In this document: one piece after another, positions 1-64,000 of the stretch
How the letters are laid out: the number at the start of each line of letters is the position of its first letter
How positions within the stretch are numbered: position 1 is the first letter of the stretch
Source: Candidatus Gastranaerophilales bacterium
Lineage (GTDB): Bacteria; Cyanobacteriota; Vampirovibrionia; Gastranaerophilales; Gastranaerophilaceae
DNA: 64,000 bases
Direction: 5' to 3'
Assembly (NCBI GenBank): GCA_944323985.1
Contig: CALUUP010000007.1
Span: forward strand, 1 to 64,000
Notes under the pieces: generated by a model
The model's input: the letters and a program-made list of their open reading frames with translations, nothing else
Database searches by the model: none
What the model was told of the DNA's origin: nothing
Translations under genes and position numbers: made by a program

Positions 1-792
1 TCTTTGAATAGCTCTATCATCAAGAATAATAATATCTTCAAATACGAACATCAAATCACGAACTTCTTGAGCCATTTTTTGATTTTCAATATCAAGCCAT
101 TCCATAATATTCTTTTCAGTACCCCTATCACAACAATTAAGAATATTAGCCAAAGATTCAACCCCACCTGCATTTGAAAAATCTTGAACAAGTAATGCAG
201 AAAATTTACGTTCAACGATATCTTCAATTGTTGATAATATTTCAGGATTAGTAGGCGTCATATCAGCAATTCTCATCGATACGACAGCTTGAACATCAGG
301 AGGCAAAAAAGCTAAAACTTGAGCTGATAATTCAGGCCGCAAATACGCTAAAATTAAAGCTAAAAGTTGAGGATTTTCAGAAGCGAAAGTATTTGCAAGT
401 TGCGAAGGATCTGCTTCATTTAAGAAATAAAATGGATTTGTATTAACCATTGAATTTACCTTATCCAACAATTTAGCAGCCTCTTGCTCACCATAAGTTT
501 GAGCTAATAATTGTTTTGCATAACTTACCCCGCCTTGCGCAACATAATTTTTCGCTTGAAAAACAGTCTTAAATTCTATTAGAACATCATTCAAATCTTC
601 ATCAGAAATTTTACCAAGATTAGCTATATCAAGCGTTATTTGCTCTAAAAGATCTTCATCTTTAATATTTTTCAATATCTCAGAAGCCGTAGTCGGACCA
701 AGAGCAATAAGAAGCGCTGCAACCTTTTGACTTGGTCGAGTTATCGTTTTTCTTGCCTCTTCTTTAGCTTTTTTAATTTCTTCTATACCCAT
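1..792 (-). CDS. fliG: Flagellar motor switch protein FliG (partial, C-terminus outside window)
   Basis: FliG is the rotor protein that links the MS ring (FliF) to the C ring and contacts the stator MotA. The 264 visible codons read as a FliG: an N-terminal stretch with ALLIALGP, then helical ARM-like middle repeats with LAYLRPELSAQVLAFLP and SMRIADM. A typical FliG is about 335 residues, so roughly the last 70, carrying the charged torque helix, lie beyond position 1. The ATG is at 792-790 with AGAAGG upstream. It sits 13 bases after the fliF stop, so fliF and fliG are surely one operon transcribed leftward. Confidence 0.95.
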   Translation of the reverse strand, partial: MGIEEIKKAKEEARKTITRPSQKVAALLIALGPTTASEILKNIKDEDLLEQITLDIANLGKISDEDLNDVLIEFKTVFQAKNYVAQGGVSYAKQLLAQTYGEQEAAKLLDKVNSMVNTNPFYFLNEADPSQLANTFASENPQLLALILAYLRPELSAQVLAFLPPDVQAVVSMRIADMTPTNPEILSTIEDIVERKFSALLVQDFSNAGGVESLANILNCCDRGTEKNIMEWLDIENQKMAQEVRDLMFVFEDIIILDDRAIQR

Positions 793-805
793 ATCAACCT
801 TCTAA

Positions 806-2347
806 TTAATCCCGAATAAATGATGTTATCAATTTAGCAGCTTCCTCTGGCGATGCCATGACTGCTTCATTAAGCTCATTAATATTCTGCTCTTTTTGAG
901 ATTTTATTTCCTTTTTATTAAATTCAAATTTCGGTAACTCATCTTCTTGTTCAACCTCTTCAGGCTTTTCTACAAATTCCTCTTGAATAATTTTCTCTGT
1001 TTTACGAGCACTCGGCATTTTTGATATAAAATTTTTCAATATGAAAAGAGCAAAACAACCTAATATTAAAACTATAACCAATGGAATTACAGAAGATGTT
1101 ATAAAATACATTAATTGCTCTTGCTGATATTGTTTAGCAAATTCCTCTTGAGCTTGTCTATCAATATTAGCACCTTCAAATTGCAAACCTGAAACAGAAA
1201 TCACATCGCCTCTTGAATAATCAACACCAGAAGCTGATAAAACAAGATTTTTTAACTCTTCTTTTTCTGAATCTGTTAATATTTTATTTACAGCAACTGC
1301 AATAGACAAACGCTTTATTGTTCCAGGAGCATAAACAACTTGTTTCACCTCTTTTGAAACACTATAATTAATAGCTGTTTTTTGTTTTGAATAATTAAGA
1401 TTTCTTTGATTTACGTTATTAGGATTAGGAACATTATTAGGATTTTCGTAAGTTTCAACTTCTGTTTGAGAACTTGTAACAACACCTTCTCCCTTGTCAT
1501 TAACAGGAATATAACTTTCTATGGTAGATTTAGCAGAATTAAAGTCTATATCAGCATTAACCTGAACAGAAACATTTCCTTTTCCAACAATTTTTTCTAA
1601 AACTTCAGAAACTTTTTTAGAAATATCTTTTTCCAAATTACCTTTAAAACTTTCCATATCAGTCGAATTTTTGGAAGTTTCATCCGAAAGAGTATTACCG
1701 TTTTGATCAGTAATAAACACTTGTTCCGGAGTCATTCTTGGAACAGCATATGCTACGAGATTTTTTATAGCTTTTACTTGAGAAGCTTTAATTTTATATC
1801 CTGGTTCCAGAACCAAAACAACTGAAGCAGAAGGTTTTTCATCATTATCTTCAAAAATTGATCTTTCTGGTTCCGCTAATTGAACTCTTGCATAACGAAC
1901 CCCTTGTATCTTTTCAATAGAACGTGTTAATTCACCTTGAAAAATTCTTTGCTTTGTCAATTTATTCTTAAAATCAGTAGAACCCAACTGCATATCATCA
2001 AGAAGTTCAAAACCATTATCACTATTTTTTATTAAATCATTTTCAGCGACAAAAACTCTCATTTCATCTCTTACGTTAGAAGGTACCAATATAGACTTAC
2101 GGTCCTCAGAAATTTTATATTGATAACCATTTTTTTTCATACCTTCAACGATACTTGTCGCATTAACCTCATTTAAATCAGAATAAAGCACTACCCAGTC
2201 AGGCTCCATAGCTTTTGATAAAAAGAAAGTAGCAGCAACCAATGTAACTACAATTAAAAATAGCATCCCCAATTTTTGGCCTCCATCGAGACCATTCCAC
2301 AACTTCTTTACATCATTAGCTAAAAGTGCAAAATAATTATTTTCCAT
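806..2347 (-). CDS. fliF: Flagellar MS-ring protein FliF
   Basis: FliF builds the MS ring in the inner membrane, the base of the flagellum. About 513 residues from the ATG at 2347. A transmembrane helix near residues 25-45 is followed by the YscJ/FliF ring-building domains (VQLAEPERSIF is typical), a linker rich in N and P, and a second membrane helix near 415-442. The cytoplasmic tail ends EEAAKLITSFIRD, the FliG-binding end. The start is not certain: GTG at 2362 is also in frame, with GAGAG just before it, while the ATG has GGGGAG only three bases upstream. First gene of the fliFG operon. Confidence 0.95.
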   Translation of the reverse strand: MENNYFALLANDVKKLWNGLDGGQKLGMLFLIVVTLVAATFFLSKAMEPDWVVLYSDLNEVNATSIVEGMKKNGYQYKISEDRKSILVPSNVRDEMRVFVAENDLIKNSDNGFELLDDMQLGSTDFKNKLTKQRIFQGELTRSIEKIQGVRYARVQLAEPERSIFEDNDEKPSASVVLVLEPGYKIKASQVKAIKNLVAYAVPRMTPEQVFITDQNGNTLSDETSKNSTDMESFKGNLEKDISKKVSEVLEKIVGKGNVSVQVNADIDFNSAKSTIESYIPVNDKGEGVVTSSQTEVETYENPNNVPNPNNVNQRNLNYSKQKTAINYSVSKEVKQVVYAPGTIKRLSIAVAVNKILTDSEKEELKNLVLSASGVDYSRGDVISVSGLQFEGANIDRQAQEEFAKQYQQEQLMYFITSSVIPLVIVLILGCFALFILKNFISKMPSARKTEKIIQEEFVEKPEEVEQEDELPKFEFNKKEIKSQKEQNINELNEAVMASPEEAAKLITSFIRD

Positions 2348-2376
2348 GTACTCCCCACGCACAATCTCTCAATATA

Positions 2377-2405
2377 ATATTATCTTACCAATAAAATCTT
2401 TTCAA
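2377..2405 (-). promoter_or_regulatory. Predicted sigma-70-type promoter of fliFG
   Basis: Read on the minus strand, TTGAAA (2405-2400) and TAATAT (2382-2377) are separated by exactly 17 bases. A start about 7 bases downstream would fall near 2370, leaving a very short leader before fliF. It looks like a housekeeping promoter, not a sigma-28 or sigma-54 flagellar one. Prediction only. Confidence 0.5.
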
Positions 2406-2419
2406 ATTGTAAATTTTCA

Positions 2420-3076
2420 TTACAAGCTTTCTCCAATTTTCAAAACCACAGGTATTTTTCCAATTTCCCTAATTTGCCTTTCAAAATCTTGAATCTCCAC
2501 TTTAATTGCATCAAAAGTATTATAATGCATCGGAACAATAATAGTAGCTCCTAACCAAACAGAAGCCTTGACCGCATGTTCAATATCCATAGTATATTTA
2601 CCACCAATAGGAAGCATAGCAATATCAGGTTCATAAAGCTCACCGATAATTTTCATTTCTGAATTAATAGAAGTATCACCTGCATAATATATAATTTTAT
2701 CTTCAATACTAAAAATAAAGCCACAAGGACAGCCACCATAAATGCCATCGGGAGTAGAACTTGAATGAAAAGCCGGGACAAGAATAACTTTTCCCCAACT
2801 ATATTCACGCCAAGAACCAAGTCCCATATCAATAGTCTTTGCTCCTTTTTCAGAACAATAATTTGCAAGCTCATATACCGTTGTTATAGGAGCCCCTGTT
2901 GCTTTAGAAATTTCAATAGCACTTCCTAGATGATCTCCGTGAGCGTGCGATACAAATATGTCATAAATATTTTCACATTTATAATCTGGAGAACAAACCA
3001 AAAAAGGATCAACAAGTATCTTCTTACCTTGTGTTGTTATTTCAAAAGCACTATGACCTAAATACTTTATATTCAC
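2420..3076 (-). CDS. MBL-fold metal-dependent hydrolase (UPF0173 type)
   Basis: A 218-residue metallo-beta-lactamase-fold protein of the UPF0173 kind. The zinc motif HAHGDH is at residues 44-49, and further ligand regions are seen in YYAGDTS and IVPMHYNTF. The family hydrolyses unknown substrates; the length is normal. The start is GTG at 3076, which overlaps the TAG stop of the upstream HxlR gene by one base, so translation is probably coupled. Cytoplasmic. The paired regulator suggests inducible expression, but the inducer cannot be read from sequence. Confidence 0.85.
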   Translation of the reverse strand: MNIKYLGHSAFEITTQGKKILVDPFLVCSPDYKCENIYDIFVSHAHGDHLGSAIEISKATGAPITTVYELANYCSEKGAKTIDMGLGSWREYSWGKVILVPAFHSSSTPDGIYGGCPCGFIFSIEDKIIYYAGDTSINSEMKIIGELYEPDIAMLPIGGKYTMDIEHAVKASVWLGATIIVPMHYNTFDAIKVEIQDFERQIREIGKIPVVLKIGESL

Positions 3077-3414
3077 TACTTCAACCTTTCCATTAACTTT
3101 CTTAATCTTTTATATTCTTTACCCCATTTATGCATTGAATCAATAACAGGTCTTAAAGTATAACCAATGTCTGTTAAATAATATTCAACTTTTGGTGGTT
3201 GGATATTATATTCTTCTCTAATAATTAACCCATCTTCTTCTAATTCTTTTAAACAGTTTGTGAGAACTTTTGCAGTACAACCTAAACTTTTTTTTAGCTC
3301 AACGAAACGCATTTCTTTTTTTAATAATTCTTTGATTATTAAAATTTTCCACTTTGCCCCCACTAACTGTAAAACTACAGTTACAGGATTTGTAGCTAAA
3401 TCTTTATACTCCAT
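3076..3414 (-). CDS. HxlR-family winged-helix transcriptional regulator
   Basis: 112 residues with the HxlR pattern VGAKWKILIIKELL, followed by RFVELKKSLGCTAKVLTNCLKELEEDGL (given here only as the location of helices 2-4) and the wing motif YYLTDIGYTL. Many HxlR proteins carry an N-terminal redox Cys before the GxKW motif; here that place reads LATNPVTVV, with no Cys. The gene lies directly upstream of the MBL hydrolase and overlaps it, so it probably controls that gene and itself. Confidence 0.85.
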   Translation of the reverse strand: MEYKDLATNPVTVVLQLVGAKWKILIIKELLKKEMRFVELKKSLGCTAKVLTNCLKELEEDGLIIREEYNIQPPKVEYYLTDIGYTLRPVIDSMHKWGKEYKRLRKLMERLK

Positions 3415-3466
3415 AAGCTCCCTATTACATAAGTATACTTTTGATACTATAGTAACACAAACCTAA

Positions 3467-3790
3467 TTATTTGTCTTCTCTATTTTTTTCGGCATTATTC
3501 CACAATTCAATAAGTTTTTCTTTTATACCCATTCTTCCAAACCATTTAATAATAAAACGCTCTTCGTAACCTAAGCCGCCATTAATTTTTGAACAATCAG
3601 CTAAGTTAAAAACAGCTTCTGAAATTGAAATTCTAATAAAAAAATGAGGTTGATTGTATTTTGCCGGATCCATCCACATTTTTATATTATTATATTTTGC
3701 CATATTAGTAGTTCTAACGTTATGGGCATCAGATTGTTCTTGTATAATAAAATTCTTTAAGCTGTCTTCCATATCTTTAAATGTTGCCAT
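3467..3790 (-). CDS. Conserved-looking small protein of unknown function
   Basis: 107 residues. I do not recognise the family. It is mostly helical at both ends, with a central segment KMWMDPAKYNQPHFFIRIS and a Gly-rich KINGGLGYEERF. No signal peptide or membrane helix is visible. It starts 12 bases after the stop of the UPF0210 gene on the same strand, so the two are probably co-transcribed. Coding is supported by normal codon use, an upstream purine-rich site and the tight spacing. Confidence 0.6.
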   Translation of the reverse strand: MATFKDMEDSLKNFIIQEQSDAHNVRTTNMAKYNNIKMWMDPAKYNQPHFFIRISISEAVFNLADCSKINGGLGYEERFIIKWFGRMGIKEKLIELWNNAEKNREDK

Positions 3791-3802
3791 TTTTAACCAT
3801 CC

Positions 3803-5170
3803 TTAATTATTTAAACTATGAACCGGAGCAGGAATTCTTCCACCTCTGTTAATAAATCTATCAGCTGAAAGATTATTAACCTTCATAACAGGCGCTTCAC
3901 CCAAAAGCCCTCCGAAAACAACCTTATCACCCTCTTTTTTATTAGGAGCAGGGATAATCCTTACAGCAGTAGTCTTTTTATTAATCATACCAATTGCCAT
4001 CTCATCAGCGATAATACCTGCAATTGTAGAATTTGGAGTATCTCCAGGCACTGCAATCATATCAAGTCCAACAGAACAAACACAAGTCATAGCTTCAAGT
4101 TTATCAAAAGTCAGATGTCCCAAAGAAGCCGCCTCAATCATACCGGCATCCTCTGATACAGGAATAAACGCTCCTGATAAACCACCCACATATGAACTAG
4201 CCATTATTCCACCTTTTTTAACTGCGTCATTGAGCATAGCTAAAGCTGCAGTTGTCCCGTGAGCTCCCGCATGCTCAAGCCCCATTGCCTGAAAAATTTG
4301 AGCTACGCTATCACCTATTGCTGGAGTTGGTGCTAATGACAAATCAATAACTCCAAACGGAATATTTAAATTTTTAGCCATTTTTCTACCGATTAATTCT
4401 CCGGTAGACGTTATTTTATATGCGGTTTGTTTAATTTTATTTGATAAAACTCCTAAATCAGCATTTTCATCCAAATCTAATATCGCAGCTCTCACAACAC
4501 CAGGACCAGAAACTCCAATATTCAATGCACATTCAGGTTCTCCATATCCACAATATGCTCCTGCCATAAATGGATTATCTCCAACAGAATTACAAAATAC
4601 TACAAGCTTTGCAGCTCCTAAACCATCTTTTTGAGCAGTTAATTCTGCGGCGCTTTTTATGGTATCTGCCATCTTTATAACAGCATCCATATTAATTCCG
4701 GCTTTTGATGTTGCAACATTAACAGAAGAACACAACCTATTTGTACTAGCCAATGCCTCCGGAATAGAATTTATTAAAGCCATATCACCTTGAGTAAAAC
4801 CTTTTTCTACTAAAGCAGAAAATCCGCCAATAAAATCAATTCCAAGATTAAATGCACATTCATCAAGTGTTTTGGCTATTTTTATATAATCCTTATCCCT
4901 ACAAGATTCGCCCAATAAAGATATTGGAGTAACTGATATTCTTTTATTTACAATTGGAATTGAATAATCATTTTCAATTTCAGTTGCATACTTAACTAAA
5001 TTTTTTGCGTATTTATCAAGCTTAAACTTAATTTTATCACATACAATATTCACATCCTCTGATAAACAATTTCTCAAACTTACAGCTAAAGTCACCGTTC
5101 GAATATCGAAATTGTGAAGCTTTATCATATTAATTGTTTCTAAAATTAAATTCTCATCAAATATTGTCAT
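3803..5170 (-). CDS. UPF0210 / DUF711 (PFL family) protein
   Basis: 455 residues, the usual length of the UPF0210 (PFL) family. Recognisable parts are [32 protein letters not shown] and the late [16 protein letters not shown] and [12 protein letters not shown] blocks. The family is cytoplasmic and structurally related to pyruvate-formate-lyase-like barrels, but no reaction is established. A TATAAT box ends about 10 bases before the ATG, so the 5' leader is very short. It is followed by the 107-residue unknown gene. It faces aroF divergently. Confidence 0.85.
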
Positions 5171-5269
5171 AATAGTTTAAATTATACCATATAAATCTTA
5201 TTTTGTGTATAATTATAATTATCATCTTAATCATAACTCCAAAAATTAAATTTAAAGAGGTAAAAAAGA

Positions 5270-6283
5270 ATGCTAGTTGTAATGAATAGTCACGCAACCG
5301 AAAAAGATATTAAGCGTGTTGAGTTATTTATAGAATCAAAAGGTTTTGAAGCTCGAGTTTCACACGGAGAAGCAAGAACTGTCGTCCACGCAATCGGGGT
5401 AAAAGAAGTTGACCAACGAGACTTTGAACTTTTAGCAGGTGTGGACGAAGTTATTAGACTAACAACAAACTACAAACTAGCTGCAAGAGCTTGTCAAGGT
5501 AAAGATACTGTTGTAGAAGTAAACGGAGTTAAATTTGGAGATAAATATACAGGTTTAATCGCAGGACCTTGTACTATAGAATCCTATGATCAAATGGATG
5601 AAACAGCTCAAGAACTAGCTGAATCTAATGTTAAAATTATTCGTGGAGGAGCGTTTAAACCAAGAACAAGCCCTTATGCTTTTCAAGGACTTGGAGAGGA
5701 AGGTTTAAAAATCATTAGAAGTGTTGCTGATAATCACGGAATGGCTGTTACCTCAGAAATTATGGAAGTTGCTCAACTTGAACTTTTTGAAAAATACGTT
5801 GATATTTTACAAGTTGGAGCAAGAAATATGCAAAACTTCAATCTGTTAAAAGAACTTGGACACGCTCATAAACCTGTAATTCTTAAACGCGGACTATCTT
5901 CTACTTACGAAGAATGGCTTATGTCTGCTGAATATATTATGGCTGGAGGTAATAACCAAGTTATTTTATGTGAAAGAGGTATTAGAACTTTTGAAAAATA
6001 TACACGAAATACTCTCGATTTAACTGCTATTCCTGTTATAAAAAAATTAAGTCATTTGCCAATTATAATAGACCCTTCTCATGCTACCGGCTTGAGAGAT
6101 AAAGTTGAACCAATGTCAAGAGCTGCAATTGCTGCTGGTTGTGACGGTTTAATTATTGAAGTTCATCACGATCCAGACAGAGCAATTTGCGATGGGGCAC
6201 AATCTCTATACCCTTGGCAATATGACTTACTTTATAAACAAATTAAACAAATTGCTCCTATTGTTGGAAAAGAAATTATTTAA
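5270..6283 (+). CDS. aroF: 3-deoxy-7-phosphoheptulonate synthase (DAHP synthase, type I-beta)
   Basis: Catalyses the first step of the shikimate pathway, condensing phosphoenolpyruvate and erythrose 4-phosphate. 337 residues: an N-terminal ferredoxin-like regulatory domain (about 1-70), as in the Thermotoga-type enzyme, then the TIM barrel with AGPCTIES, GGAFKPRTSPYAFQGLG, IIDPSHATG and the metal-binding IIEVHHDPD. An AAAGAGG site precedes the ATG. The regulatory domain of this subclass usually senses aromatic amino acids. A bidirectional terminator follows. Confidence 0.95.
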   Translation: MLVVMNSHATEKDIKRVELFIESKGFEARVSHGEARTVVHAIGVKEVDQRDFELLAGVDEVIRLTTNYKLAARACQGKDTVVEVNGVKFGDKYTGLIAGPCTIESYDQMDETAQELAESNVKIIRGGAFKPRTSPYAFQGLGEEGLKIIRSVADNHGMAVTSEIMEVAQLELFEKYVDILQVGARNMQNFNLLKELGHAHKPVILKRGLSSTYEEWLMSAEYIMAGGNNQVILCERGIRTFEKYTRNTLDLTAIPVIKKLSHLPIIIDPSHATGLRDKVEPMSRAAIAAGCDGLIIEVHHDPDRAICDGAQSLYPWQYDLLYKQIKQIAPIVGKEII

Positions 6284-6286
6284 AAT

Positions 6287-6313
6287 AAAAAGCTCCTTAA
6301 AAAGGAGCTTTTT
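6287..6313. terminator. Bidirectional intrinsic terminator between aroF and the FKG gene
   Basis: A 12-bp perfect stem (6287-6298 with 6302-6313), core AGCTCCTT/AAGGAGCT, closes a 3-base AAA loop. A-runs and T-runs on both sides let it work for both convergent genes. It starts four bases after the aroF stop. Confidence 0.9.
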
Positions 6314-6317
6314 ATTT

Positions 6318-7208
6318 TTATATTGATTTTTTTATCAAAACATCAACATATTTTATCGCTTCTTGCGGAATTTCTGAAGACTTAACTTTTAAACCAACTG
6401 CTTTTAAAATTTCTTCTACTGATATTATTTTATGAGGCAAACAAACAAATTTATTAGCTGCAGCTTTAATATTTTGTAATGCGTCCCACAATGCTTTATT
6501 AGGATCATAAATATCTCGTCTGCTTATATCAATTAACTGATTAGAAGCTCTTAATTTCTTCAATTGATTTACCTCTGATTCATTTAATGATATTTGTTTT
6601 TTTACATTATCTGCCGAATCTCTTAATTGTACATAATTATTAAATTTATTATATAAATTTACAACATTATTTCTAACATTATCAAATTCTTCTTTCATTG
6701 TACCGTGAGAAGTAGATAAAGAATATGTTCTACTAAAATAACCTTCCTCTGCATCTGAATAAAATTTCTTAAATCTATCTTCACTTTTTATAGTTGAAGG
6801 TTTTATAAGCTCTACGTCATTTTTTATCAAAGACATTTCTTTTTCTTTCATACCTAAAAACCTTGCTAATTTTTTATTTAAAACCATTAATGAATCTTCT
6901 CTATTCATCGCAGGAACTTCTGTTATAGTCTTTCTAATTTTACCGGTTACATTATCTTCAAAATATGATTCTGTACCAAAAATATCTTTTGAAGAAGATC
7001 TTAAGTTTGGATAAGTTTCTACTGTATATATTTCTTCATTATCTGCCAACTTAGAAGCATAAATATCTAATTTTTGTTTAGGAGCCATCTTTGAAGTATT
7101 ATTTTGTTCCCAACTGTATGGACTATATTCCATTCTCCAATTATTATTTGTTGACTTATTTGTAAACAACCCCTTAAAATTTGTATTATTTATTGCATTA
7201 ATTTTCAT
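6318..7208 (-). CDS. Unknown protein with N-terminal FKG leader
   Basis: 296 residues, no recognised domain. It opens MKINAINNTNFKGLF, the short leader shared with other proteins in this window (8147, 30723). It is not a classical signal peptide: there is no hydrophobic core. The rest is polar and largely helical, with a central coiled-coil-like stretch around residues 175-215. The last gene of a two-gene minus-strand unit, 12 bases after its neighbour, which carries the same type of leader; the pair may work together. AAAAGGGG precedes the ATG. Confidence 0.65.
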   Translation of the reverse strand: MKINAINNTNFKGLFTNKSTNNNWRMEYSPYSWEQNNTSKMAPKQKLDIYASKLADNEEIYTVETYPNLRSSSKDIFGTESYFEDNVTGKIRKTITEVPAMNREDSLMVLNKKLARFLGMKEKEMSLIKNDVELIKPSTIKSEDRFKKFYSDAEEGYFSRTYSLSTSHGTMKEEFDNVRNNVVNLYNKFNNYVQLRDSADNVKKQISLNESEVNQLKKLRASNQLIDISRRDIYDPNKALWDALQNIKAAANKFVCLPHKIISVEEILKAVGLKVKSSEIPQEAIKYVDVLIKKSI

Positions 7209-7220
7209 CTTTTTCCCCTT

Positions 7221-8147
7221 TTATTTAATAATTTTAATACCTTGTTTTACATAAAATTCTTTTAAAGAATTAAACATCGGCTTTAATTCTTTTTCAATAA
7301 TTTCAGAAATTAAATTTGTCTTTGTTTTTTTATCCCTATTTAAAATTTCAATATCTTTTCTATTTGATGCAATTTTCTTTTGACAATATTTAATATTTTC
7401 AGAACAAATTTTAATCTTATCTTGACATTTTCTTATATTATTTTTGATATTCTCAATTTGAGATGCTATAAAATTAATTTCTTGTTTATCCCTATCAATA
7501 GTTTCTTTTGCTAATTTATCAAGTTCAGAATACTTCTCATTCTTTGCTTGATAATTTTTTTGTTTCATTTCTAATAATTTCTTTTCATCTTCAGATTTTC
7601 CGGCACTAGCAATTAACTCAAGATTTTCTATTTCTTTTTCCTGAATTGCTCTATTAATATTTTCTATACCATCTTCTAATTTTTCTTTTCTAAATCTTGC
7701 ATTTCCAGCTCTATCATAAAAACCGGTACATTCAGCGGCTTGCCATTGTTGATATTGAGCTTCTGATTTATTAGCATGACCAGCCATTTCTCTTCTATAA
7801 TAATAATTTCTTACCTCTTCAAAATCATTTCTATAATTTGTTCTATTTTTTCCTAAATAATTCGTTTCCACATCTTCAATTCTTGGATAACTAGGCTCAT
7901 TATCATATATAATATAATCAACTCTATCTCTAATAACATCATCTATAGGCTCAAGTGGATCTGCATAATAAGCTTTCCAAGTTTGATTTGAATGATATGA
8001 ACCTAACATCTTATCAATACTCGAATTTTTATGCCAATATGGGGAATTTTTTAAAGAATTCGCTCCTTCATAACGAGAATAATAGACTTCCTGTCCTTTA
8101 AATGACATTTTTGAAAAATTAGTAATACTAATTGGTGATATTTTCAT
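7221..8147 (-). CDS. Unknown coiled-coil protein with N-terminal FKG leader
   Basis: 308 residues from the ATG at 8147. This start is chosen because AAAGGAGG lies four bases upstream; an earlier in-frame start would simply read through that ribosome site. The N-terminus MKISPISITNFSKMSFKG carries the F-K-G leader motif. The first half is rich in Tyr, Asn and Arg. The second half, from about residue 165, is a long Lys/Glu coiled coil. There is no membrane helix or known catalytic motif. Paired with the 296-residue FKG gene downstream. Confidence 0.65.
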   Translation of the reverse strand: MKISPISITNFSKMSFKGQEVYYSRYEGANSLKNSPYWHKNSSIDKMLGSYHSNQTWKAYYADPLEPIDDVIRDRVDYIIYDNEPSYPRIEDVETNYLGKNRTNYRNDFEEVRNYYYRREMAGHANKSEAQYQQWQAAECTGFYDRAGNARFRKEKLEDGIENINRAIQEKEIENLELIASAGKSEDEKKLLEMKQKNYQAKNEKYSELDKLAKETIDRDKQEINFIASQIENIKNNIRKCQDKIKICSENIKYCQKKIASNRKDIEILNRDKKTKTNLISEIIEKELKPMFNSLKEFYVKQGIKIIK

Positions 8148-8278
8148 GCAACCTCCTTTAAACACTTATAAATTTAACACTAGAAAATAAGATAATTTAT
8201 GTCACTCGTGATATAAAAAATATATTTTGGTTTATATTAAAACAAACATATAAAAAAAACATGCAAATTTTAAGAAAT

Positions 8279-8307
8279 ATTACAATAAAAGAATTTCATT
8301 GTATAAT
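8279..8307 (+). promoter_or_regulatory. Predicted promoter of tRNA-Leu
   Basis: A perfect -10 box TATAAT at 8302-8307, with ATTACA 17 bases upstream as a weak -35. The expected start, near 8314, is one or two bases before the mature tRNA 5' end. Confidence 0.5.
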
Positions 8308-8315
8308 AAAAATAG

Positions 8316-8397
8316 GTCGAAGTGGTGAAATTGGTAGACACGCAAGATTCAGGTTCTTGTGGAGAAATCCTTGAGGGTTCGAGTCCCTTCTTCGACA
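8316..8397 (+). tRNA. tRNA-Leu (anticodon CAG)
   Basis: The acceptor stem GTCGAAG (8316-8322) pairs with CTTCGAC (8390-8396), followed by discriminator A. The D loop is GAAATTGGTAGACAC. The anticodon stem CAAGA/TCTTG encloses the loop TTCAGGT, giving anticodon CAG. The long variable arm is of class II type, and the T loop reads TTCGAGT. CCA is not encoded. The last 15 bases belong to the first copy of a 271-bp tandem repeat. Confidence 0.93.
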
Positions 8398-8653
8398 TTT
8401 ACTTTTTCTTTACTAAAAAGAAAAAGTAAACAAAAAGAAAAGAACATCTTATCGGCAGACAAATTAATTATCATTGTTTATTTTTATTCTACAAGTCTGC
8501 CTCAAAGTAAAACTACTCTATAAAGGGACGAAGAACCCCAATGCGAAGCATTTTTAGGGTTCGAACGCGAACGAGCAGAGAGTTGAGAGTTTTGCAAAAG
8601 TCGAAGACTTGAAGCTAAACTCGTAGACTCGTTTAATGCGAGTAAGCAAGAAA
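8383..8653 (+). repeat. tRNA-linked tandem repeat, copy 1
   Basis: This unit starts inside the T arm of tRNA-Leu with GTCCCTTCTTCGACATTTAC and is repeated almost base for base 271 bases later. It holds several possible stems: ACTTTTTCTT/AAGAAAAAGT directly after the tRNA (also a possible terminator), GGCAGAC/GTCTGCC, GAACCC-AATGC/GCATT-GGGTTC, AAGTC-GAA-GACTT and ACTCG/CGAGT. No protein is encoded. The G+C content looks higher than in the flanks. Confidence 0.85.
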
Positions 8654-8896
8654 GTCCCTTCTTCGACATTTACTTTTTCTTTACTAAAAAGAAAAAGTAA
8701 ACAAAAAGAAAAGAACATCTTATCGGCAGACAAATTATCTATCATTATTTAAATTTATTCTACAAGTCTGCCTCAAAGTAAAACTACTCTATAAAGAGAC
8801 AAAGAACCCCAATGCGAAGCATTTTTAGGGTTCGAACGCGAACGAGCAGAGAGTTGAGAGTTTTGCAAAAGTCGAAAACTTGAAGCTAAACTCGTA
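8654..8896 (+). repeat. tRNA-linked tandem repeat, copy 2 (3' truncated)
   Basis: A near-identical second copy that begins with the same tRNA 3'-end sequence. Changes cluster in the loop near 8740-8757 and in a few scattered bases. It loses similarity after CTCGTA near 8896, so the last ~28 bases of the unit are missing. Positions 8897-9093 are AT-rich leader sequence before motA, in which I see no gene. Confidence 0.85.
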
Positions 8897-9093
8897 AATT
8901 TATTTAATAAAAAAGAACAAAATCAAATATTCTTCATTCTTTTCTATTATCTTATAACTATAAACTCTCTAAATATAATTTAAATCTAAATTCAAAGTAG
9001 ATAAAACTTAATTAAATTAATATGTTTAAAGGATTACATAACAAAACAAATATAGTTTAATATATTAGGAATAGTATAGAATCGGAGATTATT

Positions 9094-9864
9094 ATGGATA
9101 TATTTGCAGTCATTGGCCTATTTTTCGGGATAACAATGATTTTAATAGGACAAGCAATGGAAGGCGGAAATATTGGTCAACTTTTACAAATTACCGCAGC
9201 TTTCATTGTACTTGGAGGCACAAGTGGAGCTGTTATATTAAGTTTTCCACCTAAAACTCTTGCTTCTGCCGTCAAGATATTAAAAGATGTATTTATGCCC
9301 CCAAATGTTGACTTTGAAGCATTAATTTCGGAAATCGGAGGATTTGCAACTAAGGCAAGAAAAGAAGGTATCATATCTCTTGAAAAAGAAGCAAATAATG
9401 CAACAGATTCCCTTCTTACACTAGGTCTTGGAGCTGTTGCGGATGGTACAGATCCTACTCTTGTAAGAGAAATGTTAGAAAATCAAATCGAACAATTAGA
9501 AAACCACGTAAACAATGCCGCAAAAGTATTTGAATCTTTTGGTGGTTACTCTCCTACATTAGGTATTATCGGTGCTGTTATGGGACTAATTCAAGTTATG
9601 CAAAACCTTTCTGATCCATCAAAACTTGGTGCTGGGATTGCAGTAGCGTTTGTTGCGACTATTTATGGTCTATTTGCTGCTAACCTTGTGATGATTCCTA
9701 TTAGTACCAGAATTAAATTTATCTATCAAAATGTATTTTTATATAAAAATATAATTCTTGAAGGCGTACTTTCTATCCAAGCCGGAGAAAGCCCTGTTTT
9801 GATTGAAAGAAAATTACGTTCATTTATTTTAGACGAAAAGAAAGACGAAAGAATTAATGGCTAA
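9094..9864 (+). CDS. motA: Flagellar stator protein MotA
   Basis: Proton- or sodium-channel stator subunit that pushes on FliG. 256 residues with four membrane helices: residues 1-22, 30-52, and two near 148-170 and 180-205. The third carries GGYSPTLGIIGAVMGL with the conserved Pro. The cytoplasmic loop holds the charged residues expected to meet FliG. CGGAG precedes the ATG. It overlaps motB by 8 bases, so the two are translationally coupled. Confidence 0.95.
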   Translation: MDIFAVIGLFFGITMILIGQAMEGGNIGQLLQITAAFIVLGGTSGAVILSFPPKTLASAVKILKDVFMPPNVDFEALISEIGGFATKARKEGIISLEKEANNATDSLLTLGLGAVADGTDPTLVREMLENQIEQLENHVNNAAKVFESFGGYSPTLGIIGAVMGLIQVMQNLSDPSKLGAGIAVAFVATIYGLFAANLVMIPISTRIKFIYQNVFLYKNIILEGVLSIQAGESPVLIERKLRSFILDEKKDERING

Positions 9865-10933
9865 AAAACAAAAACATCCTGAACATGAAAATTTAGAAAG
9901 ATGGCTGGTTTCTTATGCTGATTTCATTACATTACTTTTTGCTACATTTGTTGTTTTATATGCACTTGCACAAGTTGATGTTGCGGATTTTGAAAAATTA
10001 GAAGAATCTCTCAAACAAGCGTTCAGTCAAGGAGCACTTTTCAATGGACAACAATCAGTTATGGACGGGAGCAATTCTCTTTTTGATCAACAACAAGCTA
10101 ACTCTTTCATACCAAGTCTTATGATGGAATTTATAAATCCTAAATATGAAGAAGAATCTTTTAAAGATATAGAAGAAGAAATCATTAAACTAAAAGATAT
10201 GAATGAACTTGAAGGTATTTCAACTGAAATTACAGATAAAGGATTATTACTTACATTTGATGATAAATATCTTTTTGCCCCAGCTTCAGCATATCTTGAC
10301 TCAAATGCAAAAAAAATGCTAGATAAAGTTGGAGTTCTTATCTGTAAAAAATTTGTATTACACTCAATGAGAATAGAAGGTCATACCGACAGCGATCCAA
10401 TACACACCGAAAAATATCCTTCAAACTGGGAGTTATCTTCTGCAAGAGCTTCAGCAGTTGTCAGATATATGATTGAGCGATTCAAATTTTCACCATCATT
10501 ATTTTCTGCAATAGGATATGCAGATACTAGACCTTTAAAAAAAGCAATATCACCAAAAGATCCTGCAAATAGAAGAGTTGAAATTCTTATTATGAAAAAT
10601 AAATATAAAAGACATTTCGAAACTCGTAATGATAGCTCTTTTAATCTGACAAAAGAAGAACAAGAAAAAATTCAAAAACAAAGAATGGAAGTTATTGCAA
10701 AAGTTGAAGAAGATTCTATATCTCCAGCTGCAAAAAAATTATTAGAAGAACATAAAAAATACTTAATTTCAAAACAGAAAAAACAAAACTTATCAAATGA
10801 AAACAAAGAACTTTACATAAATATAAATAACGATGTAAAAACAAATAATAATGATGATTTAATGCCGGCAATAGAAAAAAGAGTCATCAAACTTAATTCA
10901 AACATTCCTGAAGATGAGGATTTTGGACTATGA
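9857..10933 (+). CDS. motB: Flagellar stator protein MotB
   Basis: Stator subunit that anchors MotA to peptidoglycan. 358 residues: a short cytoplasmic N-terminus, then one membrane helix with SYADFITLLFATFVVLYAL, where Asp22 is the ion-binding residue. A periplasmic linker and an OmpA-like peptidoglycan-binding domain follow (about 140-245; GHTDSDPIHTEKYPSNWELS and ANRRVEILI). After that comes an unusually long polar C-terminal tail of about 105 residues, rich in Lys and Asn, that standard MotB proteins lack. Overlaps the next gene by four bases. Confidence 0.95.
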   Translation: MAKKQKHPEHENLERWLVSYADFITLLFATFVVLYALAQVDVADFEKLEESLKQAFSQGALFNGQQSVMDGSNSLFDQQQANSFIPSLMMEFINPKYEEESFKDIEEEIIKLKDMNELEGISTEITDKGLLLTFDDKYLFAPASAYLDSNAKKMLDKVGVLICKKFVLHSMRIEGHTDSDPIHTEKYPSNWELSSARASAVVRYMIERFKFSPSLFSAIGYADTRPLKKAISPKDPANRRVEILIMKNKYKRHFETRNDSSFNLTKEEQEKIQKQRMEVIAKVEEDSISPAAKKLLEEHKKYLISKQKKQNLSNENKELYININNDVKTNNNDDLMPAIEKRVIKLNSNIPEDEDFGL

Positions 10934-11532
10934 TAACTCATACAGTAGGGATATCTTTAGCCCCATCATCTTCAATTGAAAGTGGTGTTGCAGTTAAAGA
11001 AATAGCTACACAAAAATTAATTCATGTTGACAAACTGTTTTCAATGAATGATATTCAACTTTTCTTTGATAATTATATTTCATTAAAAAATTCAATTATA
11101 TGTGTCTCTTTACCATGGGACAACACGTTACTTGATGGGAAATGGAGAGTTCTTTCAAAACAATATCAACTTATAAATTCAACACATCATAATTTTATAA
11201 ACAAAGATAATTGGATGCAACGTTTTTCAACAAGGGGCTGCGAATTATTATTAAACCTAAAAAAACAAGGAATTGATATTACACGATTTGAAATTTACCT
11301 TACAAGACAAAAAATGAACTTATATTCAAACCATAAAGAACGCTCCTCTGCTGATTGTAAATTTTTGCAATCTGCACTAAAATTTGAATATGGATTCGTA
11401 AATCTACCAAACAATATGATGCCAGTAGCCCAATTAGAAGCAATAATTGGAACAATACTTGCGGAAGAAAAATTAAAAAATAACACAAAAGATATTTTTG
11501 AATTTAAAGGAATAAATGTAATCAATTTGTAA
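10930..11532 (+). CDS. Unknown protein coupled to motB, possible RNase H-like (DUF429-like) fold
   Basis: 200 residues, starting in an ATGA overlap with the motB stop, so it is translated with the stator genes. The N-terminus VGISLAPSSSIESGVAV and the later ICVSLPWD resemble the first strands of DUF429-like RNase H-fold proteins, and MPVAQLEAIIGTILAEEKL resembles their C-terminal helix. This is a weak pattern match; the usual acidic residue after VGI is Ser here. No signal or membrane segment. A role linked to motility is suggested only by position. Confidence 0.55.
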   Translation: MITHTVGISLAPSSSIESGVAVKEIATQKLIHVDKLFSMNDIQLFFDNYISLKNSIICVSLPWDNTLLDGKWRVLSKQYQLINSTHHNFINKDNWMQRFSTRGCELLLNLKKQGIDITRFEIYLTRQKMNLYSNHKERSSADCKFLQSALKFEYGFVNLPNNMMPVAQLEAIIGTILAEEKLKNNTKDIFEFKGINVINL

Positions 11533-11626
11533 ACATTTGTAAATATGCATAAATATTTAAGCAATTTATAAAATTTAGAGGTATTAATAAATCATAAATG
11601 TGTGTCTATCGAAAGGAAGTGTGAAA

Positions 11627-12880
11627 ATGGTTCAATCAATTAACAATAACATTAATAAACCAACATACAATGCAGTTAAAATACATATAAAAAATCCTAC
11701 AATTAATAAAGAAGATTCTAATCAACAAATAACAGATAATGGAATGTATAATGCTGTAGACATAAATGTTGATAATCCTTCGATTAATACAAATACAAAG
11801 AACATCTACGATTATCCAACAGCAGAAACCCCAATCACATATGATATGGCAAATATTCACCCAATAGATTTACCTAAAGGATTTCATGTTGCCTACCAAA
11901 CAACAAATGTTATTCTCCCTAAGATAGAAAACGAAATTGAATTTGAGCATCAAAATGAAAATAATGAAGAAATTAAATTTGAAGAAGAACCTGAAAATTC
12001 AATTAATGATTCAGAAACTAAAACTTCAATAGAAGATAATAAAGGAATAAATCCGCCACAACCTAACTATACAAGTATAGAAAATGAAAAAACTGAAAAT
12101 AAAATCGAATCTACAGATGATGAAATAACAAAAGATGTAAAAATAATGGAAACAGAAGTTCAAGAAACAGAAGAAAAAGATATTAAAACTTCTGAAATCA
12201 GAAAGCCTGAAATAATTGAATCTGAAGAAATAAAACCCAAAGTTGATATTCCATTAGTTTTATCTAATTTATCAAATCAAAATTATGACATTCAAGCTCA
12301 ACAAATGGAAGAAATAGCAAGAATATCCTTAGATAACCCTGAAAATGCTATTCCATATATTGTACGAGAAGTCTTTTCATCATTAATAGAAATATCTAAA
12401 AAAGATACAACAAATTTAGAAACTCCAACTAATGAACAAATAGAAGCAAGAAAAAAAGTAATTGCAAACTTTATAGCATTGGAAGAAAACAAAAATAATG
12501 AACCTGAAAAGCTACCATTTAATTTAAGCCAAAGAGAAATCACTCTTGCAAATCAATTATCACCAATGGAACAAGCAGAGCGTAATAAGGAATATGCCCT
12601 ATACACAATGGCTGTACTTGCAAAAGTGTATACAGATGAAGTAGAAAAACAAACCGGAAACATTGTTCCATTAACAGATATTCCTGGTAGTTCTGCCATG
12701 GTAGACGCGTTAAGATATAATCCAAATTCCGGAGTAAAAATAGCAGCAATCGATGCTTTGAGACATATTCAAAGACCTGAATATAAAGATGAATTAACAA
12801 CTATCTACACATTAGCTCAAGCAGATACTAATCCTGATGTTTCAATGACTGCTACAAGAGCTTTAGAAAGACTTAATTAA
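11627..12880 (+). CDS. Low-complexity N-terminus plus HEAT-like C-terminal domain, unknown function
   Basis: 417 residues from the ATG at 11627, chosen because GAAAGGAAG lies just upstream. The N-terminus carries a duplicated motif, YNAVKIHIKNPTIN then YNAVDINVDNPSIN. Next comes a Glu/Lys/Asn-rich, probably disordered stretch (about 105-210), then an alpha-helical domain that ends in HEAT-like repeats (VKIAAIDALRHI and VSMTATRALERL). No signal peptide. HEAT repeats usually bind proteins. It follows the motAB unit after 94 bases and is closed by a strong hairpin. Confidence 0.7.
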   Translation: MVQSINNNINKPTYNAVKIHIKNPTINKEDSNQQITDNGMYNAVDINVDNPSINTNTKNIYDYPTAETPITYDMANIHPIDLPKGFHVAYQTTNVILPKIENEIEFEHQNENNEEIKFEEEPENSINDSETKTSIEDNKGINPPQPNYTSIENEKTENKIESTDDEITKDVKIMETEVQETEEKDIKTSEIRKPEIIESEEIKPKVDIPLVLSNLSNQNYDIQAQQMEEIARISLDNPENAIPYIVREVFSSLIEISKKDTTNLETPTNEQIEARKKVIANFIALEENKNNEPEKLPFNLSQREITLANQLSPMEQAERNKEYALYTMAVLAKVYTDEVEKQTGNIVPLTDIPGSSAMVDALRYNPNSGVKIAAIDALRHIQRPEYKDELTTIYTLAQADTNPDVSMTATRALERLN

Positions 12881-12897
12881 CACACATATAATGCACT

Positions 12898-12940
12898 AAC
12901 ACAAGTGGTAGATTTCTAAAAGAAATCTACCACTTGTGTT
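12898..12940. terminator. Bidirectional terminator, perfect 20-bp hairpin
   Basis: Positions 12898-12917 pair perfectly with 12921-12940 around a 3-base AAA loop (core CAAGTGGTAGATTTCT). It lies between the convergent HEAT-like and Spy-like genes. Only a short, mixed T-rich tail follows on the plus strand. Confidence 0.8.
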
Positions 12941-12951
12941 ATATTATTTCA

Positions 12952-13458
12952 TTACTTATTTAATTCCATATTCTTTTTATGCATTTCTTTATACTTTTTA
13001 CGTCCTTCATTTTTCATTTGTTTTAAAGTTTTTTTCTGAGCTTTAGTAAGAATTGATTCAAATTCTTTCATATTCTCTTTTCTTATCACATTAATTTGTT
13101 TTTTTATCTCTTTAATTTCTTTATCAATTTGAGCTAATTTTTCTTCTTGAGCCCAAGTTGCAATTCTTGATAATTTAACCATTTCAGCTTCTTGTTTCTT
13201 TAATTTTAATTGTTCAAATAAAGGTTTTAATTGTTCATGTCCCTTTTGACGAATTTCTTTCGCTTTTAATTTTTGTTCAGCAGTAAGCCCCAATTTTTGT
13301 TCAAAAGCAGCCTCTCTAGCTTGTCGTTTAGCAACCATCTCTTCTTTAGTTAAAGGAGTTTTAATTCCTTCATTAATTTTTTGAGTATTATCTTCAGCTG
13401 CAATTGCAACAGTTGATAAAGCACTTAAAGCACATAACATTACCACTAATTTTTTCAT
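12952..13458 (-). CDS. Spy/CpxP-like periplasmic protein
   Basis: 168 residues with a clear signal peptide (MKKLVVMLCALSALSTVAIA, then AED). The mature part is almost all helix and has LTxxQ-like motifs, LGLTAEQKLKAKEI and LTKAQKKTLKQM, the signature of the Spy/CpxP/LTXXQ family. In enterobacteria these are periplasmic chaperones or stress sensors. It is the last gene of an anti-sigma/sigma/effector operon, 13 bases after the sigma gene, so it is a likely target of that sigma factor. Confidence 0.75.
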   Translation of the reverse strand: MKKLVVMLCALSALSTVAIAAEDNTQKINEGIKTPLTKEEMVAKRQAREAAFEQKLGLTAEQKLKAKEIRQKGHEQLKPLFEQLKLKKQEAEMVKLSRIATWAQEEKLAQIDKEIKEIKKQINVIRKENMKEFESILTKAQKKTLKQMKNEGRKKYKEMHKKNMELNK

Positions 13459-13471
13459 AATTCACCTCTCT

Positions 13472-13969
13472 TTATAATAAATCTCTTAATTGTTCTGCTA
13501 AATCCTTTTTAGCATTATAAATTCTTGATTTTATAGTTCCAATTGGACAATTCAATTTTTTAGCAGCACTTTCATATGTATAACCATTAATTTCACATAA
13601 CATTATAACTTCTTTTAATTTTGGTCTTAAATTTTCTATTGCATTAATTATTAACTTCTGCCTCTCTGAAATAATCGAAGAATTCTCCGGATTATTTCGT
13701 TTATCTTGTATATTATTCATAACCATATCATCTGATGTTGAATTATATTCATATTTTACAACTTTAGATTTCAAATAATCCTTTGAAGTATTTTTAGCAA
13801 TAGTATTCACCCAACTTTTAAAAGAACCTTTCTCTTGATATTTATCCTTATTCTTCCAAAGCTTTATATACACTTCTTGTTCAATATCTTCGTTATCTTG
13901 TTTTGTTATTAATCTAATTATACTTTTAATATTATTTTTATTATTCTCAATTATCTCATTAAATTTCAT
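13472..13969 (-). CDS. ECF-type RNA polymerase sigma factor
   Basis: 165 residues. Region 2 is seen around DIEQEVYIKLWKN and FKSWVNTIAKN. Region 4 is LRPKLKEVIMLCEINGYTY followed by the helix-turn-helix NCPIGTIKSRIYNAKKDL. No sigma 1 or 3 region, as expected for the extracytoplasmic-function group. The start codon overlaps the stop of the upstream anti-sigma gene (ATGA, 13966-13969). This order, anti-sigma first, is less common than sigma first. Confidence 0.88.
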   Translation of the reverse strand: MKFNEIIENNKNNIKSIIRLITKQDNEDIEQEVYIKLWKNKDKYQEKGSFKSWVNTIAKNTSKDYLKSKVVKYEYNSTSDDMVMNNIQDKRNNPENSSIISERQKLIINAIENLRPKLKEVIMLCEINGYTYESAAKKLNCPIGTIKSRIYNAKKDLAEQLRDLL

Positions 13970-14313
13970 TCATCCACCATAATTAAACCATATGAATCTA
14001 CCGGAAACCCTAATTCCTCAGCAGTCAGAGTTTCTCCATACATCAAAGTATCCAATAATTCATCATTTGTTGTCATTATACCCAAAGACAAAGTTGAAAA
14101 TAAAAGCAAACTCATTGCACAAGCGACTCGAAAATATGCGAACTTTTTTTGTTTCTTCTTATAATAAAATTTAACTTCACTTATCAACTCAGAAACCTTT
14201 TGCATTTTTTCGTTTTCATTACGACAATCTTCACATTCTGCAATATGCTTTTCTAATGTATTTTTATCTGAAAAAACAAATAAACTTTCGTATTTTGAAC
14301 ATTTATCTTTCAT
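13966..14313 (-). CDS. Zinc-finger anti-sigma factor, single membrane span
   Basis: 115 residues. The N-terminal HxxxCxxC motif (His23, Cys27, Cys30) is the zinc-binding anti-sigma signature. One membrane helix lies near residues 60-82, followed by a short outer tail of about 30 residues ending IMVDE. It would hold the ECF sigma factor at the inner membrane and release it on an envelope signal. First gene of the operon; a possible ECF-type promoter lies just upstream. Confidence 0.75.
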   Translation of the reverse strand: MKDKCSKYESLFVFSDKNTLEKHIAECEDCRNENEKMQKVSELISEVKFYYKKKQKKFAYFRVACAMSLLLFSTLSLGIMTTNDELLDTLMYGETLTAEELGFPVDSYGLIMVDE

Positions 14314-14338
14314 AATTTATTACCTCTTACATTAGTAT

Positions 14339-14362
14339 AACGAATTTTAATTTTAAATGTTC
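14339..14362 (-). promoter_or_regulatory. Possible ECF sigma promoter for the anti-sigma/sigma/Spy operon
   Basis: On the minus strand GAAC (14362-14359), 16 bases and CGTT (14342-14339) match the general ECF layout (AAC in the -35, CGT in the -10). It overlaps a TATACT box. This would allow autoregulation. Pattern only. Confidence 0.4.
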
Positions 14363-14477
14363 ACTATTTCTACAAATTTGTAAACTTTTGTAAATAAATT
14401 GACATTATACTAGCAAATTTATTTTTTATAGAACTTTAAAACAATATATAAAGCTCTCTCTTCTTATTTAAACGGAC

Positions 14478-14511
14478 AGGCCTTGGTTATTTTATACAAG
14501 GTCTTTTTTTT
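14478..14511 (+). terminator. Plus-strand terminator-like hairpin overlapping the SDR stop
   Basis: AGGCCTTG (14478-14485) pairs with CAAGGTCT (14497-14504; one G-T pair) and is followed by a run of T on the plus strand. No annotated plus-strand gene ends here, so it may end a short unannotated transcript from the 14314-14477 gap. Confidence 0.5.
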
Positions 14512-15335
14512 ATTCTATTGTTTAACCTATATTTCATTAAAAATTTAATACCGTAATTTACATATTTTTGAGGTAATTTAGATAACAAACTTACGCAAAT
14601 TGCATCAAACCCAATATTATAAGACAATTTTGGATTTTTCAAAGCATCAATTTTTATAATTTTATCAACCACCTTTTGAACACTTAGACCTTCTTTTGAA
14701 TTTTTTTTAGCATTATCAATTAAAAATTGTATTTCTTTTTCAAACCCTTTACAAACCTCAAAATATTTTGAATTTTCATTAATTGCTTTTTCCCAAAGGG
14801 GAGTAGATATTACACCTGGTTTAATAGAAATAATTTTTATATTTTTTTTAGTTTCCAATAATAAAGAATTAAATAACATATCCAAACAACGTTTTGATGC
14901 ACAATAAGGAGCTATAAAAGGAAATACTCCATAACTGGCCATAGAACTAATATTTATTATTTTTCCACCATCTAATATATCTAATAAATTTCTGGAAAAT
15001 TCTAAATGCCCAAAGGTATTAATATCAAATTGACGTTTTAATTCTGAAAATTGAATTTTTTCAATTGGTCCCGCAATAACAGCTCCTGCAATATTAATCA
15101 AAGTATCGATTTTACTACATTTAGATAAAATATAATCAGAAGCTTCTTTAATAGAATTTTCGTTTTCATAATCTAAATAAAAGGGGAAAATATTAGATGA
15201 AAGTTTTTCCAATTCTTGAAGATAGTCATAATTTCTAAAAGCAGCAAAAACAATATTATCAGTAGCTAACTTTAAAAGCAAAGCCTTTCCAATACCAGAC
15301 GTAGCACCCGTTATTACATAAGTTTTAGTCATCAT
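14487..15335 (-). CDS. Short-chain dehydrogenase/reductase (SDR)
   Basis: 282 residues, classical SDR. The cofactor motif TGATSGIGKA lies near residues 9-18, INIAGA near 80, and the active site has Ser in INISSMASYG and Tyr/Lys in YCASK. The substrate cannot be told. It is the last gene after the gsp operon and overlaps the upstream 94-residue gene by 11 bases (ATGATGACTAA). Its own stop codon lies in a terminator-like hairpin. Acts in the cytoplasm with NAD(P)H. Confidence 0.88.
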   Translation of the reverse strand: MMTKTYVITGATSGIGKALLLKLATDNIVFAAFRNYDYLQELEKLSSNIFPFYLDYENENSIKEASDYILSKCSKIDTLINIAGAVIAGPIEKIQFSELKRQFDINTFGHLEFSRNLLDILDGGKIINISSMASYGVFPFIAPYCASKRCLDMLFNSLLLETKKNIKIISIKPGVISTPLWEKAINENSKYFEVCKGFEKEIQFLIDNAKKNSKEGLSVQKVVDKIIKIDALKNPKLSYNIGFDAICVSLLSKLPQKYVNYGIKFLMKYRLNNRIKKRPCIK

Positions 15336-15609
15336 TTAAAGGTCTCATTATCAATATAGTTGATAAATTTACTTGAATAAATTCGTGATATTCAACATCT
15401 TTTTGTGGCACTAATTTAGACTCCATAGAGCAATTTTTTACAGCAATAAATTGCTTAGAAGTATTTAAAATTTCAGACAAAAGCCTATTTCTTTTACCAA
15501 TTTTAGGCATGAAGACATACCCTTTAATAATATATTCAGTAGTTTCAATATAAACTTTTTCTCGCCAAGCAGAAGTTGTTAATTCTAAAATTTCTTTATT
15601 TTCCATCAT
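15325..15609 (-). CDS. Small conserved-looking protein in the gsp operon
   Basis: 94 residues, predominantly beta-strand. It has VYIETTEYIIKGYVFMPKIG, then RLLSEILNTSKQFIAVKNC and a strand-rich end. The pattern of a strand pair, a leucine-rich RLLSEIL and a hydrophobic strand recalls the small DUF6812-like proteins near pilus genes, but I am not sure. It lies between gspF and the SDR gene, 14 bases after gspF. A second ATG follows directly, so the start may be one codon later. Confidence 0.6.
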   Translation of the reverse strand: MMENKEILELTTSAWREKVYIETTEYIIKGYVFMPKIGKRNRLLSEILNTSKQFIAVKNCSMESKLVPQKDVEYHEFIQVNLSTILIMRPLNDD

Positions 15610-15623
15610 AAAAATCTTTCTTT

Positions 15624-16823
15624 TTAACTCATATAAGACTGGAACAAAGGTAAGTATAACGCCAAAGCCATAACAAGAACTATACTACCAATAACCATAA
15701 GCATAATCGGTTCAATCATTTTAGTCATCGTATCAATAATACCATCTAAAGTTTTATCCAAAAAATTTACGCCTTTTTCAAGCATATCACCCAAACGACC
15801 AGATTGCTCACCGGTTGCAATCATAAATAACAGCATCTTAGGAACTATCTTTGTTGACTTAAAAGCTTGAGAAACCTGTAAACCTTGTTGAACTTTAATA
15901 ATAGCACTACTCAATTTATTCTTAAGTACCGAATTAGTAAGTGTAATTACAGCTAAATGCAAACAATCCACAATAGGAATACCTGCATCATAAGAAACAC
16001 TCATTACAGACAAGAAATTAGAATAATTTGAATACATAATCAAATTATTTAAAAGAGGCACTTTAAGCACAAATCTATCCAATAAATTTCTAGCTGGCTG
16101 CCACCTAACAAGAACAACACAAAAAGCAAAGAAAATAAATATAAAAACCGGAATTGTATACCAATAAGTTTTCAAATAATCACCCGCATTAATCATAATT
16201 GAAGTAATTAAAGGCAACGCTTTTTCTTGTTGTTCAAACATTTCTTTAAACGCAGGGAATACAAAAATTAACATTACCAAAGTAATAATAAAAGCCAAGA
16301 CAACAACAAACATAGGATACATTAACGTTCCGATAACTTTACCTTTAATATTTGCTTGTTTAGATAATAAATCTTTAATACGCCCTAAAGTTTTTTCTAA
16401 TTCACCGGCTTCTTCACCAGCCTTTATTAACCCAATAAAAATATATCCAAAAACTTGAGGATATCTTGCCAAAGTATCTGCAAAAGTAGATCCGGCCATA
16501 ATCTGATTTTTTAACTTTTTAGCCATATCTCTTATTTTTTTTCTGGCAGCCTCCTGCTCCATAAACATAAGAGATTCAACAGCAGGAATACCTGAAGACA
16601 ATAATATTTGAAGAGTTGAAATAAAATCTATTTTCTCCGTTAAAGATAAAGGAGAAATTCTAGAAGCTTTCTTTAGTTTTACATCACTCATCTCTACGAT
16701 TTTTGTAGGAACTAATCCCATTTTACGAACGATATCCTTTGCATCCTTCAAGTTAGATGCAGTAATTTCACCCGTAACAATCTCTTTCCCCTGTTTTAAT
16801 GCTGAATAATTATATATTGGCAT
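15624..16823 (-). CDS. gspF: Type II secretion / type IV pilus inner-membrane platform protein GspF (PilC-like)
   Basis: 399 residues, the normal length. Two T2SSF domains are each followed by membrane helices: near 165-190, 215-240 and 370-395. Markers are LQILLSSGIPAVESL in the first domain, YDAGIPIVDCL in the second and GEEAGELEKTL / GEQSGRLGDML at their ends. The platform protein connects the GspE ATPase to the pseudopilus. GAGGATAAC precedes the ATG. Operon order is gspC-gspD-gspE-gspF. Confidence 0.93.
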   Translation of the reverse strand: MPIYNYSALKQGKEIVTGEITASNLKDAKDIVRKMGLVPTKIVEMSDVKLKKASRISPLSLTEKIDFISTLQILLSSGIPAVESLMFMEQEAARKKIRDMAKKLKNQIMAGSTFADTLARYPQVFGYIFIGLIKAGEEAGELEKTLGRIKDLLSKQANIKGKVIGTLMYPMFVVVLAFIITLVMLIFVFPAFKEMFEQQEKALPLITSIMINAGDYLKTYWYTIPVFIFIFFAFCVVLVRWQPARNLLDRFVLKVPLLNNLIMYSNYSNFLSVMSVSYDAGIPIVDCLHLAVITLTNSVLKNKLSSAIIKVQQGLQVSQAFKSTKIVPKMLLFMIATGEQSGRLGDMLEKGVNFLDKTLDGIIDTMTKMIEPIMLMVIGSIVLVMALALYLPLFQSYMS

Positions 16824-16843
16824 GTTATCCTCATTGTCCTATT

Positions 16844-18880
16844 TTATTCGTTTGCATAACCCAAAACCCTTATAAATTCACTTGTTGAAGTATTACCCTC
16901 AACAATGTGATTTAAACAAGAATATTTTAAAGTTTTCATACCTGCTGCAACAGCAGCTTCTTCAATTTCAATATCATGTGCACCCTGTGCAATTAATTTT
17001 TTTATTTCACGAGTTATAGGCATAACTTCATAAATACCTATACGCCCTGTATATCCTAAGAATCCACAATCTTTACAGCCTTTTTTTCTATATAATTTTG
17101 TAGATAACAACTGCTCTTGAACTTTTGCATCAGTTGCAATATGTTTTACTTCTTCTTCAGTTGGGAAATAAGCTTCTTTACATTTATCACAAAGCTTTCT
17201 CACCAAACGTTGTGCAATTACACCAGTCAAAGTTGAAGATACCAAATAATCCTTAGCACCCATTTCAATTAAACGAGTAACAGTTGCGGCAGCAGAATTG
17301 GTGTGGACTGTACTTAATACCAAGTGACCTGTAAGAGCAGCTGAAATAGCTACTTCTAAAGTTTCAAAGTCACGAATTTCACCAATCAAAATAATATCGG
17401 GGTCTTGTCTTAAAATAGCACGCATGCAAGATGCAAAAGTAATATCAGCTTTTGGATTAACTTGAGATTGATTAATACCTTCCAACTTAATTTCTATCGG
17501 ATCTTCAATTGTAGTTATATTTACATCTTCCTTATTTAAAGCCTTCAAAATCGTATATAAAGTTGTAGTTTTTCCTGAACCGGTAGGACCAGAAGTCAGT
17601 ATAATACCGTTTGGACTCTGAACCATATCATGAATTTTTTGAATATCGGCATCAGATGCACCCATAATAACCATTTTTTCACCCGAAGCTTTTAAACTAA
17701 CTGCAGGGGCAAGAATACGAATAACAACCTTTTCTTTTCCAGAAACAGGCAATGTATTAATACGAAAATCATACATTCTATCATTATACTTTATAGAAAA
17801 AGTACCATCTTGAGGGCGTCTATGTTCTGCAATATTCATTCTTGCCAAAACTTTAAAACGCGTAATAACAGCCTGTTCAATACTTCCAGGAATTTCTAAA
17901 ACTTTTTTCAATATACCATCAGAACGCAAGCGCACAACATAATATCCTAATCTCGGCTCAATATGAATATCAGAAGCTTTTGCATCAATAGCATCAGTTA
18001 TAATTTTATAAACAAACTTTGCAACGTTACCACTCGCATCTTGTAACTCTTTCTCAACCTGAGTCCACAAAGATTCTTCATTAGAAAATTGAGCTGCTTC
18101 TTCTTCAATGCTTTGAATTATTCTCTCAGTTTCTTTTGCAGATTTTTCTGTCTTTCTCAGAACAAAATACTCTTTTAAGTACTGCTCATACTCAAAATAT
18201 GGTATACAATATACATTTAAGGATCTACCTGTTGAAAGAGAAATTTCTCGAATGGTGTACTTATCACTTGGATTAACCATTGCAACAGCAAGCTTATTAC
18301 TTGCATCCAAAGACATTATTATAGTCTGTTTCTTTTCGACAAAATCATCAGGTAAAAGTTTTAAAATTGATTTATCTACTGATATATTCTTTTTTGAAAC
18401 AACTTCACAACCAAACTTCTTTTTTAAATATGAAACAATTTGCTCATAAGTTAAATACTCTTTTTCATAAAAAACAGCATCTAAAGGAAGTTTTTTATCT
18501 TTTGAAATCTTTAAGCACTCTTCTAACTGTTCTTTAGTAATCCAACCAATAGTAACAAGCATTTCTTCTGGAGTAGGTTCAGAAGATTCTACCTTATCTG
18601 ATATAGAAGAATTCGTTTCTACAAACAATGATGAAATTATATTATCAAAATCACGCGACTCTATCTGAATAAACTGAGGAGTTAAAGTCGAATACTTTTC
18701 TCTTATAATATTTTCTACCTGAACCTTATTAGAAAGATTATCTTTATTTAATATGACATAAAAATCAGATTTTCTTTTATCCACTGGAATAAAACCTGAT
18801 GATTTCATCAGGTTTATATCAAATGTACTTAAATATTCTTTATTTATACTATTTTTTAATTTTTCTAATTGATTAGTCAT
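16844..18880 (-). CDS. gspE: Type II secretion / type IV pilus assembly ATPase GspE (PilB-like)
   Basis: 678 residues. The N-terminal half has an MshEN-like domain (PTPEEMLVTIGWITKEQLEE, then LPDDFVEKKQTI). The ATPase core has Walker A GPTGSGKTT near residue 430, Walker B ILIGEIRD, and His-box LSTVHTNSAAATVTRL. The zinc site CDKC...CKDCGFLGYTGR follows. It powers assembly of the pilus or pseudopilus at the inner membrane. It begins two codons after the gspD stop with no clear ribosome site, so it probably relies on coupling. Confidence 0.95.
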   Translation of the reverse strand: MTNQLEKLKNSINKEYLSTFDINLMKSSGFIPVDKRKSDFYVILNKDNLSNKVQVENIIREKYSTLTPQFIQIESRDFDNIISSLFVETNSSISDKVESSEPTPEEMLVTIGWITKEQLEECLKISKDKKLPLDAVFYEKEYLTYEQIVSYLKKKFGCEVVSKKNISVDKSILKLLPDDFVEKKQTIIMSLDASNKLAVAMVNPSDKYTIREISLSTGRSLNVYCIPYFEYEQYLKEYFVLRKTEKSAKETERIIQSIEEEAAQFSNEESLWTQVEKELQDASGNVAKFVYKIITDAIDAKASDIHIEPRLGYYVVRLRSDGILKKVLEIPGSIEQAVITRFKVLARMNIAEHRRPQDGTFSIKYNDRMYDFRINTLPVSGKEKVVIRILAPAVSLKASGEKMVIMGASDADIQKIHDMVQSPNGIILTSGPTGSGKTTTLYTILKALNKEDVNITTIEDPIEIKLEGINQSQVNPKADITFASCMRAILRQDPDIILIGEIRDFETLEVAISAALTGHLVLSTVHTNSAAATVTRLIEMGAKDYLVSSTLTGVIAQRLVRKLCDKCKEAYFPTEEEVKHIATDAKVQEQLLSTKLYRKKGCKDCGFLGYTGRIGIYEVMPITREIKKLIAQGAHDIEIEEAAVAAGMKTLKYSCLNHIVEGNTSTSEFIRVLGYANE

Positions 18881-18884
18881 AACA

Positions 18885-20738
18885 TCATAAATTATCAGCT
18901 ACAGCACCATCTCCATCATTTATAATTCTAGGAGTGATCATAATAACAAGTTCGCTTTTTGTTTTTCTAGAGGTAGTAGATCTAAATACAGTACCAACAA
19001 CAGGTAAATCCCCTAAAATAGGAATTTTTCTAACCACCTTAGAATCTTCTTCTTGAATCATACCTCCAATAACTAAAGTTTCACCATCTTTTATTCTAAT
19101 ATTCTTCAAATCAAGATTTCTACGGCTTAATAAAGTTGCCTGTAAATCAGAAGTACCAGTCAATGACTTAGTTGTAACCTGTCCAGCTTCAGTAGCATAT
19201 TCAGGAGATATATTTAAAGTTACATAACCTTCCGGAGAAATAAATGGCGTTAATTTAACCTTTATACCTTTATCTTCACCAATAGTATAAGTTCTTTGAA
19301 CAGTACCTATAGCCCCCATACCTGTACCTGTTGAAGATAAAAATTCAGAAGTAACCTTTTCTACATAATCCTGAGTTAAATCAATAACAGATTCTTGACC
19401 ATTGGTAATTAATAACTTAGGATTAGCAAGAACTCTTGCTTTACTATTTTCAATTAAATAATTCATTTGCCAAGACAAATAAGAAGAATTACCTCCTGGA
19501 TAAGGTTTTTTACCTGTAACAGCTATGTACTGAGGAGGTAAAAAATTACCATTTTCATCATAAGATGGCTCAATCCAATAATGCTCAGTTACATCATAAA
19601 CTCTTTGTCCAACACCGCCTTCTCTTCCACCAGAAGATGAAGTGCCATTAAAATGGAAGTTCCAAGCCTTACTTTGAATAGCCCAATCATTTGTAAACTC
19701 TTTGCTACCTTGTTCATTTAATTCCACTATAGAAACTTCTAAATACGCTTGAGGCTGTTTTATATCATTTTCTTTAACAAACTTTTCAACCATAGCCATT
19801 TGAGCTTCAGAACCACCCATCAAAGTTACAGTACCTCTTTGCGGGAAATAAGAAACTGCTAAATTCTGAACATCAAAAGAAGATGCAGAAGATTTAGGAG
19901 CTGCTGGAGCTACTGAGCAAGCAACAACACCCTCGCCTAACTTGATATCTCCAGAACCAGATGCTGTAGAAGCGGCTCCTCCGGTTGCAGAACCTGAAGA
20001 ACTTCTTGATGAGCCAGAAGAAGAACTTCCATTTACAGTACCCCTTGATGGTAACAAGAAATTACAAATCATGTTAGCCATTTCTGCAGGAGTAGTATGA
20101 TTCACTACAAAAGTCTTAGACAAAGGCTCTCTATCTAATTGTGCAATAACTTTCTCTACAATTTTTGCATCAGAAGGCATACCAAAAACGATAACTTCAT
20201 TAGTGGCTGTATTTACTGTTGCAGCTTCTACTGATGATAACCCAACCTTCTGCATTGCAAACACATTACTATTCAAAAACTCTGCAATCCTTGATGCACT
20301 TACATACTTAATTGGAAATACCATCATCTCTTGTTTTGAAAAACTAGCATTATCAGAATCACCTTTTGCAATTATTACCAAAGTATTATTTTGTTTGTAA
20401 TAATTTAAACCTGCTATATCTAAAACTAATTTAAACGCATCATTAATCGGAGTATTTACTAAATCTAAAGTAACTTTACCGCTCACTGACGAATGAAAAA
20501 CAATATTCATACCGGCTTTATCAGCAAACATTCTTAAAACCTGTTGAACATCAGAATCCCTTAAACTTAAGGTAATATTGTTATTTTTGTCTGTCAATTT
20601 TACATTACTTGACAGATCCATAACACTTGAACAATAAGCTTCTGCATTATAAACAGCATCTGCTAAACACCCAGGCACAGTAAACGCAAATAATAACGCT
20701 GCTGATAGCAATCGCTGTTTATGATTATATTTCATCAT
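18885..20738 (-). CDS. gspD: Outer-membrane secretin GspD/PilQ
   Basis: 617 residues with an N-terminal signal peptide. An STN-like N0 domain (LRDSDVQQVLRMFADKAGMN) is followed by two NOLW-type domains. A Ser/Gly-rich insert separates them near residues 225-265. The C-terminal secretin barrel holds ARVLANPKLLITNGQ and ends SELVIMITPRI. It forms the outer-membrane channel, implying a double membrane. The start overlaps the gspC stop (ATGATG after GGAGGGG). No AMIN domain is visible, unlike many cyanobacterial PilQ. Confidence 0.93.
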   Translation of the reverse strand: MMKYNHKQRLLSAALLFAFTVPGCLADAVYNAEAYCSSVMDLSSNVKLTDKNNNITLSLRDSDVQQVLRMFADKAGMNIVFHSSVSGKVTLDLVNTPINDAFKLVLDIAGLNYYKQNNTLVIIAKGDSDNASFSKQEMMVFPIKYVSASRIAEFLNSNVFAMQKVGLSSVEAATVNTATNEVIVFGMPSDAKIVEKVIAQLDREPLSKTFVVNHTTPAEMANMICNFLLPSRGTVNGSSSSGSSRSSSGSATGGAASTASGSGDIKLGEGVVACSVAPAAPKSSASSFDVQNLAVSYFPQRGTVTLMGGSEAQMAMVEKFVKENDIKQPQAYLEVSIVELNEQGSKEFTNDWAIQSKAWNFHFNGTSSSGGREGGVGQRVYDVTEHYWIEPSYDENGNFLPPQYIAVTGKKPYPGGNSSYLSWQMNYLIENSKARVLANPKLLITNGQESVIDLTQDYVEKVTSEFLSSTGTGMGAIGTVQRTYTIGEDKGIKVKLTPFISPEGYVTLNISPEYATEAGQVTTKSLTGTSDLQATLLSRRNLDLKNIRIKDGETLVIGGMIQEEDSKVVRKIPILGDLPVVGTVFRSTTSRKTKSELVIMITPRIINDGDGAVADNL

Positions 20739-21394
20739 TTTTCCCCTCCGAATTTTTTACTTAAATTTGAAACGTCATTATGATTCACTGAACCCTCAGT
20801 TAAAATCTCGCCTATACCAGCTTTATAAACATTTGTTCCTAATTTTACAGTAACACTGTCCTGCATTATATTTAAAATATGATAATTATTTACAACATCA
20901 CCCTTTTTTACCAAATAATCATTACCTTCAATATTTAATATTGCAGAAGGACTGAATTTATCATACAAAATGCCTGAAACAATAGTATCCATGACCCTTG
21001 CTGCATCAGAAGTATCATTTACAGCATCTGGCGGTGCAACCAAATCATATGTTGGAACATCACTTACAGTTGAACTTCCACTAATATCCCTATATGGTAA
21101 AAAAGGATTAGCCTTGACTGTACCAGCAGGTATTGATATCAAATCCTTCTTCGCACTAGTCGCATTCAATGGTACCTCTGCCAAAGAAATGGTACTATCT
21201 TCTACCACCAAATCATCAGTATTACCGAATATACCAGCTCCTTTTATAAAAAAGCTCAAAGCACATAAACTTAATATAATTAATGAAAATTTCAAAGCAA
21301 CAAAAGACTTCTGCCTTGTAAACATTCTTATAAGCTCATCAGCCGATAACTCTGTAATCTTAAAACCTTGTTTTACTTTTCTATAACTACGCAT
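20735..21394 (-). CDS. GspC/PilP-like bitopic inner-membrane protein
   Basis: 219 residues: a basic cytoplasmic tail, one membrane helix near residues 33-52, a flexible Asp/Ser/Pro-rich linker, then a small beta domain (about 135-205: VSGILYDKFSPSAILNIEG, YLVKKGDVVNNYHI, KLGTNVYKAGIGE). This is the layout of GspC homology-region or PilP proteins that connect the inner platform to the secretin. First gene of the gsp operon. Assignment rests on layout and position. Confidence 0.75.
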   Translation of the reverse strand: MRSYRKVKQGFKITELSADELIRMFTRQKSFVALKFSLIILSLCALSFFIKGAGIFGNTDDLVVEDSTISLAEVPLNATSAKKDLISIPAGTVKANPFLPYRDISGSSTVSDVPTYDLVAPPDAVNDTSDAARVMDTIVSGILYDKFSPSAILNIEGNDYLVKKGDVVNNYHILNIMQDSVTVKLGTNVYKAGIGEILTEGSVNHNDVSNLSKKFGGEK

Positions 21395-21548
21395 ATTTCT
21401 CTTTTATACTTCTTTTTGCTCTCTTACTACTTCATAATATATTAGAATTAATATTTTTTAAATCCTATGTTTATATTATTAATCTCAAACTTCCCTTCAA
21501 ATTTTAACAGTATTAAGTATATAATACCACAATTTTGAAATATTGCAA

Positions 21549-22148
21549 TCAAATATTATCCTGCTGATACCTCACATATGCATAAGCATTAAAATCTAAA
21601 GAACCAAAAATAATTTTCACAAAATTGTTATCATAAGGCAATAATTCAACAAAATCTATCGTATCCTTACCAAAATCATTCTTAGTTTCTGAAGCGCGAA
21701 TTTTTCCTTTATAAAATTGAGATTGATAGAACTTAAAATAAATATCCCCTCCACTCTCTCTTTCTGCAAAAACTTTATAATAACCTTTTTCAATAGGATT
21801 CTCGTCAATAATCAAATTAACGGGAACATTCAACAACATCCCTTCATCAACTTTCCCAAGAACATCTAAAGGCGTTATATTTTTATCCGTATTCAAATCG
21901 GAATGTAAACTATTTCCGCCGCCACTAAGTTTTTTTACCCTTTTCTTTCGCTGTTTTTCTTCTTTTTGCTTCTTCTTTCCTTCTAATACATCTATCGCTT
22001 GTTCAAATTCTTGATTTGTAATAGATTTCTGACCATCCCAAGCGCGATCAATATTACCAAAATCACTCCATTCATCTTCTGCAAAAACACTTAGCGAGAA
22101 ACATAAAACCGATATAAAAATTATAAATATACGAAATTTTGTATTCAT
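21549..22148 (-). CDS. Secreted/periplasmic protein of unknown function
   Basis: 199 residues with a signal peptide (cleavage likely after LSVFA, before EDEW). A strongly basic Lys/Arg stretch around residues 57-72 is followed by a beta-rich domain (EKGYYKVFAERES, GDIYFKFYQSQFYKGKI). I do not recognise it. It stands divergent to the TPR gene. TATATT lies six bases before the ATG and there is no ribosome site, predicting a leaderless mRNA. Confidence 0.6.
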   Translation of the reverse strand: MNTKFRIFIIFISVLCFSLSVFAEDEWSDFGNIDRAWDGQKSITNQEFEQAIDVLEGKKKQKEEKQRKKRVKKLSGGGNSLHSDLNTDKNITPLDVLGKVDEGMLLNVPVNLIIDENPIEKGYYKVFAERESGGDIYFKFYQSQFYKGKIRASETKNDFGKDTIDFVELLPYDNNFVKIIFGSLDFNAYAYVRYQQDNI

Positions 22149-22264
22149 GATAATAATATATAATCAACTTACACTAAAAGTAAAGTATAAAAATATCATC
22201 TCAGATATTCCTTTTTTTCAAGAATTGTGTATAATAGAATTGTAGTTACAAGAGAGAAGTATTA

Positions 22265-23926
22265 ATGACAGATATAAACATCATTATAATAGTTGTGGCT
22301 TTTATTGCAGCAATTGCAGCTATCTATATACTATACTCCATAATATTGTTTCAAGGAATTTCCACAAAAAAAGGTGATGAATTACAACTTTCAACCAAAA
22401 ATATTCTTGAACAAGTAGAAGTTTTATTTGACAAGAAAGAATACGCTCTTGTACAACTTTTATCAACAAAATACTTAGACAGGGTTCCTGATCATATTGA
22501 TGTTAGAATCTATTTAGCAAAAGCTTATTATGCTGATAGAAAATACAACCAAGCAATTAAACAGTGTTCAATAATATTAAAAAGAAAATCTAACAATATA
22601 GAAACTCGACAACTTTTAGGGGATTGTTACATAAAAAAACAACTACCGCTTAAAGCAATAAAAGAATATGAATATGTTTATGACTACAGAAAAACTGATA
22701 AGGATGTAGTAAGAACATTAGCTAAATTATACAGAGAAACTGACCAAATTTTTTCTGCTATCGGGGCTTACGAAGTTCTTGCGGATTTATCAGAATTAGA
22801 AGAAGATATTGCAGACATACAGTCTATATTAGCGGAATTAAACGAAGAAATTCACGATTACCCTGCCGCTTTTGAAGCATATAAAACAAGACTGGGAATA
22901 TATCCTAATGATATTAATACAAACAGAAAACTTACTGAACTTTACATTAAAATAAAAAACTATCCGGTTGCAATAGAAACTCTTTTATACATGCTTTCTT
23001 TTGTAACAGAAGCAAAAGTTCTACTTTGGATTTATGAAACATTAGTAGCTTTAAGTATAGAAACAGAGGATTACGAAAAGGCGATAGAATATTCTGAAAA
23101 ATTATTAGACATTCAAGGTTCAGACAAATTTAAAGTAAGAAATAATATTGCAACCTTTAACCTAAAACTAAAACGTACGAATGAAGGAATTTCTATACTT
23201 GAAGATTTAGCAATGATGTCGCAAAACGGTTTTGATGTCACACTTGAGCTTTCAGATGCATATATCCAGAATAAAGAATATCAAAAAGCTTTAGAAAAAT
23301 ACAAAATACTACTTGATAAAGCAACTCCTAGAGAAGCAAAGACTGTTAATTTACTATTGTGTGAATTATACATTAACTGGGCAAAAGATTATGCAGATAA
23401 AGAAAAATATGAAGAATCTTTCGATTTATTAAAAGAGGCAACAGAGTATAACGCATTAAACCCTGAAATATATTATTATATGGCAAAAAATTATTTCAAA
23501 TTAAAAAATTACACTGCAACAGTTGAAGCTGCAAATAAGGCAATTGAATACGACAAACAAAAAGAAAATCAGTCTAAATACCTATTATTATTATCTGATG
23601 CACACCACCAACTTGGGAATTTCTTTGAAGAAAAGAAAGCCCTAACTGATTTGTTGAAATACGATGATAAAAATCCTCAAGGTCTTTATAGAGTTGGGCT
23701 TATGTACGCTGCCCAACACGATTTTAAAAACGCTGAAGATTCTTTTAAAAAAGCAATTAATAATGATCCAGACCTTATTAAGGCAAAGTATAATTTAGCA
23801 CTTTTATATGAAAACAATAATAGAGATAGAGCAAAGGAACTTTACATTGAAATTCTTGAACAAGATCCGTCTTTTGAAGAAGCAAAAAATGCTCTTGCAG
23901 ATTTATCTTCATCAGATTATTACTAG
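22265..23926 (+). CDS. TPR-repeat protein with N-terminal membrane anchor
   Basis: 553 residues. An N-terminal membrane helix (about 5-28, INIIIIVVAFIAAIAAIYIL) is followed almost entirely by tetratricopeptide repeats, for example YNQAIKQCSIILKRK, YQKALEKYKILLDKA and FKNAEDSFKKAINNDPDLIKAKYNLALLY (location of the last repeats). A cytoplasmic scaffold anchored to the inner membrane is likely; partners unknown. GAGAGAAG precedes the ATG. The stop codon overlaps the end of a convergent small gene by four bases. Confidence 0.85.
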   Translation: MTDINIIIIVVAFIAAIAAIYILYSIILFQGISTKKGDELQLSTKNILEQVEVLFDKKEYALVQLLSTKYLDRVPDHIDVRIYLAKAYYADRKYNQAIKQCSIILKRKSNNIETRQLLGDCYIKKQLPLKAIKEYEYVYDYRKTDKDVVRTLAKLYRETDQIFSAIGAYEVLADLSELEEDIADIQSILAELNEEIHDYPAAFEAYKTRLGIYPNDINTNRKLTELYIKIKNYPVAIETLLYMLSFVTEAKVLLWIYETLVALSIETEDYEKAIEYSEKLLDIQGSDKFKVRNNIATFNLKLKRTNEGISILEDLAMMSQNGFDVTLELSDAYIQNKEYQKALEKYKILLDKATPREAKTVNLLLCELYINWAKDYADKEKYEESFDLLKEATEYNALNPEIYYYMAKNYFKLKNYTATVEAANKAIEYDKQKENQSKYLLLLSDAHHQLGNFFEEKKALTDLLKYDDKNPQGLYRVGLMYAAQHDFKNAEDSFKKAINNDPDLIKAKYNLALLYENNNRDRAKELYIEILEQDPSFEEAKNALADLSSSDYY

Positions 23927-24096
23927 ACATCTTCCGGAATATAAATTACTGTATCATTCAGATACATTCTAGCATTTTCAGAAGTTGAGAATCTTGGAAC
24001 AATCCTTTGATAATCTTGGACTATTGATAAAATATCATCCGTTGACATCTTAATTAATCTTCTTGAGTTTTCACTTGTTTCAATAATTTTTGCCAT
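23923..24096 (-). CDS. Small 57-residue protein, unknown function
   Basis: A short gene below usual length cut-offs. ATG at 24096 with GAAAGGATG eight to ten bases upstream; stop TAG at 23925-23923. The product starts MAKIIETSENSRRLIKMS and ends DTVIYIPEDV. Middle: TDDILSIVQDYQRIVPRF, so a short helical protein with no Cys. Normal codon use, a good ribosome site and the snug convergent fit with the TPR gene support it. Confidence 0.6.
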   Translation of the reverse strand: MAKIIETSENSRRLIKMSTDDILSIVQDYQRIVPRFSTSENARMYLNDTVIYIPEDV

Positions 24097-24161
24097 TATT
24101 CATCCTTTCACTTATAAAAAGATTAACGGCTCTTTAAAAATTATCTTTAAACAATTCATTT

Positions 24162-24689
24162 TTAAACATTAGGAAAAACATTTCCACTTTGAATATAAAT
24201 TTCAAAATTTTCTTCAATATTTACGCTTGCAGCAGTAATAATATAGTCTTCAAAATGAAATTTTTTAAATTTTTGAGCAGGCTTACCTAATTTATATTCC
24301 GCTTCATATCTAGTCCATTCATTATAAAATTCTTCTAAAGTATTACATTTAAATCCCATACGTTTAGAAATATCTTCAAAATTTCTTAACTTTATTTGTT
24401 CAATATCAATCCCACAATCATAATTAGAAAAAGCTAAAACAATATAATCATTACTATGACTTATACTAAAAAATTTTTCTCTACTTTCTAAAAAAGGTTT
24501 TTTCCCATTAAAAATAATTTTTCTATTTTCAATTTTATAGAATTCTCTTAAAATCCTATCAACCATTAAATATGATAAACAATGCTGTTCCCACTTCTTT
24601 TGATTAGAAATTTCTTTTTTTTGAAATTCTTTTAAAAGTTCTCTATGAACATTATCTACATCTATTAATTCAATAACAAAAATATCCAT
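24162..24689 (-). CDS. 4'-phosphopantetheinyl transferase (Sfp type)
   Basis: 175 residues. The family motifs are GKKPFLES (62-69), FSISHS (74-79), the metal-binding GIDIE (93-97) and WTRYEAEYK (125-133, with the catalytic Glu and Lys). It transfers phosphopantetheine from CoA to a carrier-protein serine. The short length fits a compact Sfp-like enzyme. It could serve fatty-acid ACP or the ketosynthase cluster at 49-54 kb. TATAAT stands seven bases before the ATG with no ribosome site. Confidence 0.85.
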   Translation of the reverse strand: MDIFVIELIDVDNVHRELLKEFQKKEISNQKKWEQHCLSYLMVDRILREFYKIENRKIIFNGKKPFLESREKFFSISHSNDYIVLAFSNYDCGIDIEQIKLRNFEDISKRMGFKCNTLEEFYNEWTRYEAEYKLGKPAQKFKKFHFEDYIITAASVNIEENFEIYIQSGNVFPNV

Positions 24690-24742
24690 ACTTAATATTA
24701 TAAGATAAAAAATATAAAATAATTTTATGTTAAAATAAACCT

Positions 24743-26041
24743 ATGAAAAAAATTGCATTAATAAGTTATGGATGTCCGAAAAATCTTGTTGATTCAGAAT
24801 TAATGTTAGGATTATTAGCAGAAAATGGCTATTCAATAACGTTAAATGAAGAAGAAGCAGATACTGTTATTATAAATACTTGCTCTTTTATTGCTGATGC
24901 CGAAAGAGAATCTATTCACGCAATATTAGAAATGGCAGAAAAAAATAAAAATATAATTGTTACAGGCTGTTTGTCTCAAAAACATCCTGAAGAATTAAAA
25001 AAAGAGATTCCGGAAATTAAAGCAATTTTAGGAACAACTGATTTTACTAAAATAGTAGAAGTTTTAAAAAATATAGATAAAGGTTTTATCGATGAAGTAA
25101 ATAGAAATCCGGAATACATTTATCCTGAAACAATAGAGCGTCAACAAATAACAATGGGAGCAAGTTCTTATATAAAAATAGCGGACGGATGTAATTATCG
25201 TTGTGGATATTGTGTAATTCCTTATTTACGAGGTAATTATCGTTCAAGAAAAATCGAAAATATAGTTGAAGAAGCTAAAAAACTTGTAAAAAAAGGTGTA
25301 ACTGAAATTATTTTAATAGCACAAGATACAACCGGATATGGAGTTGATATTTATAAAAAACCAATGCTTCCAAAACTACTGGAAGAATTAAATAAAATTG
25401 AAGGTTTAGGTTGGATTAGAACAATGTATGCATATCCAACTCAAATGAATGATGAATTATTGAATACGATTGCAAAATTGAATAAAGTTGTTAAATATGT
25501 TGATATACCTTTGCAACATTCACATCCGGAAATGTTAAAAATGATGAATCGTCCATCTTTTGATTATCGTCCAATGATTGAAAATATAAGAAAAATAATT
25601 CCAAATGTTTCTATAAGGACGGCATTCATAGTTGGTTATCCCGGAGAAACCGAAGAATATTTTGAACATTTATGCAAATTCGTTGAAGATATGAAATTTG
25701 ATAAAATGGGAGTATTTACTTATTCAAGAGAAAAAGGAACACCTTCCTACAATTTGCCAAATAGAGTAAATTCAAGAATTGCAAAACAAAGATATAAAAA
25801 ATTAATGGAAATTCAACAAAAAATTTCAATGGAAAGAAATAAAACTTTTATTGGAAAAATAGTTCCTTGTATTATTGAATGTTATTCAGATGAGGGAGAA
25901 GTTATTGCAAGAACTCAATATGATGCTCCAGAAATTGATGGAATTGTTAATATCAGAACAAATAAGCATGTTGTTCCCGGTGATATTGAAATGGTAAAAA
26001 TTATAGATTGTACTGAATACGATTTAATTGGAGAGATATAA
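24743..26041 (+). CDS. rimO: Ribosomal protein S12 methylthiotransferase RimO
   Basis: 432 residues. Radical-SAM methylthiotransferase that modifies an Asp of ribosomal protein S12. The N-terminal UPF0004 domain begins ISYGCPKNLVDSE with the Cys residues for the second cluster (NTCSF, VTGCLSQ). The radical SAM motif is CNYRCGYC, followed by a C-terminal TRAM domain. The mark MLGLLAENGY supports RimO over MiaB. TAAAAT lies six bases before the ATG with no ribosome site, so a leaderless transcript is likely. Confidence 0.94.
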   Translation: MKKIALISYGCPKNLVDSELMLGLLAENGYSITLNEEEADTVIINTCSFIADAERESIHAILEMAEKNKNIIVTGCLSQKHPEELKKEIPEIKAILGTTDFTKIVEVLKNIDKGFIDEVNRNPEYIYPETIERQQITMGASSYIKIADGCNYRCGYCVIPYLRGNYRSRKIENIVEEAKKLVKKGVTEIILIAQDTTGYGVDIYKKPMLPKLLEELNKIEGLGWIRTMYAYPTQMNDELLNTIAKLNKVVKYVDIPLQHSHPEMLKMMNRPSFDYRPMIENIRKIIPNVSIRTAFIVGYPGETEEYFEHLCKFVEDMKFDKMGVFTYSREKGTPSYNLPNRVNSRIAKQRYKKLMEIQQKISMERNKTFIGKIVPCIIECYSDEGEVIARTQYDAPEIDGIVNIRTNKHVVPGDIEMVKIIDCTEYDLIGEI

Positions 26042-26156
26042 ATTAAATTATTAATTTTTTCTTAATTTTCTCATTATTTGGAAAAATTTAGGGTATAAGT
26101 TAAATATAGTTCAAAATGTCTTTTAGGCATGTTAGTTAAAATAGGAGGATATTATT

Positions 26157-26444
26157 ATGGCATTAAAACCATTACAAGACAGAATTGTTATCAAAGTTAT
26201 TGAAGATACAGAACAAACTTCAGGCGGAATTTTTATACCTGATAGCGCAAAAGAAAAGCCACAAAAAGGTGAAGTTGTTGCAGTAGGCGAAGGAAAAACT
26301 AATGATAAAGGTGAAAAAGAACCTATGGGAGTTAATGTAGGTGATATTATCCTATATGCTAAATATGCAGGCACAGATGTAAAAATGGATGGAGTAGAAT
26401 ACAAAATTCTATCAATTAAAGACGCTTTAGCAGTAGTTGAATAG
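26157..26444 (+). CDS. groES: Co-chaperonin GroES
   Basis: 95 residues, full length. It contains the mobile-loop region TSGGIFIPDSAKEKPQKGEV and ends IKDALAVVE. It caps GroEL in the protein-folding cycle. TAGGAGG precedes the ATG. No CIRCE operator (the HrcA box) is visible in 26042-26156. groEL follows, but a foreign-looking gene with inverted repeats separates the two. Confidence 0.97.
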   Translation: MALKPLQDRIVIKVIEDTEQTSGGIFIPDSAKEKPQKGEVVAVGEGKTNDKGEKEPMGVNVGDIILYAKYAGTDVKMDGVEYKILSIKDALAVVE

Positions 26445-26479
26445 ATTGTAAAGCAACTAGATAAAAGATAGATAAACAG

Positions 26480-26507
26480 TGAATAGTGATTAGTGACTAG
26501 TGAATAG
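26480..26507 (-). repeat. Left inverted heptamer array of the groESL insert
   Basis: Four 7-base units in a row: TGAATAG, TGATTAG, TGACTAG, TGAATAG. They are the reverse complement of the CTANTCA units on the right side (26872-26899). Together they form inverted arms of about 28 bases around the four-helix-bundle gene. Confidence 0.85.
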
Positions 26508-26512
26508 ATGTT

Positions 26513-26869
26513 ATGAATCATAAAGACTTAGAGGTTTGGAAAAAATCGATGGAATTGGTTTCAGAAATTTACAAGATAACTTGTGAATTTCCAGAAGAAG
26601 AGAAGTTTGGGTTAATAAATCAAATTCGTCGAGCCGCAATTTCAGTCCCCTCTAATATAGCAGAAGGTTCAGCAAGAAATTCTGATAAAGAAAATTTAAG
26701 ATTTATTGATATTGCTTGTGGTTCATTAGCAGAATTAGAGACTCAGTTATTAATTTCTGTACAATTAGGATATTGTGAAATGAATAAAACTCAAATTTTG
26801 ATTGAGAAAATAGATAATATTGGTAGAATGCTTTCTGGATTAAAAAAGCACTTGAGAAATAAAATATAA
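26513..26869 (+). CDS. Four-helix-bundle protein (23S rRNA intervening-sequence / S23 family)
   Basis: 118 residues with the family's signature: HKDLEVWKKSMEL at the start, FGLINQIRRAAISVPSNIAEGSAR in helices 2-3 (location), and SLAELETQLLIS. Related proteins are found in 23S rRNA intervening sequences and in diversity-generating retroelements (Avd); the free-standing type has no settled function. It sits between groES and groEL and is enclosed by inverted heptamer arrays. No ribosome site is seen before its ATG. A small mobile unit is a reasonable reading. Confidence 0.85.
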   Translation: MNHKDLEVWKKSMELVSEIYKITCEFPEEEKFGLINQIRRAAISVPSNIAEGSARNSDKENLRFIDIACGSLAELETQLLISVQLGYCEMNKTQILIEKIDNIGRMLSGLKKHLRNKI

Positions 26870-28585
<1,716 letters not shown>

Positions 28586-28604
28586 TTACTGCTTTAAATA
28601 AATA

Positions 28605-28636
28605 AAAAAGGTAATCTTTATAAAGATTACCTTTTT
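28605..28636. terminator. Bidirectional terminator after groEL
   Basis: The stem AAAAAGGTAATCTT / AAGATTACCTTTTT closes a TATA loop, with A and T runs on both sides. It serves groEL and the convergent glycosyltransferase-like gene. Confidence 0.9.
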
Positions 28637-28638
28637 TA

Positions 28639-30486
28639 TTACATTATTTTTTCATAAATCTCATTATATTTTTCTACAATTTCAAAGCTCCAACTTGAAT
28701 TATAATTCATTGCATTCTTGATTAAAGAATTCCAACTTGTTGGACTTTGATTATATAAATTTAAAGCTTTATTCAATGTATTATAAAAAATCAAATTTAC
28801 ATCTTCATTAACTGTTAAATTGTCTTTAGTTTTAAATCCATTACCGTTAGAAATATCATCAAATATATCTATAACAGTATCATTAAAAATTCCTATTTTA
28901 GAAACAACAGGAATACACCCATAAGACATTGCAAAATAATGCTCTTTAGTTTTTGTATTATAGCGTTTAGGCAATAAAACCATATCCGAAGATGCTAAAA
29001 ACTGAGCTTCTCTAATCTTTCCTTCTACAAAAACCCAACGTCCTAAAGCAATTTGATGTTTATTAACAAAATCTAACCAAGACTTTATATAGCTATTTTT
29101 AGTACCATTTACAGAAGTAATTACAACTTGAATATTTTTATTCAATTCAAATAATTTTAATATTACATTCAAAGCAATATCTATTCCATCACCATAAATA
29201 TCATCTTCCAATTTTATAAGAAATAATGGAGAACTATAAAAAGAATCTAAATAACCAGATATTTTATAATCAGTATTTTCAAATAAAGAAATATCAACGA
29301 AATTCGTTCTAATCCTATCTTTAGAAAATTCTTTTATTAAATATGCCTTATTCTTAGGTTTATTTTCTCTAAAACTATTTACATCAAAATTTACATATAC
29401 TTTTTCTTTTTCAGGAGAAAATCCATACAAAATATAATCACCATAGTTCTTTCTATTATTTGTAATTTTCCCCAATAAACCAAATTTTTCATAATCATAG
29501 TTAATTTCTTCAAAATAAGTTTTAGAAAAAATTGCCCATAAATTTGATTTCATAATTGAATGCATAAATATATTATAAAAAGATTCTTTTTCTGCTACTA
29601 AATTAGGAAATAGCTGTAAAATTCGATAATTTAATTTATTAAAAATTATATTTTCTTCTATATCCTCACATTTATCTATATACTTTCTAAATTTAGAATA
29701 ATTTTCATAAATCAATTCCAAACAATCATTAATAGGATAAAATTTTCTATTATTATGGAGATTAAATAATCTTGAGATATTTTTTTTAATAACTTTATCT
29801 CTACATATTTTCTTCATCTGTTTTTTATTGGCCATATTAATAATAGCCCAAAAAGGTTCCAGCTTATTACTATCATAAGCATTTAAATCTTTTATTACCT
29901 GAAAAACCTTAATATTAACAGGAAATGTTCTCTCAAACTCTTCTCCTAAAAAAAATGGTATACTGTCAACGTGAACAATTGAAGGTTTTAAATTTTTAAC
30001 ACAAATCCTAACTGCTTTCATAAAAGACACTAATTGTTGAAACTTTGTTAATTTTTCATCTAAATTAACTTCACAATACAAACCATAAACATCAATATTG
30101 TATTTATTTATGGGTAATTTATATAAAACACCGCGATTTATTCTATTTCTAAAAAAATAATCAAATTCAAATACAACTTTATTCAACTCCTGAATACTAA
30201 AAATTGGGACTAATACCTTAAATTTTTTATCAGGATATTGCTTCTGAAACGCAGTAATATAATCAAAAGGTATTTTATCAATTGTAATAAATAAAATATC
30301 TCTAAAAACATCCTTTTTAAAAAAATACAAAACTTTTTTTAAATTTTTTCTTAAAAACCTATAATAAAGACTCAAATTATTTTTATTACTAATACCCGTT
30401 AAACAATCATCTCCCAAAACATTTAATAACTCATTTTTTTGAGCAATATCTTTATTATAATGAATTTCTGTTTCAAAATTAGCCAT
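28639..30486 (-). CDS. Divergent glycogen/starch-synthase-like glycosyltransferase
   Basis: 615 residues, two-domain GT-B layout. The N-terminal half has KPSIVHVDSIPFFLGEEFE. The C-terminal half has PLFLIKLEDDIYGDGIDIAL, MVLLPKRYNTKTKEHYFAMS and the end WNSLIKNAMNYNSSWSFEIV, much like the closing helix of GlgA (GT5). In true GlgA the catalytic stretch reads S-R-F-E-P-C-G-L-T-Q; here it is KRYNTKTKEH, so the first conserved Glu is Asn. Activity may be changed or lost. Standing alone; no other glycogen genes nearby. Confidence 0.6.
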   Translation of the reverse strand: MANFETEIHYNKDIAQKNELLNVLGDDCLTGISNKNNLSLYYRFLRKNLKKVLYFFKKDVFRDILFITIDKIPFDYITAFQKQYPDKKFKVLVPIFSIQELNKVVFEFDYFFRNRINRGVLYKLPINKYNIDVYGLYCEVNLDEKLTKFQQLVSFMKAVRICVKNLKPSIVHVDSIPFFLGEEFERTFPVNIKVFQVIKDLNAYDSNKLEPFWAIINMANKKQMKKICRDKVIKKNISRLFNLHNNRKFYPINDCLELIYENYSKFRKYIDKCEDIEENIIFNKLNYRILQLFPNLVAEKESFYNIFMHSIMKSNLWAIFSKTYFEEINYDYEKFGLLGKITNNRKNYGDYILYGFSPEKEKVYVNFDVNSFRENKPKNKAYLIKEFSKDRIRTNFVDISLFENTDYKISGYLDSFYSSPLFLIKLEDDIYGDGIDIALNVILKLFELNKNIQVVITSVNGTKNSYIKSWLDFVNKHQIALGRWVFVEGKIREAQFLASSDMVLLPKRYNTKTKEHYFAMSYGCIPVVSKIGIFNDTVIDIFDDISNGNGFKTKDNLTVNEDVNLIFYNTLNKALNLYNQSPTSWNSLIKNAMNYNSSWSFEIVEKYNEIYEKIM

Positions 30487-30529
30487 ATTTTTAGGGTAAC
30501 ATGCTACCTAATGTAAATCAATATAACTA

Positions 30530-30558
30530 TTGACTGAAAAAATAATTAATTGTATACT
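30530..30558 (+). promoter_or_regulatory. Strong predicted sigma-70 promoter
   Basis: TTGACT (30530-30535), a 17-base spacer and TATACT (30553-30558): one of the best matches in the window. A start near 30565 would feed the candidate small RNA that ends at the 30676-30700 terminator. Confidence 0.65.
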
Positions 30559-30564
30559 TTACAT

Positions 30565-30700
30565 ATGATTTTTAAAGAGTGCATACCAAATACATCATAC
30601 TCATCATCCTCATCCAAGTACTCGTCGAGACTTAGATAAGTTAAGCAGTCGTATTTTTGTGTAGCATTATTTAAGATCTCGTTAATAAACGAGATTTTTT
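30565..30700 (+). ncRNA. Candidate small RNA or attenuator leader
   Basis: A 136-base stretch between a strong promoter and an intrinsic terminator: stem ATCTCGTT/AACGAGAT (30676-30683 with 30688-30695), loop AATA, then T5. The 5' half has an unpaired-looking, C-rich run CATCATCCTCATCC that could pair with Shine-Dalgarno sequences, as sRNA seed regions do. It could also be read as a leaderless 24-residue peptide, MIFKECIPNTS and then a Ser-rich end, with eight Ser codons before the terminator, like an attenuator for the gene at 30723. The sRNA reading is preferred. No known RNA family recognised. Confidence 0.5.
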
Positions 30701-30722
30701 GTGTATATGGGGTATCGTTTTA

Positions 30723-32228
30723 ATGAAAATCAATAACATAAATAATAATATAAATTTTAAAGGTCCATTAGACGGGGTTGTAACAAATGTTTTAAGAACT
30801 TGTGATATGAATGAAATGGTCAATGCCGTAGGTCTTGACGTTGGCGCAATGGTAATACCACGAGCTTATTATGATACAAAAGCTAGAAACGAATACGCCG
30901 GAGCCGAAACATTTATAAGAGAATCCAGCGGGACATTCATAAACTGTTTATCTGCAGGGCTTTTTGCAAAATTAATTTCTAAAATTGCTTCAAAACAAAT
31001 CATGCCAGAAATAAAAATTAACTCAGATAGCTGGTTCACTAACGATTCAATAGAAGTTTTAAATTCAGCTTGGGATGGAAATGAAAAAAAATATGTTAAA
31101 AATATTTTAAATAATATTTCAGGTAAAGATGGACATAAAATCAATTATTTTAAAGATATTGATTGGAAAAAAATTGAGTGGATTGACGAGAAAAAATGGG
31201 AAAAAATCGAATGGGGCAATCCTAAATTTCATAATATACAAGATAAACTAAAAGATGAAAACGGTTTCGTTAATGTTATTATTGACTTAATTAATGAAAA
31301 AAGTATTCACAAAGATGATAAAAAACAATTAATATCAATATTAGATAAACGCCTAACCAATGCATTAGGTGCTGAAAGAGATATTGAAATTAATATAAAC
31401 GGGAAAAAATTAAACACTAAACTTGAAAACATACTCAGAGATACAATAGATATGGGACGAGATGTTTTCAAAAATAACAATGATAAAACAATTAATTTAG
31501 CTTTACACAAAATAAAAAAAGTTAATAATATAAAAGTTTTTGGAGCAATTATAGCCTCTTGTATATTAGGACTTACAAATCAATATTTAAATAGAAAAAT
31601 CACTGAAAAAAGAACAGGCAAAAAAGGATTTGTTGGCGATGTTGATTTCACATCAAACAACAGATGTGAAAAAGAAAAAGACAAATTTCTACTCTTAAAA
31701 AAACTCGGAGCAAGTGCTTTAATGATAGGTATGGTTTTTAGCGTAATGGGCGTTAAAAATTTAAAACAATTTGCAAAAAAATTAGAATTCAGCGGTCCAA
31801 TAACAAGTGGAAATGCAATAAAAACTGTTTACGCATCAACTATTGTCGGAAGATTTATGGCTGCTGATAATGGAACAGAACTTAGAGAATCTATGACAAG
31901 AGATTATTTAGGATTCTTAAATTGGCTTGTTTTTGGAGGCTTTGCTGCAAAAGGAGTCGCTAATCTTTTAGATAAAAAAGGTGAAAACTTATTTAATTAC
32001 ACTAAAAAAGGTAAAGGCTTAAAACACTGGCTAAACGAAATGAATTTAAAAACTCATAATGAAATCGCATCAAAAGGAACTAAATTTGCAAACAAAAACA
32101 TCTGGAAACTTAATTTAGCTCACGCATCAGGAATTGCATATTCTGCAATTACACTTGGTATATTACTTCCAATGCTAAATGCCAAAATCACCAAAAGAAA
32201 AAGTAAAACTAAAAGCCAAAGAGCTTAA
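30723..32228 (+). CDS. FKG-leader membrane protein of unknown function
   Basis: 501 residues from the ATG at 30723, chosen because it gives the leader MKINNINNNINFKG seen in other local proteins. The N-terminal third (LDVGAMVIPRAYYD, FIRESSGTFINCLSAGLFAK) is followed by a Lys-rich soluble section. Four hydrophobic segments follow: about 280-300, 335-355, 395-415 and 470-490. The basic C-terminus ends KSKTKSQRA. No family recognised. A terminator lies just upstream, so expression may depend on read-through or a separate promoter. Its end overlaps a convergent gene by 20 bases. Confidence 0.65.
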   Translation: MKINNINNNINFKGPLDGVVTNVLRTCDMNEMVNAVGLDVGAMVIPRAYYDTKARNEYAGAETFIRESSGTFINCLSAGLFAKLISKIASKQIMPEIKINSDSWFTNDSIEVLNSAWDGNEKKYVKNILNNISGKDGHKINYFKDIDWKKIEWIDEKKWEKIEWGNPKFHNIQDKLKDENGFVNVIIDLINEKSIHKDDKKQLISILDKRLTNALGAERDIEININGKKLNTKLENILRDTIDMGRDVFKNNNDKTINLALHKIKKVNNIKVFGAIIASCILGLTNQYLNRKITEKRTGKKGFVGDVDFTSNNRCEKEKDKFLLLKKLGASALMIGMVFSVMGVKNLKQFAKKLEFSGPITSGNAIKTVYASTIVGRFMAADNGTELRESMTRDYLGFLNWLVFGGFAAKGVANLLDKKGENLFNYTKKGKGLKHWLNEMNLKTHNEIASKGTKFANKNIWKLNLAHASGIAYSAITLGILLPMLNAKITKRKSKTKSQRA

Positions 32229-32619
32229 ATAAAAGTTTTCTACCAAAATTCATTTTAGGTGTAACAAAATTCAAAACAATTTGTCTGCAATCAATTAATT
32301 TATTACGGGTTTTACCGGATTTAGGATATAGTTCTTTAAATTTTGATTCAAAAACATCATTCACTTGTTTAACTTCCGGAAAATTAAACAACAACTCTTT
32401 ATTAGAATAATAACTACCAGGATAATTTGGAATATTTGGAGTCGCCCAATTTCTTGCAGTTAAACCTATAGTAGGATTATCTATACAATCATTTAAATGA
32501 TTTACCGCATCTGGTATCGCATCCCTATTAACCCTAAACTTTGTATCTAAATGTACATTATACCAATGAGCATGATTCTTTTGAGAATCAAAACGAGAAC
32601 CACCTAATTCAATTTCCAT
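32209..32619 (-). CDS. Unknown protein
   Basis: 136 residues from the ATG at 32619, chosen for AAGAGGTATAAGG just upstream. The start MEIELGGSRFDSQKNHAHWY is followed by repeated Asn-Pro-Asn segments (ATPNIPNYPGSYYSN) and a basic end GRKLLFKLFGF. No signal peptide and no recognised domain. It is convergent with the FKG membrane protein and overlaps its last 20 bases. Upstream it faces mraY divergently. Confidence 0.5.
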   Translation of the reverse strand: MEIELGGSRFDSQKNHAHWYNVHLDTKFRVNRDAIPDAVNHLNDCIDNPTIGLTARNWATPNIPNYPGSYYSNKELLFNFPEVKQVNDVFESKFKELYPKSGKTRNKLIDCRQIVLNFVTPKMNFGRKLLFKLFGF

Positions 32620-32730
32620 AAACCTTATACCTCTTTTTCTAATTTTACTTAACTGACTATTAAGAGTCAATATATACTTATTCTTCTTTTTGGAGTATAT
32701 TAAATTTGTAATAGTTAGGAGAAATTGATT

Positions 32731-33690
32731 ATGATAATGATTGCAGTAGCTTTACTTTTAAGTATGGTATTATGCCTTCTTTTTGGAGTTCCATATATTG
32801 ATTTTTTAAAGAAAAAAACAATCGGACAATATATTTTAGACCTTGCTCCGGAAGCTCATGCAAAAAAAGCAGGTACTCCAACTACAGGCGGTGTATTTAT
32901 TATTTTAGCAATCATAATTTCTTCTATCATTACACTTCTTATGGCTCAACAAATGGATAAATCTGCTTGGATAATCTTGATAACTCTATTATTTATGGGG
33001 TTGGCAGGTTTACAAGATGATTACTTAAAAATAAAAGGACAAGAAAATAAAGGTTTAAGCCCTAGAGGAAAACTCGTAAGACAAATTTTAATCGCTCTTA
33101 TTCCAACTGTTTACGCTATGAATAATTATGGAACTTTTGTCACATTAGGCTCAAAGACTTTAGAATTAGGCTTTTTATACCCTATTTTTGCCGTGTTCAT
33201 AGTTGTTGGAGCTTCTAATGCTTATAATTTAACAGATGGTTTAGATGGACTTGCAGCTTCTACCGGAATTCCGGCTTTCCTAGCTTGTGGAGCATTAGCA
33301 TTTTTAGACGGACATAATGTAGTTGCAATTGTTTCTGCTACAGTAATCGGTGCTTTAATAGGATTTTTAAAATACAATAAACCTAAAGCTCAAGTATTTA
33401 TGGGTGATACAGGCTCTCTTGCTCTTGGAGGGCTTTTAGGAACTTTAGCAATACTTGGGAAATGCGAAATCTTACTTGCTTTATTCGGTGGAGTATTCGT
33501 TATGGAAACTCTTTCTGTAATTCTTCAAGTGACAAGCTTTAAACTTACCGGTAAAAGAATTTTTAAAATGTCCCCTATCCACCACCACTTTGAACTATGC
33601 GGACATTCTGAAATTAGAATTGTAAAAGAATTTACTCTTGTTTCTTTAATACTCTCTGCAATTGCAGTTGCGATTAATTTCTTGTTATAA
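32731..33690 (+). CDS. mraY: Phospho-N-acetylmuramoyl-pentapeptide-transferase MraY
   Basis: Makes lipid I by moving phospho-MurNAc-pentapeptide onto undecaprenyl phosphate at the inner membrane. About 319 residues and ten membrane helices. Conserved motifs are QDDYLK, NAYNLTDGLDGLAA, FMGDTGSLALGG and the HHHFELCG loop. TTAGGAG lies nine bases before the ATG at 32731. It stands alone here; murD-ftsW-murG are 13 kb away, so the usual dcw cluster is broken up. Confidence 0.96.
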   Translation: MIMIAVALLLSMVLCLLFGVPYIDFLKKKTIGQYILDLAPEAHAKKAGTPTTGGVFIILAIIISSIITLLMAQQMDKSAWIILITLLFMGLAGLQDDYLKIKGQENKGLSPRGKLVRQILIALIPTVYAMNNYGTFVTLGSKTLELGFLYPIFAVFIVVGASNAYNLTDGLDGLAASTGIPAFLACGALAFLDGHNVVAIVSATVIGALIGFLKYNKPKAQVFMGDTGSLALGGLLGTLAILGKCEILLALFGGVFVMETLSVILQVTSFKLTGKRIFKMSPIHHHFELCGHSEIRIVKEFTLVSLILSAIAVAINFLL

Positions 33691-33912
33691 ATTAATTCCT
33701 AAAGTTTCACTCACATCTTGAAATTCGCTGTAGGTCTTTTGAAAATATTCTTCTAGGATTTTTCCAAAGCTATACAATTCTACAACTGTTTCATTATACC
33801 AATCACTTTCAATACAAAATAAAAGTAAAGAAAGAGCTTGTTTTGCTGTAATTAATCTTATTGAATGTTCTTCAAGCTTGTTTTTTATTTCTTCTGTTAT
33901 TGTATTATCCAT
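33685..33912 (-). CDS. Small helical protein, third member-like of the divergent module
   Basis: 75 residues, no Trp-rich or catalytic motif; two long helices around ITAKQALSLLLFCIES and ELYSFGKILEEYFQKTY. Size, helix layout and position resemble the 74- and 73-residue proteins at 47814 and 59467, though similarity is weaker. AAGGAGAGG precedes the ATG. It is divergent from the small HTH gene at 34036 across a strong palindrome, and overlaps the convergent mraY stop by six bases. Confidence 0.6.
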   Translation of the reverse strand: MDNTITEEIKNKLEEHSIRLITAKQALSLLLFCIESDWYNETVVELYSFGKILEEYFQKTYSEFQDVSETLGINL

Positions 33913-33930
33913 AAAAGCCTCTCCTTGTTA

Positions 33931-33958
33931 TATTATTAGAGTTTATGCTCTAATAATA
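33931..33958. promoter_or_regulatory. Palindromic operator candidate
   Basis: Perfect 11-base inverted repeat TATTATTAGAG-TTTATG-CTCTAATAATA in the divergent gap between the 75-residue gene and the HTH gene. The half-site TAGAG recurs near 34012 and directly before the HTH start (TATTAGAGTATG), which suggests autoregulation by the HTH protein. Confidence 0.5.
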
Positions 33959-34035
33959 GCATTTTCTCTCTAATTATGTCAAGAAAAATTAGCATATTTT
34001 TACTAAAAATAGAGTCTAATATATAATATTAGAGT

Positions 34036-34245
34036 ATGAATGCTATAAACGAAGTTAAAATGTTAGTTGCTAAAAAGGGTATAACCCTTACATTGCTTGC
34101 AGAACGTTTGGTAAAAATTTCAGGAAAAAAATATTCTTTAGATCTTTTATCTAAAAAATTAAGAGGTAATACTATTAGGTATTCTGAAATGAAAATGATT
34201 GCTGAAGCATTAGATATGGAACTTTTGTTTGTTGATAAGAAATAA
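34036..34245 (+). CDS. Small HTH protein, tandem paralog 1
   Basis: 69 residues: MNAINEVKMLVAKKG, then a helix-turn-helix-like TLTLLAERLVKISGK, a RYSEMKMIAEALDMEL segment and a basic end. This is like a minimal XRE-type DNA-binding domain. It is about 75% identical by eye to the next gene. TATAAT ends eight bases before the ATG, with no ribosome site, so the mRNA is predicted to be leaderless. Confidence 0.7.
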   Translation: MNAINEVKMLVAKKGITLTLLAERLVKISGKKYSLDLLSKKLRGNTIRYSEMKMIAEALDMELLFVDKK

Positions 34246-34293
34246 GTCATTCTTTTCTTTACTAAATAAAAAAATATTGTATAATACTAGAGT

Positions 34294-34503
34294 ATGAACG
34301 CAATAAATGAAGTAAAAATGCTTGCTGCAAAAAAAGGTGTAACTTTAACATCTCTTGCAAAATATTTATCAGAACACTCTGGAAAAATTTATTCTATTAA
34401 TAATTTATCTAATAAATTAAGGTCAAATACCATCAGATATTCAGAAATGAAACTTATAGCAGAAGCTCTCGATATGGAGCTTATCTTTATTGATAAAAAA
34501 TAA
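34294..34503 (+). CDS. Small HTH protein, tandem paralog 2
   Basis: 69 residues, MNAINEVKMLAAKKG, with the same layout as the preceding gene and the same end LDMELIFIDKK. Differences cluster in the middle (SLAKYLSEHSGKIYSI), which may be the recognition region. Its upstream TATAATACTAGAGTATG nearly copies that of paralog 1 (TATAATATTAGAGTATG), so promoter and gene were duplicated together and each copy has its own leaderless start. Confidence 0.7.
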   Translation: MNAINEVKMLAAKKGVTLTSLAKYLSEHSGKIYSINNLSNKLRSNTIRYSEMKLIAEALDMELIFIDKK

Positions 34504-34513
34504 GTTTTAACTG

Positions 34514-34936
34514 TTAGTTTCCATATCCTGTAGGGACATAATCTCCTTGTGCATTATAGCCGTATTGAATTCTATTTCCGCCAACTGATGTCGGAACATA
34601 ATCTCCCTGAGCGTTATACCCATATTGGACTTGTTGATTTCCATAAAAACTTGGTTTATATTCGCCTTGTGCGTTATATCCGTATTGGATTCTGTTTCCT
34701 CCGACTGATGTTGGAACGTAATCTCCTTGAGCATTATATCCATATTGAACTCGTTCGTTTCCAATAGAAGTCGGAACATAATCTCCTTGTGCGTTATATC
34801 CGTATTCTACACGTTTACCGTTTATAGAAGTTGGTACATAATCTCCTTGTGCATTATAGCCATACTGAATGTTATTTGCCATTGTATAAGCTGATGAAAA
34901 AAACAACAACAAGAATAATAAAACAAATTTTTTCAT
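34514..34936 (-). CDS. Secreted 20-residue-repeat protein (YGYNAQGDYVP repeats)
   Basis: 140 residues from the ATG at 34936 (TAGGAG upstream). A signal peptide ends near TMA. Six copies of a 20-residue unit follow, consensus VQYGYNAQGDYVPTSVGGNR. Copies 3 and 5 are identical; copy 4 varies (EYKPSFYGNQQ). The repeats are 60 bases each at DNA level. The Tyr/Gly/Asn-rich beta pattern suggests an extended surface or periplasmic fibre-like protein. Function unknown. It overlaps nothing; the hemerythrin gene lies just upstream on the same strand. Confidence 0.75.
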   Translation of the reverse strand: MKKFVLLFLLLFFSSAYTMANNIQYGYNAQGDYVPTSINGKRVEYGYNAQGDYVPTSIGNERVQYGYNAQGDYVPTSVGGNRIQYGYNAQGEYKPSFYGNQQVQYGYNAQGDYVPTSVGGNRIQYGYNAQGDYVPTGYGN

Positions 34937-34946
34937 ATAAACACTC

Positions 34947-35354
34947 CTAACACACACCTTTAGAATTTAAATATTCTTTGTATTTTTTATCTACTCCTAG
35001 AATATGATTTGCAATCCAACTTTTTAAAAATATTGCAATATCGTGATGAAGCAAATATTTATCAGAGTTAAAATCATCGATAAATTGTTCCAGTTTTTCA
35101 AGAAAAATCTTATGACTTTTTCTATGAGCGTCATAATCTGGATAATTATTTTTTAACAAGCAAGTTTCTTCTTCTGTTAGATGATATCTTGCAAATTCTT
35201 GTAACTCGTTAATGATTTTAGCTAGGGCAAATTTATCTTTTTTATTTTCCATAGCTTCATAAATATCATCAAGAGCTTTAAATAATACTCTATGATGTTC
35301 ATTAAATTTTTCTACACCTACATCATATGATAAATTCCATTTTGTACTATTCAT
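34947..35354 (-). CDS. Bacteriohemerythrin
   Basis: 135 residues, four-helix bundle with a di-iron oxygen site. Likely ligands are His20 or His21 (NEHHRVLF), His58 and Glu62 (RYHLTEEE), His77 and His81 (HRKSH), and His117 and Asp122 (NHILGVD). In bacteria it binds or delivers O2 or senses it. A free-standing short form, with no methyl-accepting domain. AAAGGAG precedes the ATG. In a mostly anaerobic gut organism it may help handle traces of O2. Confidence 0.9.
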   Translation of the reverse strand: MNSTKWNLSYDVGVEKFNEHHRVLFKALDDIYEAMENKKDKFALAKIINELQEFARYHLTEEETCLLKNNYPDYDAHRKSHKIFLEKLEQFIDDFNSDKYLLHHDIAIFLKSWIANHILGVDKKYKEYLNSKGVC

Positions 35355-35391
35355 AAAAGCTCCTTTTGAATATATTATAATATTTTTTAAA

Positions 35392-36240
35392 TTATTTGCC
35401 TAGTAGAATATCTAATATTGTTATTTTTTTATAGTCTATGATTTTATTATCACAATTTAATTTTCCAATTTCAATATTAGATTTATTAGCTCCGTGATAA
35501 TCGCTTCCAGCTGAAACTAATAAATTATATTTTTGAGCGATTTCAAACAATAATAAACTTTCATCTTCATTATAACGAGAATAAAAGCATTCCAGACCTT
35601 GAATTCCAAAATCTATCATTTTCTCTAATTTAGGAATGAATTTTTCTTTTGTTAAATGCTCTTCACCCTCACCACCTAAAGGATGTGCCCAAACAACAAT
35701 TCCTCCTGAATTTTTAATCGCAGATATTGAATCTTTACCTGAAAATCTTGTATTTCCTGTTTTACAAGCATCTAAATATTTTTGCATTGCGGATAAATTA
35801 TCTTTTGCTAGACCTCTTTTTACCAAAACATTTGCAACATGAGTTTTTACAACACTTTTTCTTGAATACAACCATTGTTTTTCTTCTTCAGTAAGTTCTA
35901 CATTCCAAGTATCTTTTAAATAATCAATACGAGTTTCTAATTTTTGACGACGTAATAATTTTCCCTTTTCGATTAAATTTTTTAATTCAAGATTATTATA
36001 ATCAACTCCATAACCTAAAAGATGACATTTAATATCACCACATAAAGACGTCAGTTCAACTCCTTTTATGAATTTGATATCTGAAGAAACTAAATTTTCC
36101 ATCTCTTCTAAACCGGATATTGTATCGTGATCTGTTAGAGCAAAGACGTTTAACTTTGCTTTACAAATTTCATTATACAAATTTTGTACAGAATCACTTC
36201 CATCAGAATTATTGCTATGCAAATGTAAATCAACTTTCAT
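35392..36240 (-). CDS. PHP-domain phosphoesterase (RNase AM / YciV-like)
   Basis: 282 residues. PHP motifs are DLHLHSNNSDGS, ALTDHDT, VVWAHPLGG and SAGSDYHG, all metal ligands. The family includes 5'-3' exonuclease RNase AM and nucleotide 3',5'-bisphosphate phosphatases; length and motifs fit. Cytoplasmic. TAAAAT ends six bases before the ATG and no ribosome site is seen. It faces coaBC divergently across 68 bases, and both genes have this leaderless layout. Confidence 0.85.
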   Translation of the reverse strand: MKVDLHLHSNNSDGSDSVQNLYNEICKAKLNVFALTDHDTISGLEEMENLVSSDIKFIKGVELTSLCGDIKCHLLGYGVDYNNLELKNLIEKGKLLRRQKLETRIDYLKDTWNVELTEEEKQWLYSRKSVVKTHVANVLVKRGLAKDNLSAMQKYLDACKTGNTRFSGKDSISAIKNSGGIVVWAHPLGGEGEEHLTKEKFIPKLEKMIDFGIQGLECFYSRYNEDESLLLFEIAQKYNLLVSAGSDYHGANKSNIEIGKLNCDNKIIDYKKITILDILLGK

Positions 36241-36308
36241 AAGATTATTTTATAACAAATAAAATGTTTAAATTAGGTAATGTTATATAATCATGTTACA
36301 ATAATTTT

Positions 36309-37475
36309 ATGCTAAGTAATAAAAATATTTTGATAGGAATAACAGGTGGAATAGCTGCATATAAGATATGTGAGCTTATTAGAATGTATAAAAAAGCTAA
36401 TGCTAATGTGAGAGTGGTTCTAACTCCTAATGCATTGAATTTTGTAACAAAATTAACACTTCAAACTCTATCAAACAATGAAGTATATGTTGAAAATTTT
36501 ACAATAGATGAATATAAACCTGAACACATAGCATTAACGGAGTCAGATATTTTTGTGATAGCTCCTGCTAGTGCAAATACGATTTCAAAACTTGCAAACG
36601 GAATTTGTGATAACTTATTACTTTCTACAGCATGTGCATTTAACAAACCTATTTTAATTGCTCCTGCAATGAATACAAATATGTGGAACAATCCTTTTGT
36701 TCAAGAAAATTTATCAAAATTAACAAAATGCGGATATCATATTTTAGAACCTGATAATGGATTTTTAGCTTGCGGAACAAATGGTGTCGGAAGAATGAGA
36801 GAGGTTGAAGATATTTTTGAAAAAACTCTCGAAATTTTATCAAGTAAACTTAAAGGCAAAAAAATCTTAATTACAGCAGGAGGAACAAAGGAAAAAATTG
36901 ATCCTGTAAGATATATTTCTAATTCTTCTTCTGGGAAAATGGGTTTAGCACTGGCTGACGTAGCGTTTTCAATGGGGGCAGATGTTACTTTAATATCAAC
37001 TTTTAAAGTTAAAAAACCTTATAGAAAAGTTTTAGCAGAAACAGCTTTAGAAATGGAAAAAGCTGTTAAGGAAAACATTGATGAACAAGATTGTGTAATT
37101 ATGACAGCTGCAGTTGCTGACTATAGAGTAAAAGAAGTTTCTGAACAAAAAATCAAGAAAGAAAAATGTGATAATTTGGCACTTGAACTTATCAAAAATC
37201 CTGATATTTTAAAGGAAATTTCTTCATTAAGAACGAAGGCTATTATTGTAGGTTTTTGTGCAGAAAGTGAAAATTTATTAGAAAATGCTAAAATAAAAAT
37301 TCAAAATAAAGGTTGTGATTACCTTGTAGCAAATGATATTTCAAGAAAAGATATCGGATTCAACAGTGAAGAAAATGAAGTTTATATTTTAGATAAAAAT
37401 TTAAACATTCAGCACATAGAAAAAAATACAAAATTAAATATCGCAAAACAAATTTTGGAGAGAGTATTTGAATAA
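36309..37475 (+). CDS. coaBC: Bifunctional phosphopantothenoylcysteine decarboxylase/synthetase CoaBC
   Basis: 388 residues; two steps of coenzyme A synthesis. CoaC half: ITGGIAAYK, the FMN-binding PASANTISKLANGICDNLL, PAMNTNMW and the active-site Cys in FLACGTNGVGRM. CoaB half from about 185: ITAGGTKEKIDPVRYISNSSSGKMG, with the CTP site (region named, not full motif) and KIKKEK. TACAAT ends six bases before the ATG with no ribosome site. The Nif3-like gene overlaps its end by eight bases. Confidence 0.95.
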   Translation: MLSNKNILIGITGGIAAYKICELIRMYKKANANVRVVLTPNALNFVTKLTLQTLSNNEVYVENFTIDEYKPEHIALTESDIFVIAPASANTISKLANGICDNLLLSTACAFNKPILIAPAMNTNMWNNPFVQENLSKLTKCGYHILEPDNGFLACGTNGVGRMREVEDIFEKTLEILSSKLKGKKILITAGGTKEKIDPVRYISNSSSGKMGLALADVAFSMGADVTLISTFKVKKPYRKVLAETALEMEKAVKENIDEQDCVIMTAAVADYRVKEVSEQKIKKEKCDNLALELIKNPDILKEISSLRTKAIIVGFCAESENLLENAKIKIQNKGCDYLVANDISRKDIGFNSEENEVYILDKNLNIQHIEKNTKLNIAKQILERVFE

Positions 37476-38139
37476 ATACGAAATAGTAAAAAAAATAGAA
37501 GAATTTGCACCAATTGAAACACAAGAGAGTTGGGATTCTTGTGGTTGGGGAGTTGACAAAAAAGGTAGTGAAGTTCATAAAATCCTTTTTGCGCTTACAA
37601 TTACTGATGATGTTGTTCAGCAAGCAAGAGATAAAAATTGTGATATGATAATTTCACACCATCCGCTTTTTTATATTCCTTTAGAATACAGCGATATAAA
37701 TATTTATTCTGCTCACACAAATTTAGATAGGGCAGAGGGTGGAACTACTGATACTTTGATAAATAAATTGGGACTTAAAAAAAGTAAAAATGAAGATTTT
37801 GTAAGAATTGTTGAACTTGAAAATCCTATTAATATAAAAGATTTTAAAGATTTATTGAAAACTATTTCTCCAAATTTACGTTATGTAAATAATTTGAATA
37901 AAACACAGATAAAAAAAATAGGATTTTGTGCTGGTTCTGGAGCTGAATTTATAGATAAATATGATGTAGATGCTTTTGTAACAGGAGATTTGAAATTTCA
38001 TACAGCGTTAGATTCTAAACAAGTTGTGTTTGATATCGGACATTTTGAGAGTGAAATTTTTGCACCTGAATTATTAAAAGAAATTACTCAAATTGGAGAA
38101 AAAGGAGTTCTTGCGGATGAAAAGAGTCCTTTTATTTAG
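37468..38139 (+). CDS. Nif3-like dinuclear metal-centre protein
   Basis: 223 residues, start TTG at 37468 overlapping the end of coaBC. Motifs are ESWDSCGWGVD (usually W-D-N-x-G), IISHHPLFY, SAHTNLDRAEGGTTD and late VTGDLKFHTALD and DIGHFESE, all metal ligands. The family is a hexameric, two-metal hydrolase-like protein, linked in some bacteria to GTP cyclohydrolase-like activity, with no sure role. Coupled to coaBC in translation. Confidence 0.88.
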   Translation: MNKYEIVKKIEEFAPIETQESWDSCGWGVDKKGSEVHKILFALTITDDVVQQARDKNCDMIISHHPLFYIPLEYSDINIYSAHTNLDRAEGGTTDTLINKLGLKKSKNEDFVRIVELENPINIKDFKDLLKTISPNLRYVNNLNKTQIKKIGFCAGSGAEFIDKYDVDAFVTGDLKFHTALDSKQVVFDIGHFESEIFAPELLKEITQIGEKGVLADEKSPFI

Positions 38140-38665
38140 TTTATTACTATTATTAACAACATTAAGTGTTTTTGCTTATGAAACAGTCATAGTCCATTTC
38201 CCTGACAAAGAATTATGGATAAAAGCATATTATAAAAAAGCCGCCGCTGAAGCTATTTTACAATATGTACCAAACGGACAAAATACTAATAATTGGAATC
38301 GTACTATTGTAATTCATTCTTATAAAGGTTCTAATTACCCTATTAACATATTTTTAAGTAATACAACAGCAAGAATGTTAAAAATAAATCCAAGTGCAAG
38401 TTATAAAACCCTTTTTTTAAGATCTGATGATGCGATAGTCGGCAGATGTACTAATAACTATAACAAAATTGAAGGACAATGTGAATTTTTAAGAGTAACT
38501 AGAGGATATGAGGGTATTATTACTATTCATTATATGAATAAAAATAAACAAGAATTCAAAAATGATTATAATAAATGGTATGGAATTATTAAGAATGCTC
38601 GTATATACAATAGTTATTATAGAAATGAGAGAATACTAAACAAAGCAGAATATTTTGAACTATAA
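38117..38665 (+). CDS. Secreted protein of unknown function
   Basis: 182 residues from the ATG at 38117, chosen for AAAGGAG nine bases upstream and because it then starts with a good signal peptide (MKRVLLFSLLLLLTTLSVFA). The mature part is basic and rich in Tyr and Asn (YYKKAAAEAILQYVP, IYNSYYRNERIL), with one Cys pair (GRCTNNY, GQCEFL) that could form a disulfide. It overlaps the Nif3-like gene's last 23 bases. Confidence 0.65.
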   Translation: MKRVLLFSLLLLLTTLSVFAYETVIVHFPDKELWIKAYYKKAAAEAILQYVPNGQNTNNWNRTIVIHSYKGSNYPINIFLSNTTARMLKINPSASYKTLFLRSDDAIVGRCTNNYNKIEGQCEFLRVTRGYEGIITIHYMNKNKQEFKNDYNKWYGIIKNARIYNSYYRNERILNKAEYFEL

Positions 38666-38755
38666 ACTGAAATAACCTATACAAACATTAAAACATATGC
38701 TATCATATAATCATAATACATTTACTAACAAATAAGTAAGAGAGGAAGTCTAATT

Positions 38756-39556
38756 ATGAAAAAACAAGGTTTCACATTGGCAGAAGCATTGATAACCATG
38801 GGCATAATTGGTATAGTAGCAGCATTAACAGCCCCACCATTAATAACCAGTAATAAAAACCAAGCTTACGCATCCAAATTAACAGTACTTGCCTCAAATA
38901 TAGAAAATGCTTTTACAACAACAATAGTACAAGAAAATGTCGGCAGTTTATATGAAACGACACTATGGCAAGATGGTGCGATAAACTCAAATACAGACGA
39001 TGATAAAATTGCGGCATTTGCAGGTAATTTGGGTAAAAATTTAATCATTTCAGGCTATGAAAAATCTGAATCTGATTTTTATAATAAAGTGGGTGGATTC
39101 TACCCAATGAATAACAATGGTTCAAAAAATACCGGCAAACTACTTACAACATTCGATAGTACAAATGGTTACATCACAATTTTAACAAAAAATGGCGGTG
39201 CAATATTTATAAAAACAAATACTGAGCCATCAGATTTTGATACCTTAAAATCTGATGCAATAAAAAATGGTAGCTCATATTACACTCACGCAGGCGATGT
39301 AATCATAGATGTAAACGGTATTGGTTCTCCTAACACATTAGGTAGAGATATATTTTGGTTCCAAGTTAGCGAAAATGGGATTTTATACCCAGCTGGTGGA
39401 AAAGATGTTGCAAGAATGGAAAAAGCCGGAACTTGGGATAGCGAAACCAGTAATAAATTTAGTTGTACAAATTCAGACAAAGGTACTTCAGAAGATGTCA
39501 GAGGTGCTGGTTGTACAGCTAGAGTTATCCAAGAAGGTTATAAAATCAGTTACTAA
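38756..39556 (+). CDS. Type IV prepilin-like protein
   Basis: 266 residues. The class III signal MKKQG-FTLAEALITMGI has the prepilin peptidase site after Gly5, Phe1 of the mature protein and Glu5, followed by a hydrophobic helix. The large soluble part has Asn/Gly-rich loops and a C-terminal Cys pair (FSCTNSD, GAGCTARV) as in many pilins. It could be a major or minor pilin or pseudopilin of the gspCDEF machine 17 kb away. Own terminator downstream. Confidence 0.85.
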   Translation: MKKQGFTLAEALITMGIIGIVAALTAPPLITSNKNQAYASKLTVLASNIENAFTTTIVQENVGSLYETTLWQDGAINSNTDDDKIAAFAGNLGKNLIISGYEKSESDFYNKVGGFYPMNNNGSKNTGKLLTTFDSTNGYITILTKNGGAIFIKTNTEPSDFDTLKSDAIKNGSSYYTHAGDVIIDVNGIGSPNTLGRDIFWFQVSENGILYPAGGKDVARMEKAGTWDSETSNKFSCTNSDKGTSEDVRGAGCTARVIQEGYKISY

Positions 39557-39578
39557 AAAGACCCGAACGGGTCTTTTT
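39555..39578. terminator. Bidirectional terminator between prepilin and fliR
   Basis: AAAAAGACCC / GGGTCTTTTT with a GAAC loop (39565-39568), followed by T-rich sequence. It overlaps the prepilin stop and serves the convergent fliR end. Confidence 0.9.
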
Positions 39579-39580
39579 TA

Positions 39581-40360
39581 TTAATAAATTTTAGAAAATT
39601 CTAAAAAGAATTCTGAAATCACATTAATAAACATTGGCAAAATCCAAATCATGATAGCTGCTCCAAAAACAGGCTTAAATAAGAAACTTAATTGAAAAAC
39701 GTTAACTTGTGGAGCAGTTTTAGAAATTACACCCAAAATAATATCTTGACCTAAAGTTGCCAATAAAACAGGAGATGCTATTTGAAGCCCCATATACAAA
39801 ACATTTGAAGTTACAGTAACTAAATAATCTAAATTAATAATTTTCTCTAAAGGAATTGCAACCGCATAAATTGGGAAAATTTCGAAACTTCTAACCAATG
39901 CATTTATAAGCCAATAAAACCCTCCCAATTGAATAAAAATAATAATCCCCAAAAGCGTAATCATACGACTTAAAATAGAAGTTTGACTATTCGATGTAGG
40001 ATCCATAACCATAGCCGAAGATAAACCCATTTGAGTATTAATCATATCTCCACCAGCTTCTATCGCTAAAATTAAAAGTTGTGCAATATATCCAATTATT
40101 GCTCCAACTGCAAAGTTTAATATTATTAATAATAAAGGAGAAATTCCTGCAGGTGGAACCGATGGTTTTAATATTGGAGTTAAAATCATTGTTAATATAA
40201 AAACAAAAGCTAATTTAACAAGACCTGTAATCTCTTTTCTATTAAATATCGGAGCAAATCTAATAAAACCTAAAAGTCTTGCAAAAACAATAAATCCGGC
40301 TGAAAACCACCTGTCAAATTCAGGAAACAATATTGCTATTTGAGAAATTAATTGATCCAT
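39581..40360 (-). CDS. fliR: Flagellar export-gate protein FliR
   Basis: 259 residues and about six membrane helices. RFAPIFNRKEITGLVKLAF is the typical early motif, and QMGLSSAMVMDPTSNSQTS the conserved loop (FliR usually has G-x-x-x-DP). Part of the FliPQR export gate in the MS-ring pore. It overlaps the upstream secreted-domain gene by 13 bases. Last gene of the flagellar block. Confidence 0.93.
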   Translation of the reverse strand: MDQLISQIAILFPEFDRWFSAGFIVFARLLGFIRFAPIFNRKEITGLVKLAFVFILTMILTPILKPSVPPAGISPLLLIILNFAVGAIIGYIAQLLILAIEAGGDMINTQMGLSSAMVMDPTSNSQTSILSRMITLLGIIIFIQLGGFYWLINALVRSFEIFPIYAVAIPLEKIINLDYLVTVTSNVLYMGLQIASPVLLATLGQDIILGVISKTAPQVNVFQLSFLFKPVFGAAIMIWILPMFINVISEFFLEFSKIY

Positions 40361-40752
40361 GTTTTTTCTCCAGAATTTATAATAGGTGGTAAATCTAAAT
40401 CAAATTCAAAATTATCTATTGGTACATCAACTTTTAAAATATCAAACCCTTCAACATCTTGAATAATTGTTTCATCTTCTTTCACACTAACATTAAACAT
40501 GATTTTATCTTTTTTACCTTTTAAAACACAAAATCTAGTATCTCCAACTTTTAAAGGTTGTACGTACAATGTATTTTTTTCATTCATTATAGTAATAATT
40601 GGAAAAACATTGATAATATCATTATGTTCAATACTTATATCTGTTAATTTATCATCATTAATAATTAAATAGTCCTCAAAAGCAAATGAAGGCAAGTTTA
40701 AATAAATCAAATAAAATATTATAAAATTATACGTTACAAACTTTTTAATCAT
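40348..40752 (-). CDS. Secreted small protein with pilus-N-like domain
   Basis: 134 residues with an N-terminal signal (IIFYLIYLNLPSFA). The mature part LTDISIEHNDIINVFPIIT and LYVQPLKVGDTRFCVLKGK recalls the small N-terminal domain of CpaC-type secretins (T2SS/T3SS pilus N domain) by its I-x-V, G-x-T and short-strand pattern. It is a tentative match. It lies between fliQ and fliR in a tight flagellar operon, an odd place for a periplasmic domain of this kind. Confidence 0.6.
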   Translation of the reverse strand: MIKKFVTYNFIIFYLIYLNLPSFAFEDYLIINDDKLTDISIEHNDIINVFPIITIMNEKNTLYVQPLKVGDTRFCVLKGKKDKIMFNVSVKEDETIIQDVEGFDILKVDVPIDNFEFDLDLPPIINSGEKTWIN

Positions 40753-40766
40753 TGCTAAAAATTAAC

Positions 40767-41255
40767 CTATCTTCCTAACATTTTATTAATTTCAACAAGA
40801 TTACCTTTAGGCATAGGTGTTCTTGGAGAAGAATCATATTTAATTTTTTGAGATTTATCAATAAACGGAACTTTTCCCGGATTTTTCATTAATTCATTTA
40901 AATTAGGTTGAGATTTAAAAGAATCTTTCATTTCACCTTCAAAAGGAGTAGTATATTTATAATAATCCGCAGGCAATACAAAATTATCAGCTTTCGGAAC
41001 CGCATTAAAAGCCAAAGCCATTCCTTCATTAAATAAATTTGTAAGTAATTTAATAAATCCCATACCGCCGATTATAATTACTAAAAATACAGCAAAAATC
41101 TTAGGAGCAGCCGCAATCGTTTGTTCTTGCACTTGGGTAACAGCCTGAATAATACCAACTACTAAACCAATAGCAGCTGCTGTTAGAACGCAAGGCATAG
41201 ATATCGCAAGCATTACCATAAAACCTTTTGATAAATATTCTGTTAACATTTCCAT
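40767..41255 (-). CDS. fliQ: Flagellar export-gate protein FliQ with long C-terminal extension
   Basis: 162 residues from the ATG at 41255 (AAGGAC upstream). The first ~90 are FliQ: two membrane helices with LTAAAIGLVVGIIQAVTQVQEQTIAAAPKI (location). The usual length is about 89 residues; here about 70 extra polar residues follow, rich in Pro, Lys and Asp, ending NLVEINKMLGR. The added tail would be cytoplasmic or lie in the ring pore. Confidence 0.9.
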   Translation of the reverse strand: MEMLTEYLSKGFMVMLAISMPCVLTAAAIGLVVGIIQAVTQVQEQTIAAAPKIFAVFLVIIIGGMGFIKLLTNLFNEGMALAFNAVPKADNFVLPADYYKYTTPFEGEMKDSFKSQPNLNELMKNPGKVPFIDKSQKIKYDSSPRTPMPKGNLVEINKMLGR

Positions 41256-41259
41256 AATT

Positions 41260-41784
41260 TTAGTCCTTATTTTGTTTGATAAAACCAATTTGCGTTGGCT
41301 TTGTTCTGTCCATAAGCAAATCTATTGCTTCATAAATTTCCTTGATATCAGATTTGTAATCTTTACAATGTTCTATAAAATAATTTTCCAGTTCATTTAA
41401 ACGTCTTGATAAATCTTTATTTTCTATCGCCCATTGTCGCATTTGTACAAAAGTGTTCATTATTTGAATATTTATTTGAATAGCTTTCTCACTATTCAAA
41501 ACTGAGGATAACATAGCGACTCCTTGTTCTGTAAAAACATAAGGTAAGAATCGCCTTCCTCCTCGACCTTTTTTTGATATCGCATTTTGCGATATCAAAT
41601 TTTCATATTCTTCTTTACTTAATTGAAACATAAAATTCAAAGGAAATCTTGTAATATTGCGTTTCACAGCTTCATTAAGTCTATGCGTAGGTACTTCATA
41701 TAAATTTGCTAAGTCACTATCTAGCATAACTTTGTAGCCACGAATTTCATATATTAAATTTTTTACTAATAAAATGTCATTCAT
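41260..41784 (-). CDS. ORF6N-domain protein inserted in the fli operon
   Basis: 174 residues. The N-terminal ORF6N DNA-binding domain (about 8-95) is clear: IRGYKVMLDSDLANLYEV, NEAVKRNITRFP and FTEQGVAMLSSVL. The C-terminal third is a coiled coil (LSRRLNELENYFIEHC). Such proteins are usually phage anti-repressors or prophage remnants. Here it sits in the tight gap between fliP and fliQ, same strand, with AGGAT upstream, so it is transcribed with the export gate. Confidence 0.88.
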   Translation of the reverse strand: MNDILLVKNLIYEIRGYKVMLDSDLANLYEVPTHRLNEAVKRNITRFPLNFMFQLSKEEYENLISQNAISKKGRGGRRFLPYVFTEQGVAMLSSVLNSEKAIQINIQIMNTFVQMRQWAIENKDLSRRLNELENYFIEHCKDYKSDIKEIYEAIDLLMDRTKPTQIGFIKQNKD

Positions 41785-41800
41785 TTAAGAAATCCTAACT

Positions 41801-42439
41801 TTAGTTATAACTTTGAACCAAACCTTGAACAATCAAAGCCCATCCATCAACCGCAATAAATATAAGCAATTTAAATGGTAATGAAATAATTGTAGGTGAT
41901 AACATAAACATCCCTAAAGCAAGTAAAATATTTGCTACAACTAAATCAAGTACAATAAAAGGAACAAAAACCACAAACCCGATTTCAAAAGCAGTTTTAA
42001 GTTCACTTAAAATATAAGCAGGAGCGACTTCCCAAATTGTAATATCTTCAGGAGATTTTGGAGGTGTTTTATGTTTAAGTTCTATAAAAAACGCCAAATC
42101 AGTTTCTCTTGTCTGTTTCATCATAAATTCTTTTAAAGGTTTAGAACCTTCATCAATCGCCATAATAAGATTTTGATTTTTCTGATAAGGAATAGAACCT
42201 CTTTCATACATTTGTTGAAAGACTCCACCCATAGTATAAAATGTCAAAATCATACATAAACCAATTGTAACGATTGCAGGTGGAACTTGCACACCCATCG
42301 CAGTTTTTAAAAGAGAAAAAACTATTGTAAATCTTAAAAAACACGTCATACAACAGAATACAAACGGTAATAGCGAAAATAATGACATTACCGTAAGCAT
42401 TTGTAAAACGGGATTCATATCCTTTATTACTGAGTCCAT
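41801..42439 (-). CDS. fliP: Flagellar export-gate protein FliP
   Basis: 212 residues. The FliP signature is MTCFLRFTIVFSLLKTAMG and VPPAIVTIGLCMILTF; the late domain is GFVVFVPFIVLDLVVANILLALGM (location), ending SPTIISLPFKLL. It has no long N-terminal signal peptide, unlike the enterobacterial form. It assembles with FliQ and FliR into the export gate. TAGGTAATAATT precedes the ATG. Confidence 0.94.
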   Translation of the reverse strand: MDSVIKDMNPVLQMLTVMSLFSLLPFVFCCMTCFLRFTIVFSLLKTAMGVQVPPAIVTIGLCMILTFYTMGGVFQQMYERGSIPYQKNQNLIMAIDEGSKPLKEFMMKQTRETDLAFFIELKHKTPPKSPEDITIWEVAPAYILSELKTAFEIGFVVFVPFIVLDLVVANILLALGMFMLSPTIISLPFKLLIFIAVDGWALIVQGLVQSYN

Positions 42440-42452
42440 AATTATTACCTAC

Positions 42453-42899
42453 TTATTTTATTCTTTCTGCTAAACTTTTTATTACTGATTTTTGTCGTAC
42501 ATCAGAATGTAACATACTTGATTTAATTCCTAAATTAGCAATATTCGATTTATCCATAAAACTTGGTTTAGGAATATTATTTATTTTCATTTCTTTAACA
42601 TTTGGCATACTTTCAAGAGTTTCTTTAAAAGTCTTATCATTATCTAAAACTTGTATACCATCGAGTTTAGAAATTAAAGTTGTTTTATCAACATCTGCCG
42701 CTAATAAAAATTTTTCAGAACCGGTAGATACAATATACAATGTTTTTCTCGGTGCTAATGACATCGAATCAATAACCTTTAGATATTTTGATTTTTTACC
42801 TCCACCTATTGAGGTTGAATTTTTAAAAATAAGCAGAGCTGCAACGATTACCCCAACCATTGCAAAAGTATAAACCAAAAAATTTGCTAAATATCCCAT
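42453..42899 (-). CDS. fliO: Flagellar biosynthesis protein FliO-like
   Basis: 148 residues from the ATG at 42899, chosen because GAGGG is seven bases upstream; an ATG at 42905 lies too close. A single N-terminal membrane helix (residues 1-24) is followed by a small beta domain, KSKYLKVIDSMSLAPRKTLYIV and LLAADVDKTTLI, the FliO pattern. FliO helps FliP assembly. Just upstream of fliP in the operon, as usual. Confidence 0.85.
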   Translation of the reverse strand: MGYLANFLVYTFAMVGVIVAALLIFKNSTSIGGGKKSKYLKVIDSMSLAPRKTLYIVSTGSEKFLLAADVDKTTLISKLDGIQVLDNDKTFKETLESMPNVKEMKINNIPKPSFMDKSNIANLGIKSSMLHSDVRQKSVIKSLAERIK

Positions 42900-42943
42900 A
42901 CTCATACCCTCTTTTTATTACTTTAATGAACTGTTTTCAAAAA

Positions 42944-44056
42944 TCAAGCTTCTTGATTTTCTTGCCCTTCAACCTCAAAATCACTATAATCGAAATCATC
43001 AACATTTTGTTCCGAAGAATCTTGATGATTTTCAATTTCTTCAATTGTATTATTATCAATAGTAGATGAAGCTTGCGAATCATTAACTTTATCAATTTTA
43101 ACTCCAAATCTATCATTAATAATCACTAATTCACCTGAGGCAACAATTTTTCCCCCAACTTTTAGAGAAACCTTGTTATCATAAACCGAGCATAAATCTA
43201 CAATTAAACCTTCTTCAATACTTTTGAGTTCTCCTAAAGTAACTTTAACTTTATCAAACTCTGCCGCCATATCAACTTGTATACTATCCCACAAATTTGT
43301 ACTTATATTATCGTTCATTCCATTACCTCCACCCATATCATAGGGCTCTACAATTTTTATATTTGGTTTTACTTTAAATTTTTGAACTATATTATCACAT
43401 ATCAAAGTCATTTCAGACGAATTGCTGTTTTCAAATACAACAATATCACCTACATCAAGCCTTTTAATATCCGCAACCGGAAATGTTGTCGTCCCTAAAA
43501 GTAAATTAACCTCTACTAAACTCGTTGAAAAATCTTTATCATTAAATCTTATTTTTCTTTCAATATCTTTTGGAGAGAGAATTTCTTTAGGAACTGAAAT
43601 TATAAATTTTGCGGCAGATTCAGAAATTTCACTTTTAACAAAATAAGTTAAATGTAAAATTTCAGTATAACGCTTATGTGGTTCTATTGTAAAATTTCCC
43701 GCTAAAGACTCATATAAAAAATCATTAAATGAAGTAATAATCCTAGCTTCCAAATCAGAAACTTCGGTTAAATCAAATCTTCTATTATTTTTTCCTAAAA
43801 CTTTATCTAAAATTACATTAATAGCATCTTGGGAAATTCTTATATAAACGTCATTTTTCGAATTAATTTTTACTTTCGTAACAAAAAAAGTTTCATTTTG
43901 AGAAAGTACATTCATATTAGTACTGATAGAAGCAAGTTTATATTCAAAACCATCAAAAAAGAATTCACTACTGCAATTTTTAACTACAGGTGTGAAAACA
44001 GAATCATACCAAGCAAACTGTTTATACAAATCATCAAAGAATATAGAACTTACCAT
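42944..44056 (-). CDS. Flagellar switch protein with two SpoA domains (FliM/FliN fusion-like)
   Basis: 370 residues. Two SpoA (FliM/N C-terminal) domains: one near residues 180-240 (LVEVNLLLGTTTFPVADIKR, LDVGDIVVFEN) and one near 270-330 (VKVTLGELKSIEEGLIVDL, LKVGGKIVASGELVIIND). The N-terminal 170 residues recall the FliM middle/SctQ N domain. The FliM N-terminal CheY-binding motif (E-I-D-x-L-L) is absent. The acidic C-terminal tail ends EGQENQEA. AAAGGG precedes the ATG. First gene of the fliMN-like-O-P-Q-R block. Confidence 0.8.
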   Translation of the reverse strand: MVSSIFFDDLYKQFAWYDSVFTPVVKNCSSEFFFDGFEYKLASISTNMNVLSQNETFFVTKVKINSKNDVYIRISQDAINVILDKVLGKNNRRFDLTEVSDLEARIITSFNDFLYESLAGNFTIEPHKRYTEILHLTYFVKSEISESAAKFIISVPKEILSPKDIERKIRFNDKDFSTSLVEVNLLLGTTTFPVADIKRLDVGDIVVFENSNSSEMTLICDNIVQKFKVKPNIKIVEPYDMGGGNGMNDNISTNLWDSIQVDMAAEFDKVKVTLGELKSIEEGLIVDLCSVYDNKVSLKVGGKIVASGELVIINDRFGVKIDKVNDSQASSTIDNNTIEEIENHQDSSEQNVDDFDYSDFEVEGQENQEA

Positions 44057-44191
44057 ACCTAACCCTTTTGAGATAACAACTCTTTTTGACTTAAATCAAA
44101 CGAGTTTAAAATTACCCCCGTCCCTACTATAATCCATAACTATAGTAAAAGAAGTTTAGATAAAAAGCATCAACTATTTATAGGATTTTAG

Positions 44192-45295
44192 CTATAAAGA
44201 TGTTAATAATTCAACAATTTTCTCTGTAGCATTAAATTTTGCCAAATGAGAAGAATTTTGTTTTAAGTAATTAATTTTAATAGGATTTTCTACTAGTTGA
44301 ACAATAACTTCTCTTAATTTATTAGGATCTAAATCTTTTTCTTCGAGATAAATACAAGCCCCCATTTCAAGTAAATATTTAGCATTCGCTCTTTGATGAT
44401 TAGCAGCTGCATAAGGATATGGAATTAAAATAGGAGCAACTTCTGAAGCACAGATTTCTGATAAACTTAAAGAGCCAGCCCTTGATATAACAATATCACT
44501 AGCTTTTAAAACAGTAATCATATCATCAAAATAAGGTTTAATAATTAAATTTTTATTTTGTTCAAAAGTCGGATAAATTCTTTGAATATTTTCAACGACA
44601 GAGTCATAATTTTTCTTTCCGGTTTGAAAAATAACTTGCAACCCAAGTTCTTGCGAGAATTCTTTGATAAGTTCAATAACGGTATTATTAATAGCTTTTG
44701 CCCCTTGCGAACCACCCATTATACATAAAGTTAAAGAATTAGCAAGACCTAACGCCAATTTTGCATTAGTTTTTGTCATAGAAGAAAACCCTTCTCTAAT
44801 AGGATTTCCTGTAACAACAGCTTTTTTATTAGGAATAAATTTTTTTGCTTTTTCAAATGCTAAAGAAACATACTTAGCCCTTTTAGAAAGTTTCCTAGAA
44901 ACAAGTCCAGGCATTGCATCACAATCATGCATCATATAAGGAGTATTTGTAAAAATACAAGCAAAAATCATTGGAGCAGACACATATCCACCGGTTGCAA
45001 AAACAGCTTTGGGCTTATATTTCTTAATATATCTAATAGATCGAATAATTGATTTAACAAGTTTAATACCCCAGATAAAGAATTTAGGATTAAGTTTTCT
45101 AGGCATTCCGGAAATACTAACGTGTAAGAATTTATAACCTTTTTTAGTAGCAAGTTCATATTCCATATTACGTTTATTACCAACATAATATACTTTTGCG
45201 CCATTTAGAGCATCCGCAACAGCTAAAGCAGGGTAAATATGTCCTCCGGTGCCACCACCGGTTATAAAATATACATTATTAGAATTTTCTGTCAT
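44192..45295 (-). CDS. murG: UDP-GlcNAc:lipid I transferase MurG
   Basis: Makes lipid II on the inner face of the membrane. About 367 residues from the ATG at 45295 (AGG seven bases upstream). GT28 motifs: FITGGGTGGHIYPALA, MMHDCDAMPGLVSR, VTGNPIR, MGGSQGA and the UDP-GlcNAc site IVISRAGSLSLSEICA followed by PYPYAAANHQRANA. It overlaps the ftsW end by 17 bases. Operon murD-ftsW-murG. Confidence 0.96.
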   Translation of the reverse strand: MTENSNNVYFITGGGTGGHIYPALAVADALNGAKVYYVGNKRNMEYELATKKGYKFLHVSISGMPRKLNPKFFIWGIKLVKSIIRSIRYIKKYKPKAVFATGGYVSAPMIFACIFTNTPYMMHDCDAMPGLVSRKLSKRAKYVSLAFEKAKKFIPNKKAVVTGNPIREGFSSMTKTNAKLALGLANSLTLCIMGGSQGAKAINNTVIELIKEFSQELGLQVIFQTGKKNYDSVVENIQRIYPTFEQNKNLIIKPYFDDMITVLKASDIVISRAGSLSLSEICASEVAPILIPYPYAAANHQRANAKYLLEMGACIYLEEKDLDPNKLREVIVQLVENPIKINYLKQNSSHLAKFNATEKIVELLTSL

Positions 45296-46430
45296 TTCCA
45301 AACCTAACCTTTTTTACATTATCTTTTGATATATTTAATAAAATTCCTATCATCCATAAAGAAACCATAATAGAAGATCCTCCGTAACTTATAAATGGCA
45401 TAGGAACTCCGGTTGCAGGAACAAAAGAACTAGCAACCCACATATTTAAAAATCCTTGAAAACAAATAGAAAATGTTAGCCCAAGAGCTAAAAGTTTTCC
45501 GTACATATCCTGACATTTAGCAGCAATAGTAAAACCTCTTTGTAATATTGTCCAAAAAAGACAAATTATTAACAAACACCCAATAAAACCGTGTTCTTCG
45601 CCAATTACTGCAAAAATAAAGTCCGTATGAGCTTCCGGAAGCCAAGCGAGTTTTTGTTTAGAGCTTCCATATCCAACACCATACAAACCACCTGAAGCAA
45701 ATGCAACCAATGATTGAATAATATTATAACCGGCACCTAACGGATCAGCTTCAGGATGCAGCCAAGTAGTAATTCTTGATGATTGATACCCTTTCAAACC
45801 TTTTAATAAAAGCAAAGGTATCATAAGACTCATTCCGCCTAAAATTAATTGGACAGAACCACCAGCACAAAGATAAATTGCAACAGAAGTTGCTAAAAGA
45901 AGCAAAACCATACTCAAATTCGGTTGAGTAAAAATAAAGAACACCATTATCAAAATCGGAATAAAGGCTGTAACAATTTTATTATTATCTAATATATCGG
46001 CATTTTTATAAAAAACCGCAGAAAGTAACATTACAACCGCTGGTTTTGCAAATTCTGAAGGTTGTAAGCTTAAAGGCCCTATATTAATCCATCTTTGAGC
46101 GCCATTTACCGTAACCCCTGCAACTTTTACAAGTATTAACATTACAATAACAAATCCCGCAAAAGGCAAAGTCCAAGCCATTAATTTTTTATAATGAAAA
46201 TTGGATAAAAATTTTAACCCAACAAAACCAACAATTACACCAAACAATTGTTGAACAAAAAATCTTGCAGGATTAACACCCATTTCAATACACTTAGGAG
46301 CACTTGCTGAAAATATAGACATTAAACCGATTACAACAAGAAAAATTACTGCAATCATTAAAGGCCTATCAGATTGCATATTTTGAGGATTTAGTTTATC
46401 GGTTTTGTTTATATTATTTTGATAAGACAT
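45279..46430 (-). CDS. ftsW: Peptidoglycan glycosyltransferase FtsW (SEDS family)
   Basis: SEDS-family lipid II polymerase of the divisome. About 383 residues from ATG 46430, ten membrane helices. Motifs are IFSASAPKC, GAQRWINIGPLSLQPSEFAKPA, GEEHGFIG and PATGVPMPFISYGGSS. The start is uncertain: an ATG at 46460 is in frame, but GAGGAG lies between the two, 15 bases from 46430. FtsW over RodA is favoured by its murD/murG neighbours. Confidence 0.92.
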   Translation of the reverse strand: MSYQNNINKTDKLNPQNMQSDRPLMIAVIFLVVIGLMSIFSASAPKCIEMGVNPARFFVQQLFGVIVGFVGLKFLSNFHYKKLMAWTLPFAGFVIVMLILVKVAGVTVNGAQRWINIGPLSLQPSEFAKPAVVMLLSAVFYKNADILDNNKIVTAFIPILIMVFFIFTQPNLSMVLLLLATSVAIYLCAGGSVQLILGGMSLMIPLLLLKGLKGYQSSRITTWLHPEADPLGAGYNIIQSLVAFASGGLYGVGYGSSKQKLAWLPEAHTDFIFAVIGEEHGFIGCLLIICLFWTILQRGFTIAAKCQDMYGKLLALGLTFSICFQGFLNMWVASSFVPATGVPMPFISYGGSSIMVSLWMIGILLNISKDNVKKVRFGNDRKF

Positions 46431-47730
46431 ATTCTTTAAAAACGTCTCCTCTATGTTCATAGCTATTAAACATATCAAAACTTGCACAAGCCGGAGAAAG
46501 AAGTACTACATCTGGTTTTAAACTAATTGCTTTATCTACTGCACTCTCTAGCGAATGTTCTTTTATTATATTACTAAAACCATTTTTTTGTAGATTTTCT
46601 TCAAATCTTTCTGTTGCTTCTCCTATTAATAAAACTGTTTTTATATGTTTATTAATCGAATGGCACATTTGAGTTAAATCAGTATTTTTATCTCTACCTC
46701 CAAGTATTAAAGCAACATCTTGATTATTAAAAGAATCAATTGCTACGATACTAGCTTCAGGATTTGTAGCTTTAGAATCATTATAAAAAATAATTCCATT
46801 CATTTCTCTAACTTTTTCAAGCCTATGCTCAGGAGCTTTAAAAGACATAATTTGAGATCTTATATCTTCATTTTTCATGCCTAAAATTTTAGCAATTATT
46901 ATTCCACACATTATATTTTGATAATTATGATGTCCTACTAAAGGACAGTCTTTTAGTGAAATTATTTCTTCTCCTCTGAAAAATATGGAATCATTAACAA
47001 TTCCGCAATCATCTTCTTTATCAAAAAATATGACATTTTTACATTTTTTAGAAAACTCTAATAATTTTTCATCTTTGTAATTTAAAATTGAGTATTCCGG
47101 ATCTTGTGGCGATAAAAATACTTTTGCTTTCGCTTTAAAATAATTTTCCAATCCCCCATGCCAGTCAATATGATCAGGAGTAAAATTTGTCCAACAAGCT
47201 ATTTTAGCCTTAAATTTTTCAGTCATTTGAGCCTGATATGAACTCATTTCACAAACTAAAAAATCATGTTCTTTTTCTATTAAGGATGTTGGAGGAACAC
47301 CTATATTTCCGCAAACCGGAGCTGAAAAATCTTTGCTCAAAATATGTGAAACAAGAGCTGTAGTAGTTGTTTTACCATTGGTTCCTGTTATTACAATAAA
47401 AGGAATATTGGTATTTAAATAAGCAAATTCAACTTCTGAAATTATTTTGATATTTTTTTCATTTAATCTTCTAAAAATTTCAGATTTAGGAGGAATACCG
47501 GGACTAGTAATCGCAAAAGATGAATTAGAAATAAATTCATCACTATGATATCCACATTCTATTTTTATTCCGCATTCTTTCAAATTATCAATTTGTGAAC
47601 GATATTCTTCTTTCAAATCAACAATTGATTTTGATTCTGTAATATAAACTTCATACCCTTTATTTAAAGCAAACTTTGCGGCTGAGATTCCGCTTTTTGA
47701 AAGACCTAAAATTAAAACTTTTTCACTCAT
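46414..47730 (-). CDS. murD: UDP-N-acetylmuramoylalanine-D-glutamate ligase MurD
   Basis: Adds D-Glu to UDP-MurNAc-Ala. 438 residues. N-terminal Rossmann-like domain (LGLSKSGISAAKFAL), ATP site VITGTNGKTTTTALV, central CEMSSYQAQM and NFTPDHIDWHGG, and C-terminal IFYNDSKATNPEASIVAI and LLSPACASFDMFNSYEHRG. GGAGAAG precedes the ATG. First gene of the murD-ftsW-murG operon. Confidence 0.96.
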   Translation of the reverse strand: MSEKVLILGLSKSGISAAKFALNKGYEVYITESKSIVDLKEEYRSQIDNLKECGIKIECGYHSDEFISNSSFAITSPGIPPKSEIFRRLNEKNIKIISEVEFAYLNTNIPFIVITGTNGKTTTTALVSHILSKDFSAPVCGNIGVPPTSLIEKEHDFLVCEMSSYQAQMTEKFKAKIACWTNFTPDHIDWHGGLENYFKAKAKVFLSPQDPEYSILNYKDEKLLEFSKKCKNVIFFDKEDDCGIVNDSIFFRGEEIISLKDCPLVGHHNYQNIMCGIIIAKILGMKNEDIRSQIMSFKAPEHRLEKVREMNGIIFYNDSKATNPEASIVAIDSFNNQDVALILGGRDKNTDLTQMCHSINKHIKTVLLIGEATERFEENLQKNGFSNIIKEHSLESAVDKAISLKPDVVLLSPACASFDMFNSYEHRGDVFKEYVLSK

Positions 47731-47813
47731 TTTCCAACTTCTCCGAACAGTTCTAATTTTACTCCAAACAGATTAAAAAAAGAATCTATTAAATTTAAGA
47801 AATTTAATGTTTT

Positions 47814-48038
47814 TTATACTAACAATTGACGATAAAATTCTATACTGGAAGTATCAATTTTATTAATAATTTCGTTTTGTCTTTTTCTTATTACTTCTAC
47901 TATTGTTAAAATCTCTCCAATTTCCGAACTTTCCATTAAATTATTATTACAATACCCTTCTAAGATACTTAATAAATTTTGGTTTTCAGCAGTCATTTCA
48001 AGTATTTCGTTAAAAAAATTTAAAAGTTTTTCGTTCAT
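47814..48038 (-). CDS. Small helical GYC-motif protein of the divergent module, copy B
   Basis: 74 residues, all helix. NLLSILEGYCNNN and GEILTIVEVIRKRQNEII align with LLEIINGYC and YDLLDVLSTVINNHKELQ of the protein at 59467. GAGGTG precedes the ATG. It is divergent from the tiny RHH gene at 48144 across 105 bases that contain palindromes. No known family. Antitoxin, toxin or co-regulator are all possible. Confidence 0.65.
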   Translation of the reverse strand: MNEKLLNFFNEILEMTAENQNLLSILEGYCNNNLMESSEIGEILTIVEVIRKRQNEIINKIDTSSIEFYRQLLV

Positions 48039-48143
48039 AATTACACCTCATTTAGTTGTAATTTAGTTATAACATAATTGCAAATTTATTACAATTGATA
48101 TGTGTATAAAATTATAATATTATTGTAAAAAGGTTGGTAGTTT

Positions 48144-48302
48144 ATGACATTAAATAATAAAAAAAGATTTGTTTTATTAGTTGAAAATGATATTTATGAA
48201 AAGTTTAAAAAACTAGCAGAAAATCAAAATAGAACTGCTGGAAATTTAGGAACTACATTAATTAAAAATTATGTAAAAGAAAACTACCAAGAAGAATTGT
48301 AA
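48144..48302 (+). CDS. Tiny ribbon-helix-helix-like DNA-binding protein, copy B
   Basis: 52 residues: MTLNNKKRFVLLVENDIYEK, then FKKLAENQNRTAGNLGTTLI and a charged end. One beta strand (RFVLLVEN) and two helices fit the Arc/MetJ/CopG fold, which works as a dimer on palindromic DNA. AAAGG precedes the ATG. Its partner is the divergent 74-residue gene. The gap holds GTTATAAC (48066-48073) and the inverted repeat TTGTAAT/ATTACAA (48056-48062, 48088-48094). Confidence 0.65.
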   Translation: MTLNNKKRFVLLVENDIYEKFKKLAENQNRTAGNLGTTLIKNYVKENYQEEL

Positions 48303-48363
48303 GATAAAATTTCTGCATTAATTTCAATTAAAAATTATACTTTGATTTTTAATTGTATATTTT

Positions 48364-48705
48364 GTCATTCCGAATTTATTTCGGAATCTTACCAGTTTAA
48401 AGCGTTATTTCCAAGCTTAAAAGACCCTTAAATAAATTCAGAGTGACGTGTTTTTTAAGGGAAGAAGTGAATAAGTTTAGAAGTTTAGAAGGGATTTAAC
48501 GAATCTCATTCCCCAATGGGGGAAGGTTGGGATGGGGAATTGTTTAAGAGAAAAAAGAAGTTTATAAATTTAGAAGTTGAGAAGGAGTTAATTAAGGTAT
48601 AAAACTTTAATTATACAAACTTTTTTTACCTCACCCAGCCCTCTCCTCAAGGAGAGGGAATTAGAAAACGTTCCTTCTCCTTATAGGAGAAGGTTAGGAT
48701 GAGGT
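48364..48705. repeat. Cluster of REP-like palindromes in a 480-bp gene-free stretch
   Basis: The 48303-48746 gap has no gene. It holds ATTCCGAA/TTCGGAAT (48367-48387), TTCCCC/GGGGAA (48509-48524), CCCTCTCC/GGAGAGGG (48639-48658) and CCTTCTCC/GGAGAAGG (48673-48693). The last two are nested in a larger imperfect inverted pair, ACCTCACCC... with ...GGATGAGGT (about 48628-48704). These look like dispersed palindromic elements, much richer in G+C than the flanks. Confidence 0.75.
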
Positions 48706-48746
48706 GTTTTTTAAAAGGAAAAATTTAGAAGGAATTAAAATAATCT

Positions 48747-48788
48747 CTACTCACTAATTTCTACTCACTACTCACTAATCACTAATCC
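48747..48788 (+). repeat. CTANTCA heptamer array (solo)
   Basis: Six 7-base units: CTACTCA, CTAATTT, CTACTCA, CTACTCA, CTAATCA, CTAATCC. Same family as the inverted arrays around the four-helix-bundle gene. It runs into the stop codon of the acyltransferase gene. Confidence 0.75.
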
Positions 48789-49498
48789 CTACCTCCATAC
48801 AATGCTTCTAGAATACTTTCAGTGATAGCTTTTTTCTCGATTATTTCGCTTTCGTTTTTATAATCCTCAATATTAATTTCCTCACCCATTTCAAGCTCAA
48901 AAGTCACTATCTTATCAGATGCCGCATAAAATGGTTGATTAATAAATAGAAAATCTCTATCAGAAAATAATTTTATCGGAACAATATTTTTCATTGCATT
49001 TAATGCGACGAGAGCTGCTCCTTTTTTTATTTTAGGAAATTCATTTTTACGATGTCTAATTCCTGATGGAAAAATTATTACATTAAATCCCATATCAAGC
49101 ATCTTTTTACTTTGAGATTTTAATTCTTCTATTTCTAATTCGTTTGTTAAAAAAATACTGTTAATTATATTTTTTAAAATAGGATTATGAGCGAGTTCTT
49201 TTTTTACAAAACAAGTACTTTGCGGAATTAAACTTATTAAAATTACAATATCAATAAAACTCGGGTGAGTTGATACAATTACCTTATTTTTAATCTCACT
49301 TAATTTTTTTATATCAATTTTTATTAACCTAATAAAAACTAATATACCGATAAAAAATTTCCAACTATAGCGAATTACATCAGAGCATAATTTTTTGTTA
49401 TTTTTAATAAATGGAAAAAGACAAAAATTCATTAAAACGGCGCCAATTCCAAAAATTCCAAAACAAATTATTACCAAAAATGAACGAAAATATTTCAA
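48782..49498 (-). CDS. Lysophospholipid acyltransferase-like protein (PlsC family)
   Basis: 238 residues. N-terminal membrane helices (1-30, 45-60) precede the HxxxxD motif as HPSFID (His78, Asp83). The second block, normally F-P-E-G-T-R, reads FPSGIRHR near 146-153, with Glu replaced by Ser. Third block NIVPIKL. Likely transfers an acyl chain at the inner membrane. It stands next to the chain-length-factor gene (one base apart), as acyltransferases do in aryl polyene clusters; a general phospholipid role is also possible. Confidence 0.82.
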   Translation of the reverse strand: MKYFRSFLVIICFGIFGIGAVLMNFCLFPFIKNNKKLCSDVIRYSWKFFIGILVFIRLIKIDIKKLSEIKNKVIVSTHPSFIDIVILISLIPQSTCFVKKELAHNPILKNIINSIFLTNELEIEELKSQSKKMLDMGFNVIIFPSGIRHRKNEFPKIKKGAALVALNAMKNIVPIKLFSDRDFLFINQPFYAASDKIVTFELEMGEEINIEDYKNESEIIEKKAITESILEALYGGRD

Positions 49499-49499
49499 T

Positions 49500-50081
49500 T
49501 TAGCCCTCTATTCTTCTTATTATCCCAAAATTTGATTTATAAATATCGTTCTTACCCTCTAAAAAATCAACAAATGAATTAAATTCATCAGAATTTTTTT
49601 GACAAGAATTTTCAAATTCACATTTTATTTTTCCAAATTCATGAGAAATTAAACACGCAACAGCAGACGAATCCGCATAACAAAACAATGAATTATTTTT
49701 TTGCGAAATAATACTTTTTATAAACCCTGCAGAAAGAGAATTTTCTCCACTTGAAATTGCATAATACGGGATATTAATCTTTTGAAATAAAGTAAAAAAT
49801 CCAACGGCAAAATTATGTACAGAACCGGAAAATTGTGCAGGCGATACTTCATTTAACTCATTATACTGTTCAATAATTTTTTCCAATCTTGTAATTTCTC
49901 CCTGCTTAGAAGAAAAAACAATTTCCTCAACATCGTTATTATAAACTTGAGAAATAACTTCGACCGCCAATTTATCAATTGGACTTAACTTCCTTCTAAT
50001 AAGAGGTGGAATTTTTTCGGATTTAAATTCTTCTACCGATTTAATATAATAAAAATCACTAATATAAAAACTCTTTTTCAT
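49500..50081 (-). CDS. Beta-ketoacyl synthase chain-length-factor-like protein (ApeC-like)
   Basis: 193 residues from the ATG at 50081. It has the fold of a short ketosynthase half (Ketoacyl-synt_2 type): SPAQFSGSVHNFAVGFFTLF and EIVFSSKQGE match the usual motifs, but there is no active-site Cys, so it is a chain-length-factor-like partner, not an enzyme. TATAAT is six bases before the ATG, with no ribosome site. Divergent from the ketosynthase at 50101; their starts are only 19 bases apart. Confidence 0.8.
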   Translation of the reverse strand: MKKSFYISDFYYIKSVEEFKSEKIPPLIRRKLSPIDKLAVEVISQVYNNDVEEIVFSSKQGEITRLEKIIEQYNELNEVSPAQFSGSVHNFAVGFFTLFQKINIPYYAISSGENSLSAGFIKSIISQKNNSLFCYADSSAVACLISHEFGKIKCEFENSCQKNSDEFNSFVDFLEGKNDIYKSNFGIIRRIEG

Positions 50082-50100
50082 GCTAAAATTATACAATAAA

Positions 50101-51198
50101 ATGAGAATTACAAAATACAATGCAATATGCAATCTAGGAAATAATATCGATGAAATTTTCGCTAAGGCTTTACTGGGCGATAATTCTTGTTTTGAATATT
50201 CTAAAGAATATATTAAAGAAAAAAATCTTCGTCTTGGAACAATAAAAACAAGTCTACCTCAAATCGAACTTGATAATTACAATGCAAGATGTAATCAAAT
50301 TTTATTAAAAGTTCTCGAACCATTAGAGATTGAAAAATTAGATAAAAATACAACCGCAATAGTTTGTGCAACAACAAATACTGCAGTAGAAGAATTTGAA
50401 CAAACAAGAAATTATAAATTCGCAGAAATCGGAAATCCTGCTGAATTTGTAAAAGATTATTTCGGATTTAAAAACTTTTATACATCAGTTTCTACAGCTT
50501 GTTCTTCAGGAATAAAAGCTTTTATTATTGCAAAAGAACTTTTAGATTCAAATTATGCAGAAAAAGTTTTGGTTCTGGGAGTAGATAGTCTTGCAAAATT
50601 ACCGCTTTTTGGATTTAACTCTTTGGAAATACTTTCTTCTTCTCCAACAAATCCGTTTAGTAAAAATAGAAGCGGAATAAATATAGGAGAAGGAGCTGCA
50701 GCCTTTATAGTGGGAAAAGATGGAGATGGTATAGAAATAGCGGGGTTAGGAGAAACTACAGATTATTATCATTCAACGACTCCTGATCCAAGCGGAGTAG
50801 AAGCTATAAACGCTATTAAACAAGCTTTAGGCAACATCAAACCTTGTGAAATAGATTACATAAATCTTCACGGAACAGGAACTGTTGCAAATGATTTAAT
50901 GGAAGCGACCGCAATTTCAGCTATCTTTGGTGAAAAAGTTCCATCAAGTACAACTAAACCTTTAACAGGGCATTGTCTTGGAGCTGCTGCCAGTATAGAG
51001 ATTGCTCTGTGTGCTAAACTAATTGAAACAAATTCAGAAAAACTTTTTCCTCATATTTATGATGGAGAATATGATTTAGAAATCCCAAAAATAAATCTTG
51101 TTGAGAAAAATAAAATTTATAATCCGACAAAGACTTGTTTATGTACTTCCTTTGGCTTTGGCGGAACAAACTGTGCGATTACGCTTCGCAGAGTGTAA
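50101..51198 (+). CDS. Beta-ketoacyl-ACP synthase (ApeO-like)
   Basis: 365 residues. The Cys-His-His triad is intact: STACSSG (Cys134), NLHGTGTVAND and PLTGHCLGAA. It ends SFGFGGTNCAI as in FabF-type enzymes. Smaller than FabF, like the ApeO ketosynthase of aryl polyene clusters. It extends acyl chains on a carrier protein in the cytoplasm. Starts within the tiny divergent promoter shared with the chain-length-factor gene; no ribosome site. A heptamer array separates it from the dehydratase. Confidence 0.85.
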   Translation: MRITKYNAICNLGNNIDEIFAKALLGDNSCFEYSKEYIKEKNLRLGTIKTSLPQIELDNYNARCNQILLKVLEPLEIEKLDKNTTAIVCATTNTAVEEFEQTRNYKFAEIGNPAEFVKDYFGFKNFYTSVSTACSSGIKAFIIAKELLDSNYAEKVLVLGVDSLAKLPLFGFNSLEILSSSPTNPFSKNRSGINIGEGAAAFIVGKDGDGIEIAGLGETTDYYHSTTPDPSGVEAINAIKQALGNIKPCEIDYINLHGTGTVANDLMEATAISAIFGEKVPSSTTKPLTGHCLGAAASIEIALCAKLIETNSEKLFPHIYDGEYDLEIPKINLVEKNKIYNPTKTCLCTSFGFGGTNCAITLRRV

Positions 51199-51276
51199 GG
51201 TGTGAAGAGTTCTTTTAGACAAAACTATAATATCAAGATTTTTTCTCGATGTTTTTATCACTTTTGGTAATAATTT

Positions 51277-51311
51277 CTATTCACTATTCACTACTCACTA
51301 CTCACTATTCA
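51277..51311 (+). repeat. CTANTCA heptamer array (solo)
   Basis: Five 7-base units: CTATTCA, CTATTCA, CTACTCA, CTACTCA, CTATTCA, inside the ketosynthase cluster between the ApeO-like and ApeP-like genes. Identical unit family to the groESL arrays. Confidence 0.8.
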
Positions 51312-51340
51312 CCCATCTTCTTTTGTTTTATAATAGGTTT

Positions 51341-51781
51341 ATGTACGATTTAACTAAAATACTACCACACAAACCTCCGATGATACTTCTTGATGATATC
51401 TTAGAAGTTAATCTTGAAGAACATTATTTGATTTCAATGTTTAAAGTGTATCCTCAAAAAGTCTTTTATGAAAAACAAGGTATAAATTCACTTGTCGGAA
51501 TAGAATTTATGGCACAAACTATCGGATGCTATGCTTATTTTAAAGATAATTCTGCTGAACCATCTCCCGGACTTTTGCTGGGGACAAGGCTTTATAATAA
51601 TTCTATAGATTATTTTAAAGAGGGAGAAATTTATACAGTAAAAGCTCAAGAGGTTTTTTCAGACAATAACATTGTCGCATTCGACTGTATCATATATAAT
51701 AGTGATAAAGAAGAAGTCGCAAGTGCTACAATAAATGCCTATCAAGGCGGTAACATAAAGGATTTATTAGAAAATGAATGA
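51341..51781 (+). CDS. 3-hydroxyacyl-ACP dehydratase, hotdog fold (ApeP/ApeI-like)
   Basis: 146 residues from the ATG at 51341. LPHKPPMILLDDI (His10) and GIEFMAQTIGCYAYF (catalytic acid near residue 60) match the hotdog dehydratases of aryl polyene and FabZ-like families. It removes water from the 3-hydroxyacyl chain, here probably to make conjugated double bonds. TATAAT ends six bases before the ATG and there is no ribosome site. Overlaps the reductase gene by eight bases. Confidence 0.8.
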   Translation: MYDLTKILPHKPPMILLDDILEVNLEEHYLISMFKVYPQKVFYEKQGINSLVGIEFMAQTIGCYAYFKDNSAEPSPGLLLGTRLYNNSIDYFKEGEIYTVKAQEVFSDNNIVAFDCIIYNSDKEEVASATINAYQGGNIKDLLENE

Positions 51782-52493
51782 TATTTTAATAACAGGAGCA
51801 AGTAGAGGGATTGGAAAAGCTATAGCGTTATATCTTGCAAAAAATGGATATAATTTAGTTTTACATTGTTCTAAAAATCCTGAAAGATTAAATGATTTAA
51901 AAAAGGAAATTCTTTCTTTTAGTGTTGAATGCAGAACTTTAGCTTTTGATATAAAAGATAGAGAACAAACTCAAAAAATCCTAAATGAAGATATAGAGAA
52001 AAACGGTATTTATTATGGAATTATCTTGAATGCGGGAATTGCAAAAGATGCTCCGTTTCCTGCTATGGAAGAAGATATGTGGGATGATGTTTTAAATACT
52101 AATTTAGGCGGATTTTATAACGTATTAAAACCAATTATAATGCCTCTAATTCAAAATAGAAAAGGTAGAATAATAGTAATGTCATCTATTTCAGGACAAT
52201 GTGGAAATAGAGGACAAGTAAATTACAGTGCTTCAAAATCAGGATTAATAGGAGCAACAAAAGCTTTAAGTTTAGAACTTGCAAAACGTAATATAACAGT
52301 TAATGCAATTGCTCCGGGGATTATTGATACAGAAATGACAGAAGAAATCCCAGCTGAGATAGTAAAACAAGTTCCGATGAAAAGAATGGGGACTGCTAAA
52401 GAAGTTGCGAGTTTGGTAAATTATTTATTAAGTGAAGATTCAAGCTATATAACCGGTCAGGTAATCGGAGTTAACGGAGGCTTGTATTTATGA
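51774..52493 (+). CDS. 3-oxoacyl-ACP reductase, FabG-like (ApeQ-like)
   Basis: 239 residues, SDR fold. TGASRGIGKA (7-16), NAGIAKD, active-site SSISGQCGNRGQVNYSASKSG and the closing SYITGQVIGVNGGLYL are all FabG marks. Reduces the 3-oxoacyl chain with NADPH. Overlaps the genes on both sides (8 and 4 bases), so the three are strictly coupled. Could also serve normal fatty acid synthesis. Confidence 0.92.
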   Translation: MNDILITGASRGIGKAIALYLAKNGYNLVLHCSKNPERLNDLKKEILSFSVECRTLAFDIKDREQTQKILNEDIEKNGIYYGIILNAGIAKDAPFPAMEEDMWDDVLNTNLGGFYNVLKPIIMPLIQNRKGRIIVMSSISGQCGNRGQVNYSASKSGLIGATKALSLELAKRNITVNAIAPGIIDTEMTEEIPAEIVKQVPMKRMGTAKEVASLVNYLLSEDSSYITGQVIGVNGGLYL

Positions 52494-53713
52494 GAAGAGT
52501 TGTTGTTACAGGTATGGGAATAGCATCTCCTCTTGGCTCTACCGTTAAAACAGCATATGAGAGATTAAAAAAATACGAAAATTGTGTTTCTCATTGGGAT
52601 AAACTAGATGAGTATGAAAAATTAAATACTTCATTGGGTTCTTTTGTTGAAGGTTTTGTTATTCCTGAACATTTCACAAGAAAAGTAAAAAGAACAATGG
52701 GAAATGTTGCGTTAATGTCTGTTTGTACGGCAGAAGATGCTCTTAAAGATTCTGGATTGTTAGGTGATGATATTATAACAAACGGAAGATGTGGAGTAAG
52801 TTACGGTTCTTCAACAGGTTCTTTGGATGCAATATTGGATTTTTATGCAATGTGCATTGATAAAGAAGTAAAGATGCTTAATTCAGGCTCTTATATAAAA
52901 ATGATGCCTCAAACAAATGCGGTTAATATTTCATTGTATTTTAAAACTCACGGACGTTTAATTCCGACTTCTACCGCTTGTACATCAGGTTCAATGGGAA
53001 TCGGTTATGCTTATGAAATGATAAAAGACGGGTATCAAGATGTAATGATTTCAGGCGGAGCAGAAGAAATTCATCCGACACAAGTTGGAGTTTTTGATAC
53101 TTTATATGCAACAAGCAGTAAAAATAATACTCCAACCTTAACCCCATCACCTTTTGACAAAGATAGAGATGGCTTGGTAATCGGAGAAGGGGCTGGAACT
53201 TTAATATTAGAAGAATATGAGCACGCAAAAAATAGAGGAGCGAAGATTTACGCAGAAATCGTAGGTTTTGCAACAAATACAGACGGTACTCATATTACAA
53301 ACCCTAATAAAGATATGATGGCAGAAGTAATGCGACAAGCAGTAGCAAATGCCGGAATTTCAGCTAATGATATCGGATATGTAAATGCTCACGGAACAGC
53401 TACAATAAATGGTGATATAGCTGAAACTAATGCAACAGAAGAAGTCTTCAAAAGAGAAGTTCCTATAAGTTCAATAAAAAGTTATACAGGACATACTCTT
53501 GGAGCTTGCGGGGCTATTGAAGCTATTTTATCAATAGAGATGATGAACAATAATTGGTATTGTCCGACTTTAAATTTAAAAAATATAGATGAAAACTGTG
53601 GAAAGTTAGATTATATAAAAGATAACGGCAGGAATTTTGAAACCGAATATGTAATGAGTAATAATTTTGCCTTTGGAGGAATTAATACTTCATTAATTTT
53701 TAAGAAAATTTAA
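52490..53713 (+). CDS. Beta-ketoacyl-ACP synthase II, FabF-like (ApeR-like)
   Basis: 407 residues. Cys164 in STACTSGS, His in NAHGTATINGD and TGHTLGACGAIEA; ends NNFAFGGINTSLIF. Full-size FabF-type enzyme. Gene order dehydratase-reductase-ketosynthase with another ketosynthase and chain-length factor alongside is that of aryl polyene clusters (ApeP-Q-R). Overlaps the reductase by four bases. An ordinary FabF cannot be ruled out from sequence alone. Confidence 0.87.
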   Translation: MRRVVVTGMGIASPLGSTVKTAYERLKKYENCVSHWDKLDEYEKLNTSLGSFVEGFVIPEHFTRKVKRTMGNVALMSVCTAEDALKDSGLLGDDIITNGRCGVSYGSSTGSLDAILDFYAMCIDKEVKMLNSGSYIKMMPQTNAVNISLYFKTHGRLIPTSTACTSGSMGIGYAYEMIKDGYQDVMISGGAEEIHPTQVGVFDTLYATSSKNNTPTLTPSPFDKDRDGLVIGEGAGTLILEEYEHAKNRGAKIYAEIVGFATNTDGTHITNPNKDMMAEVMRQAVANAGISANDIGYVNAHGTATINGDIAETNATEEVFKREVPISSIKSYTGHTLGACGAIEAILSIEMMNNNWYCPTLNLKNIDENCGKLDYIKDNGRNFETEYVMSNNFAFGGINTSLIFKKI

Positions 53714-53834
53714 TCTAAACCATGACTTTCCTAAAATTTTTATTAAAAATATCGTACAAACGGATGAAATTTAATAAAAATAATTAAGTTCTTTAATAAT
53801 AACGACGATATTATTAGAGGAAGGACGGTTTATA

Positions 53835-55523
53835 TTGTTTAATACAATGAATACAATACGCCCACGCCCTTATCCGCAAAGAGGGAACGGCAATTATAAC
53901 GCAGGTAGTGACGGAGCTGATAAAGACGGACATAATGGAAACGCCCAAGACCAACAAAATCAGCGTCACCAAACAATAGCACGCGGAAGAGCTGAAGATA
54001 TACAACAACAAAATCAACCGGTTGCTCAACGCCAAGCGATTTATTCGCCTGCAAATAATGCGTATTCAAATGCTTATCCTAATAAACAAACCTATCCAGT
54101 TCATACACCGCCTCCTATAAGACACAATCCTCATCAGATAAATCCGATGCAATATCAGGCAGCTCAAGCAGGATATCAACCATTGAACCAACCTGCCCAA
54201 GCTCCGGTTTCTCAACAACCTGTTAAGGCTCAAAGAAGTAATAAAGTTAATATTGCTCAGATTTTAAAAGATTTTAGAAATACAATCAAAGCAATCGCTA
54301 CTCCTCAGGAGATTGAAGAACAAGTTAACCATTATTTAAAAATTGTTGAAGAACAAGTTAGAGCTCCTCAACCACAAGTTAATTTGATTCAAAGCAATTT
54401 AAAAATAGCAGCATCTTTGTTAGATAAATACATTTCAGAAACTTTAAACAAAGATTCAAAAGTTGTTCAAAACTGGTTAGATGCATTATTTTTACAAAAA
54501 ATAAATTATAGCTATGACGAAGCAGAAGTAAATCCTAACTTTTTAGTAAAATTTCCTGAGCAAGAAGATAAAAAACAACAACCTGTTGAAAATCAAGAAA
54601 TACAACAAAAAGAAGCTGAACAAGAAAATTTAGCAAAAGAAAACATTGATTCGGTTGAAAATCATGAAGTTATAGAAATTGAACCTGAAGAATTAAGCTT
54701 GGAAGAAGAATTTTCTCAAGCAAAGCAAGTAATTTCTAAAAAACCAAATATTACTATAATTCCACAGGATACAAAATTAAAATCATTATTTGTAGAAGCT
54801 AAAAAACAAGCTTTCTCTAACAATCCTCAAAAAGCAATGCAAATATTTAAAGAAGCATTCTTAAGAGCAGAAGCGTTAAATGATAATGAAACTCAATCAA
54901 GAATTTGTCTTGAAATCGGAAAAATTTATGATGACAACGATCATTTTGTTCAAGCATTAAACAGTTATAACAAGTCCTTACAATATACGACCGATGTAAA
55001 TGTAAAATCAAGAGCACATTTTTCTATGGCTCAAATTTATGATGATGTAAATGAAGTAGAACCTGCTTTAAATCATTATTTGACATCAATTTCTTATGCG
55101 GGAAAATCAGATGATTTAATAGGTCAATCAGATTCTTTAACCAAAATGGCAAATATATTCACTGATAAATATGATGATAATGCTTTTGATTACTATGATG
55201 TTGCCAGAAAATTAATCGAACAAACAACTGATAACACAATGAAAGGTTATGTACTTTCAAATACCGCTGATGCTTGTGTTCAATTTAAAAAAGGCGATAA
55301 AGCTTTAAAATATTATGCGGAAGCGGTTAAAAACTATGAAAAAACAAATTCAGTAGAAGAAATTGCTCAAAATTACAAATCTGCAGCTCAATTAATGATA
55401 GAATTCAATAGTCCAAATAAAGCTAAATCTTTATTAAAAAAAGCTTTAGTAAATGCAGTAAAAACAAAAAATGAAGATTTGATTGCTGAAATTAATATGA
55501 TGCTTGCATCTGTCGAAGCTTAA
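53835..55523 (+). CDS. TPR protein with Gln/Asn-rich N-terminus
   Basis: 562 residues if translation begins at TTG 53835, nine bases after GGAAGGA; an ATG at 53847 is the alternative. The first 130 residues are disordered: Gln, Asn, Pro and His rich. A helical domain (about 135-215) and an acidic Gln/Glu linker follow. Then four to five TPR-like repeats from residue 315, for example FVQALNSYNKSLQYT and KALKYYAEAVKNYEK. No signal peptide. Probably a cytoplasmic scaffold; partner unknown. Confidence 0.8.
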   Translation: MFNTMNTIRPRPYPQRGNGNYNAGSDGADKDGHNGNAQDQQNQRHQTIARGRAEDIQQQNQPVAQRQAIYSPANNAYSNAYPNKQTYPVHTPPPIRHNPHQINPMQYQAAQAGYQPLNQPAQAPVSQQPVKAQRSNKVNIAQILKDFRNTIKAIATPQEIEEQVNHYLKIVEEQVRAPQPQVNLIQSNLKIAASLLDKYISETLNKDSKVVQNWLDALFLQKINYSYDEAEVNPNFLVKFPEQEDKKQQPVENQEIQQKEAEQENLAKENIDSVENHEVIEIEPEELSLEEEFSQAKQVISKKPNITIIPQDTKLKSLFVEAKKQAFSNNPQKAMQIFKEAFLRAEALNDNETQSRICLEIGKIYDDNDHFVQALNSYNKSLQYTTDVNVKSRAHFSMAQIYDDVNEVEPALNHYLTSISYAGKSDDLIGQSDSLTKMANIFTDKYDDNAFDYYDVARKLIEQTTDNTMKGYVLSNTADACVQFKKGDKALKYYAEAVKNYEKTNSVEEIAQNYKSAAQLMIEFNSPNKAKSLLKKALVNAVKTKNEDLIAEINMMLASVEA

Positions 55524-55602
55524 ATTTTTAATCTATGTAAACGTAAGGAAATGACTATTTTGAGTTTCTGGTGCAAAAATTACACCATTACAATCAATAA
55601 AA

Positions 55603-56271
55603 TCATTTATCATAATTCACTTGAAGCCTTTCACCTGCTTTAATTTCTTTTATCATACCTCGTCTTATAGAACCATAAATATATGTAAATCTATTTTTAT
55701 AAGTACTTTCACCTATTTTTTTCACTAACCTATCATTTAAAGGATGAACATACACTTTACAATTTTCTTCAAAAGCAGAACAATATTCAGCACCATTACT
55801 AGAAAATTCCAACATCAAATCATCATCAACCAGCATTGTTCCATCTGAATTTATTTTTTTAGGTTGTAAAATATCAGAATATGCCATTGCAAATTCTTCA
55901 TTTGTGGAACAAGGTACTTTTACGCCATTTTGCATCGTTTCATAACTATATTTTTCAATTTTATACATACAATCACTAGCCTTATTAAGCCAAACCTGAT
56001 CTTTTTTAGAAGGTAATAATAAGTTAAATGAAAAATAAAATACAATTATTGTAACTAATATAAATATTGGCATATAAATCGTTACAAATCTACTACCACT
56101 ATTAACAAATTGACTCCTTAACGGATACTTTGAAGAATCTATAAAATCAAAATTATTAGTCTTTTTCTGTAAAAAGATTACAACAATTACAAGTAATACC
56201 AATGGTATTAAATTTACAAATATACTCATCACAAATCTAAAAACCTCCAGTTTATAATTAAATAATAACAT
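55603..56271 (-). CDS. Two-helix membrane protein of unknown function
   Basis: 222 residues from the ATG at 56271 (AGG eight bases upstream; GTG 56232 or ATG 56229, after GGAGG, are alternatives). Membrane helices lie near residues 17-37 and 63-87. After that comes a periplasmic-looking domain with three or four Cys (ASDCMYK, VPCSTNEEF, EYCSAFEENC) that may form disulfides. Family unknown. Divergent from metG. Confidence 0.6.
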   Translation of the reverse strand: MLLFNYKLEVFRFVMSIFVNLIPLVLLVIVVIFLQKKTNNFDFIDSSKYPLRSQFVNSGSRFVTIYMPIFILVTIIVFYFSFNLLLPSKKDQVWLNKASDCMYKIEKYSYETMQNGVKVPCSTNEEFAMAYSDILQPKKINSDGTMLVDDDLMLEFSSNGAEYCSAFEENCKVYVHPLNDRLVKKIGESTYKNRFTYIYGSIRRGMIKEIKAGERLQVNYDK

Positions 56272-56344
56272 AATAATCACCTGATTTTAATTTTTTCATG
56301 CTATAATCGACTTAAAATAGTAAATTAGCAGAGGGAAATATATT

Positions 56345-57907
56345 ATGGAAAGATTTTATACAACAACCGCAATTGATTATGTAAACGGAGCTCCACATAT
56401 TGGACATGCTTATGAAAAAATTCTTACAGATGTTATTTATAGACATTTTACACAAAGATGTGAGAATACTTATTTTCTAACAGGTACTGATGAGCACGGT
56501 ATAAAAATCCAAAAGACTTCTGCTCAAAATGGAATGACTCCAAAAGAGTTATGCGATATGAATGCTAATAAATTCAAAGAAGCTTGGAAAGCTTTAGATG
56601 TTGATTATTCACAATTTATTAGAACAACAGACGAACAACATGAAAAAATTGTTCAAAAAATATTCAAAAAATTAGTAGATAAAGGTGATATCTATAAAAA
56701 TTCTTATACAGGTCTATACTGTTCAGGATGTGAAGCATTTTTAAGTGAAAAAGATTTAACAGAAGACGGGCTTTGTCCTGATCACTTAAAAAAACCGGAA
56801 GTTGTTAGTGAAGAAAATTATTTCTTCAAATTAACTAAATACAAAGATGCGATCATCAAACATATTAAAACGAATCCTGATTTTATAGTTCCATCTTTTA
56901 GAGCAAATGAAGTTTTAAATCAGTTAGAAAATATTGAAGATATTTCAGTTTCCCGTGCAAAATCAAATGTATCTTGGGGAATTCCTGTTCTAGGAGATGA
57001 TGATCAAGTAATTTATGTTTGGATTGATGCTTTATCTAACTATATTACAGCATTAGGTTATAACCCTGATGGAGAAAGCGATGAAAAATTTAAAAATTTC
57101 TGGCCTGCTGATGTTCAGGTAATCGGAAAAGATATTTTAAAATTCCATAGTATTTATTGGATAGCGATACTTATGGCATTAGATTTACCATTACCAAAAC
57201 ATATTTTAGCTCATGGCTGGATTACAATTGATCAAACAAAGATGTCAAAATCATTAGGAAATGTTATTTCTCCAACAGGAGTTTTAGAAGCATTTAATTT
57301 AGAGATTCCTGATCCTTTAAGATACTACATGGCAACTGCTGCACCTTGCGGTAAGGATGGTAATTATTCTGATGAAGATTTTAAAGAAAAAGTAAACGCT
57401 CACTTAGCAAACTCAATGGGCAACCTTTTAAATAGAACTCTATCAATGTTAGTAAAATATTTTGATGGTGATATTAAGCCTGAATTTCTAGGTAAAAATG
57501 AATTAAAAGAAAAAGCTTTAGAAACGATAAAAGCTGTAAAACATCATTTTGATTATTATGAAATTCAAGAAGCAGCATTAAAAATTATGGAGTTAGTAGA
57601 TTTTGTTAACAAATATGTTACAGATAACGCTCCTTGGACTCTTGCAAAAGAAGGACAAATGGAAAAATGCGGAATTGTTTTAACAAATGTTTTACAAGTT
57701 ATGACAGCTATTGCATCTTTAATTTACCCCTATTGTCCGAATATTGCAAAATCAATGTCAGAACAGCTTGGATATGATTTGAGTACAAAATTAGATGATA
57801 TCACTTGTGAAGTATTACAAGCAGGACACTTAATTGACAAAGAAAATATTACTCCTGTATTTTTGAGAGTCGATAGCGAACTTGCTGATAAAAAAGGAAA
57901 TAAATAA
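56345..57907 (+). CDS. metG: Methionyl-tRNA synthetase
   Basis: 520 residues, class I synthetase. HIGH motif as PHIGHAYE (residues 17-24), CSGCEAF in the connective peptide with a later single Cys (so a reduced zinc knuckle, CxxC...C), QVIGKDILKFHSIYW and KMSKSLGNV. Anticodon-binding domain follows. No C-terminal tRNA-binding (Arc1p-like) domain, so a short form. AGAGGG precedes the ATG; TATAAT is about 45 bases upstream. Confidence 0.96.
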   Translation: MERFYTTTAIDYVNGAPHIGHAYEKILTDVIYRHFTQRCENTYFLTGTDEHGIKIQKTSAQNGMTPKELCDMNANKFKEAWKALDVDYSQFIRTTDEQHEKIVQKIFKKLVDKGDIYKNSYTGLYCSGCEAFLSEKDLTEDGLCPDHLKKPEVVSEENYFFKLTKYKDAIIKHIKTNPDFIVPSFRANEVLNQLENIEDISVSRAKSNVSWGIPVLGDDDQVIYVWIDALSNYITALGYNPDGESDEKFKNFWPADVQVIGKDILKFHSIYWIAILMALDLPLPKHILAHGWITIDQTKMSKSLGNVISPTGVLEAFNLEIPDPLRYYMATAAPCGKDGNYSDEDFKEKVNAHLANSMGNLLNRTLSMLVKYFDGDIKPEFLGKNELKEKALETIKAVKHHFDYYEIQEAALKIMELVDFVNKYVTDNAPWTLAKEGQMEKCGIVLTNVLQVMTAIASLIYPYCPNIAKSMSEQLGYDLSTKLDDITCEVLQAGHLIDKENITPVFLRVDSELADKKGNK

Positions 57908-57919
57908 TAACATTATAAA

Positions 57920-57949
57920 ATAAGAGAGGTAATTGCTTGCCTCTCTTAT
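57920..57949. terminator. Hairpin after metG, probable terminator
   Basis: ATAAGAGAGG / CCTCTCTTAT, 10-bp perfect stem with a 10-base loop. No clear T-run follows on the plus strand, so it may only weaken read-through or protect the 3' end. Confidence 0.5.
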
Positions 57950-57991
57950 AAAAATTTGATACTATTAAATAGTATTAGTGGTAGGTATTTT

Positions 57992-59092
57992 GTGCAAATT
58001 TTTCCAATAAATTTTAAAATAAATCAACCAATAAATTATAGAGAAAATATAATGACACCAAGAACTAATTTTCAGAGGTTAGATATGATAAGCAAACCTG
58101 ATGAGATTTCGTTTAGAGCAAATACTTCAAATGGAAATATTTTAAAAAAATTAAAAGAAATTACTTGCCCATATACAGGTATAAAAATGTTATCAGGTTC
58201 AACTGTTACGGCTTTAGAAAAAAGAATTGAGGGTTTTAAATCTACTGAAAGAATACTAAAAATGCTTTCTAAATATACTGATTATATGCAAATAACAGAA
58301 AAAAAAATGTATAATATTTTTTCAAAATATGCAGAAGAAAGTCCAAATAAAAAATTAACAGATTGTCTTCAAGAATTATATAATGAAAGTTTAGCAAAAT
58401 TAAAACTGGAAGAATTTGAAGTTTTAGATAATGTCGATGATATTTCAAAAGAATTATCACCTGAAACAGCTTTACAAGTAAGAGCAAAAACAACTCGTTG
58501 TCGAGAAGTTATATTAGCTAACAATAAAGAAGATACATTTAAGCGTAGGATATTTTTAGATTCTTTAAACGAAATAAAACCAAAAAATGACAATGAAAAA
58601 ACGATATTAGAAAAAATGAAAGATCAAGCTCTATATCTTCCAACTTCAAGCAGTAGTAAAAACGCTTTCATTGTAAAATACGCTTCTAGAGGAGAAAAAG
58701 AAATCGCAAAAAGGATTTTAAGAGCATCCGCAGGAACAATTGAACATATAAAACCTGATTCCAAAGGAGGAGAAAATGATATTGGAAACTTTATATTAGT
58801 ATCATCTCTAGCAAACAGTAACCGTGAAAATATGCCATTAGAAAAATATATAAAAAGACATCCAAATATTCCTCAATATTGTCAACAATATGTTGAAGAA
58901 ATAATGCAAGAGATTTATAAAGGTCATTTGAAAGGTAACGAAACTTACCCATACAAAATAAAAGAAAGATTAGCAAAAGAATCTAATAATAAGATACAGT
59001 TAGATTTATCAAACTATAGATACACTTATTCTGAAGCTATTGAAAAAGAAAGTAATTATTATAAGAATTTAAAAACAAAACGTAAAAAATAA
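57992..59092 (+). CDS. HNH-endonuclease-like protein with FKG/FRA-type leader
   Basis: 366 residues if GTG 57992 is the start, preferred because the N-terminus then reads VQIFPINFKINQ, like the local leader; ATG 58052 is the alternative. ISFRAN follows. A Cys (ITCPYTGIKM) precedes a long helical insert. An HNH-like block sits at about residues 245-280: TIEHIKPDSKGGENDIGNF and LANSNREN. The His-Asn-Asn spacing fits HNH nucleases, but the usual Cys pairs are not all present. DNA or RNA target unknown. Confidence 0.6.
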   Translation: MQIFPINFKINQPINYRENIMTPRTNFQRLDMISKPDEISFRANTSNGNILKKLKEITCPYTGIKMLSGSTVTALEKRIEGFKSTERILKMLSKYTDYMQITEKKMYNIFSKYAEESPNKKLTDCLQELYNESLAKLKLEEFEVLDNVDDISKELSPETALQVRAKTTRCREVILANNKEDTFKRRIFLDSLNEIKPKNDNEKTILEKMKDQALYLPTSSSSKNAFIVKYASRGEKEIAKRILRASAGTIEHIKPDSKGGENDIGNFILVSSLANSNRENMPLEKYIKRHPNIPQYCQQYVEEIMQEIYKGHLKGNETYPYKIKERLAKESNNKIQLDLSNYRYTYSEAIEKESNYYKNLKTKRKK

Positions 59093-59170
59093 AAATTTAC
59101 AAATCGTTATAAAATGGCAATTTTTAATGATAAAAATTTTTTATTTAATATATAGATATAGGAAATAAAA

Positions 59171-59470
59171 ATGGAAAGTTGCCGAGTATTCACATATTCA
59201 CCGAATAACAGATACGCAAAAGATTATTATAATGCGTGTAAGAATTTTGATAATATTAGGAATAAAATCATAGATTATGAACACTCTACTTCTGATAGAG
59301 AGAGCATAAAATATGAAAAAATGATAGAAGAATTCCGTTATTGGGATGCAAAGGTTCCTGAAACATCAAATATTGCAGGTCAAGAGGAGTGGCGTCTTAA
59401 AGCTGAACAAGAAAACAATAAGGATAAAAACAATTCATTAGAAAACCATAAACTTGATTTCTACGCTTAA
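59171..59470 (+). CDS. Unknown small protein
   Basis: 99 residues, hydrophilic and helical: ESCRVFTYSPNNRYAKDYY, then a heavily charged end rich in Asn, Lys and Glu. GGAAAT upstream is a weak ribosome site. No recognised domain. Its stop overlaps the end of the convergent 73-residue gene by four bases. Confidence 0.5.
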   Translation: MESCRVFTYSPNNRYAKDYYNACKNFDNIRNKIIDYEHSTSDRESIKYEKMIEEFRYWDAKVPETSNIAGQEEWRLKAEQENNKDKNNSLENHKLDFYA

Positions 59471-59688
59471 TTTAATTTTGTTTTAAATATTTCTAAATTT
59501 AAAATCTCAAGTTTATCTTGTAATTCTTTATGATTGTTGATTACTGTACTTAACACATCTAATAAATCATATACTTCATCAATATGTTCTGAAAAATATA
59601 AACAATATCCATTTATAATTTCCAGTAAAGATTTATTTTTGGATAATAAAATTTCAATTTGTTCTAAATTAGATTCAATATTTTGCAT
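59467..59688 (-). CDS. Small helical GYC-motif protein of the divergent module, copy C
   Basis: 73 residues from the ATG at 59688 (AGAGGA upstream). Motif LLEIINGYCLYF and helix YDLLDVLSTVINNHKELQ align with copy B at 47814. Divergent from the tiny RHH gene at 59808. The gap between them has TGATATCA (59719-59726) and a second TTGATGTCAA half-copy nearby, which may be the operator. Confidence 0.65.
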   Translation of the reverse strand: MQNIESNLEQIEILLSKNKSLLEIINGYCLYFSEHIDEVYDLLDVLSTVINNHKELQDKLEILNLEIFKTKLN

Positions 59689-59807
59689 CTTAATCCTCTC
59701 TTTTTTAAGAGTATAGTCTGATATCATTTTGATGTCAATATGCACGCTTGATTATTTTTATTTATAACTATAAGATTTATTAAATAGGTAATTTAAGGGA
59801 GTCTTAA

Positions 59808-59954
59808 ATGTCAATTAATGAAAAAAATCAAAAAGTTTTTACTTTAAGAATTGATAATAATCTTTTTGAAAGAATAAAAAAAGACGCAGAAAAAAATAAA
59901 CGTACCATTACTAAACATATAGAATATGTTTTGGAAAAAAGTCTTGAACAATAA
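59808..59954 (+). CDS. Tiny ribbon-helix-helix-like DNA-binding protein, copy C
   Basis: 48 residues: MSINEKNQKVFTLRIDNNLF, then ERIKKDAEKNKRTITKHIEY and a short tail. Beta strand VFTLRID followed by two helices is the RHH pattern, clearer than in copy B. AAGGGAG lies six to seven bases before the ATG. It pairs with the divergent 73-residue gene. Confidence 0.72.
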   Translation: MSINEKNQKVFTLRIDNNLFERIKKDAEKNKRTITKHIEYVLEKSLEQ

Positions 59955-59958
59955 TCAC

Positions 59959-60546
59959 CTAAATTACAATTTCACCCTGTCTAAAAATAATGATTTCATC
60001 ATTTTTAAATCCGGCAACAGTAGAGGCTTTACCCTTAGCTAAATAACCAAAATCAGGGATTACTAAATCAACTTTGTCTCCAATATAATTCATTGCTTCA
60101 TCATAAGTTAATGCAGCCGGTTCTCCTGATAAGTTTGCACTAGTAGTTGCAAGAATATGCCCATCAATATTCTCACAAATTTTTTGAAAAACTTTGTTAT
60201 CAGGAATTCTAACCCCAACAGTATTCATATTAGATGTAATATAATCAGGAGTTTTATCGGATTTTTCTAAAACAAGAGTTAAAGCACCTGGAAAAAACTT
60301 TTTTATTAATTTTTGAGCTTCTTTAGGAATAGGTTGTTTTAAATAATCAAAAAGATTATAAAACTCATTACTCATTAAAATTAAAGGCTTTTTTCCATCC
60401 CTATGTTTTATATCATAAATTTTTTTCACAGCTTTTTCATTATTGGGTAAACATCCAAGTCCCCAAACAGTATCTGTTACATAGGCGATAACTCCGCCAT
60501 TCTTTAAAATTTCATTTATATTATTTTTACTAAAAAATTTTTCCAT
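59959..60546 (-). CDS. tsaC: Threonylcarbamoyl-AMP synthase-like protein (Sua5/YciO/YrdC, TsaC)
   Basis: 195 residues, single YrdC domain. Motifs: GGVIAYVTDTVWGLGCLP (usually P-T-x-T-x-Y-G-L), KHRDGKKPLILM, FFPGALTLVLEK, VGVRIPDN and ATTSANLSGEPA. Makes the threonylcarbamoyl group for the t6A base in tRNA from ATP, bicarbonate and Thr. Length fits TsaC without the Sua5 extra domain. It could be the YciO branch; the name is tentative. Confidence 0.85.
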   Translation of the reverse strand: MEKFFSKNNINEILKNGGVIAYVTDTVWGLGCLPNNEKAVKKIYDIKHRDGKKPLILMSNEFYNLFDYLKQPIPKEAQKLIKKFFPGALTLVLEKSDKTPDYITSNMNTVGVRIPDNKVFQKICENIDGHILATTSANLSGEPAALTYDEAMNYIGDKVDLVIPDFGYLAKGKASTVAGFKNDEIIIFRQGEIVI

Positions 60547-60661
60547 AAACGATCCAGTTTTTATATTATATTAGCAAAAAATTTTTTTAGTAGCTATATT
60601 AATTTATTATTGACAGAAATCTTTTTGTAAGTACCCTTTAGTTATTGATTAGGTTATATAA

Positions 60662-61312
60662 ATGGAAGTCACAAATAATTTCAATATAAGTAAAAATTCA
60701 ACTATATTACATAAAAATATAATAAATAATAATAGAAAAAATTCTCCAAGTTTAAAAGAACATATTGGAGTTGCAGCTGGTTCTATGATAGGAACATTAC
60801 TACCGATATTATTAATGAAAAAACAACAAAATGTTAGATTAAGAGATTTAAAATATCCTCCTGATAAAATGATCCTATTAAGTGCAGGAAGTATTGCAGG
60901 CGGTATAATAGGAGGTGTTGTTGCAGATAAAACAACAGATGCAAGAGCAAAAGTTTGTGAAGGTGTTTTTCAATTTTTTAATGTATTATTTCCAACATTA
61001 TTAATAGAACCAATTTTAACAATTTGCAAAATGGTAAAACCATTAAATAATAATATTGTAAAAATAGGATTATTAATGAGTGGTATAGTTGGAGGTATGC
61101 ATTTGGGGGCTAAGGTTTCAAATATAGTTACTAGAGAAAATGAAGAAGAGAAAAAACGAAAAGTTGGAGCAATAGATTTTTTAGCAAATATAGATGTAAT
61201 TTCAGGAGCTTTAGTTGCATCAAAAGTACCTTTTGTAAATAAAATTCCAATAGAGAAATTAATGCCGTTGATATATACTTTTACAGGATATCAATCTGGA
61301 AAGATTAAATAA
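60662..61312 (+). CDS. Membrane protein of unknown function
   Basis: 216 residues. Asn-rich N-terminus (NFNISKNSTILHKNIINNN) is followed by about four hydrophobic segments: residues 35-55, 78-100, 105-125 and 138-160. Gly-rich helices such as GSIAGGIIGGVVADKTTD resemble Gly-zipper packing. No family recognised. It lacks F-K-G but has the Asn-rich start common to the FKG-leader proteins. A TTGACA lies 50 bases upstream with a weak TACCCT. Confidence 0.55.
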   Translation: MEVTNNFNISKNSTILHKNIINNNRKNSPSLKEHIGVAAGSMIGTLLPILLMKKQQNVRLRDLKYPPDKMILLSAGSIAGGIIGGVVADKTTDARAKVCEGVFQFFNVLFPTLLIEPILTICKMVKPLNNNIVKIGLLMSGIVGGMHLGAKVSNIVTRENEEEKKRKVGAIDFLANIDVISGALVASKVPFVNKIPIEKLMPLIYTFTGYQSGKIK

Positions 61313-61361
61313 TTTAATAGTTTATGTTATATTATAAAATGTAAATAAAAAGGAGAATTTT

Positions 61362-61607
61362 ATGGTTCAACAATTTAATACACCACAAAAAACAAGGCAA
61401 GCAGTAATTTTATTTTTAAAAGGTTCTGCGACACCTGTTGTAATGTATTTTGAAAATCCTCAAGCAATTTATGCTGAGTTAAAACAATTAATGAAAAGTC
61501 CAACTCCTGTTTTAGTAGAAAAAGAACCAATCGGACCTATTAAAAAATTATGTTTTGTGTCTACTCAAATAGCAGGTTTAGTATTACAGGAAGAACCATA
61601 TGCATAA
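61362..61607 (+). CDS. Small conserved-looking protein upstream of yceD
   Basis: 81 residues: TRQAVILFLKGSATPVVMYF, then ENPQAIYAELKQLM and a strand-rich end. A compact alpha/beta protein without motifs I know. AAAGGAG precedes the ATG. Overlaps the DUF177 gene by eight bases, so it belongs to the yceD-rpmF-plsX-fabH operon as its first gene. Confidence 0.65.
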   Translation: MVQQFNTPQKTRQAVILFLKGSATPVVMYFENPQAIYAELKQLMKSPTPVLVEKEPIGPIKKLCFVSTQIAGLVLQEEPYA

Positions 61608-62103
61608 AAATGACAACACTTCCAAAATAGTATTAATAGAAGATATTGAAAAAAATAAAGATAAAACACTTCATTATGAATTTAATGGAGATATTACTGA
61701 GTTGGAAGGTTGCGAGATTATAGCAAATTTAGATTTAAAATCGTTGGGTGAATATATAGAAGTAAAAGGCAATGTTAAGGGTAAAATTCAACTTGAATGT
61801 GACAGATGTCTAAATAAATTTGATTATGAATTAAATTTTGAAATAGATGAAATGTATGCAAAGAATTCACTTTATGAAGAATATGGCCAAGAGGTGGAAC
61901 TCAAGTCAGGACAGTTTATTACGGATTTGAACGGAGAAAAAGAAATAGATATTTATGACTTATTGTATCAATCTGTAATATTGCAGTTACCAAATAAAAA
62001 AGTTTGTGGTATAAATTGTAATGAGGGATTATTTGTGTCAGAAGACGAGATGAATATCCCGGATGAGCGAATGAAAATATTCAAGAATATAAAAATAGAA
62101 TAA
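61600..62103 (+). CDS. YceD / DUF177 family protein
   Basis: 167 residues. The DUF177 mark is the CDRCL motif in the middle (QLECDRCLNKFDYEL) and a late LPNKKVCGINCNEG, Cys residues that probably bind metal. The family sits almost always upstream of rpmF and plsX and has been linked to 23S rRNA maturation. Same position here. Overlaps the gene before it. Confidence 0.88.
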   Translation: MHKNDNTSKIVLIEDIEKNKDKTLHYEFNGDITELEGCEIIANLDLKSLGEYIEVKGNVKGKIQLECDRCLNKFDYELNFEIDEMYAKNSLYEEYGQEVELKSGQFITDLNGEKEIDIYDLLYQSVILQLPNKKVCGINCNEGLFVSEDEMNIPDERMKIFKNIKIE

Positions 62104-62193
62104 CCCGATAATATAAGTAGTACTCAACTAAAAAGCTGTAACAATAATAATTAATTGGAATAGCAAACAAAATTAGAAAGGAAGATATAAGAA

Positions 62194-62532
62194 ATGGCAG
62201 TACCAAAGAAAAGAACAGGGCATAGTGCTCAAGGAAAAAGAAGATCAAATTGGAAGGCAACAAAGCCTGAATTAACAACTTGTCCAAATTGCGGACAAAA
62301 AGTATTAACTCACACAGTATGTACAGCTTGTGGAACATACAAAGGTAAAGTAGTTTCAAAAAAAGCTGAAGGCTATGTAGAAGAAGTTAAAGAAGAAAAA
62401 AAAGCTAAGAAATCAACTAAAAAATCAGAAGCAGCAGTAGCAGAAGAAGTAAAGGTTGAAGAAGCTAAAGCTGAAGAAGTAGTAGAAGAAGTAAAAGAAG
62501 AAGCTTCAGCTGAAGAAAAAACTGAAGAATAG
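62194..62532 (+). CDS. rpmF: Ribosomal protein L32 with acidic C-terminal extension
   Basis: 112 residues. The first ~57 are a normal L32: MAVPKKRTGHSAQGKRRSN, then the zinc site CPNCGQK and CTACGTY. About 55 extra residues, nearly all Lys, Glu, Ala and Val (KKAKKSTKKSEAAVAEEVKV as a sample), follow. The tail should be extended and charged, leaving the ribosome surface. GAAAGGAAG precedes the ATG. Between yceD and plsX. Confidence 0.93.
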   Translation: MAVPKKRTGHSAQGKRRSNWKATKPELTTCPNCGQKVLTHTVCTACGTYKGKVVSKKAEGYVEEVKEEKKAKKSTKKSEAAVAEEVKVEEAKAEEVVEEVKEEASAEEKTEE

Positions 62533-62545
62533 AGGGATGAATTAG

Positions 62546-63601
62546 ATGACAAGAATAGCTATAGATGCGATGGGGGGAGACCACGCTCCGTTTGAGATAG
62601 TAGCAGGTGCAGTATGGGCAGCTGCAGAATATGGCGTAGCGTTAGAATTAGTCGGAAAACAAGACAGAATCGAGCATTGTCTTGAAATAATACAAAAGGA
62701 AGGTTTTTTATCAGATTGTGGTAAAGCCGGAAGAAAAAGACGAGTTCGAGTTGATGTAAAATCATTAGATATCAAAATTACCCACGCATCAGAAATTATT
62801 GAAATGGGTGAAGCACCAGGTCAAGCTATTCGTAAAAAGAAAAATTCATCAATAGTATTAACGGTAAACTCAGTTGCAACAGGAAGCTCAGAAGCTCTTG
62901 TTGCAGCAGGTTCTACCGGAGCAGCAATGGCGTCAAGTTTGTTTGGTTTAGGCAGAATTCCTGGAATTGATAGACCAGCAATTGCAGTAACATTACCAAC
63001 AATGAAGAAACCGATTGTAATAATTGATGCCGGTGCAAACAGTAATTGTACCCCACAAATGTTAAAACAATTTGCAATTATGGGTATGACTTTTTCTAAA
63101 AATGTATTGGGAATTGAAAATCCTAGAGTTGGGGTTTTAAACATTGGTGAAGAAGCTGGTAAAGGAAACGAGCTTGCTCAAAATACTTATAATATTCTTG
63201 AAGAAGAAAAAGAGAAATTTAATTTTATGGGCAACGTTGAAGGAAGAGAATTATTCCTTAACGTATGTGATGTTGTAGTATGTGATGGATTTGTAGGAAA
63301 TGTTGTACTAAAAGTAACCGAAGGAACATCATCATTACTATTCAAAATGATTAAGAGCGAATTCAAGTCAGATTTTCTTGGCATGTTAATCGGACTATTG
63401 GCAAAACCTTTTATGAAACGAATTTATGAAAAAATTAATTATGAAGAATTCGGAGGAGCTTTATTATTAGGCGTAAAAGGTATAACAGTAATTTCACACG
63501 GAAGAAGTAACGCTTATGCGATAAAAAATGCAGTAAGAGTAGCAAAAGAAGCCGTTGAAACAGGGGTTAACAGAAAGATTTCCGAATCAATCGAAGCATA
63601 A
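62546..63601 (+). CDS. plsX: Phosphate acyltransferase PlsX
   Basis: Turns acyl-ACP into acyl phosphate for phospholipid synthesis. 351 residues. RIAIDAMGGDHAP start, NSVATGSSEALVAAGSTGA, IDAGANSNCTPQ, VGVLNIGEEAGKGNE and VVCDGFVGNVVLK are PlsX marks. AGAGGGATG lies just upstream. Operon rpmF-plsX-fabH. Confidence 0.96.
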   Translation: MTRIAIDAMGGDHAPFEIVAGAVWAAAEYGVALELVGKQDRIEHCLEIIQKEGFLSDCGKAGRKRRVRVDVKSLDIKITHASEIIEMGEAPGQAIRKKKNSSIVLTVNSVATGSSEALVAAGSTGAAMASSLFGLGRIPGIDRPAIAVTLPTMKKPIVIIDAGANSNCTPQMLKQFAIMGMTFSKNVLGIENPRVGVLNIGEEAGKGNELAQNTYNILEEEKEKFNFMGNVEGRELFLNVCDVVVCDGFVGNVVLKVTEGTSSLLFKMIKSEFKSDFLGMLIGLLAKPFMKRIYEKINYEEFGGALLLGVKGITVISHGRSNAYAIKNAVRVAKEAVETGVNRKISESIEA

Positions 63602-63665
63602 TTTTCTATAATTTGAAAATTTACTCACCCCAAAAGTAAAATATTGAAGAAGGAGTAATCAATTA

Positions 63666-64000
63666 ATGGGAAATAATCTAATTCCTTTGAGAATTGCCGG
63701 TGTTGGATATAGTCTTCCAGAAACGGTTATTACGAATGAGGATTTAACAAAATTATATGACACGTCTGATGAATGGATTTATACAAGAACTGGTATTAAA
63801 GAAAGACGTGTTGTTTCAGGTGAAGAAAACGCGATTGATTTAGGATATCAAGCTGCAAAAAATGCTATTGAAAAATCTGGTATTAATATTGAAGAAATTG
63901 ATTTAATATTAGCAGCATCATCAGCACCTCCGGATTTATATCCTGCGATTGCTTGCCATATACATAAAAGATTAGGTATTCAAAGACAAATTCCGGCATT
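63666..64000 (+). CDS. fabH: Beta-ketoacyl-ACP synthase III FabH (partial, runs off the window)
   Basis: First 111 residues of FabH, the enzyme that starts fatty acid synthesis from acetyl-CoA and malonyl-ACP. RIAGVGYSLPETVITNEDL, TSDEWIYTRTGIKERRVV and LILAASSAPPDLYPAIAC are typical. The active-site Cys lies just beyond the end. AAGGAG nine bases before the ATG. Follows plsX after 64 bases. Confidence 0.95.
   Translation, partial: MGNNLIPLRIAGVGYSLPETVITNEDLTKLYDTSDEWIYTRTGIKERRVVSGEENAIDLGYQAAKNAIEKSGINIEEIDLILAASSAPPDLYPAIACHIHKRLGIQRQIPA

Follow-up and report, generated by a model that had tools for sequence, protein, structure and literature searches.

A family of small, predicted helical-hairpin proteins often encoded divergently from exchangeable minimal DNA-binding regulators in Gastranaerophilales

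In Bacillus, the antirepressor SinI acts on the XRE repressor SinR via the dimerisation domain of the latter, and the Omega (RHH) repressor of pSM19035 and the CopG-type RHH regulators are tiny proteins whose binding sites are short repeats lined up across promoters. In type II toxin-antitoxin systems the genes are co-transcribed, usually with the antitoxin first, and in addition to its DNA-binding domain the antitoxin usually carries a region at its C-terminus that binds the toxin (PMC4803016). The combination of a small protein with an RHH, XRE or AbrB regulator has served as a signature for predicting type II systems, and the XRE-DUF397 pairs were first predicted as toxin-antitoxin from this kind of pairing (PMC2701414). 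A Streptomyces XRE regulator depends on the DUF397 protein with which it is paired. Fourteen XRE-DUF397 pairs showed no toxic effect on over-expression (PMC10364602).

The window analyzed here is a stretch of 64,000 nucleotides from a Candidatus Gastranaerophilales bacterium, a member of a gut lineage related to cyanobacteria, whose genome of 1.86 Mb is labelled G000. An earlier, sequence-only reading had singled out three pairs of a small helical protein and a small DNA-binding protein, and the positions, protein lengths and ribosome sites it gave all hold. The genes are divergent in all three pairs, and partners 1, 2 and 3 are preceded by the purine-rich ribosome sites gaggtg, gagagg and ggagagg, respectively:

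47814 to 48038, minus strand: partner 1, ORF of an acidic two-helix protein of 74 aa (LLSILEGYC)
48144 to 48302, plus strand: RHH 1, a probable minimal ribbon-helix-helix protein of 52 aa, putative autorepressor
59467 to 59688, minus strand: partner 2, homologue of partner 1 with 73 aa from its own ATG (LLEIINGYC)
59808 to 59954, plus strand: RHH 2, a probable ribbon-helix-helix protein of 48 aa
33685 to 33912, minus strand: partner 3, a helical hairpin of 75 aa from a second partner group
34036 to 34245, plus strand: HTH 3, an HTH_26-like regulator of 69 aa
34294 to 34503, plus strand: tandem paralogue of HTH 3 (75% identity)

In Pfam, RHH 1 matched RHH_5 (E 2.3e-4) and RHH 2 matched DUF6364, CopG_antitoxin (7.9e-4) and RHH_1 (4.9e-3), together spanning E 3.6e-4 to 5e-3, as well as Arc (E 6.1e-3); all of these matches fall under the curated cut-offs. 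HTH 3 matched HTH_26 alone (E 0.045). Relatives of RHH 1 were recovered from 37 of 192 genomes. Next to the second pair lie genes for a 378-aa protein that resembles HNH endonucleases in weak matches (57956-59092) and for a 99-aa protein without matches (59171-59470), the latter being lost together with partner 2 in genome G094. Beside the third pair a small protein of QYGYNAQGDYVPTS-type repeats is encoded (34514-34957).

The sequence comparisons indicate that partners 1 and 2 are true homologues, as the sequence-only reading had held. Both carry the motif LL-x-I-x-x-GYC, and their match sets overlapped when 192 genomes of the order were searched. Partner 2 scored E 1.1e-14 against a profile built without it, and still E 6e-13 once its two nearest kin were dropped as well. 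Within the window's own genome, partners 1 and 2 were the only clearly significant matches to a profile of 22 partner members (A2). We define the GYC helical-hairpin family by a significant match to such a leave-out profile, which partners 1 and 2 both give. Partner 3 lacks the motif, scored against the family profile like shuffled decoys, as did several other hairpins, and gave no significance in a profile-profile comparison with the GYC family; because it fails the leave-out test it was kept out. A profile search, which had been named as a check on the relatedness of the three, unites the first two and not the third. The group of partner 3 has matches in 8 genomes, where it is divergent from HTH_26-like or XRE genes. 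Partner 1 is a real gene under purifying selection, with a dN/dS of 0.07 and 0.08 against two relatives, values that derive from few sites (8-9 synonymous and 3-4 non-synonymous changes).

In AlphaFold2 models, partner 1 (pLDDT 92; helices 2-31 and 37-73) and partner 3 (pLDDT 87.5; helices 7-35 and 42-71) each take the form of a hairpin of two helices. For the weaker third case a similar layout and predicted fold, in common with partners 1 and 2, are therefore supported, whereas shared ancestry is not; its operator-like site also has a corresponding position. The family consists of mostly acidic hairpins of about 53-84 aa, partner 1 having a pI of 4.4. A sequence search of the PDB with the partners gave no relative, and Foldseek with the predicted fold recovered generic hairpins only, mostly designed bundles and none with E < 0.1. 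Since a two-helix hairpin resembles many unrelated structures, the fold tells little of the function. A likeness to CsoR/CstR, suggested by weak Foldseek matches, was dropped given that the partners are mostly acidic and have a single motif cysteine.

To make an inventory of the neighbours, the divergently transcribed gene was read for 78 distinct partner sequences. A minimal DNA-binding protein was found for 45 of these across a gap of about 0-200 bp: 25 of XRE type, 10 RHH, 5 AbrB-like and 5 HTH_26-like. Classes were assigned by script patterns that were derived from the neighbours seen, five being fixed by eye (L036, L093, L094 and L124 to XRE, L116 to RHH), and a handful of weak hits could be spurious. 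The same arrangement was found for none of 169 control genes (60 window genes and 109 from the murD and tsaC loci), giving a Fisher p of 2e-28 for a comparison in which the members are not phylogenetically independent and the controls are longer genes. The claim of an accessory family beside small DNA-binding genes is borne out by these counts, the neighbour being recurrent and not universal: 33 of the 78 partners have none, and many of these are convergent with prmC or lie between a 295-aa gene and rpsG. Pairs of an RHH protein and a helical partner, as first described, do exist, but that description is too narrow, since at least three further types of regulator are interchangeable with RHH. 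As a rule the RHH proteins measure 47-52 aa, the AbrB-like ones 53-58, the HTH_26-like ones 68-69 and most XRE ones 68-75. By prediction the regulators are bare DNA-binding domains, about one domain each, with no toxin-binding tail.

The small regulators also occur in other settings. HTH_26-like regulators of 69-74 aa (34036-34503 and loci L195, L197, L200, L202-L205, L207 and L208) are present in 80 of 146 family genomes, with up to 11 per genome. In one of their subfamilies the divergent neighbour is regularly a type IV pilin-like gene (FTLAEVLITLGIIGVVAAL). At seven loci (L141, L143, L145, L146, L152, L156 and L157) RHH genes of the 48144 family are divergent from other small helical proteins, of which only that of L156 joins the GYC family, and weakly; those of L141 and L145 were tested for membership and revealed no homology. 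Downstream of tsaC in genome G106 (L211), a 51-aa AbrB-like gene is divergent from that of an 84-aa protein in the same layout, and the family profile does not recognize this protein. Hairpin partners as a whole may extend well beyond a single sequence family.

A tree of the 78 partners, which has few columns and many open forks, requires no fewer than 21 changes of regulator type. One clade with a support of 99 includes window partner 2 with its RHH gene, a member paired with an HTH_26-like gene and another paired with an XRE gene, which shows that regulator folds were exchanged between close relatives of the partner. The partner can also be lost. At the tsaC site of G094 the RHH 2 gene is intact, but partner 2 is missing along with the adjoining 99-aa gene and most of the gap; in G084, RHH 1 and its operator-like array are intact and the reading frame of the partner ends early, some ten codons in. 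A murD-based empty-site test gave no information as the gene order was scrambled. Partners without regulator and regulators without partner argue against addiction.

The gaps between the genes had been described as palindromic for the first pair, and palindromes were found in the other two as well. The sites and the promoter-like sequences near them are:

48056 to 48094, no strand: candidate operator array A, TTRYAA boxes at 48056, 48067, 48078 and 48089 with an 11-bp period, on the partner side of gap 1
48095 to 48123: promoter-like site of RHH 1, TTGATA-17-TATTAT
48112 to 48128, no strand: candidate operator array B, two TTRYAA boxes (48112, 48123) overlying the RHH 1 promoter-like site
59710 to 59738, minus strand: promoter-like site of partner 2, TTGACA-17-TATACT, overlapped by TGATATCA (59719) and TGATGTCA (59730)
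33934 to 33955, no strand: gap 3 palindrome, TATTAGAG-N6-CTCTAATA, which overlaps partner 3's promoter-like site
33982 to 33953, minus strand: promoter-like site of partner 3, TTGACA-18-TATTAT
33999 to 34027: promoter-like site of HTH 3, TTTACT-17-TATAAT
34027 to 34034, plus strand: half-site TATTAGAG, touching the promoter-like site of HTH 3

All 11-bp-spaced TTRYAA pairs of the window lie in gap 1 (starts 48056, 48067, 48078 and 48112), and in the whole genome a three-box array occurs in this gap only (reversed control: 0). Many RHH genes of the 48144 family have such palindromic boxes upstream at the same period, usually four on the partner side and two or three by the RHH start. In total, the RHH gaps contain 41 TTRYAA pairs at 11 bp versus 0.2 expected from dinucleotide shuffles, a comparison uncorrected for relatedness. 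Base changes within the boxes between G000 and G094 leave them TTRYAA. The arrays are absent at RHH relatives with the DNA-contact strand KKRLTLLI instead of KKRFVLLV. The same TTRYAA arrays are found opposite a GYC hairpin at L069 and L128 and opposite another kind of helical protein at L141, L145 and L146. In gap 2, TGATATCA and TGATGTCA are two TGATRTCA palindromes spaced by 11 bp. Promoter-like sites are no commoner in the gaps than in shuffles, except in gap 3. The operator-like array of gap 1 spans both sides of the gap, and in the other two gaps the best promoter-like site for the partner gene is overlapped by operator-like sites. An array of 11-bp period is consistent with binding of the RHH type, and repression of both genes from the gap would be the natural inference. 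The suggestion of a self-regulating pair gains support in this way. Tiny RHH proteins that would bind rows of repeats over promoters recall the Omega and CopG-type regulators; unlike in those systems, the repeat is a palindromic TTRYAA box of 11-bp period that is dedicated to one divergent gap.

Profile A2 matched 71 of 288 genomes of the window's family. Among 339 genomes across the phylum Cyanobacteriota, 38 matched at E <= 1e-4 and all 38 belong to this family, to which the partners are thus confined as far as these genomes reach. Scans of 29 members against Pfam, PHROG, NCBIfam and PADLOC gave no fitting model, only scattered chance-level matches, nearly all of single members. Partner 1 had no match in phage and plasmid collections, and the viral searches, in scans that use near-identical words and that distant relatives would escape, found none either. 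The family has no stretch of sufficient conservation for a profile scan of viral contigs. A search for literature on such modules in Gastranaerophilales or Melainabacteria found nothing. The earlier remark that no described system of this make-up was known is supported: the partner family and the module are undescribed, and they are of a broadly known kind, an autoregulated regulator with a small protein. What is unusual is the extent of the regulator-fold exchange together with a well-defined operator candidate.

As to genomic position, partner genes are very often convergent with a core gene and either stop a few bases from its 3' end or overlap that end by 3-23 nt (loci L008, L012-L015, L017-L023, L025, L036, L052, L101, L109, L113, L118 and L122-L126). 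Named by sequence reading, the core genes so flanked are mraY (in the window, 33685-33690), prmC, ffh, rpoD, murI, mnmE and typA, and insertion at core-gene 3' ends may be the rule. The genes mraY (32725-33690) and murD (46414-47730) are adjacent in relatives (L159, L163) and lie here about 13 kb apart on opposite strands; the third pair follows mraY and the first precedes murD, as if the modules mark rearrangement breakpoints.

We lean towards the view that each locus is a self-contained, chromosomal and non-addictive module in which a dedicated, exchangeable autorepressor controls an acidic helical-hairpin protein. The small RHH, XRE, HTH_26-like or AbrB-like protein would bind the gap cooperatively as a row of dimers and repress its own gene and that of the partner, whose level would rise only once the repressor is titrated or inactivated. 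The partner, an alpha-helical hairpin that probably dimerises to a four-helix bundle, would exert its effect through protein-protein contact with some target in the cell other than its regulator. In this view the regulator would be an exchangeable on/off switch and the helical protein the effector. That the effector is an adaptor or modulator of a core cellular machine is the weakest step, possible but doubtful. The account has to accommodate that regulator-fold swapping is also typical of toxin-antitoxin networks (PMC2701414).

A rather unlikely alternative is that the hairpin binds its own divergently encoded regulator and alters its DNA binding, as an antirepressor or co-regulator. Like SinI/SinR, the loci combine a small helical protein with a small DNA-binding repressor encoded beside it, the pairing recurs, and the hairpin is small and mostly acidic; but the regulators, as bare DNA-binding domains, are without a dimerisation domain like that of SinR and have unrelated folds. 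One partner clade pairs with RHH, XRE and HTH_26-like folds that offer no common interaction surface, and both partners without regulator and RHH genes without partner exist. The XRE-DUF397 pairs of Streptomyces (Scr1/Scr2 and others) provide a precedent, being regulators and not toxins (PMC10364602). They also have many copies per clade, combine a small uncharacterized protein (63-91 aa) with a DNA-binding regulator, are lineage-restricted and mainly chromosomal, and were first called toxin-antitoxin (PMC10364602, PMC6262351). Unlike in those pairs, the genes here are divergent, the regulator folds are swapped, a bare DNA-binding domain, about 47-75 aa long, takes the place of a 258-286 aa XRE protein with DUF5753, and no DUF397 match was found by Pfam among the 29 partners scanned. 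The antirepressor reading may hold for single subfamilies.

Less probable still is a toxin-antitoxin-like module, as the sequence-only reading had suggested, in which the helical protein is a growth inhibitor controlled, and perhaps neutralized, by the DNA-binding protein. The pairing has the predictive signature described above, autorepression is deduced, and the distribution is accessory and scattered; the RHH, XRE and AbrB folds, the interchangeable pairing and the symmetric operator-like sites all recall type II systems. Against this, the genes are divergent and not co-transcribed, in the three window pairs as in the 45 paired relatives, and the regulators, of about 47-75 aa, lack a toxin-binding extension. 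The partners have no enzyme-like or known toxin fold, PADLOC matches were not above chance, and the phage and plasmid collections contained none. Regulator-less members are fixed beside core genes at the prmC and rpsG loci in several genomes, and free-standing RHH genes are kept after loss of the partner. The same logic had predicted XRE-DUF397 to be toxin-antitoxin, and these pairs showed no toxicity (PMC10364602). A classical type II toxin-antitoxin system is therefore disfavoured. Finally, chance placement of small orphan genes beside unrelated small regulators, without functional link, is highly improbable: only about 58% of the members have such a neighbour and many of the same regulators adjoin other genes, such as pilin-like ones, but the control genes lacked the arrangement, operator-like sites extend over the partner's side of the gap, and the layout is preserved across genera.

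The module of a hairpin effector under an exchangeable autorepressor could be extended to lineage-wide swappable switches, that is, fast-evolving hairpin effectors acting on core machinery (translation, a sigma factor or the cell wall), with dedicated local repressors repeatedly replaced by unrelated folds and no addiction; as a whole this broader picture is more likely wrong than right by some distance. What emerges is a protein family not described before, for which a fold is predicted, together with a candidate for a dedicated operator code and clear evidence that regulator folds are swapped. The lineage concerned consists of uncultured gut bacteria, in which small regulators have seldom been described. 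The TTRYAA array amounts to a specific, testable prediction of a regulator and its operator. As free-standing partners and free-standing repressors both exist, the family offers a natural test of the habit, seen with XRE-DUF397, of calling every pair of a small protein and a DNA-binding protein a toxin-antitoxin system.
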